Source: a virus. Taken from it: a stretch of DNA of 35,051 nucleotides. Of the stretch, positions 1 through 35,051 are shown in pieces; within the stretch, counting starts at the first letter, position 1; every line of letters starts with the position of its first letter. Position numbers and translations under genes: made by a program. The DNA is taken from IMG/VR virus record IMGVR_UViG_3300019360_000024, positions 1 to 35,051 of that record. The stretch is one strand, 5' to 3'. The notes under the pieces were generated by a model, which ran no database searches, had not been told where the DNA came from, and saw only the letters and a list, made by a program, of their open reading frames with translations.

Positions 1-1
1 C

Positions 2-916
2 GATATCGCTTGTTGCCTTGAAGCGACGGAGCTCACGGAAACGGACTGGGAGCAATTGACCACTCGGCTTCGCAACTTCGTGATGCCCTACCAGCAACTC
101 ATCGCGGACTGCAATCCCGGCCCGCCTTCTCACTGGCTGAAGGGCAGGGAAGCGCGAGGCTCTTTGCTGCTGCTGCCTTCGGTTCATGAGGACAACCCGA
201 CTCTTTATGACCGCGGGTGCCGCGCGTGGACTGAAGTGGGCAAAGCCTACATCGCAAAACTCGATGCGCTTACGGGCGTTCGTTATCTGCGGCTTCGCAA
301 AGGCATCTGGGCGATGGCCGAAGGGATGGTGTATGCCGATGTTTGGCGGCCCGAGCTGCTCATTGACCGCTTCGATATTCCCGCCGACTGGGATCGCATC
401 CTCTCAATTGATTTTGGATTCACGAATCCGTTTGTCTGCCAATGGTGGGTGATGGATCCGGATGGCCGGCTCTACCGCTACCGCGAGATATACCGGACTC
501 GCCGCCTGGTGGAAGATCACGCGCGTGAGATTCTTGGGCTGATGGCGGGTGAACCCGCTCCGGTAGCGGTGGTGACCGATCACGACGCGGAAGACAGGGC
601 AACGCTCGAAAAATACCTTGGCCTTGGAACGATCCCGGCGATCAAGAGCGTGAGCGACGGGATTCAAGCGGTCGCCGGTCGAATGAAGATTGCGGGCGAT
701 AGCAAGGCGCGCATCTTCTTGCTTCGCGACTCGCTTGTTTCACGTGACACTGATCTTGCGGAGCGCAAGCTCCCGACCTCGACGGAGGAAGAGATCGAGG
801 GCTACGTTTGGGATGAGAAGAAGGACCAGCCGGTCAAGCGCGATGACCACGGCATGGATGCGATGCGCTACGCTGTGATGCATTTTGAATCGGCCTCGCA
901 GGGGGTGTACGTGTGA
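2..916 (+). CDS. terL: Terminase large subunit, C-terminal part (partial)
   Basis: This is the second half of the packaging motor gene; the frame is open from base 2, so the gene begins outside the left edge and its first part lies at the right end of the window. The fragment starts DIACCLEATE, which fits the Walker B/catalytic Glu segment of the ATPase. The RNase H-like headful nuclease follows, with candidate metal-binding Asp residues in SIDFGF (codon 410-412), VTDHD (578-580) and GMDAMRY (857-859). The family translocates DNA into the prohead and cuts it. The stop overlaps the GTG start of the portal gene by 4 bases. The nuclease motifs are visible; the joining of the two halves is inferred. 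Confidence 0.93.
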   Translation, partial: DIACCLEATELTETDWEQLTTRLRNFVMPYQQLIADCNPGPPSHWLKGREARGSLLLLPSVHEDNPTLYDRGCRAWTEVGKAYIAKLDALTGVRYLRLRKGIWAMAEGMVYADVWRPELLIDRFDIPADWDRILSIDFGFTNPFVCQWWVMDPDGRLYRYREIYRTRRLVEDHAREILGLMAGEPAPVAVVTDHDAEDRATLEKYLGLGTIPAIKSVSDGIQAVAGRMKIAGDSKARIFLLRDSLVSRDTDLAERKLPTSTEEEIEGYVWDEKKDQPVKRDDHGMDAMRYAVMHFESASQGVYV

Positions 917-3108
917 GCGTGCGCGCGCGCTTTAAGGCCTGGTGGCATGACGTGTCGGCGAAGCGCGCCTTTGATCTCGTGCGGATCGGAGTTGAGGGCT
1001 TGCCGCAGTATCCGCCCGTAAATGTCGTGAGCCTGCAAGGCTGGTATCGCCGTAACGAGCTCGTTTACGCCTGCATTCAGAAGATTGCGGAGGCGGCGCT
1101 CGATCCGGAACCGGTTGTTGAAAGATGGAACGGGTCCGAGTGGGAGAGGGAGGCCGGTCACCCGCTCAGACAACTGCTGATGCGGCCGAATCCGGAGATG
1201 GACGGCGCGCAGTTCCTTCAAAGCTGGCTTATCTCCGAGCAGATAGCCGGCGAGTTCTACGCTGAGATCGTGCGCGGAGACTCCGGGCGGCCAACCGAAC
1301 TCTGGCCGCTCGATCCGGCGAAAATGGCGGTCGTTCCGGGGAGCGGCGGCCGCCGAATCGCCGGTTATGAATTCAGGGACGGTGCGAGCAAGGTCGAATT
1401 GAAACCGAAAGATGTTTTGGTTTCGCGCCTCCCCGATCCGGCGAACATCTATCACGGCCTTTCGCCTTTGGCTGTCGCGCTCGGGTCCGTCGAGGCTGAC
1501 AGCCAGCAAACGGACTACGTCCGCGCGTTCTTTCAAAACTCGGGAATCCCTTCGGGGATCATCAAGGTCCTTGGGCGAAAACTTCGCGAGGGTGAGGCTG
1601 AGGCCATTCAGGAGCGATGGGTTAATCGCTACGGCTGGGGCGGGCGCTACTCGCGAGGGCCGGCTGTCTTCGATGAGAACGCGGAATATGAGAAGGTTGG
1701 CTCGTCTCTCGCCGATATTGAATCGCAGACGCTGCGCTGCCAGATCGAGGCGCGGATATGCGCCGTGTTCGGCGTTCCGCCCCTGCTTGTCGGCGCATAC
1801 GTAGGGCTCCTCTACGTCAATCAGCGCGGGAGCGCGAAGGAAGCGCAGATTGATTTCTGGATGAACACGATGTCGCCGGTATTTAAGCGCCTGCGCCTCT
1901 TTCTCACCTGGAGACTGCTCCCGGAATGGGGGAAGGAGCGGGATGTTAGAGCTGAGCGAATCAGGGTGAACTGGGATATGTCGCAAGTGATGGCGCTTCA
2001 AGAAGAGATCGCTTCACGCTCGATGCGGGCGCGCGAGGATTTCCGCGTCGGCTTGCTTACGCTCAACCGCGCCCTTGGCGTGCTCGGTTATCCGCCCGAG
2101 AAGGGCGGCGACTATTTCTTGCGGCGGGCCAATCAGATCCCGATTACGCCGGATGTGGTCGCGCAGCAACTCGAAGCCGCCGCGGGCGTGACTGAGCAGG
2201 CGATTTCGGTAGTTCTTACCGGGTCGCGTGATCCAAGTTATGTGGATGAAGATGAGGGCGAGAAGCGAGCGAGCGCGCCTCGCTCGCTTAAAACCTTTGA
2301 TTGGGACGGCGTTCGGTGCTGGCGAGAGCCATCCGAGACTGAGCGAAAGATTGGCCTTGTTGATACGGGTAGAGAGATGATTGCAGGTGAAGCGTACGCG
2401 CTTTCCCGCCTGCTCATCGCCCGCGGCGCTTTGATCGATGAGGCGATCAGGAAACTGCTGAGGCTTAAGCCTCGCGACTTCCATAAGCTCACTCTCGACT
2501 GGCCGCAGGCTTCACACTTAGCCCTTAAGTCTGAGCTTGAGACGCTCTTTGATAATGGCCGGACGCTTCTCCGGCGTGAACTCCGTCGCCAGACGCAGGA
2601 GGATGAACAGGAGAAGGCGAAAGCTTCGCGGAAGCTTCTCGATGAGGATGCGGCGCGGCTTGATAGGTTATCTGAGGCGACGATCAGCCGCGTGCTCAAT
2701 GATATTCAATCGCGCGCCGCCGCCGCCGCCGCTCATTTTGTCTTGCTCTCTCCGGTTGAATTTGAGCGCAGGGTTCGAGCGCGGCTTGAAGATTCGAGCA
2801 AAGCGTTTCTTGAGGCGGCGGCGACCGAGGGCGCAAATACGGCGATTGCGCTGGGGCGCGATCGGGAGATGAAGGCCGCGCGCGATGACGATAGAGAGGC
2901 GTACTGGATTTATGGCTGGGTGACAGCCTTCGAATACGGCAATCCTTGTAAGGCGTGCCGCGATCTCGAAACCTTTACGCTTAACAACGATGTTCGTGAA
3001 CGAAAAGACTTGCCGGATTGTCCGCTGCCTGACTGCGCAGGTGGGTACGGACGCTGTAGGTGCACGGTTATCATGATGCGGGCTGTACCGCGAGGTTATC
3101 CAAACTGA
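913..3108 (+). CDS. Portal protein fused to a MuF-type head protein
   Basis: A 731-residue protein, well above the usual 430-500 of an HK97-type portal. Residues about 1-430 look like the portal ring subunit (early QGWYRRNELVYACI segment, then PPLLVGAY). The remainder is a long charged helical region ending in a Cys-rich tail (CKAC near residue 679, then DCPLPDC and CRCTV), as in the Mu gpF minor head family, which is usually a separate downstream gene. The start is GTG, chosen because it gives a GTGA overlap with terL and the portal N-terminus follows at once. It should sit at the DNA-entry vertex, with the MuF part possibly inside the capsid. The portal assignment is confident; the MuF boundary is approximate. 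Confidence 0.88.
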   Translation: MSVRARFKAWWHDVSAKRAFDLVRIGVEGLPQYPPVNVVSLQGWYRRNELVYACIQKIAEAALDPEPVVERWNGSEWEREAGHPLRQLLMRPNPEMDGAQFLQSWLISEQIAGEFYAEIVRGDSGRPTELWPLDPAKMAVVPGSGGRRIAGYEFRDGASKVELKPKDVLVSRLPDPANIYHGLSPLAVALGSVEADSQQTDYVRAFFQNSGIPSGIIKVLGRKLREGEAEAIQERWVNRYGWGGRYSRGPAVFDENAEYEKVGSSLADIESQTLRCQIEARICAVFGVPPLLVGAYVGLLYVNQRGSAKEAQIDFWMNTMSPVFKRLRLFLTWRLLPEWGKERDVRAERIRVNWDMSQVMALQEEIASRSMRAREDFRVGLLTLNRALGVLGYPPEKGGDYFLRRANQIPITPDVVAQQLEAAAGVTEQAISVVLTGSRDPSYVDEDEGEKRASAPRSLKTFDWDGVRCWREPSETERKIGLVDTGREMIAGEAYALSRLLIARGALIDEAIRKLLRLKPRDFHKLTLDWPQASHLALKSELETLFDNGRTLLRRELRRQTQEDEQEKAKASRKLLDEDAARLDRLSEATISRVLNDIQSRAAAAAAHFVLLSPVEFERRVRARLEDSSKAFLEAAATEGANTAIALGRDREMKAARDDDREAYWIYGWVTAFEYGNPCKACRDLETFTLNNDVRERKDLPDCPLPDCAGGYGRCRCTVIMMRAVPRGYPN

Positions 3109-3116
3109 GGAGTTTT

Positions 3117-3905
3117 ATGGAGCTTGAATTCAAATCTCTACCGCAATTCGTGAAGACGATTGAAGGTAGGACGGTGACCGGGGTATGCGCTGTCTTCGGT
3201 AACATAGATCTTGGCCGTGACAGGCTCTGGCCCGGCGCCTTCTCAAAGACTTTGGCCGAAGGGCGCGGACGCTTCAAGCACCTCTGGAACCACGGGCAGG
3301 ACGGCTGGGATTATTTCTGCACGCCCCCGGTCGCGGCGATTCGCGAGCTGAAAGAAATCGGTCGCGAGGCCTTGCCTGAATCGGTCCTCGCCTATGCGCC
3401 CGATGCGACGGGCGGACTTGAGGTCACGCGCGAATACCTGGAGACGGAGCGCGGCAATGAAGTGCTCGACGCAATCGTTAAGGGCGCCGGGCTCGAGATG
3501 TCGTTCGGGTATGACACGATCAAACGGGACTACTCGACCGTCAACGAGGGACTGGTTACCGAGATGCGCGTGCGCGAGCTGGTCGAGGTTAGATTGTGGG
3601 ATACGTCGGATGTCAACTGGGGGATGAATCCGGCGACGACGGTGGACGGTAAGGCGATTGAGCGAATGAGCGCTCTCGTCTCCCGCGTCGAAAAGGCTGT
3701 TGAAGAGTTTCGATCCGGCAAAGTCGAATTTGCCGATCATCTGCTTAAGCTCCGCGCGCTGCTCGCGGAGCTTAAGCTTGACGATGAAGAGCAGCAACCT
3801 GAAGAGCAACCCGAAACAGAGAGCCGAGCCGAGGCGAGCTTTGATTGGCGCGCGTCACTCACTCAAGAACTGGATCAGTTGCGAGAACTGGAACTTTCTA
3901 TTTGA
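3117..3905 (+). CDS. HK97-family prohead protease
   Basis: A 262-residue serine protease of the herpesvirus/HK97 assemblin fold that matures the prohead by cutting the scaffold and capsid N-terminus. The candidate catalytic His lies in HLWNHGQD (about residues 54-61) and the nucleophile in EMSFGYD (Ser about 129). The usual AVFGNID and GAFSKTL segments precede them. The ATG at 3117 follows AGGAG with 6-base spacing; the frame stays open upstream into the portal gene, but that extension has no ribosome site. The C-terminal 70 residues are acidic and Gln/Glu-rich. It lies directly between portal and capsid, as is standard in this module. Confidence 0.9.
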   Translation: MELEFKSLPQFVKTIEGRTVTGVCAVFGNIDLGRDRLWPGAFSKTLAEGRGRFKHLWNHGQDGWDYFCTPPVAAIRELKEIGREALPESVLAYAPDATGGLEVTREYLETERGNEVLDAIVKGAGLEMSFGYDTIKRDYSTVNEGLVTEMRVRELVEVRLWDTSDVNWGMNPATTVDGKAIERMSALVSRVEKAVEEFRSGKVEFADHLLKLRALLAELKLDDEEQQPEEQPETESRAEASFDWRASLTQELDQLRELELSI

Positions 3906-3913
3906 GGTGAAAT

Positions 3914-5305
3914 ATGAGTGACCGAATCAAGGGCCTGAAAGCCAATCTCTTGAAGATGGTTCAGGAGAATCGCGCGCTCGCTGATGAATTGGAGACGAAA
4001 GGCGAGAGCGCGACCGAAGAAGAACATAAGCAGCTTGCGCAGGGCATCACTGCGGCGAAGATGCTCAAGGACAAGCTCGGCAATCTTCAATTCCTTGAAG
4101 ACACCGAAAGCGAATTGACCAGGCCCGACCCTGAGGAGGAGCAAGGGAAGGGAAGAAAAACCTGGGACTCTCCCGCCGAACCTAAAATCATTCGGCCCCG
4201 TTGGGCCTCCGTGAAAAATTTCCATCGCGACTCGAGGCGCGAATCGGAAGAGGCCGCATACGGTTTCGGCATGTGGTTTGCCGCGGCGTTTGGCCGCGCG
4301 GAAGATCCGGCGACGGCCAAAGCTCGCGAATGGATCGCGGAGCGAGGCATCAAGCTGATGTCTGATACGGGTGTCGAGCTCAAGACAATGAAGGAATCCG
4401 TCAACACCACGGGAGGCTTCCTTGTCCCTCCGGAGTTTGACAATGATTTGATCGACCTTCGCGAAACCTATGGGCTGTTTCGCCAGTTTGCCCGCATCGT
4501 CCCGATGATGCGGGACACGAAGAGTATTGGCCGCCGCACGTCAGGCCTGACAGCTTACTTCGCGGGCGAAGCGACGGCGCCCACAGAGAGTGAAAAGGCT
4601 TGGGATCAGGTGACCTTGACTGCGCGCAAGCTTATGACCTTGACGCGCGTCTCATCCGAACTCAACGAGGACATCATTGTCTCTCTCGGCGATGATCTCG
4701 CCGGAGAGATCGCCTACGCGTTCGCGAACAAGGAGGACGAATGCGGCTTTAACGGTGACGGAACCTCGACCTATGGCGGCATCAATGGCGTTCGTAATCG
4801 CCTGAAGGATGTCTACGGCGCGGGCGGCGGCGTTGGCCTCGTTGTCGGCGCGGGCAACGCGTATTCGGAATTGACGCTCGCGAATTTCAACAGCGTTGTC
4901 GGTTCGCTTCCCGAATATGCGGATAGACCGGATAGCGCGTGGTTCTGCTCGCGCTTCTTCTGGGCGACGGTTATGCAGCGCCTTGCGGTTGCGGCGGGCG
5001 GCGTAACCGCTGAGGAGATTGAAGGGAAGCGGCTGAAGACGTTCCTCGGCTACCCGGTTAAAACCTCGCAGGTAATGCCGAAGACTGAGGGGAACTCACA
5101 GGTCCCGGTCGTGTTTGGGAGTTTGCGCCTCGCTGCTCGCTTCGGGGATCGGCGTCAGACTGTAATATCAATGTCCGAGCATCGCTACTTCGACACCGAT
5201 GAGATCGGTGTGAAGGGGACTGAGCGCTTCGATATTGTTGTTCACGACGTGGGTGACGCCACGAACGCCGGGCCGGTCGTTGGCTTGATTACCGCATCCT
5301 CGTAA
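3914..5305 (+). CDS. Major capsid protein, HK97 fold
   Basis: A 463-residue capsid protein. Residues 1-70 are a charged coiled coil, the delta/scaffold domain normally removed by the protease. A linker follows, and the HK97 fold begins around SVNTTGGFLVPPEF (about residue 160), with the typical TSGLTAYFAGEATAPTES and ANKEDECGFNGDG segments. GAGGTGAAAT directly precedes the ATG, and the gene starts 8 bases after the protease stop. A hairpin terminator follows, as is common after a highly expressed capsid gene. Confidence 0.93.
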   Translation: MSDRIKGLKANLLKMVQENRALADELETKGESATEEEHKQLAQGITAAKMLKDKLGNLQFLEDTESELTRPDPEEEQGKGRKTWDSPAEPKIIRPRWASVKNFHRDSRRESEEAAYGFGMWFAAAFGRAEDPATAKAREWIAERGIKLMSDTGVELKTMKESVNTTGGFLVPPEFDNDLIDLRETYGLFRQFARIVPMMRDTKSIGRRTSGLTAYFAGEATAPTESEKAWDQVTLTARKLMTLTRVSSELNEDIIVSLGDDLAGEIAYAFANKEDECGFNGDGTSTYGGINGVRNRLKDVYGAGGGVGLVVGAGNAYSELTLANFNSVVGSLPEYADRPDSAWFCSRFFWATVMQRLAVAAGGVTAEEIEGKRLKTFLGYPVKTSQVMPKTEGNSQVPVVFGSLRLAARFGDRRQTVISMSEHRYFDTDEIGVKGTERFDIVVHDVGDATNAGPVVGLITASS

Positions 5306-5335
5306 CCCGATCGGGGCAGGGGCTGACTGTTAATT

Positions 5336-5368
5336 ATGCGGGCGCGCCGCCCTTGCGCCCGCATTTTT
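5336..5368 (+). terminator. Intrinsic terminator after the capsid gene
   Basis: ATGCGGGCGC (5336-5345) pairs perfectly with GCGCCCGCAT (5355-5364) across a 9-base loop, followed by five T. It probably lowers transcription of the downstream genes relative to capsid. Confidence 0.8.
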
Positions 5369-5382
5369 CCAAAGGATTTTTT

Positions 5383-5838
5383 ATGATTGCTGCGCAAAAT
5401 AAAAAGGTGATCGGAGTAACGTTCCCGGTCGCGATTGTAGATAACGCCTCGTGGACAACCGTCGAGATCGATACACTTGGTTTTGATTACGCCGAATTCG
5501 TCTGGATTCTCGGCGCGACCGACATCGCCATGGTCGCGCTGAAGGTTCAGGAGAGCGACACATCGGGATCAGGCATGGCGGATGTGCCCGGCGCCATCTT
5601 CGGCACATCGAATAATGACGCTGGGAGCGCCTCTACGCTCCCGAGCGCGACGGATGACAATAAGCTGTTTTCGATTTGCTTGGATTTGACGAAGCGTAAG
5701 CGCTACTTAGATCTAGTGGCGACTAACGGTGACGGCACGGCGGGCGGATTCGGAGCTTGCGTCTGCATCCTCACGCGCGCTGAGGCTTCCCCGAATACGG
5801 CCGCGAAGTCCGGCTACTCACAGCGGCTGATCGTATGA
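5383..5838 (+). CDS. Probable virion structural (capsid-decoration-like) protein
   Basis: A 151-residue soluble protein rich in beta-type sequence (TTVEIDTLGFDYAEFVW, LKVQESDTSGSG, RKRYLDLVAT). It begins at an ATG 6 bases after AAAGGA; an upstream in-frame TTG lies inside the terminator and is unlikely. Proteins of this general look follow the capsid gene in many uncultured phages and are thought to be virion parts, perhaps head decoration. That role is inferred from position; no catalytic motif is visible. Confidence 0.6.
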   Translation: MIAAQNKKVIGVTFPVAIVDNASWTTVEIDTLGFDYAEFVWILGATDIAMVALKVQESDTSGSGMADVPGAIFGTSNNDAGSASTLPSATDDNKLFSICLDLTKRKRYLDLVATNGDGTAGGFGACVCILTRAEASPNTAAKSGYSQRLIV

Positions 5839-6125
5839 GGCTGAGCTTTTGGAAACAGAAAGAGCCGCCGACATCGAGCCGAGCCTTGATTACGGTCGAG
5901 GCTCCGCTCGATTCGTCGGCGCGCGCCTGGCTCCTGGCTGTTCATCTGAATGACAGCCGGAAGCTCGAGCGCGTTATTAAGGCGCCGCTTGATTCGGCGC
6001 TCGACAGGGCGCGCGAGACCGCGCGCAGCGGCGTCGAGTGGTCGGACGGTGAGCAGTGGTTTTGTTACCCGGGGCATGCGGTGCTTCGGGTGACGGTGAG
6101 GGCCCATGAAAATCAGACTGATTAA
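5835..6125 (+). CDS. Hypothetical protein in the head module
   Basis: A 96-residue protein of unknown function. Its ATG overlaps the stop of the gene before (ATGA), and its own 3' end overlaps the next gene by 20 bases, so it is translationally coupled in the structural operon. It is a mixed alpha/beta sequence with no membrane segment. Position suggests a small head or connector component. Confidence 0.6.
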   Translation: MRLSFWKQKEPPTSSRALITVEAPLDSSARAWLLAVHLNDSRKLERVIKAPLDSALDRARETARSGVEWSDGEQWFCYPGHAVLRVTVRAHENQTD

Positions 6126-6411
6126 GCCGTACATGTTGAGCGCGGCGGGTGATGCGATCGATCCCGATGAGCCGGTTGCGCTTCTGCTGATTGATCGGGG
6201 TTGGGCTATCCCTGTGGCGGCGGGTGATGCGATCGATCCCGATGAGCCGGTTGCGCTTCTGCTGATTGATCGGGGTTGGGATATTCCTGTTGTTGAGGTC
6301 GAGGTCGCGCCCATTTCCCCCAAGCCGCAGGCTCTGCCGGGGCCATCTGAGATCAAAGACGGCCCGATCGGACGCCTGCGGCGCAAACTCAAACACCGGA
6401 GGCGCGAATGA
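6106..6411 (+). CDS. Small structural-module protein with an internal duplication
   Basis: A 101-residue protein of unknown function. Residues 13-37 (AAGDAIDPDEPVALLLIDRG and five more) are repeated immediately as residues 38-62, with one changed residue. Without the duplication the protein would be about 76 residues: an N-terminal MKIRLIKPYML strand, one repeat, a Pro-rich linker and a basic tail (RRKLKHRRRE). The start follows the previous gene by overlap and the stop overlaps the next ATG. A head-completion role is possible from position only. Confidence 0.6.
   Translation: MKIRLIKPYMLSAAGDAIDPDEPVALLLIDRGWAIPVAAGDAIDPDEPVALLLIDRGWDIPVVEVEVAPISPKPQALPGPSEIKDGPIGRLRRKLKHRRRE
6142..6291 (+). 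repeat. In-frame 75-bp tandem duplication
   Basis: Two adjacent 75-bp units (6142-6216 and 6217-6291) match at 72 of 75 bases; the three differences lie in the last 13 bases. The length is a multiple of 3, so the reading frame is kept. The near-identity points to a recent duplication. Confidence 0.95.
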
Positions 6412-6677
6412 GTTGGTCTTACGATTCATCCGCGCTTGAGAAGGCGCTCAACTGGGTGCGCTTCCGCATCGGTGACACCGATACGGATGATCAGCAGCTC
6501 TCTGATGAGGAAATCGGCGCCTTGCTTGCTTTCTACGATGATAGATACCTCGCGGCGGCGGATTCGGCGCGAGCCATCGCCGCGAAGTTCGGCCTTCGCG
6601 GCGGAGCGAAGGAGCAAGAGGCGCTGCTTGCGCTCGCGAGCGCAATCCAGGCTGAAGGCAAACCTGAGTACCTATGA
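6408..6677 (+). CDS. Head-tail connector-like protein
   Basis: An 89-residue, mostly helical protein. The pattern VRFRIGDTDTDDQQLSDEEI followed by YLAAADSARAIAAKF is typical of small head-tail adaptor proteins that dock on the portal. The ATG overlaps the stop before it and the stop overlaps the next ATG. Placed after capsid and small proteins, this is the usual position for the first connector. Family recognition is by eye. Confidence 0.65.
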   Translation: MSWSYDSSALEKALNWVRFRIGDTDTDDQQLSDEEIGALLAFYDDRYLAAADSARAIAAKFGLRGGAKEQEALLALASAIQAEGKPEYL

Positions 6678-7186
6678 AAAGCGTGCGCAATTTACCAATC
6701 CGGTATCGGCCCGGCTTCGATGACTGGGATGATGAGTGGGCGGCGTCGCTTAGAGGTCAGCATCTTGGCGTCTACGGGGTGAAGATTTGCGATCAGCTTG
6801 CAGGCCTGGTTGCGGGTGACACAAGAGAGATCCTCGTTTATCCGATTGTTCCGGTCTTGCGCTCCGGGGCTTCGCGGACGGTCTCAAAGGCCTGGCTCGC
6901 TATCAAAGCGAGCCAGACGGCGAGCGATCCAACAGCGAATGCCGCATGGACGGCGGTCGGCGGAATGCTCTCCATTACGACATCAAATGTCGCGGGCATT
7001 GGGCAAATCCTGAACGCTCAGGCGCCGGAACTGCGCTTTGACATTACGGCGGCGAACACGGTCCCCTTGACCGCGCGCCGCATCTACTATTTCGATTGCC
7101 AGATGAAGATGTCGGATGGCGCGCTCTACACAGTTGAGCGCGGCAGCTTCGAGTTGGGGCAACAGATCACGATCGCCACAAGCTGA
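6674..7186 (+). CDS. Probable structural protein with Ig/BppU-N-like beta domain
   Basis: A 170-residue protein. The second half alternates hydrophobic strands (RTVSKAWLAIKASQTASDPT, LRFDITAANTVPLTARRIYY, DCQMKMSDGALYTVERGSFE), a pattern seen in small phage proteins resembling the N-terminal domain of baseplate upper protein BppU. That suggests a tail-tip or fibre-attachment role, but it is inference. The gene is coupled to the connector by ATGA overlap. Confidence 0.5.
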   Translation: MKSVRNLPIRYRPGFDDWDDEWAASLRGQHLGVYGVKICDQLAGLVAGDTREILVYPIVPVLRSGASRTVSKAWLAIKASQTASDPTANAAWTAVGGMLSITTSNVAGIGQILNAQAPELRFDITAANTVPLTARRIYYFDCQMKMSDGALYTVERGSFELGQQITIATS

Positions 7187-7192
7187 GGATTT

Positions 7193-8164
7193 ATGGCGCT
7201 TACAAGACACGACGGGCTTGGCAATAAATTCACGGAGAAAACCACTGAATCGGGTGGTGAGCACACGCAGCATGTAATCGTGGATTCGGGTGGAGGGGGC
7301 GGGACTCAGTATACCGAGGACGCGGCGAGCGCAGGAGGGGAAGCGCTCAGCCTCGCGGGCGCCGTGCGGCGAGACACAGCGGCGTCATCAAGCGGCGCGG
7401 ACGGCGATTACTCGACAATCAATACTGATTCCTCGGGCCGACTATGGGTGAACGCCTCAGGCGCCGCCGTGCCGGTGACGGACAACAATTCAACCCTGTC
7501 GGTTGATGACGGCGCGGGATCACTCACCGTTGACGGCGCGGTGACAGCGAACGCCGGCAGCGGGACGTTTGTAGTAGGCGATGGCGGCGGCGCAATTTCG
7601 GTTGATGATAACGGCGGGTCATTGACAGTAGACGGGACGGTCGCAATTTCAAGCCTTCCCGCTTCGACGGGCACGATCGAAGTCGTCGGCGATGTGGCGC
7701 ACGATGCAGTTGCGGCGGGCAATCCTGTGCGGATCGGGGCGAAGGCTGAGACCGCGATCAGCGGCGTTACGCTTGTCGCTGATGGCGACGCGAGCGATTT
7801 ATTTTGCGGCGTGGACGGCGTGCTCATTACGCGCCCGCATTGCAACCTCGAGGATATCGTGAGCGGCAACGCGAGCAACACGGATGGCTCCTCGACTCAA
7901 GTGATTGCGGCGGCGGGCGCGGGTATCAAGCAATACCTGACATCGGTTGGCCTGACCAACACCTCTTCAACAAATACTTATTGCGAACTGAAGAGTGGGA
8001 CCACGGTTCGCGCTACATTCTCTGTGCCGGCAAACGGCGGCGTCGTTTTTTCCTGGGCTGTTCCCTTGCCGCCGAACGCGGCGAATGAAGCGTGGAACTT
8101 CGATCCTGGCGCCGCGGTGACGACGATGTATTGCTCAATGGTCGGATTTAAATCGAAAGTGTAG
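7193..8164 (+). CDS. Beta-repeat fibre-like structural protein
   Basis: A 323-residue protein with low-complexity, Gly/Ser/Asp-rich sequence. It contains repeated beta units (VTDNNSTLSVDDGAGSLTVD, then AISVDDNGGSLTVDGTVAI) preceded by VRRDTAAS..DGDYSTINTDSSGRLWVN, a block common in fibre or virion-surface proteins of uncultured phages. The C-terminal 110 residues look like a compact beta domain (YCELKSGTTVRATFSVPANG). It probably forms a trimeric spike or head/tail fibre. Confidence 0.6.
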   Translation: MALTRHDGLGNKFTEKTTESGGEHTQHVIVDSGGGGGTQYTEDAASAGGEALSLAGAVRRDTAASSSGADGDYSTINTDSSGRLWVNASGAAVPVTDNNSTLSVDDGAGSLTVDGAVTANAGSGTFVVGDGGGAISVDDNGGSLTVDGTVAISSLPASTGTIEVVGDVAHDAVAAGNPVRIGAKAETAISGVTLVADGDASDLFCGVDGVLITRPHCNLEDIVSGNASNTDGSSTQVIAAAGAGIKQYLTSVGLTNTSSTNTYCELKSGTTVRATFSVPANGGVVFSWAVPLPPNAANEAWNFDPGAAVTTMYCSMVGFKSKV

Positions 8165-8168
8165 CTCC

Positions 8169-8342
8169 ATGGTTTGGCTGAGAGTCTTCGTTGTTTCGCT
8201 CGTCGTGATGATTTGTACGTTCCTTGGCGCGTGGTTCATCACTGCGCGCTTTGATAGGCGCCTTAACGTCATTCTCGATTGGCTGCGCAACCTTGAGGGA
8301 CGCGTGCGGGAAATCGAGAATGAGATAGAGAGGGAGCAATGA
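8169..8342 (+). CDS. Small membrane protein with coiled coil
   Basis: A 57-residue protein: an N-terminal transmembrane helix (VFVVSLVVMICTFLGAWFI) followed by a charged helix ending VREIENEIEREQ. It begins 4 bases after the previous stop and its own stop directly abuts the next ATG, which also encodes a single-helix protein. A holin or spanin-like role in lysis is possible, but nothing diagnostic is present. Confidence 0.6.
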   Translation: MVWLRVFVVSLVVMICTFLGAWFITARFDRRLNVILDWLRNLEGRVREIENEIEREQ

Positions 8343-8534
8343 ATGTCTTCGGCCTGGGTCACAGTGGCGGTTTCCCTGGTCACGGGCCTTATGACCGCAG
8401 CCGGCGCTTTTTGGGGCGTACGCGTCGCTCTAGCGCGTGTCGAGGAGCGAATTAACTCGCTCGCTCAGATTGTCCAACAGCTTCAGGAGCGAGTAGCGCG
8501 CCTTGAGGCGCCATTTTTCAACAGAGACAGATGA
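8343..8534 (+). CDS. Small membrane protein, XhlA/holin-like
   Basis: A 63-residue protein: one hydrophobic helix (VTVAVSLVTGLMTAAGAFWG) followed by a coiled coil (VEERINSLAQIVQQLQERVA). It has the same plan as the gene directly before it, so the two may be a pair. The plan resembles haemolysin XhlA-type proteins associated with phage holins. The stop overlaps the start of the first fibre gene. The lysis role is inference, since no endolysin is recognised nearby. Confidence 0.6.
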   Translation: MSSAWVTVAVSLVTGLMTAAGAFWGVRVALARVEERINSLAQIVQQLQERVARLEAPFFNRDR

Positions 8535-9526
8535 TTGCCGCCTACCTGACAGACCTGATTTCGGTCGCTGGCCGTCTTAATCCGCTCGGTCTCGTCGCTT
8601 CTCTTGCGCTGCCTGGCCGCGCGCGCGCCTGGCAGCTCGCCGATCCTTCCTCGCCCCTGCATTCCTTCTTCGTTGTCGAGGCCGCCTCCTTTACCGATCT
8701 CGATTCGGTCTCCGGCCTTGTCCGGCTTCCCGGCGCCGGGGCGAAGTTCTCCGATCTCGTAAAGAGCTGGGATGGCGCGGCGCTCTCAAGCCTGCCGCTC
8801 GCTGGTCGGCTGCTCATCAATACGAAGCTCGCCGCGCTGAACCTGTCGAATGCGGGCGATCTCGGCGCGATCGCCCGCCGGATCATGCTCCGGCTTGAGC
8901 CGAATTCAACGGATGACCTTTTCGAGAAGGTGATTCCGGAGCAGGGAAGCTCGATCACTGACGATTTCAACCGGGCGAGTTTGGGCGCGGGCTGGGAGCT
9001 CGTCTCCGGCGCGACGGCCTGGGAGACGGTGGGATCGGTGACCGCGAGGCCAACGGACAATTTCGCGACTACGGCGACGCGGCGGACTGAAAGCTCATTT
9101 CCGAACGACCAGTACGCGCAGGGCAAATGCGAATTCACAACGACCGGGGATTACTCGCGGGGAGCTGTCGCGATCCGGCTGGACGGCTCCGGCAATGGGT
9201 ATTACCTGGTGATGGATACCAATAACGTCGCCTTGCAGAAGATCGTTGGCGGCGTTGATACCTACATCGCCGACTCGGTAGTTAGCGCCTCGGCCAATAC
9301 GCTTTATACCCTCAAGCTACAGGCGACGGGCACAACGCTCCTTGGCTACTTCGAGGGCGCGGAGAAGATCAACACGACCGACAGCGCGCATTCCGGTGGC
9401 AAGCCAGGAATGCTCCAGTTAACGGGCGACGCCGCGCAATTCTCAGACCACGATGATTTTGAATGTACGGACGCCACGGCCTCGGGCGGCGCATCGAAGA
9501 ATCTTCTTCTCTTGGGGGTTGGCTGA
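8531..9526 (+). CDS. Fibre/receptor-binding protein with LamG-like domain
   Basis: A 331-residue protein. Residues 1-135 form a probable attachment region (ALPGRARAWQLADPSSPLHS). Residues about 143-320 form a jelly-roll domain of concanavalin/LamG type, starting DDFNRASLGAGWELVSG and ending DHDDFECTDA. The same domain opens the next protein, so the two are paralogous. Such domains bind sugars or protein surfaces, which suits a receptor-binding fibre. Start and stop overlap the neighbouring genes. Confidence 0.65.
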   Translation: MIAAYLTDLISVAGRLNPLGLVASLALPGRARAWQLADPSSPLHSFFVVEAASFTDLDSVSGLVRLPGAGAKFSDLVKSWDGAALSSLPLAGRLLINTKLAALNLSNAGDLGAIARRIMLRLEPNSTDDLFEKVIPEQGSSITDDFNRASLGAGWELVSGATAWETVGSVTARPTDNFATTATRRTESSFPNDQYAQGKCEFTTTGDYSRGAVAIRLDGSGNGYYLVMDTNNVALQKIVGGVDTYIADSVVSASANTLYTLKLQATGTTLLGYFEGAEKINTTDSAHSGGKPGMLQLTGDAAQFSDHDDFECTDATASGGASKNLLLLGVG

Positions 9527-10986
9527 TGGCGATCACCGACAACTTCAATCGAGCGTCTATCGGGTCGGACTGGGTGACCCTCTCAGGCTTGTGGGCGACA
9601 AGCGGCTCAGCTACGGCAAGACCTCAGTCCGCGTATAATAATAATCAGGTGATGGCGCGGGCTGAGAGTTCGTTTCCCGATGATCAATACGCGCAGGCAA
9701 AATGTGAGGCGACGACTGAGACCAATAATGGCACGGGCGTTATCGTTCGCGCGGCGGACGCGAGCAATTATTACTATGCCTTCGTTGATCAGGCCGGCAA
9801 TCTCACCCTGCGCAAGATTGTCGCCGGCGCGGACAGCTTCATCGCTGATTATGTGATCAGCGGTTTTGCGCTCTCAACCTTCTACACTGTCAAGCTTGTC
9901 GCGGCAGGCTCATCGCTCGAGGTCTTCCTCAATGGAACCTCAAGAATCACAGCCTCGGATTCCTCACTGATGAGCGGCAAGCCTGGCTGTTATGGAGCGG
10001 CGCAGGAACTGACCAATCCGCCCGATGTTGATGATTTTGAATGCACGTCGGCCCTGTCGGGCGGTGGCGGAGGATCGGGCAGCAGCGCGGTAATAGCGAG
10101 CCCGGTGGCTCACGCCGGGCCGCGTACGAAAATGTATCGCCATCGCCCGGGAAACGTCGCAAGCAGGCTCGTCGCTCCCTTATGGCTCACGATCTATTCG
10201 CAATCCGCGGGCGCGCCTCGGATTGTCGCGCGCGGCCAAATCGAGGAGGGGGTTACGGGCCTCGTTGAATCCTCCCGATCCGCCGACATCGAAGTCGGCG
10301 ATATCCTGATTGATTTTTACGACGCTCGAATCTTCTACGTGCTGCAGATCGAGATGCGGCCCGCGCGCCGCAAATGCACGGTGGTTGAGTACCTGCCGCC
10401 GCTCGCCGATGAATTCGAGTTCGGGGTAATAGACTCCTACTGGTCGGCCACGTCCGAAGGCTGGAGCGTTGACGCTTCAAGCGGAGAACTAAAACAGACG
10501 AATCCGAGCGGGACTCTCCCGAGCGCCGGGAGATTGCTTTATCAAAATGTTGGGATCGGCTTCGATGCCTGGGCGAGAGTTAAGTGTGATGGCGGATCGG
10601 GCGGCGCGATTCGTCGAGCGCTCATTGGCGCCCGCAGCGCCTCTTCAGGTCTCGGCGTCTACGTCGGCGCAAAAGACAATGGGACGAATACCATTCCCGT
10701 GCGGCTCGATGAGCACGCGGCGTCTACGGTTGCGGAAACGAGCGGAACGGGCGTTGCGAGCGCGAGCTATCTGTTTGTCCGGTTGCAGCGGCAGGGAAGC
10801 CGCTTCCGAGCTTTCTATAACAGCGGAACGGTTGAGCCCGCCGCGGAAGCTGATTGGACGGAGATTGTCCCTTCGGGGTCTCAATTCACCGGCGCGGACA
10901 GTTTGAGAGTGGGGGCCTGCGGTTATACGCAGACCGGGGCCGCCGGAGAGGCGAGGCTTAAATTTTTGAGGAATTGGGTTGTGTGA
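9526..10986 (+). CDS. Large fibre protein with two LamG-like domains
   Basis: A 486-residue protein and the last gene of the structural operon. Residues 1-180 copy the jelly-roll domain of the gene before (DNFNRASIGSDW, FPDDQYAQAKCEA, DVDDFECTSA). A Gly/Ser linker and a 120-residue middle section follow (IEVGDILIDFYDARIFYVLQ). A second jelly-roll runs from about residue 305 to the end (LADEFEFGVIDSYWSATSEG, VRLDEHAAS). The start is the ATG in TGATG, overlapping the previous stop. It probably recognises the host surface. Confidence 0.65.
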   Translation: MAITDNFNRASIGSDWVTLSGLWATSGSATARPQSAYNNNQVMARAESSFPDDQYAQAKCEATTETNNGTGVIVRAADASNYYYAFVDQAGNLTLRKIVAGADSFIADYVISGFALSTFYTVKLVAAGSSLEVFLNGTSRITASDSSLMSGKPGCYGAAQELTNPPDVDDFECTSALSGGGGGSGSSAVIASPVAHAGPRTKMYRHRPGNVASRLVAPLWLTIYSQSAGAPRIVARGQIEEGVTGLVESSRSADIEVGDILIDFYDARIFYVLQIEMRPARRKCTVVEYLPPLADEFEFGVIDSYWSATSEGWSVDASSGELKQTNPSGTLPSAGRLLYQNVGIGFDAWARVKCDGGSGGAIRRALIGARSASSGLGVYVGAKDNGTNTIPVRLDEHAASTVAETSGTGVASASYLFVRLQRQGSRFRAFYNSGTVEPAAEADWTEIVPSGSQFTGADSLRVGACGYTQTGAAGEARLKFLRNWVV

Positions 10987-11047
10987 GGGAAGGGAAGCGT
11001 GTAACCTCGGCTTACCACCTAAACATCTCCTGTACGAGACTCGATTG

Positions 11048-11095
11048 ATGAAAAAGCGCTGGTAACCGGGATGCCGCCAGCGCTTTTTCATTTTT
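11048..11095. terminator. Bidirectional terminator between convergent genes
   Basis: ATGAAAAAGCGCTGG (11048-11062) pairs perfectly with CCAGCGCTTTTTCAT (11077-11091), a 15-bp stem with a 14-base loop, followed by T on the plus strand. It ends the structural operon and also covers the 3' end of the convergent minus-strand gene. Confidence 0.88.
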
Positions 11096-11501
11096 GAAGC
11101 TCTTTGGATGGCGTCATCAGATTTGTCGGGGCTGCGGCGTGCGCCGCCGTCTCTTCGGCGATCTGGTATTTGACGATTTTCCGCAGGCGCGCCTTCTCAG
11201 TTTCCTGCTCTTCGACCATCTCGTCTATGCGGCGTATCGCCGCATCATAAATCCTCGTGATTCGCTCCCTCTCGGCTTTCAGGTGGAGCGCTCTATCGTC
11301 ACAAAAGACGTAATTGAGCGCGGCGTTGATGTGGTCGGTATCGCCGACCTTGCGACTCGTAGGGTACTCCCGCGGCGCCATCTCCCCGTACTCGACGATT
11401 GTAAATTTCGGTTCGCTCATCTCGGCAAGCTCCTTCTCTATCTTTCTTCTGAGACTTTCTATGAAGCCCAACTTATGTTTTATCGCTTCAACCTGATTCA
11501 T
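11088..11501 (-). CDS. Coiled-coil hypothetical protein
   Basis: A 137-residue protein of unknown function. Helices with heptad pattern occupy both ends (VEAIKHKLGFIESLRRKIEK; LKAERERITRIYDAAIRRID), with a short non-helical middle section. It is an isolated minus-strand gene between the fibre operon and the thermonuclease. TATACT lies only 7 bases before the ATG, so the message may be leaderless. The stop codon lies inside the shared terminator. Confidence 0.6.
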   Translation of the reverse strand: MNQVEAIKHKLGFIESLRRKIEKELAEMSEPKFTIVEYGEMAPREYPTSRKVGDTDHINAALNYVFCDDRALHLKAERERITRIYDAAIRRIDEMVEEQETEKARLRKIVKYQIAEETAAHAAAPTNLMTPSKELQK

Positions 11502-11593
11502 CAGGGAAAGTATAGCGGATTGAGAGGCTGCTTCAGAGAGACCGGTCTTTCCCGGCTTGGCTTTTGTCGGCTTCCGGGCTTAAGCTTCGCGCC

Positions 11594-12082
11594 ATGAAGC
11601 CTCTGGCCCTAATGTTTTTGCTGCTGCTGCCTTCCTCCGTTTTTGCCGATTCGCTTCGCGGCGTTGCGGCCCGCGTAATTGACGGCGATACGTTCGACCT
11701 GCGCGACGCTTCCGGACAGACTCACCGTGTCCGGCTTTCCGGAATTGACGCGCCCGAGACGAGCCAACCTTTCGGCAAAGCCTGCCGGCAAAGTCTCGGC
11801 GATCAAATTTCAGGGAAAGAGATCGTGGTCATCTGGCTGAAGGCGGATCGTTACAAGCGCAAGCTCGGAACGGCTCTGCTTGGCTCTGAGAATGTGAATC
11901 TCGCGCAGATTCGAAGTGGCTGCGCCTGGTATTTCAAGCGCTACGCCGCCGAGACGCCGGAGATCGAAGCGTCGCAGTATGAAGCGGCGGAAGCCGAAGC
12001 GCGTAAAGGGAAGGTGGGATTATGGCAGGCGGAGAAGCCGATTCCGCCTTGGGATTGGAGGAAGAAGAAGAGAGTAATATGA
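11594..12082 (+). CDS. Secreted thermonuclease (SNase family)
   Basis: A 162-residue staphylococcal-nuclease-type enzyme that cuts DNA and RNA with Ca2+. Residues 1-18 are a signal peptide (KPLALMFLLLLPSSVFA) with a likely cut before Asp19, so the enzyme acts outside the cytoplasm. The active-site set is complete: DGDT at 30-33, Arg47, Asp52, Glu55 (RVRLSGIDAPE) and Arg89 (DRYKR). The ATG at 11594 is chosen because it places the signal peptide first; an upstream TTG would add 10 residues. The stop overlaps the next start. Possible roles are breakdown of host or biofilm DNA, or a cargo trait. Confidence 0.88.
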   Translation: MKPLALMFLLLLPSSVFADSLRGVAARVIDGDTFDLRDASGQTHRVRLSGIDAPETSQPFGKACRQSLGDQISGKEIVVIWLKADRYKRKLGTALLGSENVNLAQIRSGCAWYFKRYAAETPEIEASQYEAAEAEARKGKVGLWQAEKPIPPWDWRKKKRVI

Positions 12083-12951
12083 GGCACATCATTCCAATTT
12101 CTGGCAAGGACTCGCTTTGCGCAGCCCTGATTCAAACGACGCGCCAGCCGGATACCAACTACGAGTTTTTATTTTGCGACGTAGGCGCAGAGCTGCCAGA
12201 AACATACGCGTGGCTAGAGCAGGTTGAACGCCAGACCGGATGGACAATTCAGCGGATCGGCAAAAGCCTCGCTGACGTGATTGCGCAGCGGGACATACTG
12301 CCCTCTGCAAATAGGCGCTTTTGCACTAAAGAATGCAAGATTCGTCCGATGGAGAAGTTTTATGGGAAAGGGCAGACCTACGTCTACTACGGACTGCGCG
12401 CCGATGAGAATCGCGTTGGCGTGCGCCCTTCGGATACCAGCACACCGATTTATCCGCTCATTGAGGCAGGCATTGATTTGCGCGGCGTTTGGCTAATCCT
12501 AAACCGACAAAATCTATTGCCGCCCTCATTCTTCTGGCCTTCTCTCTATTATCGGGTCTGTGAATTTTTGGGAGATTCATGGACGTTGATAAATGAACTA
12601 CCAGAATGGGAACAGCGAATGCTTTTCGCTGGGCGCACGCGCTCAAACTGCCACTTTTGTTTTTATCAGCGTCAGTACGAATTTACTTGGTTGGCGGAGG
12701 CGCATCCCGACCTTTTCGAGAACGCCGCCTGGATGGAACGTCGAACAGGGCGATTGCAGCAATCGCCCTTCACATGGTTATCGGCGGGACATGTTGACAA
12801 CCTTGTAAGGAATCGGCGGCAACAAATCCTAGACCGACGCGCCCGCGATGTGGTGGAAATGATTCGGCGTCGGCTCAATAAGGGACTATTCAATGATTCT
12901 TTTGATACAGAAATCGCGCTTACAAGTTGCGGGCTGTTATGCGGAAAGTAG
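12079..12951 (+). CDS. PAPS-reductase-like PP-loop protein
   Basis: A 290-residue member of the phosphoadenosine-phosphosulfate reductase / PP-loop ATPase superfamily. The pyrophosphate-binding motif is SGKDS (residues 8-12). Four Cys in two pairs (FCTKEC at 81-86; CHFC at 191-194) could hold an iron-sulfur cluster or zinc. Relatives reduce PAPS or activate sulfur, as DndC does in DNA phosphorothioation, and are frequent in phages, where the substrate is usually unknown. The start overlaps the thermonuclease stop (ATGA). Codon use is more AT-rich than in the structural genes, which hints at separate acquisition. A strong terminator follows. Confidence 0.82.
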   Translation: MRHIIPISGKDSLCAALIQTTRQPDTNYEFLFCDVGAELPETYAWLEQVERQTGWTIQRIGKSLADVIAQRDILPSANRRFCTKECKIRPMEKFYGKGQTYVYYGLRADENRVGVRPSDTSTPIYPLIEAGIDLRGVWLILNRQNLLPPSFFWPSLYYRVCEFLGDSWTLINELPEWEQRMLFAGRTRSNCHFCFYQRQYEFTWLAEAHPDLFENAAWMERRTGRLQQSPFTWLSAGHVDNLVRNRRQQILDRRARDVVEMIRRRLNKGLFNDSFDTEIALTSCGLLCGK

Positions 12952-13035
12952 CGCTCCGCGATTCGGAGATACGATAAAGAAAAGTAATGAATTGAGGTAT
13001 ACCTATCGAGTCCGATAATAGATGTTATGTTGGAA

Positions 13036-13178
13036 AAGGGGAAGCCGCCAATAAGCATCGCTTATTGGCGGCTTCCTTTTCATTGGCCTTATGCTTGGCC
13101 TTGAAAACTCCCTGAAAACTTCGCTCCGGGCTAACTCTCACCGGTTCCGAAATTCATCACGCCATGCAAGTTTGGTAT
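13036..13178 (-). ncRNA. Candidate small RNA of about 140 nt
   Basis: A near-consensus leftward promoter (13213-13185) points at a strong terminator (13076-13040) with no gene between them. The only open frames in the interval are under 10 codons. This is the arrangement of a stand-alone small RNA. The surrounding 12.95-13.5 kb is more AT-rich than the rest of the window. Target and role are unknown. Confidence 0.5.
13040..13080. terminator. Strong hairpin terminator
   Basis: A perfect 17-bp stem, 13040-13056 with 13060-13076, around a 3-base loop, followed by TTTT on the plus strand; the minus strand ends CCCCTTTTCC. It ends the thermonuclease/PP-loop transcript and also the short leftward transcript predicted from 13178. 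Confidence 0.9.
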
Positions 13179-13184
13179 GACATG

Positions 13185-13213
13185 AGATTACAGATCAGGC
13201 GCGCCTCTGTCAA
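13185..13213 (-). promoter_or_regulatory. Near-consensus sigma70-type promoter (leftward)
   Basis: On the minus strand, TTGACA (13213-13208), a 17-base spacer and TAATCT (13190-13185). It is the best match to the consensus that I found in the window. The start site would be near 13178. Confidence 0.7.
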
Positions 13214-13214
13214 T

Positions 13215-13497
13215 CGAAACTTTCAATCAATGCTGTATATGGAGCCACACTCAGCCTTCGATGAATGCCATGTGAACGAAGTCTGAGTGAAACCTACAGC
13301 CGAATTCTTTTTTTGTTCTTACAGCCTCAAAGTCTGAGACGGGCTTTTGACTCGCGGCTGTTATTAACACTGAGGCTGTATTTGAGCTTGGAAAACAGAT
13401 AACCCCATGCGTAGACAAACCCCTATGTCTTGATTTTCCGGATAGCGCATATCCCAATATTTACAGGTTTGACAAGTCGGCGGCTGGTTTGAATTCC
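13215..13497. other. Non-coding AT-rich interval with an inverted repeat
   Basis: No convincing gene. TACAGCCTCA (13320-13329) and TGAGGCTGTA (13371-13380) form a perfect 10-bp inverted repeat 41 bases apart. A 68-codon minus-strand frame (13251-13457) spans it but has no ribosome site and no protein-like pattern. This may be a remnant of transferred DNA. Confidence 0.5.
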
Positions 13498-13905
13498 TCA
13501 TAACTCCCTCTCAAAAAATACGGTATCGGCTTCCATCTTCTTTTTAAACTCTCGAAAAGCCATAACGAGCGCGGCGCCCGCCTCTGGCCCTTTTTGCCGC
13601 ATAAAGCTCACCAGAAACGCATCGGCGCGCGCGCTCTCCGCGGCGTCAAGCAAATTTAGCGCGAGCTCGCGCGCCTGCTTGATTGGTAGCTGTGCTGTAT
13701 GCGTGAACCATCGCAGGATGACCATTGGTTCACCGTTCGCCGAACTGACCATGCTGGAGATCATTATCAGGTCGGGCTCAAGTCGCGCATCCTCTGGTAG
13801 ATGGCCGTTCGCCGCCTCCGCAAGTTGATGCTCCAGTTCCCTGACGCGCGCATTCATGCGCTGAAGGTCTGCGCGAAAAGATTCGAGAGATTGCTGATCT
13901 TTCAT
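13498..13905 (-). CDS. Hypothetical helical protein
   Basis: A 135-residue protein with an N-terminal coiled coil (LQRMNARVRELEHQLAEA), a middle strand region (PMVILRWFTHTAQLP) and helical C-terminus. GGAGG lies 4 bases before the ATG, which overlaps the stop of the gene upstream. It is the last gene of a leftward run of small genes. Function unknown. Confidence 0.65.
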   Translation of the reverse strand: MKDQQSLESFRADLQRMNARVRELEHQLAEAANGHLPEDARLEPDLIMISSMVSSANGEPMVILRWFTHTAQLPIKQARELALNLLDAAESARADAFLVSFMRQKGPEAGAALVMAFREFKKKMEADTVFFEREL

Positions 13906-14120
13906 GCTTCCTCCAAAGAGGCCAACTGCTTAGTGGCGGCGGCTTCCCATTCGTCATAGAACCGTTGGATCACGGTTCTCTTCTTTTGCTGTGGGAGATA
14001 TACCTCTCCCATATCAAGCGGTTCCATAAATTCCGCCTTCACCGACTGGCCGCGCCTAGTGAAAGTGAACTCTTTATGCCCCGTCTCGTTTGCGCATTGA
14101 TAAGCTTCTTCAACCGTCAT
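13902..14120 (-). CDS. Hypothetical small protein
   Basis: A 72-residue protein (TVEEAYQCANETGHKEFTFT near its start), alpha/beta with no membrane segment. GGAGGGGAACA precedes the ATG. Both ends overlap neighbours by 4 bases, so it is translationally coupled. Function unknown. Confidence 0.65.
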   Translation of the reverse strand: MTVEEAYQCANETGHKEFTFTRRGQSVKAEFMEPLDMGEVYLPQQKKRTVIQRFYDEWEAAATKQLASLEEA

Positions 14121-14557
14121 TGTTCCCCTCCATGGTCAGTCTCCTTTCGATTTTCTGATTGTTTACAGACTGGGCAGCGTCGTCCGCTGTAAATGATCGT
14201 GTGTTGCTGGCAGATCGCCGTGTCCGCCAGCGTGATTATCAGCGTCTTGTTGCCGCGAAAGAATTTCGTGGCAACGCCGCGGTCGTTTAACTCGCCTAAA
14301 ATGCTCTGCAATTGACTGAGCAGCCACACACAAGTCTCTTGCTTCCCTGCGGCTTCCCCGCCATCTTCCGCGGCCCGGCCTTGCGGCAAGTTCTTCGGCA
14401 ATTCTCTCGTTGACCTGTCCGAGCTCGATCCTCGGTTCGGGTCGTGTGACGAATCTGAGCACGTGCCGGGCGCGCCGCTTTCCATGTCGATCCCCATAAA
14501 CTTCAAGTCTCCATAATCTGAGATTCTGCGCGAGTAGATTACTCGCCTCGATCTCAT
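14117..14557 (-). CDS. Hypothetical protein with C-terminal Cys pair
   Basis: Up to 146 residues; an internal ATG at 14497 would give 126 and has a GGAG upstream. The second half is clearly protein-like (ETCVWLLSQLQSILGELNDR, FFRGNKTLIITL) and ends in a possible zinc site (CQQH, then CPVC). The first half is less certain: another minus-strand frame covering 14163-14790 also looks protein-like there (EIEASNLLAQNLRLWRLEVY), so a frameshift or an overlapping gene is possible. The first start overlaps the reversed copy of the repeat array. Confidence 0.55.
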   Translation of the reverse strand: MRSRRVIYSRRISDYGDLKFMGIDMESGAPGTCSDSSHDPNRGSSSDRSTRELPKNLPQGRAAEDGGEAAGKQETCVWLLSQLQSILGELNDRGVATKFFRGNKTLIITLADTAICQQHTIIYSGRRCPVCKQSENRKETDHGGEQ

Positions 14558-14741
14558 CCCCGAACAAAAAAGGTTCGGGTATTTGAGGGTCAGAAGGTTC
14601 GGGGATTTCGCAACCCTTCTCCCCGCCGCAATTTGCGGAAGGTTCGGGTATTTGGAAGACAGCCCCTAAAAAGTTCGGGTATTTAACTTCGGCGACCGTT
14701 CCCCAGGTTTGGGTATTTGCGAACGCCGGTTCGGGGATTTG
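14556..14741. repeat. Array of 14-nt repeats, GGTTCGGGKATTTG
   Basis: Six direct copies begin at 14572, 14596, 14641, 14672, 14706 and 14728, each matching the consensus with 0-2 differences. A seventh partial copy lies in the opposite direction at 14556-14565. Spacing is irregular (22-45 bases). Four copies share one minus-strand frame (reading QIPEP or EIPEP) but two are out of frame, so conservation is at DNA level. They may be initiator iterons or a repressor array. Confidence 0.8.
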
Positions 14742-14755
14742 CGCCGCTGAAAGTC

Positions 14756-15334
14756 TCAGCGGCGATATCCGTTTCCCAGTGGTTGCTCAGGGAGCGAGCC
14801 GGCCTCACTCGCCTCAATCGAGGCCGGGAAGATTTGCTGCTGCTGCTTTTCAATCTCGACCTCAGCTTGCTCGCCGATTTGCCGGAGCCGTGAGCGCTCA
14901 AGCCGCGCATCGTCGCTGAATAATTGAATCGCTCCGACCGCGAGCATGACGCCGACCACCGAATCGAAAGCCCAATCCACCCAGGCCTGCTGAAACTCGT
15001 TGATTTGCGCGCCTCGGCTCAACATTCGCTCAGTATAGAGATTGGTCAACACAACGAAGAGCAGGCCGCCGAGAAAGAACCATCCAAAAAGTCTCTGCGC
15101 GCTATTCGTGAACACCTTCCTGATTCCATGATATGTCCAGCCGATTGCGCCTTCTACTAGGCCGAGACCGAGCGCGACCTTGCCGATGCGAATTAGCCAA
15201 TGATCCCCAATTGAGCCGAGCCACATCATTTTTCCGGTAGCGATCCCTGAGACTAGAGCGGCGATTACGAGAATGAAATGCCCAGCGGTTGCTGAGTGTT
15301 TGATGTTTTTGAAAATAAGCCTGTTGATTTGCAT
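14756..15334 (-). CDS. Membrane protein with four predicted helices
   Basis: A 192-residue protein with four hydrophobic segments: HFILVIAALVSGIATGKMMW, IGKVALGLGLVEGAIGW, LFGWFFLGGLLFVVLTNLY and FDSVVGVMLAVGAIQLF. A cytoplasmic-type charged tail follows with EKQQQQ. AAAGGAGAG lies 4 bases before the ATG. No family recognised. Possible roles include superinfection exclusion or another membrane function of a lysogen, by inference only. Confidence 0.65.
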   Translation of the reverse strand: MQINRLIFKNIKHSATAGHFILVIAALVSGIATGKMMWLGSIGDHWLIRIGKVALGLGLVEGAIGWTYHGIRKVFTNSAQRLFGWFFLGGLLFVVLTNLYTERMLSRGAQINEFQQAWVDWAFDSVVGVMLAVGAIQLFSDDARLERSRLRQIGEQAEVEIEKQQQQIFPASIEASEAGSLPEQPLGNGYRR

Positions 15335-15401
15335 GTGTCTCTCCTTTCGAGAGACACGGCTGATCTTGACTCCCCTTCCCTACTCAGTGGAGAGTGTGCA
15401 C

Positions 15402-15419
15402 GCCATTCAATTGAATGGC
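15402..15419. promoter_or_regulatory. 18-bp perfect palindrome upstream of the membrane-protein gene
   Basis: GCCATTCAATTGAATGGC reads identically on both strands, about 70 bases upstream of the 15334 start. It is a likely dimeric repressor site in the 160-bp gap between two leftward genes. The regulator is unknown. Confidence 0.5.
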
Positions 15420-15493
15420 CGCGGTCAACCGTGCCTTTACCTGCTGGTTGATCGTGGCCTCGGCCTCTGTGTCGAGCAGGGGCCGGGGCGTCC

Positions 15494-15721
15494 TTATGTC
15501 GTCTTTGGATCAGATGATTCGATCGTCTGCTCGCACTGCCATTGCTCCTCTTCGGAGAGAGCTCGAATCTGCAAATACATTCCGAGCGCCTTTGCGGTGG
15601 CTTTCAAATTTTCCACGCATTGCGCGCAGATGTAGGCTTCATCGCGGCTGGGCCATGTGTATCGAAACGCTCCTGGATTTTTACATTGCTCTTCCATGTT
15701 TATCGAAGCCTTATGCGACAT
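15494..15721 (-). CDS. Small Cys-containing hypothetical protein
   Basis: 75 residues from the first ATG, or 67 from the internal ATG. The pattern CKNPG..FRYTWPSRDEAYICAQC suggests a two-pair zinc site, followed by a helix (VENLKATAKALGMYLQIRAL). Neither start has a strong ribosome site. It lies 3 bases after the gene upstream. Function unknown. Confidence 0.6.
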   Translation of the reverse strand: MSHKASINMEEQCKNPGAFRYTWPSRDEAYICAQCVENLKATAKALGMYLQIRALSEEEQWQCEQTIESSDPKTT

Positions 15722-15724
15722 TGC

Positions 15725-16321
15725 TCAATTAAAACTTGGTATCGTTGGAATGGTCGGCGGCTCGCATTCAAGTTGCAGGCGCGCCGATTGGCCATTCTCA
15801 AAATCAAGAATGGCCCAACTGTTGATAGGCTTTCCGCCCTCACCTGACTCATTTTGTTGGCGAATTTCGGCGAGAGCTTGCCGCAAGACTTCCTCGAAAG
15901 CTTCCCTTATGGCTTCCTCAAACGGCCTTTGACGGCGCTCGCTGCGCACATTTCCGCGTTCCCACTTTGGGCCTAAGTCTGGGAGCTCAAGGCTGCGCGG
16001 CGCAGCCTTCGGTTCGACATCAAATGCGGGATCGAATCCGGATTCGATGATCTCAGCAAGGATTGGCTCCTTGCTGACCGCCTCCTGTATGGCGCCGATG
16101 AAATCCTTGATCATCCGCGCGCTCTTCGGCGGCATCTCCGGATGCCGCATCGCAAGTTGAAGAGCGCCGATGATCACGAACGCCCCATCGAAATGAAGCG
16201 GCGCAACAAGGTGGCCGTGCTCTTTTGTGAGACGGTCAATCGCGGCGTTGAATTTGGCTTCGATCTGATCGCGTTCCGGTCCGCCATTTTTCATCGCTCT
16301 CCTGAAAGATCGTTGATTCAT
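15725..16321 (-). CDS. Hypothetical protein
   Basis: A 198-residue, mostly helical protein (AKFNAAIDRLTKEHG; FEEAIREAFEEVLRQALAEI), with a Pro-rich tail. AAGGAGG is followed by 6 bases and the ATG. No motif recognised. It is expressed with the leftward run of small genes. Confidence 0.65.
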   Translation of the reverse strand: MNQRSFRRAMKNGGPERDQIEAKFNAAIDRLTKEHGHLVAPLHFDGAFVIIGALQLAMRHPEMPPKSARMIKDFIGAIQEAVSKEPILAEIIESGFDPAFDVEPKAAPRSLELPDLGPKWERGNVRSERRQRPFEEAIREAFEEVLRQALAEIRQQNESGEGGKPINSWAILDFENGQSARLQLECEPPTIPTIPSFN

Positions 16322-16332
16322 GCTCTCCCTCC

Positions 16333-16581
16333 TTAAACTCTCTTGTTGACCACGGCCTTGAATTGATCCCGTAATTTGTAAACTTCCTGCCTGAATTTAA
16401 GCCGCGCCGCCTCATAATCGGCCTTCATCTGCGCTGTGCATCTGCAATGCTTTAGGCAGTACCGGCATAGATCGCACTCTGTGCCGTGGCAGCCGCATGT
16501 AAGACCGCGCACGCATCCGCCATCTCGTTCCTTCTCTCCGCAACAGCGGCAAGTCCTCGCGGCCATTATTCCGTGGATCAT
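16333..16581 (-). CDS. Cys-rich putative zinc-finger protein
   Basis: An 82-residue protein with many Cys in its first half (CRCCGEKERDGGC, CGCHGTECDLCRYC, KHCRC), enough for two or more zinc sites, then a basic helix (AARLKFRQEVYKLRDQF). The ATG overlaps the preceding stop. Nucleic-acid or protein binding is likely; the target is unknown. Confidence 0.65.
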   Translation of the reverse strand: MIHGIMAARTCRCCGEKERDGGCVRGLTCGCHGTECDLCRYCLKHCRCTAQMKADYEAARLKFRQEVYKLRDQFKAVVNKRV

Positions 16582-16772
16582 ACCTGTCCCCGCTCTTCCG
16601 CGTTCGCGTACGCCTGCGCCGACGCCTCGGCTACAGCAAGCGCAGCGACCGCCATCATCCGCGCGAGTTCAGGGCAGCAATCCACTCTTTCCTTTTCCAT
16701 TTGCTCGTCGAGCCACTTATCAAGTACCCCGATCAGTTCTGTCTGCATTTTTATTTTATCCGTTTCGATCAT
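16578..16772 (-). CDS. Hypothetical small helical protein
   Basis: A 64-residue protein starting MIETDKIKMQTELIGVLD, with Ala-rich C-terminal helices (MAVAALAVAEASAQAYANA). The ATG at 16772 follows GGAAGGGAGAGAC and overlaps the upstream stop; an upstream in-frame start would run into the previous gene and is unlikely. Function unknown. Confidence 0.6.
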   Translation of the reverse strand: MIETDKIKMQTELIGVLDKWLDEQMEKERVDCCPELARMMAVAALAVAEASAQAYANAEERGQV

Positions 16773-17167
16773 GTCTCTCCCTTCCTGTGCGCTTTCGCAT
16801 TCGGACAACTCACGAAATGCGACTGATCGCAAAACACGCGAAACATCTCGCCCTCGATAATTCGGGAAAAGCCCCTATTCATCGGCATCCAGGCGCCGCG
16901 CCTGGTCTGAGCCCAAGTGATTCGTGCGCCGCACGAATCACAAGCGCCATCGCTTGTATAGCCTGCGCGAATCAGTATCGTCTTACGCTTCGGCTTTGCT
17001 TCCAGCATCGCCTCCTCCTTCCTTTTCTTTGTTGAATCGGAAAATGGCGTGTCTCGCCGTTTTCGCCTTGGCCCTCCCAAGTAGAGCGCATCGCGCCTGG
17101 CCTTCAGGCGCGCATAAACGGACTTGAAGTCATTTGCGGCCTCGGCCTCTGATTGCTTTGCTCCCAC
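16769..17167 (-). CDS. Zinc-ribbon-like hypothetical protein
   Basis: 132 residues from the GTG at 17167, or 79 from the ATG at 17008. The ATG has a very strong site (AAGGAAGGAGGAGGCG) and may be the real start. The conserved-looking part has CDSCGARITWAQ, then a later CDQ..FVSC, consistent with a zinc ribbon. The N-terminal extension (NDFKSVYARLKARRDALYLG) also looks protein-like and overlaps the 3' end of the previous gene. Function unknown. Confidence 0.6.
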   Translation of the reverse strand: MGAKQSEAEAANDFKSVYARLKARRDALYLGGPRRKRRDTPFSDSTKKRKEEAMLEAKPKRKTILIRAGYTSDGACDSCGARITWAQTRRGAWMPMNRGFSRIIEGEMFRVFCDQSHFVSCPNAKAHRKGET

Positions 17168-18158
17168 GTTTCACCGCCTTTTTCTTCCGCTCCGCTTTCA
17201 TTTTCTGCCAATTGGCTTGCGCTTCGGCAAGCTCTCGCTCTGTCATCTCGCGCGGAACCTGAGCCTGTTTCCACGCGATAATCTCCGCATCTTTCTCGCG
17301 GCCAAGCATCCACTTGCGCGCCTGACTGTTCGGATTCTTCAGCTTGGCCTCTTTTGCGTAGGCCAGGTAATCCTCGAATGTAAGCGCCCAGGGGCGCTTA
17401 CCGCAGGTGTCCGCATGCGCGCCGTCAATCCGCCCGCATTCATCGCAGCGCGGGGCAGGGAAACTGTCGGCGTACTCAATGGGCGCTTTCAATTCGCGTG
17501 TCTCCCAGTCGTCGGCTGCGTCCGCGTCCGGCGTCCAGCACCTGGAACACAATCCGTCAGTCACTCTCAGATCGAAGGGTGCGCAGTCTGCGCCGCAACC
17601 CTGGCAGGTATAAATCGCCTCCGGGCTCTTCTCTTCGGCTTCGATGATCTCTGTTTCTCCGCGCCAACTCGCAACCGCCTCCCTGTGAAGCCGCTCGCGA
17701 TCCTCATCGTTGACCTGCTCAGACATTGGCGTGAATCCATCGCAGTCGCATTCATCCCAGCGGCAGGCCCCGTTTTCTTCGTGATCACTGGCGGAGTGGC
17801 TACACTTGCAAACTACGGCCTGCGGCTCAGTTTCCGACTGCTCTTCGATCTTGACATCTGTCGGTGGCGATTGCTGCCGCTGCTGCCTTCTTTTCGTTGC
17901 CGGCTCGTCATAGTCATCATCCTTGTTGGATTTGACCTTGACGTTCTCGACATTGCTGAGCTCGACCGTCAGGCCGTTGTATGAGTAGAGGCTGCGTCCC
18001 GCGTTCATCATCACCTGAATGAGGGTGGATTTGGCTTCGCTTTCGCGCTTTGACATCGCGCAGCGCTCATCACGGATTTTTCGGTAGCGGTCAGCGGCCT
18101 GCTCGATCTCAGGCAAGTCGCGCCTCTCCATTCCCGGCAATTCTTCCTGGTCTCCCAT
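17130..18158 (-). CDS. Multi-zinc-site hypothetical phage protein
   Basis: A 342-residue protein. Residues about 12-70 (IEQAADRYRKIRDERCAMSK, then STLIQVMMNAGRSLYSYNGL) form a helical-plus-strand module common in small phage proteins of unknown role. An acidic linker follows, then three Cys clusters: CKCSHSASDHEENGACRWDE, CQGCGADC with CSRCW, and CDECGRIDGAHADTC. The C-terminus is helical and strongly basic (KAERKKKAVKRGSKAIRGRG), which suggests nucleic-acid binding. GGAGGAAATA precedes the ATG. Confidence 0.65.
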   Translation of the reverse strand: MGDQEELPGMERRDLPEIEQAADRYRKIRDERCAMSKRESEAKSTLIQVMMNAGRSLYSYNGLTVELSNVENVKVKSNKDDDYDEPATKRRQQRQQSPPTDVKIEEQSETEPQAVVCKCSHSASDHEENGACRWDECDCDGFTPMSEQVNDEDRERLHREAVASWRGETEIIEAEEKSPEAIYTCQGCGADCAPFDLRVTDGLCSRCWTPDADAADDWETRELKAPIEYADSFPAPRCDECGRIDGAHADTCGKRPWALTFEDYLAYAKEAKLKNPNSQARKWMLGREKDAEIIAWKQAQVPREMTERELAEAQANWQKMKAERKKKAVKRGSKAIRGRGRK

Positions 18159-18222
18159 TATTTCCTCCGTTCTCTCGTGTCCCGGCCCGCGCGGGCGGAT
18201 CGCCTTGGTATTCGTCTTCCGT

Positions 18223-18468
18223 TCAGTTGTTCTGCGACGCGGCCGCGCGGGCGATCGCGTTACTCGGATCTAGATCCAGATCTACAACGGTTTTGCCTTC
18301 AGCCGCGGCGAGAGCGCGCATCTGGCGCATGATTCCTTCCAGCCGCTCAAAGTCCTCTTCGCAACTTGCGATCAACTCTAATCTATAGAGCTTCTCCCGC
18401 CTCTGCGGCTTCTCGCCCTTTTCCCTTATGGCTTCCATTACCTCGGCCATGTAAGCAAAGATTCTCAT
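18223..18468 (-). CDS. Hypothetical small protein
   Basis: An 81-residue, mainly helical protein (FAYMAEVMEAIREKGEKPQR; DFERLEGIMRQMRALAAAEG). GGGAGGTTCAC precedes the ATG. It lies between the replication initiator and the multi-zinc-site gene in the same direction, so probably in one transcript. Function unknown. Confidence 0.62.
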   Translation of the reverse strand: MRIFAYMAEVMEAIREKGEKPQRREKLYRLELIASCEEDFERLEGIMRQMRALAAAEGKTVVDLDLDPSNAIARAAASQNN

Positions 18469-18479
18469 GTGAACCTCCC

Positions 18480-19424
18480 TTAAGTGGCGCTTTCCGCGCC
18501 GTGATTATTGAAATATTCGATGACCCGCCGCTCCCATTCGAATTGCGGGCCCCCTCTCGCCTCAATCCCCTCCCGCTCGTTTTTTAGTTGGGAGATATCG
18601 CCGCGCTCGATCAATTCCGAGATGTAATTCTCGAAATTGAAATCTGAAAAATCGTCGTTCGGGCCGACGAGTGGGGCCGCGGCGTGCGCCGCGTGGCGCT
18701 CTCGCTCTTCGATCCAGCGCGCAATGTCGGTGTCTTCCTCGCCTGTGCGGAAGAGTGTCCGGGCGAGACCACCCGGATTGCTGGCTCTAGGCTTTGTTTC
18801 CTCGCAGTAGGTTTTGATCAGTTCGAAAGTGAACTGCGAAGCATGCGTCTCATCAGAGTAAAGCTCCGAAGCGTTGGCAGCAGCGGCAAGCGCGCCTCTG
18901 CTCTGCTTCTGCTCTGTCTCTGTTTCTGCTCTGCTCTGCTCTGCTCTATGTGACGCGTCACGCGTGACGTTACGGGCGTTCGGCTCGGGCGTCACGGACG
19001 CGTCACGCCGTGACGATTTTTTGTTGCCGTTTTGCGTCACGGTTGCGTCACGCGTGACGGTCGCGTGACGGTCGCGTGACGCGTCACGGTCAGTGCGTTT
19101 GTTTGCTCGGTAGCGCCGCGCGCGTTCGGCGGCTGTCCGGTCCTCGGCGCCAAGCTGGTATTGCCGGCCTTCCCAGTTGTGTGGAGTGAAACGGCCGTCC
19201 TTCGTTTCGATCAGGCCGACGTCTTGAAGCGTTGAAACGAGTTCGCGCGCCTCGTCGCTCGTTACCCGCAGGCGCCAGGCGATATCCGCCAGCTCCGGCA
19301 GCGCGCCGTCATTCTCTTTGGCCAGGCAAAGCAAATTTATCCAGCCCTTGAAGTGTTCAGGCGCGAGGCGCTGCACCTTCGGATCATTCAAGATGCTCGT
19401 GTACAGCCTAAGCCAATAGTTCAC
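18480..19424 (-). CDS. Phage replication initiator with winged-helix N-terminus
   Basis: A 314-residue protein. Residues 1-100 are the helix-turn-helix domain of phage replisome-organiser proteins (WLRLYTSILNDPKVQRLAPE, FKGWINLLCLAKENDGALPE, FTPHNWEGRQYQ). Residues about 110-170 are a disordered, Thr/Asp/Arg-rich linker with repeated VTRDA, encoded by the GTGACG repeat array. The C-terminal part (FTFELIKTYCEETKP onward) is probably the helicase-loading region. The start is GTG. It is analogous to lambda O, whose gene also carries the origin. It binds origin DNA and brings in host replication proteins; that role comes from the family. Confidence 0.75.
   Translation of the reverse strand: MNYWLRLYTSILNDPKVQRLAPEHFKGWINLLCLAKENDGALPELADIAWRLRVTSDEARELVSTLQDVGLIETKDGRFTPHNWEGRQYQLGAEDRTAAERARRYRANKRTDRDASRDRHATVTRDATVTQNGNKKSSRRDASVTPEPNARNVTRDASHRAEQSRAETETEQKQSRGALAAAANASELYSDETHASQFTFELIKTYCEETKPRASNPGGLARTLFRTGEEDTDIARWIEERERHAAHAAAPLVGPNDDFSDFNFENYISELIERGDISQLKNEREGIEARGGPQFEWERRVIEYFNNHGAESAT
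18950..19087. repeat. Repeat array inside the initiator gene; candidate replication origin
   Basis: Twelve GTGACG or CGTCAC hexamers fall within 138 bases (starts 18950, 18956, 18964, 18990, 19001, 19010, 19035, 19046, 19054, 19065, 19076, 19082). Several pair into palindromes such as GTGACGCGTCAC, and three are exactly 11 bases apart. A T-rich stretch (19016-19033) lies inside. This matches the iteron-in-initiator design of lambdoid origins. Confidence 0.75.
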
Positions 19425-19650
19425 GGTCTCACCTTATGGCCTCTATCATCGGTTTCGATTTCATCGCAGTATGGAACCCGGAGAGACTCAGCCCGAAATC
19501 TCCCCGGGTGAGGCGCGCCTCGGTTGGATCGGTCTCGGGTCGGCGCGCGTGAAGATCGAAAAGGCCGCCAACTCGCACCCGCAGCGGTCAGCGGCCCTCC
19601 CTCGCTCGCGCCCGATCGGAGGCATACCGCGGACGCGAGCCTTGGGAATT
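19425..19650. other. Gap between RHH gene and replication initiator
   Basis: No convincing gene. A minus-strand frame ends in TGA overlapping the initiator GTG, but lacks a ribosome site and protein-like sequence. A 47-codon minus-strand frame starting MPPIGRERG is equally weak. It may be a degenerate gene or a leader. Confidence 0.4.
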
Positions 19651-19836
19651 TTATTGAGTTGTGGATTGCGCCTGCGCTCGCTCGGCTCGGCGCTGCGCCT
19701 CGATGATCTCCTTGATCACCGCAGGCACGCTCGGCGCATCTGTGGTGATCTGACCGCGCAACCACTCCGCCGTGCCGGGTTTCACCCGCACGTGGAAGTT
19801 GGTCGCCTTCGCCTCTTTCGCAGTTTTCTTTTTCAT
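19651..19836 (-). CDS. Ribbon-helix-helix DNA-binding protein
   Basis: A 61-residue protein with the Arc/CopG plan: a basic start (MKKKTAKEAK), one strand (ATNFHVRVKPG), then two helices (TAEWLRGQITTDA and SVPAVIKEIIEAQRRAERA). Such proteins bind operator DNA as dimers through the strand, often side by side on direct repeats. GGAGGGAATA precedes the ATG. Its own promoter, 20-60 bases upstream, carries three GGTAC boxes at 11-bp spacing, so it is probably self-regulating. It is the best candidate for the phage repressor. The fold is read from sequence pattern. Confidence 0.7.
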   Translation of the reverse strand: MKKKTAKEAKATNFHVRVKPGTAEWLRGQITTDAPSVPAVIKEIIEAQRRAERAQAQSTTQ

Positions 19837-19856
19837 TATTCCCTCCCTCCTATTTG

Positions 19857-19895
19857 GGTACCGGAGAGGTACCACAACGGTACTCGGTCTGTCAA
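19857..19895 (-). promoter_or_regulatory. Leftward promoter PL1 with triple 11-bp operator
   Basis: Minus-strand TTGACA (19895-19890) is a consensus -35; a -10 such as TACCTC follows after 18 bases. GGTAC boxes begin at 19857, 19868 and 19879, exactly one helical turn apart, covering spacer and -10. It controls the RHH gene and probably the replication initiator, and lies in the divergent gap before the second RHH gene. Confidence 0.75.
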
Positions 19896-19951
19896 CACTT
19901 TTTCTTTTCCGGCGCTCTTCGCTAGAATCCGCGCAAGGAAACCAACAATCT

Positions 19952-20209
19952 ATGCCGGAAGATATCTATCAATTTAAGTTTAGAATCTCGCGCCCGCTCT
20001 TTGATCGTCTGACGAGGCTTGCGGCCCGGGCCGGATTTTCAAGCGCCAACGAGTTTGCGGCTGCGGCTCTCGACCAATACGGCGAACTGCTGGCGGAACT
20101 GATCATCGAGCAGCGTGATGCGCTCTCCCTTATCAGGGAGCGCCAGCGCGAGCAGCTTTTAAAGAAAACGCCCGCGGCGCCGGAAACAGGGCCGCGGAAA
20201 CGCAAGTAG
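19952..20209 (+). CDS. Second ribbon-helix-helix protein, divergent
   Basis: An 85-residue protein, also RHH-like: strand YQFKFRISRP, helix LFDRLTRLAARAG, helix SANEFAAAALDQYGELLAEL, then a charged coiled coil and basic tail. It is read away from the first RHH gene across the shared operator, as cI and cro are, and may be its antagonist. TAGAAT (about 28 bases before the ATG) is a possible -10; AAGGAA gives a ribosome site. The ATG at 19952 is chosen over longer forms that would cross the operator. Confidence 0.68.
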   Translation: MPEDIYQFKFRISRPLFDRLTRLAARAGFSSANEFAAAALDQYGELLAELIIEQRDALSLIRERQREQLLKKTPAAPETGPRKRK

Positions 20210-20215
20210 GGACAT

Positions 20216-20440
20216 CTACCCGCCTCGTCGCAGCAAGTAGGCGGACGCGCTGACCGTGGCCTTTGCTTTGGCCGCCCGGATCTCCACCCGCGCCTCGGCG
20301 GGTAAAACCTTTTGCAGGTTTGAGGTGAAACCCAGAAGCGCCTTTCGGATTTTCTTCGGGGTTCCCGCGTCGGTCAGAATACTTTCGATTGCGGCCGCCA
20401 GGGCCTGAAACTGAGCGTAAATATGGCTATCTGGGAGCAT
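20216..20440 (-). CDS. Hypothetical small helical protein
   Basis: A 74-residue protein (IYAQFQALAAAIESILTDAG, IRKALLGFTSNLQKVLPAEA) with a basic, Ala-rich end. The ATG at 20440 has GGAG 7 bases upstream; an ATG five codons earlier lacks one. It converges on the second RHH gene with 6 bases between them. Function unknown. Confidence 0.6.
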   Translation of the reverse strand: MLPDSHIYAQFQALAAAIESILTDAGTPKKIRKALLGFTSNLQKVLPAEARVEIRAAKAKATVSASAYLLRRGG

Positions 20441-20710
20441 ACGTGAAGTCTCCATCCGGTTGGCGGTTGATGATTGCGCCAGGGGCCTTTAGCGCCTCGT
20501 GTGGGGATAAGCGATGGGGAAACGGCTATTTGTTATGACTCCGCGCTCGACGCGGCGGTTGCAGACGAGTGGTAAGTTTGTGGTAAAACAAAACTTCACA
20601 AGCTGCAATCAACTGTCAGAAGCTGCACGGCTCCGAGTTGTTGACTGTTGTTTTTGTGGTAGGCGTTTCAATCAGTTGCAGCGAAATTCAGCGAAACGGT
20701 AAGGCGGCGC

Positions 20711-20740
20711 GAGGGAGTTCGAATCCCTCACTCTCCGCTC
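20711..20740 (+). other. Candidate attP core: 3' end of a tRNA-like sequence
   Basis: GTTCGAATCCCTCACTCTCC resembles the T-loop, T-stem and acceptor 3' side of a Ser-type tRNA. No matching 5' acceptor, D-arm or anticodon arm lies upstream, and the T-arm would have a 9-base loop, so this is not a working tRNA. It lies 36 bases beyond the 3' end of the integrase gene, the usual place for a core that restores the host tRNA on integration. Confidence 0.65.
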
Positions 20741-20775
20741 AATGCTTCGGCTGAAAATTGCTGCTGCTGCTGCCT

Positions 20776-21870
20776 TTACCCTGCTTTCGATTTCAACTCA
20801 ACTACATTCTTTGTGGCAATTTTGTGGTAATCCTCTCGGAAAGTAGTCAATTTCCTGATCGCCGCGTGAGTGTTTGACTCGACTAGATGCATATAGCGCA
20901 TCGTGGTTGAGATGTCGGCGTGGCCGGCGAGCTCCTTAATTGTCCGTACGTCTACCCCAGCTGCGGCAAGCCTGGTGCAAAACGTGTGACGCAGGACGTG
21001 GAGTGTTACGCCTTCGACCTCGGCGAGTTTCGACGCCTTCGCGAGCGACTTATCCGCGCGTGTGAATTTACCGCCTGAGTGCGGCGAGGTGAAGATCCAA
21101 TCGCTTCGCGATTCCGCGATCAGCCCGGCTAGAATCTGGCGCGCCTCTCCGGCCGGATCGAGCGGAACTGTCCGAGCTTTCCCGCCTTTCCCGTCGAGGA
21201 CGTGAACCAGGTTAAGCGTCAGGTCGATGTCGGCCTTCCGGAGCGCAAAAAGCTCCGCGCGCCTCAGACCGGTCGCGCATCCGACCGCGATCAGGTCCGC
21301 CAGGTAAGGCCAGGCCTCGGCCGCTGCGCCTCGCAAGGCCGATTCCTCGGCGAGAGTCAGATAGCGAATTCGCGCGTTGTCTTCGCGGAGGGTCTCGATT
21401 CGCGGGCGGCCGTCGCGCCTCGAAAGGCCGAGCGATTCCGCCCGGGTGAAGACTGACGCGAGGATTTGCAGGTAGCGATTGACCGATGCTGTAGATTGTG
21501 CGGCGCCGCGCTTCGTCTTTCGCTTCAACTGCTCGCGCTTGAACCTCTCGATGGCGATCTGCGAGACCTCGGCCAGATCGAGCGCGCCGAATACTTCGAT
21601 CAGATCGGCGCATCGCCATCTGTAGGACTGACAGGTCCCGCGCGCGAGGTTCGTTTCAACCCACGGCAGAAATACCCCATTCACGAAGGCGCGAAAGTTC
21701 GTATCCGCGGAGGCTTCGCCATCTCTGCCTTCGCGAATGTGGGTCTTTCGCGCTTCCTCGGCCGCGCGAGCCTGCGATTTGGTTTCGATTTCAGGCAGAG
21801 CTTTAAAGTACCTCCGCCCACTGAGCATAAAGCGGTATCGCCAGATACCGCTGACTTTATAAACCGACAT
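20776..21870 (-). CDS. int: Tyrosine site-specific integrase
   Basis: A 364-residue recombinase that inserts and, with a helper, excises the element. The N-terminal arm-binding region is followed by the core-binding domain (about 57-160) and the catalytic domain with Arg203 (TGLRRAEL), Lys231 (GKGGKARTV), His291 and Arg294 (HVLRH), His317 (AGHADI) and Tyr326 (MRYMHL): all key residues are present. The ATG at 21870 follows GGAGGAAACCAACA; longer forms cross a hairpin. attP-like DNA lies just past the stop. Confidence 0.92.
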   Translation of the reverse strand: MSVYKVSGIWRYRFMLSGRRYFKALPEIETKSQARAAEEARKTHIREGRDGEASADTNFRAFVNGVFLPWVETNLARGTCQSYRWRCADLIEVFGALDLAEVSQIAIERFKREQLKRKTKRGAAQSTASVNRYLQILASVFTRAESLGLSRRDGRPRIETLREDNARIRYLTLAEESALRGAAAEAWPYLADLIAVGCATGLRRAELFALRKADIDLTLNLVHVLDGKGGKARTVPLDPAGEARQILAGLIAESRSDWIFTSPHSGGKFTRADKSLAKASKLAEVEGVTLHVLRHTFCTRLAAAGVDVRTIKELAGHADISTTMRYMHLVESNTHAAIRKLTTFREDYHKIATKNVVELKSKAG

Positions 21871-21897
21871 TGTTGGTTTCCTCCGATCGCTTCGGAG

Positions 21898-21935
21898 CCG
21901 TGCGCGCGGATTGTGGCTGATGTCCGCGCGCACGG
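21898..21935 (-). promoter_or_regulatory. Hairpin in the integrase leader
   Basis: CCGTGCGCGCGGA (21898-21910) and TCCGCGCGCACGG (21923-21935) form a perfect 13-bp stem with a 12-base loop, 28 bases upstream of the integrase ATG. TTGACC at the outer edge may be a -35. It may limit integrase expression by attenuation or as a protein site. Confidence 0.55.
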
Positions 21936-21951
21936 TCAACTCAAGGCGCCC

Positions 21952-22437
21952 TCACATAATAAGTGGGTACCCCCACAGTAATTCCAGCCAGCGCGCGATT
22001 GGCGTGTCTTGCTCGAACTGATAGAGGATCTCCGTTCGGTTGAGCGTCCGTTGTTCTCCACTCCTAACATCCAACCGCCAGATTTGGGGATCATCGAAAA
22101 CAAACTGCAATTCCGGGCCGCCGTTGACCGAGGCGCAGCACAGGACGCCCTCTTGCGTAATCTCGCAGCCGTAATCCTTTACGGCTGCGCTCGCCTTCCG
22201 AAATCCGGCGAGCTGCCACGCCGAATAGGGATCGGTGTTTTCGATGACGGTGGTTGATTTGTAACCACCGGCGCGGGCGCGCGTCGTGATAGCCTGCGCC
22301 TCTTGTTTGTCCAGAAATATCATGGGCGCGTCAGCGCCCCACACCCGGGCATGCGTGTAGACGCTTTGCCCCTGCTTGATAATCCATTCCATGACTTTCC
22401 TCTCTTCCTCGGTGGCATACTTAGGCGGTCCGGGCAC
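21952..22437 (-). CDS. Hypothetical protein
   Basis: 161 residues from a GTG at 22437, or 146 from the ATG at 22392, which has AGAGGAAAG upstream. Alpha/beta sequence (WGADAPMIFLDKQEAQAITT, ELQFVFDDPQIWRLDV) with no recognised motif. It overlaps the end of the gene before and precedes integrase in the early operon. Confidence 0.6.
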   Translation of the reverse strand: MPGPPKYATEEERKVMEWIIKQGQSVYTHARVWGADAPMIFLDKQEAQAITTRARAGGYKSTTVIENTDPYSAWQLAGFRKASAAVKDYGCEITQEGVLCCASVNGGPELQFVFDDPQIWRLDVRSGEQRTLNRTEILYQFEQDTPIARWLELLWGYPLIM

Positions 22438-22768
22438 GACCCACCACCTTTTGGACTTCGGTCGGCAGTTCTTCGAGCGTACTGACCCAGATTATTTGCG
22501 TGCCGTAGTCAAGCGCGGGGATTCTCAGTCCGCTATTTCCGCCCCAAACTAAAAATCCAATCTCGCCTCCTGGCGCCTGAACTTTCGTGACTGACACTCT
22601 GCAAGGCGAACCGAATCTCAAGTCGGTCCATCCGATGACTTTTCGTTTCTTTGGCGGCTCTCCACATGGGATTACCACCGAATCGCCCGACCAGGTCGGA
22701 CTAAGCTCTTCAAAAGAGGTGAGCGGCAGGCCACTGCAATTGCTGGTGTTTTTGACATAGATATCCAT
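22421..22768 (-). CDS. Hypothetical protein
   Basis: A 115-residue beta-rich protein (SVVIPCGEPPKKRKVIGWTD, EIGFLVWGGNSGLRIPALDY). It is preceded by the shared leader ACCAACAATCGGAGG. Function unknown. Confidence 0.62.
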   Translation of the reverse strand: MDIYVKNTSNCSGLPLTSFEELSPTWSGDSVVIPCGEPPKKRKVIGWTDLRFGSPCRVSVTKVQAPGGEIGFLVWGGNSGLRIPALDYGTQIIWVSTLEELPTEVQKVVGRARTA

Positions 22769-22825
22769 CGGCTTTCCTCCGATTGTTGGTTTCTGCGGCG
22801 AGAGACCGCCGCGCTTGCTCTCAGA

Positions 22826-23212
22826 TTACTCAATTCCACATTCATCCTCGAATCCAATACGTAGGCAAAGCCCGAGGAAGACCTCGGGTGTTGAGCGCGC
22901 CCTCTTCGCTGTGCGCCGGAGGATCTTGTCCTCCTCCGCGCTCAGCGCGAGCGACACCGTATAAATCCGCGCCGGGGCTTCAGGGTTATCCTTGCGCTCG
23001 AGCGTGAGCGCAAGGAACTCCTCGAAGCTGCGCCCGGCAATATCCGCTGGCGGATTTCTGGATAGCCAGTGGTTGATTTGCGCCAGGCTGATCGGCTCCG
23101 CGCCGAGCGCTTCGAGGGTCGCGTCTACGTCGGCGAGGAACGCGATTCGGTTGATCTGGCTGCCGCGCTGGTAGTGAGCGCGGAGCCATTTCGCCAATTC
23201 TTTATTTGTCAT
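22826..23212 (-). CDS. Hypothetical protein with C-terminal RHH-like segment
   Basis: A 128-residue protein. The N-terminal half is helical (LAKWLRAHYQRGSQINRIAF). Residues about 83-122 have a strand-helix-helix pattern (IYTVSLALSAEEDKILRRTA, STPEVFLGLCLRIGF) like a ribbon-helix-helix domain, so DNA binding is possible. A 27-bp imperfect palindrome lies about 65 bases upstream. Function unknown. Confidence 0.58.
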   Translation of the reverse strand: MTNKELAKWLRAHYQRGSQINRIAFLADVDATLEALGAEPISLAQINHWLSRNPPADIAGRSFEEFLALTLERKDNPEAPARIYTVSLALSAEEDKILRRTAKRARSTPEVFLGLCLRIGFEDECGIE

Positions 23213-23277
23213 TTATCACTCTTCTCTCCCGGAATCCCAACCGGGAATTCATCCACAAGCCTAGGACTCATAATTAT

Positions 23278-23304
23278 CGCCATTGGGAGATATGCCCAAC
23301 GGCG
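23278..23304. promoter_or_regulatory. 27-bp imperfect palindrome upstream of 23212
   Basis: CGCCATTGGG and CCCAACGGCG flank a 7-base centre and pair at 9 of 10 positions. GATAAT next to it on the minus strand could be a -10 element. A likely operator for the short operon starting at 23212. Confidence 0.45.
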
Positions 23305-23353
23305 AACTCAAAATCCTCGACCGTATGTGTAGTAGCCCCCGAGGGGGCAGCGT

Positions 23354-23815
23354 TCAATCCTGAGGCTGCGTGGCCTCGCGGAAATAAGCGAGCAGCTCGT
23401 GGTCGGTGAGTTGCTTGAACGCATAGGTCTGTCTCTGGATACCGTGCCACGGGTGTGGCCAGTACCCCACAGCTCTGATTTCCCCATAGGGATCGTGCGC
23501 ACACACGACCCCTACCTCCGGGTGATACAAGTAGAAGGCCCCATCGTCCCCCCACCCCGATATCACCCCGCGTTGCTCGGCGGCCCACTCGAAGCAGGCC
23601 GCCTTGAAATCGTAGAAACCCGGCGAAACAACCTTAGCGGCCAGGTTGACCGCCTCGGCGACGAGGACTGCGCCCGGCGGGTCGTTCGGGTGAACAGTCA
23701 ACATCCGGATGCCGTATCTTTGTAGCCAAGATACGGCTATCTCGTATGGTGTCTCCGGCTCTGGTTCTTCGTAGAGGGACAATTCCCTCTCGATTTCTTT
23801 TGAGCTTAGTCTCAT
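23354..23815 (-). CDS. Hypothetical protein
   Basis: A 153-residue protein with mixed sequence (IAVSWLQRYGIRMLTVHPND, GAFYLYHPEVGVVCAHDPYG) and several Trp and His. The ATG at 23815 follows GAGGAG with 8 bases; an earlier in-frame ATG has no site. No family recognised. Confidence 0.6.
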   Translation of the reverse strand: MRLSSKEIERELSLYEEPEPETPYEIAVSWLQRYGIRMLTVHPNDPPGAVLVAEAVNLAAKVVSPGFYDFKAACFEWAAEQRGVISGWGDDGAFYLYHPEVGVVCAHDPYGEIRAVGYWPHPWHGIQRQTYAFKQLTDHELLAYFREATQPQD

Positions 23816-23872
23816 AACCGCAACTCCTCGTCTGTTATCGGCGCGTTTCAAATGTTGCTACAGTTCTACTTG

Positions 23873-24037
23873 TCATTTTTTTCTTTTTTTTATCGGAATA
23901 CTCTTTGATTTTTCAACCCAATACCAGTGTGCTATCTCCTGGTAGTCTTGCATTTTGGGTGGAATGCAATGCGGTCTATGCGCTTTGGCCGCATCCGTGT
24001 CGGCCAGTCGTGTTCCGCAGTACTTACACCTTGTCAT
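23873..24037 (-). CDS. 54-residue zinc-finger protein
   Basis: Begins MTRCKYCGTRLAD and continues HRPHC, giving a CxxC..HxxC zinc site in the first 24 residues, then a Trp-rich segment and a very basic tail (SIPIKKRKK). AAGGAG stands 7 bases before the ATG. The start lies inside the 3' end of the gene upstream (14-base overlap). Function unknown. Confidence 0.6.
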   Translation of the reverse strand: MTRCKYCGTRLADTDAAKAHRPHCIPPKMQDYQEIAHWYWVEKSKSIPIKKRKK

Positions 24038-24371
24038 TTTTTTTCTCCTTTTTTGCCTGGTATTTGCGTAGGTAGCGAATAATCGCTACTTTCTTATAGG
24101 CGTCGCATTCTCCTACAATTGAGTGGGCTAATGACCACGAATCATCATCAGGATGTGAACGAATTGCGGCCAATTCTTCCTTCGTCAAAGTTATGCTTCC
24201 GCCATCATGAGACGTACTACAACGCCCTTGGTAATTCTCGCCAGGTTGTTCGTACTCAAACTGAAACGTATCGTCTTCCCGGTGGATGATTTCCCTTCCC
24301 AATCCCCTCGGGGAGAACCGGCCGCCATACGTGTCTTGCGTTATTGGATATTTCAATTCGACTTTAGCCAT
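24024..24371 (-). CDS. Hypothetical protein
   Basis: A 115-residue protein: beta-type N-terminus (VELKYPITQDTYGGRF, TFQFEYEQPGENYQGRCSTS) and helical, Lys-rich end. CAGGAG lies 7 bases before the ATG. Function unknown. Confidence 0.62.
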   Translation of the reverse strand: MAKVELKYPITQDTYGGRFSPRGLGREIIHREDDTFQFEYEQPGENYQGRCSTSHDGGSITLTKEELAAIRSHPDDDSWSLAHSIVGECDAYKKVAIIRYLRKYQAKKEKKNDKV

Positions 24372-24398
24372 GATAATACTCCTGAGTTGTTGATTGGC

Positions 24399-24467
24399 CG
24401 CGCCGCGTGGACACTCTTCGAGTGGCTCTCACCGAGCAGGATGTCAGAGACGGAGCCACGCGGCGCG
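24399..24467. promoter_or_regulatory. Perfect 12-bp inverted repeat in an intergenic gap
   Basis: CGCGCCGCGTGG (24399-24410) and CCACGCGGCGCG (24456-24467) flank 45 bases between two leftward genes. In RNA this would make a long-armed hairpin with no T-run, so an RNA structure or processing site fits better than a terminator. Confidence 0.5.
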
Positions 24468-24474
24468 ATAAGAC

Positions 24475-24762
24475 TTAATATCCTCGCGCACCACCCCGAA
24501 GGGCAGAGGGGAACTCAATCCGGCCTCCGTTCCGTACCGCAAAGTACGCGCTTGCCCCTGTGGTGATATTTTCCACACTGCACACTACCGGCTCCTCGTC
24601 GCAGTCATCGCCGTAGTCGGCTGTTTCAGCGAATCGAGTCGCAACAGCCCTAAGACTACTAGATGATGGCATCAGGGCCGTGTAGTAGGCCACCTCGCCA
24701 TCGGCCACGCGGAATTTGCTTTCGGGTGTCTGGTGTTCCGTCCAATCGTCTTTGCTTGCCAT
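24475..24762 (-). CDS. Hypothetical acidic protein
   Basis: A 95-residue protein starting MASKDDWTEHQTPESKFRVA, with an acidic middle (ETADYGDDCDEEPVVCSVEN). The ATG at 24762 has GGAG 9 bases upstream. A longer form would cross the terminator hairpin just upstream and is unlikely. Function unknown. Confidence 0.58.
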   Translation of the reverse strand: MASKDDWTEHQTPESKFRVADGEVAYYTALMPSSSSLRAVATRFAETADYGDDCDEEPVVCSVENITTGASAYFAVRNGGRIEFPSALRGGARGY

Positions 24763-24799
24763 TTTCTTTATCTCCGTTTTTGGTGTTATCTCCTGCTCG

Positions 24800-24838
24800 A
24801 AATCCCGCCAGTGAGTGCAATTCACTGGCGGGATTTTT
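24800..24838 (+). terminator. Hairpin terminator, T-run on the plus strand
   Basis: AAATCCCGCCAGTGA (24800-24814) pairs with TCACTGGCGGGATTT (24822-24836), a 15-bp stem ending in TTTTTAT. The T-run faces rightward, against the genes. It may stop antisense transcription or work in both directions after the 24843 gene. Confidence 0.65.
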
Positions 24839-24842
24839 ATTG

Positions 24843-25025
24843 CTACTTCTCAATGATCTTTACGCGCTCGCCATTCGGCCCGCTGAAAGTGCCATCATCC
24901 TCTTGGATGTAGCCGTCGCTGACCATCTGATTGGCGAGATCGCTGTCCATTGCCCAGCCTTCCACTGAAGATAGGTCTGGGTTTACTGTTTCGCCATTTT
25001 CATCGATCATAATCGGGTAATACAT
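24843..25025 (-). CDS. Small acidic hypothetical protein
   Basis: A 60-residue protein (YYPIMIDENGETVNPDLSSV; DGTFSGPNGERVKI), acidic with beta-type sequence. AAAGGAG lies 9 bases before the ATG. A good promoter with operator-like inverted repeats is about 45 bases upstream. Function unknown; small size and tight control would also fit an anti-defence protein. Confidence 0.6.
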   Translation of the reverse strand: MYYPIMIDENGETVNPDLSSVEGWAMDSDLANQMVSDGYIQEDDGTFSGPNGERVKIIEK

Positions 25026-25075
25026 TTTTCTATTCTCCTTTGCTTCGGCGGCTTGATTGCCGCTTTCGATGATTT

Positions 25076-25127
25076 ATACTACTCCCATCTGGGAGAGATT
25101 GCAAGGGGAATCTCTCCCATCCGGGAG
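25076..25127 (-). promoter_or_regulatory. Leftward promoter with two CTCCC-N4-GGGAG operators
   Basis: Minus-strand TTGCAA (25104-25099), 17 bases, then TAGTAT (25081-25076). One inverted repeat, CTCCCATCTGGGAG (25082-25095), fills the spacer. A second, CTCCCATCCGGGAG (25114-25127), lies upstream, 32 bp (three helical turns) from the first. A dimeric repressor binding both would block the gene starting at 25025. Confidence 0.7.
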
Positions 25128-25129
25128 AT

Positions 25130-25237
25130 TTATTTTGGGGTGGCCTTGTTCACCACTTCGGCTACCGGATCAGCATCGCCGCCAGCGCGGCGATGCTCCC
25201 GATACAAGGCAAGGCTAGATTGGCTGCAACACACCAC
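25130..25237 (-). CDS. Possible 35-residue small protein
   Basis: A GTG-started frame (VVCCSQSSLALYREHRRAGG, then DADPVAEVVNKATPK) with GGAGG 12 bases upstream. The sequence looks protein-like but is short. The gap 25238-25333 shows nothing else. Confidence 0.3.
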   Translation of the reverse strand: MVCCSQSSLALYREHRRAGGDADPVAEVVNKATPK

Positions 25238-25333
25238 TGTTGAACGCTTCCTCCGGGTTGGTTAAGTGCGCCGCGCGAGGCGACGCACGGATTGAAAGAT
25301 AAGGCGTGGTCACTATTCGGAGTCGTATGGCAT

Positions 25334-25546
25334 TTATTTCCTCTTCAGTTCCCGAGCCTCCCGCCACTCTATATTGCTATCGTCGGCGGGGCCGTCCTCT
25401 TCGAACCAGAGCCCGTCTGTAATCTCATCCTGCCGTTGCGCGTTGCAACTCAGGCACGTGCAATTGCCCCGGCAGGCAAAATAGTCGTGGCCGCAGCTCG
25501 TACATGTGCCGTCCCACTGCTCGCCGTAATGCTCTTTTCTAGTCAT
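25334..25546 (-). CDS. Cys-rich zinc-finger-like protein
   Basis: A 70-residue protein with CTSCGHDYFACRGNCTCLSC: six Cys in 20 residues, enough for a zinc-binding knuckle pair, then an acidic tail. GGGAGG precedes the ATG by 6 bases and the start overlaps the preceding gene's 3' end. Function unknown. Confidence 0.62.
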   Translation of the reverse strand: MTRKEHYGEQWDGTCTSCGHDYFACRGNCTCLSCNAQRQDEITDGLWFEEDGPADDSNIEWREARELKRK

Positions 25547-25745
25547 TGAGAGCCTCCCGAATCGCCTTCGTCACGGCCTCAAGTTGCGTGTACCTCATTA
25601 CGTCGTAATCCTGATTAACTCTCATTTCGAGCATTTCGAGTTCGAACGCCTCGGCTCGCTCTCGGTACTCACTTGCGGTTTGACGGCCCGTGGCGATGTA
25701 TTCGCGCACCTGCCTCACAGCCTCGGCGTGATCTACTGTTTCCAT
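25539..25745 (-). CDS. Hypothetical helical protein
   Basis: A 68-residue charged helical protein (VDHAEAVRQVREYIATGRQT; YRERAEAFELEMLEMRVNQD). GGAGGCAACT precedes the ATG. Its end overlaps the next gene. Function unknown. Confidence 0.62.
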   Translation of the reverse strand: METVDHAEAVRQVREYIATGRQTASEYRERAEAFELEMLEMRVNQDYDVMRYTQLEAVTKAIREALND

Positions 25746-25773
25746 AGTTGCCTCCGTGTTGGTTGGGATTTAG

Positions 25774-26076
25774 TCAGCAGCCGCAATAGCTGTCTGACCA
25801 TTCGCCGCCGTTGCGTTGCGCCTCGGCGTAAGTGAACTCGCATCCGCACGAGTAGCAGGCGCGCTTTGGCGCTCGCTCTCGCGCGGCCTCGGACTGCGGC
25901 GGCGCGTCCGTGAGTTTTTCCGCGTCCACCCAAAAATCAAGCTCGTCGTTGAGCGATTTCAGATGGGCGCGCTTTTTGCCTGGTTGAAATTTGTCGGGGG
26001 CTGTCCCGATTAGTTTGTATGCGTGCACCTTCCCTGATTTGCCGGCGTAGCCGATAACTGTGTAGTCCTCATTCAT
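25774..26076 (-). CDS. Hypothetical protein with C-terminal Cys pairs
   Basis: A 100-residue protein with a beta-type N-terminal domain (DYTVIGYAGKSGKVHAYKLI) and a C-terminal CYSCGCEFTY..YCGC zinc-type end. The ATG at 26076 follows GGAGGACCAAC. Function unknown. Confidence 0.62.
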   Translation of the reverse strand: MNEDYTVIGYAGKSGKVHAYKLIGTAPDKFQPGKKRAHLKSLNDELDFWVDAEKLTDAPPQSEAARERAPKRACYSCGCEFTYAEAQRNGGEWSDSYCGC

Positions 26077-26144
26077 GTTGGTCCTCCGTTGGCTGCTGAA
26101 TTGTATCCGTCCCAGTAGGACACGCAATGTCCCACCGGAAAAAG

Positions 26145-26363
26145 CTATCGCTCCCCGTCAAACCATTGGCGAATCGCCTCCGGTTTGAAGCGCAACTTTT
26201 TCGTCCCTCGGGGACGCGAAAATGGAATCCCTGTCGATCTGTTTGCGACCCACGCATAGACTGTGCGGGCGCTTACGTCGCAAAAACTCGCCACGTCTGC
26301 CACCGTCCACCATCGCGCCATGGTTTGGGGTTCTGCTGCTGCTGCGAAAACCGCCTCTTGCAT
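26145..26363 (-). CDS. AlpA/excisionase-like DNA-binding protein
   Basis: A 72-residue winged-helix protein: WWTVADVASFCDVSARTVYA is a helix-turn-helix followed by a wing with basic residues (FSRPRGTKKLRF) and FKPEAIRQWFDGE. The plan is that of MerR/AlpA-type excisionases and activators. It may direct integrase toward excision or act as a regulator. GAGGAGGAAGGC precedes the ATG. It lies 4 kb from int in the same leftward module. Confidence 0.75.
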   Translation of the reverse strand: MQEAVFAAAAEPQTMARWWTVADVASFCDVSARTVYAWVANRSTGIPFSRPRGTKKLRFKPEAIRQWFDGER

Positions 26364-26459
26364 GCCTTCCTCCTCTCTTGTACTCTCGGACCAATTCGTT
26401 AGTCCGATTTGTTGGTTTCCGGGCCGCGCGGAATTTATCTCCGCGCGGCCTTCGTGTTT

Positions 26460-26774
26460 TCAACCGCGCACGAACCCGCCGGCTCTTGCGATCTCCGCCT
26501 CTTTCTGTGAGAGCGTTCCGCGTTCCTCGCTGGCGCGCTTCGTACGCACGAAATCCAGCTCCCTGAACATTACGTATCGGCCTTCGGGTTTGACGATTTT
26601 GTAAACTATTCCGTCCGGCGCCTGGAAGTAACCGTTTACCCCGATTTCCTGGGCCACGAGCTCGATTGCGACTTCGAGCGCTTGGTAGTATTCCTCAATC
26701 TCTTTCTTCCTCAGATCGAGCGCAATCAGTGTGCGCATCGCCTCAGTGAGTGCGCTCGTTGATTGATTAGTCAT
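26460..26774 (-). CDS. Hypothetical protein next to the annealing gene
   Basis: A 104-residue protein with an N-terminal long helix (LIALDLRKKEIEEYYQALEV) and a short beta domain (GYFQAPDGIVYKIVKPEGRY). AGGAGGGGAAACTC precedes the ATG. It starts 12 bases after the Rad52-like gene, so a helper role in recombination is possible but unproven. Confidence 0.6.
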   Translation of the reverse strand: MTNQSTSALTEAMRTLIALDLRKKEIEEYYQALEVAIELVAQEIGVNGYFQAPDGIVYKIVKPEGRYVMFRELDFVRTKRASEERGTLSQKEAEIARAGGFVRG

Positions 26775-26786
26775 GAGTTTCCCCTC

Positions 26787-27536
26787 CTATTTAGATGTGG
26801 TTTGCGCCCGGGCCGAAAGCTCGGCCTTGAGCGCCTGAATCAATTCTGCCTGCTGCCCGCCGTCGAGCGTTTCAATCGCGCCGATTGATTCCAGCGCGAT
26901 ATTGAAGCGGGCGAAGATTTCATTTATGAGCTTTGCGTCGTCCCACTTCAGCGCGCTGGCGAGAGCGCGGATTTGGCCGGCCTTTCCTGCTGTTGGCTGG
27001 CTGGGCTGCGCTGGCCCTTGCCGCTGCTGCCTCTCTCCTGATTGCTGATGTTCTCTGCCGCCGTGAACCGGCGAATCCGAGTCGTACAGGTCGAGCGCGA
27101 TGCCGAGCAGGCTCGCGCATTTTTTGAGCGCATCGCTTGCGGCGCCTTTGTAGCAGTCGCCGATTGATACCGGCGCTGAGCCATCCTTCAGCATCTCAAT
27201 TGGCTGGCAGCCGAATTGGGTTTTCGTCACGGACTGACCGCCAAGCCGCACGATCAGCGTCCCGCGCACTTTCACTTCAAATGGCCGCGCGCCATTCAAT
27301 AGCAATTCCTCGTTGTCGGCCACGAAATCCCAGTCCCAGCCGAACGCCTGATTGAGCGCGCGAATCACATAGGCCGTATCAGTGTACGGCAGTCGCGCGC
27401 CTCCGCGCCCGGGCCGCCAGCGAATCTCTTCCTTTGGCGTCGTCTGCTCCGCGATCAGGCGTAGAGCGTCGAGCTGGCGGTTTTGCGGCGCCGTAGGTAG
27501 CGCCGCTTCGATTTTTTCGAGCGCTTTGCTTGCCAT
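26787..27536 (-). CDS. Rad52-like single-strand annealing protein
   Basis: A 249-residue phage recombinase of the Rad52/Rad22 group. Residues about 38-155 form the conserved DNA-binding core (RWRPGRGGARLPYTDTAYVI, ALNQAFGWDWDF, then IGDCYKGAASDALKKCASLL and GIALDLYD). A Gln-rich linker and a helical C-terminal region follow. It anneals complementary single strands during phage recombination and replication. The ATG at 27536 follows GGAGGGAGAT. No partner exonuclease or single-strand binding protein is recognised in the window. Confidence 0.82.
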   Translation of the reverse strand: MASKALEKIEAALPTAPQNRQLDALRLIAEQTTPKEEIRWRPGRGGARLPYTDTAYVIRALNQAFGWDWDFVADNEELLLNGARPFEVKVRGTLIVRLGGQSVTKTQFGCQPIEMLKDGSAPVSIGDCYKGAASDALKKCASLLGIALDLYDSDSPVHGGREHQQSGERQQRQGPAQPSQPTAGKAGQIRALASALKWDDAKLINEIFARFNIALESIGAIETLDGGQQAELIQALKAELSARAQTTSK

Positions 27537-27546
27537 ATCTCCCTCC

Positions 27547-27738
27547 CTATTTATTGAGCGCTTCGCCCGCGATCTCTCGCGCAGCGGCGAGAGATTCACA
27601 GGATGAAGCGCGGATTTCATCGAGCGCGATTTGTAAATCACAAACAAGTTCAATCAAGAATTTCAGGTCGTAGCTGCGCGGGCCTTCGCATTCCGCGTAG
27701 CTATCAACTAATTGTTCAAATTGCTCCCTCCTGCTCAT
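27547..27738 (-). CDS. Hypothetical small helical protein
   Basis: A 63-residue acidic helical protein (LIELVCDLQIALDEIRASSC) directly upstream of the annealing gene. AGAGGCAAGC precedes the ATG. Function unknown. Confidence 0.6.
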   Translation of the reverse strand: MSRREQFEQLVDSYAECEGPRSYDLKFLIELVCDLQIALDEIRASSCESLAAAREIAGEALNK

Positions 27739-27751
27739 GCTTGCCTCTATT

Positions 27752-27967
27752 TCAAATATCGCCCGGTCGTTTGGTCGTACGGGCGCCAGCCGCGTCGGCC
27801 GGCATTGCGCCCGTAGTCGTCTTCAGGTTTTCTAAGTGGGAAATAGCCCGCCTAACGAAATCCGGATCGAAGGAATCCGGATATTCGAGCTGTCCCCTAC
27901 GGTGTGCGAGCTCGCTATCGATCAACCGCGAGAGGCGTTCTGCCTCTCGCGCTGGTTCACTCTGCAT
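27752..27967 (-). CDS. Hypothetical small protein
   Basis: A 71-residue protein starting MQSEPAREAERLSRLIDSEL, with a second helix (FVRRAISHLENLKTTTGA). The ATG at 27967 follows GGAGGCAACCAC; longer forms would overlap the gene upstream. Function unknown. Confidence 0.6.
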   Translation of the reverse strand: MQSEPAREAERLSRLIDSELAHRRGQLEYPDSFDPDFVRRAISHLENLKTTTGAMPADAAGARTTKRPGDI

Positions 27968-27999
27968 GTGGTTGCCTCCGTTTCGGTGAATGGCCGGGA

Positions 28000-28263
28000 T
28001 TAGACATCCCAGCCGTTGATCTTCACTCCGGTCGGCTGCGGCCTGCGCAGCGGCGCATTCTCGCGCTCTATCCGCGCGGCCTCTCGTGTGAGAGCCTGCG
28101 CAATCGCCCTCAGCGTGGCCGATGGGTCCATCGGCCACGGTACGTCGATCTCGCCGCCGCCTTGCCCCATGTAGCCGTCGAGCGTCGCGTAGATGTTGAA
28201 GGTGGTGCCGTTGGCCTGATTGAAGCGATCGCCTGTCTGCTCGATTCTGATTTTTGGCTGCAT
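28000..28263 (-). CDS. Hypothetical protein
   Basis: An 87-residue protein with N-terminal strands (KIRIEQTGDRFNQANGTTFN) and a helical end (ATLRAIAQALTREAARIE). Part of the PL2 operon. Function unknown. Confidence 0.62.
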   Translation of the reverse strand: MQPKIRIEQTGDRFNQANGTTFNIYATLDGYMGQGGGEIDVPWPMDPSATLRAIAQALTREAARIERENAPLRRPQPTGVKINGWDV

Positions 28264-28316
28264 TGTGTTCGTCCCTCTCTTTCTTTCGTTGTTATCGTCC
28301 GGCCCGGACCAATGGA

Positions 28317-28595
28317 TTATGCCCGCGCCTCCCAGCGATCGGGCGGCGCATCGGCTTCAATCTCCGCCTCGTCCAGCGCCTCGCCGGGATGCGGGGCTGA
28401 GGATCCACCTTCCATTACGTATAGCATTGCGCCGGTCGCGATGCGCTCAAGCTCAGCCGGATCGTGGCAGCCGGCGAAGCGCGCGTATAGCTCGCACCAT
28501 TTGTGCGCAGCCTCGGCCTTCATGCTCCGCCAGTCCGCGCGCTCGAGAGCGCGCCCCGTGATCAGAATTTTCGCTTTGATCTGGTTTTCAGTCAT
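28317..28595 (-). CDS. Hypothetical helical protein
   Basis: A 92-residue protein (IKAKILITGRALERADWRSM; KWCELYARFAGC) with an acidic tail. AAAGGAGAGTAA precedes the ATG, which overlaps the stop of the gene upstream. Function unknown. Confidence 0.62.
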   Translation of the reverse strand: MTENQIKAKILITGRALERADWRSMKAEAAHKWCELYARFAGCHDPAELERIATGAMLYVMEGGSSAPHPGEALDEAEIEADAPPDRWEARA

Positions 28596-28870
28596 TTACT
28601 CTCCTTTAAAATCTCCGCCGTGCGACGGCGGAGATTGAGAATAGCTGCGAAGGTCTCTCGGACTGGCGTCCGGCCCTGAGGCCGGCCATCAATCCAGAAT
28701 TTCGCGGTTTGCTCGTCCGCGGCCTGCCTGAGGCTCTCGCGGATTCTGCCGAGAAATCCATCGCTCGCGCCGCGCGAGATCGCTATCTGAATCATCTCGT
28801 CCTCGGCCAGAGCGACGATTTGCGGTTTGATTTTCTCAGCCCATTCGATTTGTTTTGGTGTCCCGTGCAT
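28592..28870 (-). CDS. Hypothetical protein
   Basis: A 92-residue protein starting MHGTPKQIEWAEKIKPQIVA, a pattern seen in many small phage and mobile-element proteins of unknown role. The ATG at 28870 follows the shared leader AATCGGAGGAAGACA. Coupled to the next gene by 4-base overlap. Confidence 0.63.
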   Translation of the reverse strand: MHGTPKQIEWAEKIKPQIVALAEDEMIQIAISRGASDGFLGRIRESLRQAADEQTAKFWIDGRPQGRTPVRETFAAILNLRRRTAEILKESK

Positions 28871-28925
28871 TGTCTTCCTCCGATTGATTGGCGCGGCGGG
28901 CATTACTCGCCGCGCCAGTGAACGG

Positions 28926-29423
28926 TTACGCCCGCGCCTCGCGCGACGCGAACCACAAGCGACCCGCCAGCGCCCGCACCGCTGAACGCAGATAGCCAAT
29001 CAGCGCCTCCTGACTCAGGGATTGCGATTCAGGCGCGGCGGGGATCGGCGCCAGTTCCCGCGGATCGAGCAGTGGCGCGGGAACCTGGCGAGCCACTGCG
29101 CGCTCGGGCGCGGGTTCGAGCGCCGCCGCAAACGGCAGCATTGCCGGAGAGGCGAGCAGCCCGATTGAGAGAGCCGCGCGCGCTACGTGGTAGCAGGGCT
29201 GCGGCCAGCCGCCGCGCCCGTAGCCCACGCCCGCCCTGCAGTCGCACGATGTCCAGCAAGTTCCGCCCTCAAACCAGATATCGATAATGGCCGCGCCGCC
29301 GCCCGCGCGCGCAACGCGAAAAGTAAAATTGATTTCGTCGGTGTGAAGGAGCTCGCAGGCCGGCGCGATGGATTGCGCCTTTTCGATTGCCCGCCGAAAG
29401 GTGTCGCTGTTGAGTTTGATCAT
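28926..29423 (-). CDS. SWIM-type zinc-finger protein
   Basis: A 165-residue protein, first gene of the PL2 operon. After an N-terminal domain (IKLNSDTFRRAIEKAQSIAP) comes CDCRAGVGYGRGGWPQPCYH, matching the CxC..CxH zinc pattern of SWIM domains, which bind DNA or protein. The C-terminal half is Ala/Pro-rich and low in complexity. The ATG at 29423 follows CGGAGGCAAT; longer in-frame forms cross the operator and are rejected. Confidence 0.65.
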   Translation of the reverse strand: MIKLNSDTFRRAIEKAQSIAPACELLHTDEINFTFRVARAGGGAAIIDIWFEGGTCWTSCDCRAGVGYGRGGWPQPCYHVARAALSIGLLASPAMLPFAAALEPAPERAVARQVPAPLLDPRELAPIPAAPESQSLSQEALIGYLRSAVRALAGRLWFASREARA

Positions 29424-29455
29424 ATTGCCTCCGATTATTGGTGCCGCATTTCTAC

Positions 29456-29493
29456 GGTACCGAGATGGTACCATAGCGGTACCCCCAATGCAA
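29456..29493 (-). promoter_or_regulatory. Leftward promoter PL2 with triple 11-bp operator
   Basis: Minus-strand TTGCAT (29493-29488), 17 bases, TACCAT (29470-29465). GGTACC boxes begin at 29456, 29467 and 29478 with the same 11-bp step and register as at PL1. The predicted start is about 29458, some 35 bases before the first gene of the large early operon. Confidence 0.75.
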
Positions 29494-29523
29494 GCTTTTT
29501 TTTTCAGCCAACTGCAAAAAAAA

Positions 29524-29838
29524 TCACTGAATTTCAGTTCCGCCCCGAGTGGCTGCGCGCAGCCAGCGCGCGAAGAGCCCCGAGCCGCAGGCGCGCGAGA
29601 GCCAGAGCCGGCGAGAGAGCCAGAGCGGCAGCCAGAGCCAGCGCTCCCGCACGCAAGCAATACCGGGGGCTAGGCGCGCCCCCGGCCCGCGGCGCAAGAT
29701 GAGCGCCACGCGGCCACGATGCGCTCCCTGCGCGCGAGGGCCCGCAAACACCAGCCGCACGGCGAGCGAGCGGCGCCAGCTGGGCGCGAAGGCCAGCAAA
29801 AAGAGAAGGATGGAAAAGAGGAGGAGAGCGGAAAACAT
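29524..29838 (-). CDS. Possible hydrophobic small protein in the T-poor tract
   Basis: A 104-codon frame beginning with a clear hydrophobic segment (MFSALLLFSILLFLLAFAPS), then Arg/Leu/Trp-rich sequence. GAGGTG lies 6 bases before the ATG, and it starts 10 bases after another open frame. However, A-free DNA can only encode such residues and cannot contain stops, so this is weak evidence of a gene. Confidence 0.28.
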   Translation of the reverse strand: MFSALLLFSILLFLLAFAPSWRRSLAVRLVFAGPRAQGAHRGRVALILRRGPGARLAPGIACVRERWLWLPLWLSRRLWLSRACGSGLFARWLRAATRGGTEIQ

Positions 29839-30160
29839 GAGGCGCACCTCAGCGCGCGAGCCACGGCCCGCCAGACCAGCGGCGCGGCGAACGACGCCAC
29901 ACACCGAGCGCCGCGCGACGCGCAGCCAGAGCCGCAGGAGAGAGAGCCAGCGGCCCAAGAGCCGCGCCAACCCACGGACGCGACCGATCCGGCGCCGGCC
30001 CCACGCCGCAGCAAAACCCGCCCACGGGCACGAAAGCGCCGCACGACCCGCAGACGCAGCCAGCGGGCGGAACAGACGGAAAGAGCGGAAGAGAAGAAGC
30101 CATGAAACACCCCCAAAAAAAAACGGCCAACGACAGCGCCCGCGCGAGCGCAGAACCAAC
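29550..30160 (+). other. T-depleted tract 1
   Basis: About 16 T in 600 bases between 29581 and 30180, with T-free runs at 29850-29987 (138 bases) and 29989-30102 (114 bases). All six frames are therefore open. A minus-strand frame (29849-30103, 84 codons) starts after GGGGGTGTTTC. It lies just downstream of promoter PL3, so its leftward RNA would be almost free of A. Confidence 0.85.
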
Positions 30161-30162
30161 GT

Positions 30163-30200
30163 GGAACCGGAATGGTACCAAACCGGAACCAGAAAAGCAA
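30163..30200 (-). promoter_or_regulatory. Leftward promoter PL3 with triple 11-bp operator
   Basis: Minus-strand TTGCTT (30200-30195), 17 bases, TACCAT (30177-30172). Boxes GGAACC, GGTACC and GGAACC begin at 30163, 30174 and 30185, again at 11-bp steps. Layout matches PL2 almost exactly. It points into T-depleted tract 1. Confidence 0.65.
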
Positions 30201-30230
30201 CCATGTAACCGTTACGTAACGGTGACATGG
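30201..30230. promoter_or_regulatory. 30-bp near-perfect palindrome beside PL3
   Basis: The 16-bp centre ACCGTTACGTAACGGT is a perfect palindrome, and CCATGT/ACATGG arms extend it; 28 of 30 bases are symmetric. It abuts the PL3 -35, a typical place for an activator or a second repressor. Confidence 0.7.
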
Positions 30231-30239
30231 CCAAAAACG

Positions 30240-30856
30240 CAGAGAATGGCACGCAACATGCAAAACCCCCTTGAGCCCCTTACGTGGCGGTGTCGGTGGC
30301 TGAGCTGCTTGGCACGGCGCGCGGTTTGCAGACTTTAGTCAAGCAAGTGCGCTAGCGCCGTGTGCGCCCGCTGGGGGCTTAGTTTTCTCAAGCGCGACCT
30401 CGAAGGAGCGTCTTCAGCGGGTGAGGCTCCCTCAACTGGCGGAACTCCCATTGCGCTCAGCGCTGCTCCCGTATATCCGATTGGATTGAACTGGCTGTGG
30501 GCCATTGCGGGCGCTCGGTGAAAGCTGACCTAAAATATTTCTCCAACCGGGCGCAGCGCCCTTTACTGTAGCGCAGCGCCCATCCGATTAGTCTTCGCTC
30601 TACGTTTGCGCAAGGTGTGGGAAACCGCGATGTTATTTTGAGCGTCATGGACTGATTTATCTTCGCGGTTTTCCATACCTGGGGGATTGCGTGTTTCACC
30701 AACGCCTTCAGGCGGAGAAGATTGAGGGAAAGGCTGATAGTCGCGGCTTTGGCGCGACGCTGCGGAACAAGACTGCGTCAGAAGGTGAGCCCCGGGCGCG
30801 GGATTGAGCGTGGACTGCGGATGATTGCCGCGCCTTCGGTTTTGTTTTTCTTGGAT
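30240..30856. other. Non-coding interval with hairpins
   Basis: No convincing gene. GGGCGCAGCGCCC (30549-30561) is a small hairpin with a related half-copy 20 bases on. GGAAACCGCGA (30620-30630) and TCGCGGTTTTCC (30663-30674) form an 11-bp stem with one mismatch. An 81-codon minus-strand frame across them (30457-30702) is probably spurious or a decayed gene. Confidence 0.4.
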
Positions 30857-30958
30857 GGTGTTGTAGTCTCGATGCGCGTATCAAGGGTGATACGTGACTG
30901 AGTGACATCGGTCGTTGAAGGAGTGACTGACTAGGCTTCAGTGAAGTCTAGGGGATGG

Positions 30959-30995
30959 GCCGCGCGGATTTGTCGGGAGTTCGCGCGGCTTTCTT
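30959..30995 (+). terminator. Hairpin terminator
   Basis: GCCGCGCG (30959-30966) pairs with CGCGCGGC (30982-30989), followed by TTTCTT. The first of two rightward terminators in a row. Confidence 0.6.
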
Positions 30996-31006
30996 ATCTG
31001 GCGACG

Positions 31007-31054
31007 AAAGGGCCCGCGGGAAAGATGTTTCCCGCGGGCCCTTTCATTTTTTTT
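31007..31054 (+). terminator. Very strong intrinsic terminator
   Basis: A perfect 17-bp stem (31007-31023 with 31028-31044), a 4-base loop GATG, then CA and eight T. Among the strongest in the window, although no gene lies upstream on this strand. Confidence 0.9.
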
Positions 31055-31740
31055 GATTGCGGATTGCGGACAAAATAAAAGCGCCGACTTTCGTCAGCGC
31101 GATTCCGCAGCGTCCTCAGCCATTTGGGTATTTACCGCTGCGAGTTGATGCGAGTTTATCACGTGATCGGCTGCGGCGGGAAGAGAGTGAGGCGATTGAA
31201 TTCTCGCGGCGCGCGCAACACACGCGGGCAGCGTGTTCCGCCGCGGCAGTTAACGCGGGCGGAGGGGGAGCGAAGCGGTGGCGGGCGGGCCTTACAGAAG
31301 CCGCGCGGCCAGCGCCACCGCAAGAGGCTTTTGAAAATTCGCTGGAGACTAGATGAAATAGGCGCGCGGGCGGCGGCGGCGCCAACGGCGTCCGACGCGC
31401 CCGCACTGCGCCGGGGAAGCCGCGTCAGGAGAGGGCCCAACATAGAATGAAGACCGAGTGAAAGAAACCAAGCTAGGCTTTCGCCCGAGCGGGCGCAGGG
31501 AATTGCGCGCACCTCGCCGCGTGAGGCCATATAGGGTTTTGAACTTGCGGTGAAGATTGATTCAGCCGGTGTCGCGTAGATCAGCCAGAGCGGGATTCCG
31601 TCTTTTCGCATTGCGCGCCAGCTCTTCGATCCGAAGAGATTGATTGAAGAGCTGAAGGCATTGGTTTTCTTCCGTACCTTTTGCTTCTCGCGCCGCTTCC
31701 TCTGCGGGCCGCCTTAAAGTAACAAAGCTTCCTAGGCTTG
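31055..31740. other. Interval without a recognisable gene
   Basis: GC-rich, with long but unconvincing frames on both strands. A short plus-strand stretch after a stop near 31580 (IARQLFDPKRLIEELKAL) looks protein-like and may be a gene remnant. ATTTGGGTATTTAC at about 31129 resembles the 14.6-kb repeats but stands alone. Confidence 0.4.
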
Positions 31741-32110
31741 CGTGAATTGGCAAGAGGCGGCGCCCGTCACCGCCCGCACCGAACCCGGCGGAGAACCCAC
31801 CGGGGAAGCGGAACGAACAGCCACACCCGACGCGAACCGAAACCCGAGCGACGCGAAACCCGCCACGCCAGCACGAGCGACGAGCGACGACGGGAGACAA
31901 CGCACACGCACGGAACCAACGCGCGAACGAACGACACGGCGAAGAACAGGAACCACGCGACAATGAGGAGAACGACGAGATGGAACATGAGACACCCCCG
32001 GGGAAAAGCGGACACAATGGAAAACACGCGGACAGGACCCAGCGAGAGGGACGCCCGCGCACAGCCCCAATGACCCCCGGGCCGGCAATGGCGCGAGTGA
32101 GCCCCACCCG
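31741..32110 (+). other. T-depleted tract 2
   Basis: About 11 T in 360 bases, and none at all from 31768 to 31963 (196 bases). Polarity is the same as in tract 1. Its right part carries the same leftward leader, GGGGGTGTYTCATG, read on the minus strand. Confidence 0.9.
31767..31988 (-). CDS. Possible small membrane protein in T-poor tract 2
   Basis: A 73-codon frame with GGGGGTG 4 bases before the ATG and a strong hydrophobic start (MFHLVVLLIVAWFLFFAVSF), then an Arg-rich tail. The plan (one membrane helix, basic tail) would suit a toxin-like or holin-like peptide. The caution on A-free DNA applies, so it is only a candidate. Confidence 0.33.
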   Translation of the reverse strand: MFHLVVLLIVAWFLFFAVSFVRALVPCVCVVSRRRSSLVLAWRVSRRSGFGSRRVWLFVPLPRWVLRRVRCGR

Positions 32111-32454
32111 ACAGAAACCAAGCGGCGTTATGGGAAGACCACGCATAGAGATGCTGCGGGCTGCGGGAAGGGGGGGGTGTGGGGGGCAGGGCGCCCCCCA
32201 CATGAGAGAAGCCCGCTTGCGCTCCGATACCCGCGTCCCGCCTCCGCCGAACCGCGGGGCTTTTAGCCCGTACCATTGCCGGCCCGGGGGACAATGGGGC
32301 GAGCACGGACGGCCCGGAACTGACGATGGCGAAGCTTGCGGGCGCCGCGCCCGAGAGGGGTGGTGAATGCGCAACAGCGCGGGCGTAAGGCCGCGCGGTG
32401 AGGGAGAAAGCCCAAACCCGGGGGCCAGTCCTTAATTGATTGAAGGATGCGCGC

Positions 32455-32602
32455 CGGTGTTGTAGTCTGGGTGTGGCTGAACTCTTTTAGGGTGTTACTA
32501 GGGGAGCTAAAACAGACTAGGAGCGAGGCCAATTTGGCACCAAGGGCAAGATGTACGCTTCGGCGGCGCTGGCTGGGGACACGGGCGCCGCCGATTTTTT
32601 TT
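32455..32602 (+). ncRNA. Candidate structured RNA element 2
   Basis: Starts with the shared GGTGTTGTAGTCT (32456-32468). TAGTCTG (32463-32469) pairs with CAGACTA (32513-32519), and inside it TTTTAG (32485-32490) pairs with CTAAAA (32507-32512), stacked directly on the outer stem on the 3' side. A terminator follows at 32562. A riboregulator or small RNA is possible. Confidence 0.5.
32562..32602 (+). terminator. Intrinsic terminator
   Basis: GGCGGCGC (32562-32569) pairs with GCGCCGCC (32585-32592), followed by GA and eight T. Confidence 0.8.
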
Positions 32603-32962
32603 GCGCTTAATTGATCGCGCGAAATGAATTTTGAAAGCCGGATTGCGGCGCGTGAAAACGGAGAGCGCGGAAATTCGGATCGTTTTTTTATCCGTGACTG
32701 CGCGTGACTGAGAGCGCCTCAGCGCGGCGCGAATGTGGGCGCCGATTTTTTCCGGGACAGTCCCTTTGGAGCGAATTCCCTCGACTTATCTCGACTTGCG
32801 GCGCGCGATAAGAGTGGCGCGCGCGGAAAAACGACGACGATGAAAACGACGACGAAATGATTTTCACGGATAGTGATGGAGCGAATAAACTATAGGAGCC
32901 GCAGCCTGCGCAGCTTGGAGAAAATTTCAACGGAGCTTTTTAGCTTGTGATAGCCTCAGCCC
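32603..32962. other. Interval without a recognisable gene
   Basis: Only short frames. Small direct repeats occur: CGTGACTG twice near 32694-32710, TCTCGACTT-type repeats near 32778-32797, and ACGACGA repeats near 32831-32856. No promoter or gene can be supported. Confidence 0.4.
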
Positions 32963-33169
32963 ATGGCTTCGAGTTCTGAGTTTCCAGCTTCGCTTTCGCC
33001 TCGCCTCGCAGCGATCATTGAGGCTTTGCTTCGCGAACTTCGCAAGCGCGAAGCTCTAATCGAAGCGCAGCCTGATCTCCAAGCTTTAACCATCGTGCTT
33101 AAGCTCAGCCGGGGTAGACCGCGGACAGTTCTAATCCGCACCGAAGTCAAGTCCGAGCTTTCGCCTTGA
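32963..33169 (+). CDS. Small hypothetical protein
   Basis: A 68-residue frame that looks protein-like: two amphipathic helices (LAAIIEALLRELRKREALIE; LQALTIVLKLS) and a basic strand (RGRPRTVLIRTEV). No ribosome site is visible before the ATG. It is the first candidate gene of the rightward late region. Function unknown. Confidence 0.45.
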   Translation: MASSSEFPASLSPRLAAIIEALLRELRKREALIEAQPDLQALTIVLKLSRGRPRTVLIRTEVKSELSP

Positions 33170-33193
33170 ATCTAAGTTCCTTCGTGATAATCT
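33166..33193 (+). promoter_or_regulatory. Candidate late promoter
   Basis: TTGAAT (33166-33171), 16 bases, TAATCT (33188-33193), followed by a 130-base leader with a GCTTGC-AAGC-GCAAGC hairpin. Lies upstream of the outer-membrane, terminase and structural genes. Confidence 0.5.
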
Positions 33194-33322
33194 CTTGCTG
33201 ATCTTACAACTTAACGCTCCGCGCCGGAGAGTTAGTAGAGGCGGCAAAGCTTGCAAGCGCAAGCCTCGCTGCCTTTTGTTTTTGCGGCTTCGGCCCTGGG
33301 TGATCAACCACGGAGGATGCGA

Positions 33323-33826
33323 ATGCGAAAGAGTTTACTGCTGCTGCCTATCGTCCTGCTCGTCCTGCTCCAGGTTGGGGCGCGCGCTCAGGACACCATA
33401 AAGATTCACGTGGGATTCCAGAATCTCAACGTCGCGAACCTGAATCTGCCAGGCTGGAGCGGCTCCGTTGATTACAAGCTCGTTGAGCTTGAGCGATGGA
33501 GGATTGGAGCCGTCTTCGATGTGGCCGGGCAATATGATTCGAATAATGTCCTGGATAGGTATCAGTATCTGGCCGGGACCACGGTTGCGCGCTCGCTCGG
33601 TAAAAACAGCCTCAGTCTATTTGGCCGCGCGCTCTTTGGCGCAACGCGCTTTGAGTCTCGCGCCGGACCTGGCTTTACACGCGGCACGGTAAGCGTAGGC
33701 GGCGGGCTCGATATCAATCTCGGCAAACATTTCTTTCTCCGCCCCGGCTCGTTTGACTTTCAATGGATTGATAGGCGGCCTGTGACTTATGCGCGCCTCC
33801 TCTTTGGCGGCGGCGCGAGGTTCTAA
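33323..33826 (+). CDS. Outer-membrane beta-barrel protein with signal peptide
   Basis: A 167-residue protein. MRKSLLLLPIVLLVLLQVGA followed by RAQ-D is a signal peptide. The mature part alternates in the manner of a small 8-strand barrel (VDYKLVELERWRIGAVFDVA, LSLFGRALFGATRFES, VSVGGGLDINLGKHFFL) and ends in Phe, as needed for outer-membrane insertion. GGAGG lies 6 bases before this ATG. Phages are known to encode such proteins (lambda Lom) that alter the lysogen surface. Here it is first in the late operon, one base overlapping the next gene. The function is inferred. Confidence 0.7.
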   Translation: MRKSLLLLPIVLLVLLQVGARAQDTIKIHVGFQNLNVANLNLPGWSGSVDYKLVELERWRIGAVFDVAGQYDSNNVLDRYQYLAGTTVARSLGKNSLSLFGRALFGATRFESRAGPGFTRGTVSVGGGLDINLGKHFFLRPGSFDFQWIDRRPVTYARLLFGGGARF

Positions 33827-34053
33827 TGAATCCTGAGCTTATCCCGATCATTGTTGCGCAAAACGTGAGGGTCGCAGCCAGACTCTTCGAGGCGATGGCT
33901 ACAAGTCTTATGGCGCAAGCTAAGGCTGAGGCTGATAAGGCAAAGGCCGCAAAGCTCCGCGCCGCTTCGAGACGGCGGCGCAAGCTCGCGCTCGCCCTGG
34001 CTGCTGCGGAGGCTGGGCTTAGGTCTTACCTGAAAGAGGTGGCTCAAGACTGA
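33826..34053 (+). CDS. Small Ala/Lys-rich helical protein
   Basis: A 75-residue protein, helical and basic (MAQAKAEADKAKAAKLRAAS; KLALALAAAEAGLRSYLKEV). The ATG shares a base with the stop before it (TAATG) and its stop overlaps the next start. It lies directly before the small terminase, so a packaging accessory role is possible. Function unknown. Confidence 0.58.
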   Translation: MNPELIPIIVAQNVRVAARLFEAMATSLMAQAKAEADKAKAAKLRAASRRRRKLALALAAAEAGLRSYLKEVAQD

Positions 34054-34484
34054 TGGCCGCCCCGTCGCTTACAGACGAGAAGCGCGAGCAACTGATTGCG
34101 CTGCTTGCGGCCGGGACGCGTGAGGGCTCGATCCAACGATTCTGGGCGCTGGTTTACAGAAAGCGCCTAGCGTCTTCGACCATTGCGCACTGGCGCAAGA
34201 AGGCAAAGCCGCTCATCGATGAGCGGCGCAAGGCGCGGATTGATGAGGCGCTTAATTCCGGCCTGGCTTTGAAGACTGAGCGGATCGCGGCGCTCAAGGA
34301 ACATGCCGAGCAGCTTGCGGCGATCAAGTTTGCCGTAGCAAAGAACGGCAAGCTTTGGAATGAAAAGGCATGGCGCGAAACCCTGGCTGACATCGCTATC
34401 GAGATGGGCGACAGGAAGCCAAAGGACGCGCCACAAGAGCAAACGATCAAGGTTTATGTCGGTGTAGATCCTGACAAGGTGTGA
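34053..34484 (+). CDS. Small terminase subunit (probable)
   Basis: A 143-residue protein with an N-terminal helix-turn-helix type region (REQLIALLAAGTREGSIQRF, ASSTIAHWRKKAKP), a central helix pair and a C-terminal WRETLADIAIEMGDR segment found in small-terminase-like phage proteins. It should bind the packaging site and load DNA on TerL. Position 160 bases before TerL supports this. Confidence 0.68.
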   Translation: MAAPSLTDEKREQLIALLAAGTREGSIQRFWALVYRKRLASSTIAHWRKKAKPLIDERRKARIDEALNSGLALKTERIAALKEHAEQLAAIKFAVAKNGKLWNEKAWRETLADIAIEMGDRKPKDAPQEQTIKVYVGVDPDKV

Positions 34485-34485
34485 G

Positions 34486-34635
34486 ATGAAAGGAAGAATC
34501 CTTAAGTTTCTATTCAATTGGGCGAATCAATCGCTAAGCCAAGCGTTTTGGAATGATCGCAGGCCGTCAATCGTCGCGCGTCTTTGGTGGCGACTGTACT
34601 TGTTTTTGCCTGAGAAATTGCGGGCGTGTTGGTGA
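34486..34635 (+). CDS. 49-residue hypothetical protein between terminase genes
   Basis: Starts MKGRILKFLFNWANQSLSQA and ends in a Trp/Leu-rich basic segment (VARLWWRLYLFLPEKLRACW). AAGGTG lies just before the ATG, one base after the small terminase stop. Fills the gap between the terminase genes. Function unknown. Confidence 0.5.
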   Translation: MKGRILKFLFNWANQSLSQAFWNDRRPSIVARLWWRLYLFLPEKLRACW

Positions 34636-34648
34636 GGCAGCAGCAGCA

Positions 34649-35051
34649 ATGTCTTTTCTTCTCTCTCTTCTGATGGCCATCGTGATTGCATCCGGCAGCG
34701 TCGAGGCGTCGCCGGACAGTCGGCCATACCAGCCATTTGGCGCCGCGCTCGATATGTTCTATTCGCGCGCGCCTGAGGTTCTGCTCTCCGGGCCCGCCGG
34801 GACAGGAAAGAGCCGCGCTATCCTCGAAAAGCTTCACTTGTGCGCAAGCAAGTATGCGGGGATGCGCGGCCTCATCGTCCGCAAGACTCGCTCATCACTT
34901 TCGGAATCCGGGCTCGTTACCTTTGAGGAGAAGACGCTGCCGGCCGGCTCAAGGATTCGCGGCAACACAGCCCGCCGCTATCGCCAGGTCTACGAATATC
35001 CCAACAACAGTCAGATCGTGATTGCGGGCCTCGATGATCCGAACCGGATTA
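34649..35051 (+). CDS. terL: Terminase large subunit, N-terminal part (partial)
   Basis: The ATPase start of TerL, cut by the right edge after 134 codons. Walker A is SGPAGTGKS (Lys54), preceded by YQPFGAALDMFYSRAPEVLL and followed by GLIVRKTRSSLSESGLVTFE, typical of the family. The sequence stops at GLDDPNRI, just before the Walker B region with which the left edge begins. Residues 1-20 are hydrophobic (FLLSLLMAIVIASG), unusual for a cytoplasmic motor; a GTG at codon 12 or another later start may be real. No ribosome site is close to the ATG. Confidence 0.9.
   Translation, partial: MSFLLSLLMAIVIASGSVEASPDSRPYQPFGAALDMFYSRAPEVLLSGPAGTGKSRAILEKLHLCASKYAGMRGLIVRKTRSSLSESGLVTFEEKTLPAGSRIRGNTARRYRQVYEYPNNSQIVIAGLDDPNRI

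Follow-up and report, generated by a model that had tools for sequence, protein, structure and literature searches.

A candidate immunity switch built on a ribbon-helix-helix-like protein pair and three-box operators in a temperate tailed phage

The immunity switches of tailed phages are, to our knowledge, generally taken to be based on helix-turn-helix (HTH) repressors. In lambda, cI acts on three-site operators at P_R and P_L, and in P22, where primary immunity is HTH-based, the small ribbon-helix-helix (RHH) repressors Arc and Mnt operate in immI. RHH dimers also bind tandem short palindromes in the cases of MetJ and CopG. In the archaeal Sulfolobus virus SSV1 the RHH repressor F55 maintains lysogeny through tandem repeats at the early promoters and at its own promoter, and has been described as reminiscent of lambda cI (PMC5569661). 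The RHH repressors of plasmids have been contrasted with the HTH repressors of phages (PMC8708921). Among the titles and abstracts listed by searches of the open literature, which leaves most subscription papers outside, we found no tailed phage with a primary switch of RHH type. Here we describe a locus in which, judging from its sequence, a pair of small RHH-like proteins quite probably takes the seats of cI and Cro, binding next to each other at triplet operators to silence the early operons of a temperate phage.

The window, the whole stretch of DNA analysed here, is a 35,051-bp IMG/VR record that comes from an environmental sample and represents a temperate tailed phage, with the terminase, portal and major head protein genes on the + strand; a PAPS reductase-like gene (12022-12951; PHROG 424, E 1e-29) is also seen in this structural half. 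The initial annotation had placed two small divergent open reading frames on either side of a promoter, and these are indeed present, encoding RHH1, of 61 amino acids, on the - strand (19651-19836, ATG at 19836, ribosome binding site GGAGGGAGGGA), and RHH2, of 85 amino acids, on the + strand (19952-20209, ATG at 19952). RHH2 is convergent with a tyrosine integrase gene (20776-21939, - strand; PHROG 1, E 1.2e-61), and downstream of RHH1 lies the gene for a DnaD-like helicase loader or replication initiation protein (18480-19424, - strand; PHROG 10469, E 1.2e-9). By analogy RHH1, the first gene of this leftward replication operon, appears to occupy the seat of Cro, and RHH2, divergent from RHH1 and beside the integrase, appears to occupy that of cI. 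Two further features of the region were observed. Dense GTCACG/CGTGACG repeats are found inside the loader gene at 19000-19100, and fragments resembling tRNA 3' ends (GTTCGAATCCC and similar) were noticed by eye between the regulator and integrase region, at about 20700-20740 of the window and at about 1200-1240 of L138. These fragments are likely attachment site cores; ARAGORN called no whole tRNA in the window.

Between the divergent RHH1 and RHH2 reading frames lies the first of three arrays of palindromic boxes at 11-bp steps, the candidate operator O1 (19857-19884, - strand), with GGTACC, GGTACC and GGTACT at 19857, 19868 and 19879, exactly where the initial annotation had put its boxes. 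The same design had been claimed for two further sites. This holds for the candidate operator O2 (29456-29483, - strand), which has three perfect GGTACC boxes at 29456, 29467 and 29478, but in O3 (30152-30190, - strand) only the middle box contains GGTAC, the array reading GGAACC, GGTACC and GGAACC at 30163, 30174 and 30185 with a degenerate fourth box, AGAACC, at 30152. Tandem GGTACC palindromes at 11-bp steps occur in exactly three places in the window, and every pair of boxes that matches at 10/12 or better falls within O1, O2 and O3, in agreement with the earlier claim that the design is found nowhere else. Allowing up to three mismatches, the array pattern gave 16 matches in the window against 0.17 expected from shuffled sequences, and in 30 simulated sequences no combination of palindrome and period reached three such arrays, the maximum being two.

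All three arrays point leftward and share one promoter register, as had been proposed, with a TTGxxx on the - strand 10 bp ahead of the first box (11 bp in P1) and an extended -10 element, TG-G-TACC(AT/TC), formed by the middle box at each site. The predicted promoter P1 (19866-19895, - strand) consists of TTGACA at 19895-19890, N18 and TG-G-TACCTC at 19871-19866, and would serve RHH1 and the loader. P2 (29465-29493, - strand) is predicted from TTGCAT at 29493-29488, N17 and TG-G-TACCAT at 29470-29465, with the same position in the relatives G002 and G075, and P3 (30172-30200, - strand) from TTGCTT at 30200-30195, N17 and TG-G-TACCAT at 30177-30172; the counterpart of P3 in G002 reads TTGACA-N17-TAATAT. 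The -10 hexamers of P1, P2 and P3 are poor. We infer that these sites are promoters, as scanning with the sigma-70 consensus calls none of them. Readings of the arrays as an excisionase filament or as replication iterons were dropped because the arrays are spread over three promoters, as much as 10 kb from one another. GGTACC triplets do occur in unrelated DNA, some of them as simple tandem repeats, as would suit an origin by chance or base composition, or a role as iterons in place of operators; we regard such an explanation as barely credible given that the three sites stand in one promoter register, are exclusive within the window and have counterparts kept in relatives.

We also observed GGTACC arrays in other DNA. 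A scan for triplets returned 94 stretches from the genome collection and 33 from IMG/VR, and most arrays in public DNA have neither an RHH gene nearby nor the promoter register. Among viral contigs triplets at 11-bp and 10-bp steps were found in 33 and 23 stretches respectively, an excess of the 11-bp step being undemonstrated. An array that has an RHH-like gene no more than about 400 bp away is present in the genome of Salinispora mooreana DSM 45549, whose RHH-like gene also occurs in three viral records (L007, L012 and L024). The combination is found again in the high-GC viral contigs L028, L031 and L037, in L035, and in L257 at 10-bp steps, and the register TTG-N7-GGTACC-N5-GGTACC is repeated in L028, L031, L037 and L035. 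These cases are recurrences in unrelated elements, not a statistical enrichment. RHH-like genes with the strict strand motif Q-x-K/R-x-R/N were found only near arrays, a result that is partly circular as the motif was built from some of them. The initial annotation had suggested that such arrays might be sought beside RHH genes in related phages; the pairing with an RHH-like gene does recur, but in unrelated elements, and the relatives identified through the portal protein gave only single near-misses for pairs of GGTACC boxes. Dispersed GGTACC arrays at 11-bp steps were also seen in a Candidatus Odoribacter faecigallinarum metagenome-assembled genome and in Chitinophaga filiformis. These families, with many loci per genome and without the promoter register, are a different phenomenon from the candidate operators of the window.

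The RHH fold of the two proteins is suggested by weak but converging sequence matches. The best PDB matches of RHH2 were MazE6 (7wj0) and 1y9b, which we take to be RHH-fold proteins, with E values of 0.39 and 0.87, and a profile of two sequences, RHH2 and its G002 counterpart, had 1y9b as its sole PDB match (E 0.011). The G002 counterpart of RHH1 (L138 1837-2037) matched only Arc and NikR structures in the PDB (E 0.012-1.3) and also matched NikR models; RHH1 itself gave no informative match. The matches thus converge on Arc, NikR, MazE6 and 1y9b. Single-sequence AF2 models, of modest confidence, show an extended amino-terminus followed by two helices for RHH1 (pLDDT 69) and two helices with a helical strand region for RHH2 (pLDDT 83). 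Foldseek found nothing significant for either model, listing 1y9b weakly for RHH2 (E 4). The RHH models of Pfam and NCBIfam did not match RHH1 or RHH2, and neither protein matched a Cro/C1-type HTH, which among the relatives is found only in G001. Protein searches of the viral contigs with RHH1 and RHH2 returned no relatives, a search of the phage collection with RHH2 gave weak matches only, a generic RHH regular expression gave zero matches, and a search with RHH_1 (PF01402) over the array-bearing records was uninformative.

The only relative that keeps the RHH-like protein pair is G002 (IMGVR_UViG_3300031576_000229), whose portal protein is 62% identical to that of the window. Its layout is the same, with an integrase, an RHH2-like gene convergent with it, a divergent RHH1-like gene (RHH1') and an adjoining homologue of the loader, and G002 was the sole relative retrieved with the DnaD-like loader as query. 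A divergent regulator pair next to the integrase and early operons is therefore present in both phages. GGTACC arrays are absent from G002, whose three corresponding promoters have another palindromic box, ACAnnTGT-like and repeated every 10 bp, at the equivalent position: TTGACACACGTGTGCACAGGTGTTAATATGTGT at P3', TTGACGACACGTATTCACATATGTAATAATGTGC at P2' and the region around ACAGATGATGTTATATTACGACATCTGT at P1'. When the 31.8-kb genome was scanned for three ACAnnTGT boxes at 10 bp, P3' ranked first (17/18) and P2' second (14/18), and the three promoters took nine of the ten top positions, the tenth lying inside the loader gene. As the consensus was derived mainly from P3', one of the sites later ranked, the informative part is the ranking of P2' and P1'. 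The regulator proteins of the two phages share only 27-34% identity, with RHH1 aligning poorly to its counterpart, and a change of box specificity is therefore expected. The initial annotation had held that loss of the triplet in relatives that keep the genes would speak against its proposal; in G002 the GGTACC letters are gone and the three-box architecture at the promoters is kept.

These observations also bear on another possibility, that RHH1 and RHH2 form an auto-regulating pair, such as a plasmid copy-number or antitoxin module, with O2 and O3 derived by promoter duplication and forming no regulon. Auto-regulation through tandem sites is common in RHH antitoxins, yet we saw no toxin gene beside RHH1 or RHH2, where the neighbours are the replication loader and the integrase, and the same three promoters of G002 share another box. 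Furthermore, the spacers between boxes differ among O1, O2 and O3 while the boxes themselves are kept, which disfavours a recent duplication of the arrays, and we consider this account very improbable.

The gene under P2 encodes a CxC...CxH (SWIM-like) protein (28926-29423, - strand) and is a putative conserved target of the immunity regulon. Homologues were found in G002 (35% identity), in L231/L232 (59%) and in G001 (E 3e-9), the SWIM Pfam match of the L231 homologue being weak (E 0.086). Further along this leftward region is a gene for a Rad52-type annealing protein (26787-27653, - strand; PF04098, E 1.4e-11), and the recombination region would be an analogue of that under P_L. In a third relative, represented by the two records G074 and G075, the P2 gene is 59% identical and its promoter, TTGCATATTGATATTATTGTGATATTATACGAATATC, contains GATATT, GATATT and AATATC, one every 11 bp and in the same register. 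No other triplet in the 24-kb record reaches the score of this GATATC-like one with the same period, barring palindromes made of G and C alone; the G074 and G075 contigs exclude the switch region. The fourth relative, G001 (portal 42% identical, 38-kb genome), has a conventional divergent HTH_3 cI/Cro-like pair, the cI-like gene being next to one for an M78 (ImmA-like) peptidase. In G001 the promoters of the P2-gene homologue and of the Cro-like gene agree at 32/39 positions, and no other site in the genome exceeds 22; this places the P2 gene in the G001 immunity regulon, under HTH control. By inference, the P2 gene may likewise be under immunity control by RHH proteins in the window and in G002. 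One operator shared by the regulator promoter and a second early promoter is found in the window (O1, O2 and O3), in G002 and in G001. The wiring of G002 with another box, together with this operator sharing in G001, supports the original suggestion of an RHH regulon in the position of cI and Cro.

It is also possible that a host regulator, or another regulator of the phage, binds the boxes as operators of an early regulon, and that RHH1 and RHH2 are accessory proteins, for example excisionase-like. The small pair adjoins the integrase, the RHH fold is based on weak matches, and that either protein binds the boxes is a prediction, all of which would fit such a role. However, O1 lies between both genes, O2 and O3 are about 8-10 kb from the integrase, a poor fit to an excisionase, and the box letters differ from phage to phage, as expected if the pair that reads them is encoded by the phage. 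G001, moreover, runs the same wiring with its own HTH pair, and on balance we think the accessory role unlikely.

The third promoter, P3, precedes a predicted transcription unit that is almost free of adenine on its sense strand (29555-30161, - strand; 13 A in 607 nt). A similar unit precedes the P2-gene homologue in G002 (L139 6499-7581), with 1 A in 297 nt and 8 A in 761 nt, and the start codons of these units come after A-free leaders, GGGGGTG (cf. GGAGGTG). One-frame translations of the two units aligned with a score of 139 against a shuffle maximum of 116 (n=60), and both contain a hydrophobic stretch and an Arg/Trp-rich carboxy-terminus. A second A-poor stretch was observed at 31749-32127 (- sense), with a GGGGGTG-type leader and no box array upstream; it encodes MFHLVVLLIVAWFLFF..., a small, hydrophobic and Arg-rich product that resembles that of P3.

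In our preferred reading, with RHH1 and RHH2 as the repressor pair, the region would be one of immunity and early-promoter control. RHH dimers, most likely of RHH2 in the lysogen, would bind side by side, probably cooperatively, on the three boxes, which are one helical turn apart. The bound dimers would cover the extended -10 and the spacer of P1, P2 and P3 and so block RNA polymerase, comparable to the action of lambda cI at its own three-site operators. P1, controlling RHH1 and the helicase loader, would correspond to P_R; P2, controlling the SWIM-like protein and leading toward the recombination gene, would correspond to P_L; and P3 would control the adenine-free unit. We are inclined to think, a little more tentatively, that the phages described here represent a class of tailed-phage switch with an RHH pair in place of cI and Cro, in which the target promoters and the three-site geometry are constant while the letters of the boxes (GGTACC, ACAnnTGT or GATATC) vary with the proteins, immunity specificity being modular through changes in a few strand residues. 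If true, a switch of 60-85-amino acid proteins and triplet operators, with letters varying at fixed geometry, would make repressor-operator coevolution directly readable, and prophage immunity groups could be predicted by operator scanning where annotation gives only hypothetical proteins.

Judged by description, the nearest functional match is F55 of SSV1, an RHH protein that maintains lysogeny through tandem repeats over early promoters. It differs in being a single protein of an archaeal virus with TBP/TFB promoters and sites made of two tandem ATAGATAG-type repeats (PMC5569661), whereas the window, from a tailed phage, has a divergent pair and three palindromes of 6 bp at each promoter. 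Reg of p576 and the pLS20-clade plasmids is likewise an RHH repressor whose repeated operator is found at many of a mobile element's promoters, but it controls the establishment genes of a conjugative plasmid and its operators flank the promoters (PMC8708921). MetJ and CopG resemble the proposed proteins in placing RHH dimers on tandem short palindromes, although MetJ uses 8-bp boxes at 8-bp steps where the window and its relatives use steps of 11 (or 10) bp. Arc and Mnt are also small RHH repressors and sit side by side on operators of the tailed phage P22, but they belong to a secondary immunity region that controls the antirepressor, primary immunity in P22 being HTH-based. Lambda, also a temperate phage with an integrase, has a divergent pair in cI/Cro, three sites in each early operator (O_R1-3 and O_L1-3) and control of the replication and recombination operons. 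Its repressors have the HTH fold and 17-bp sites, in contrast to the window, where the proteins are small and RHH-like and the palindromes, of 6 bp, are placed every 11 bp.
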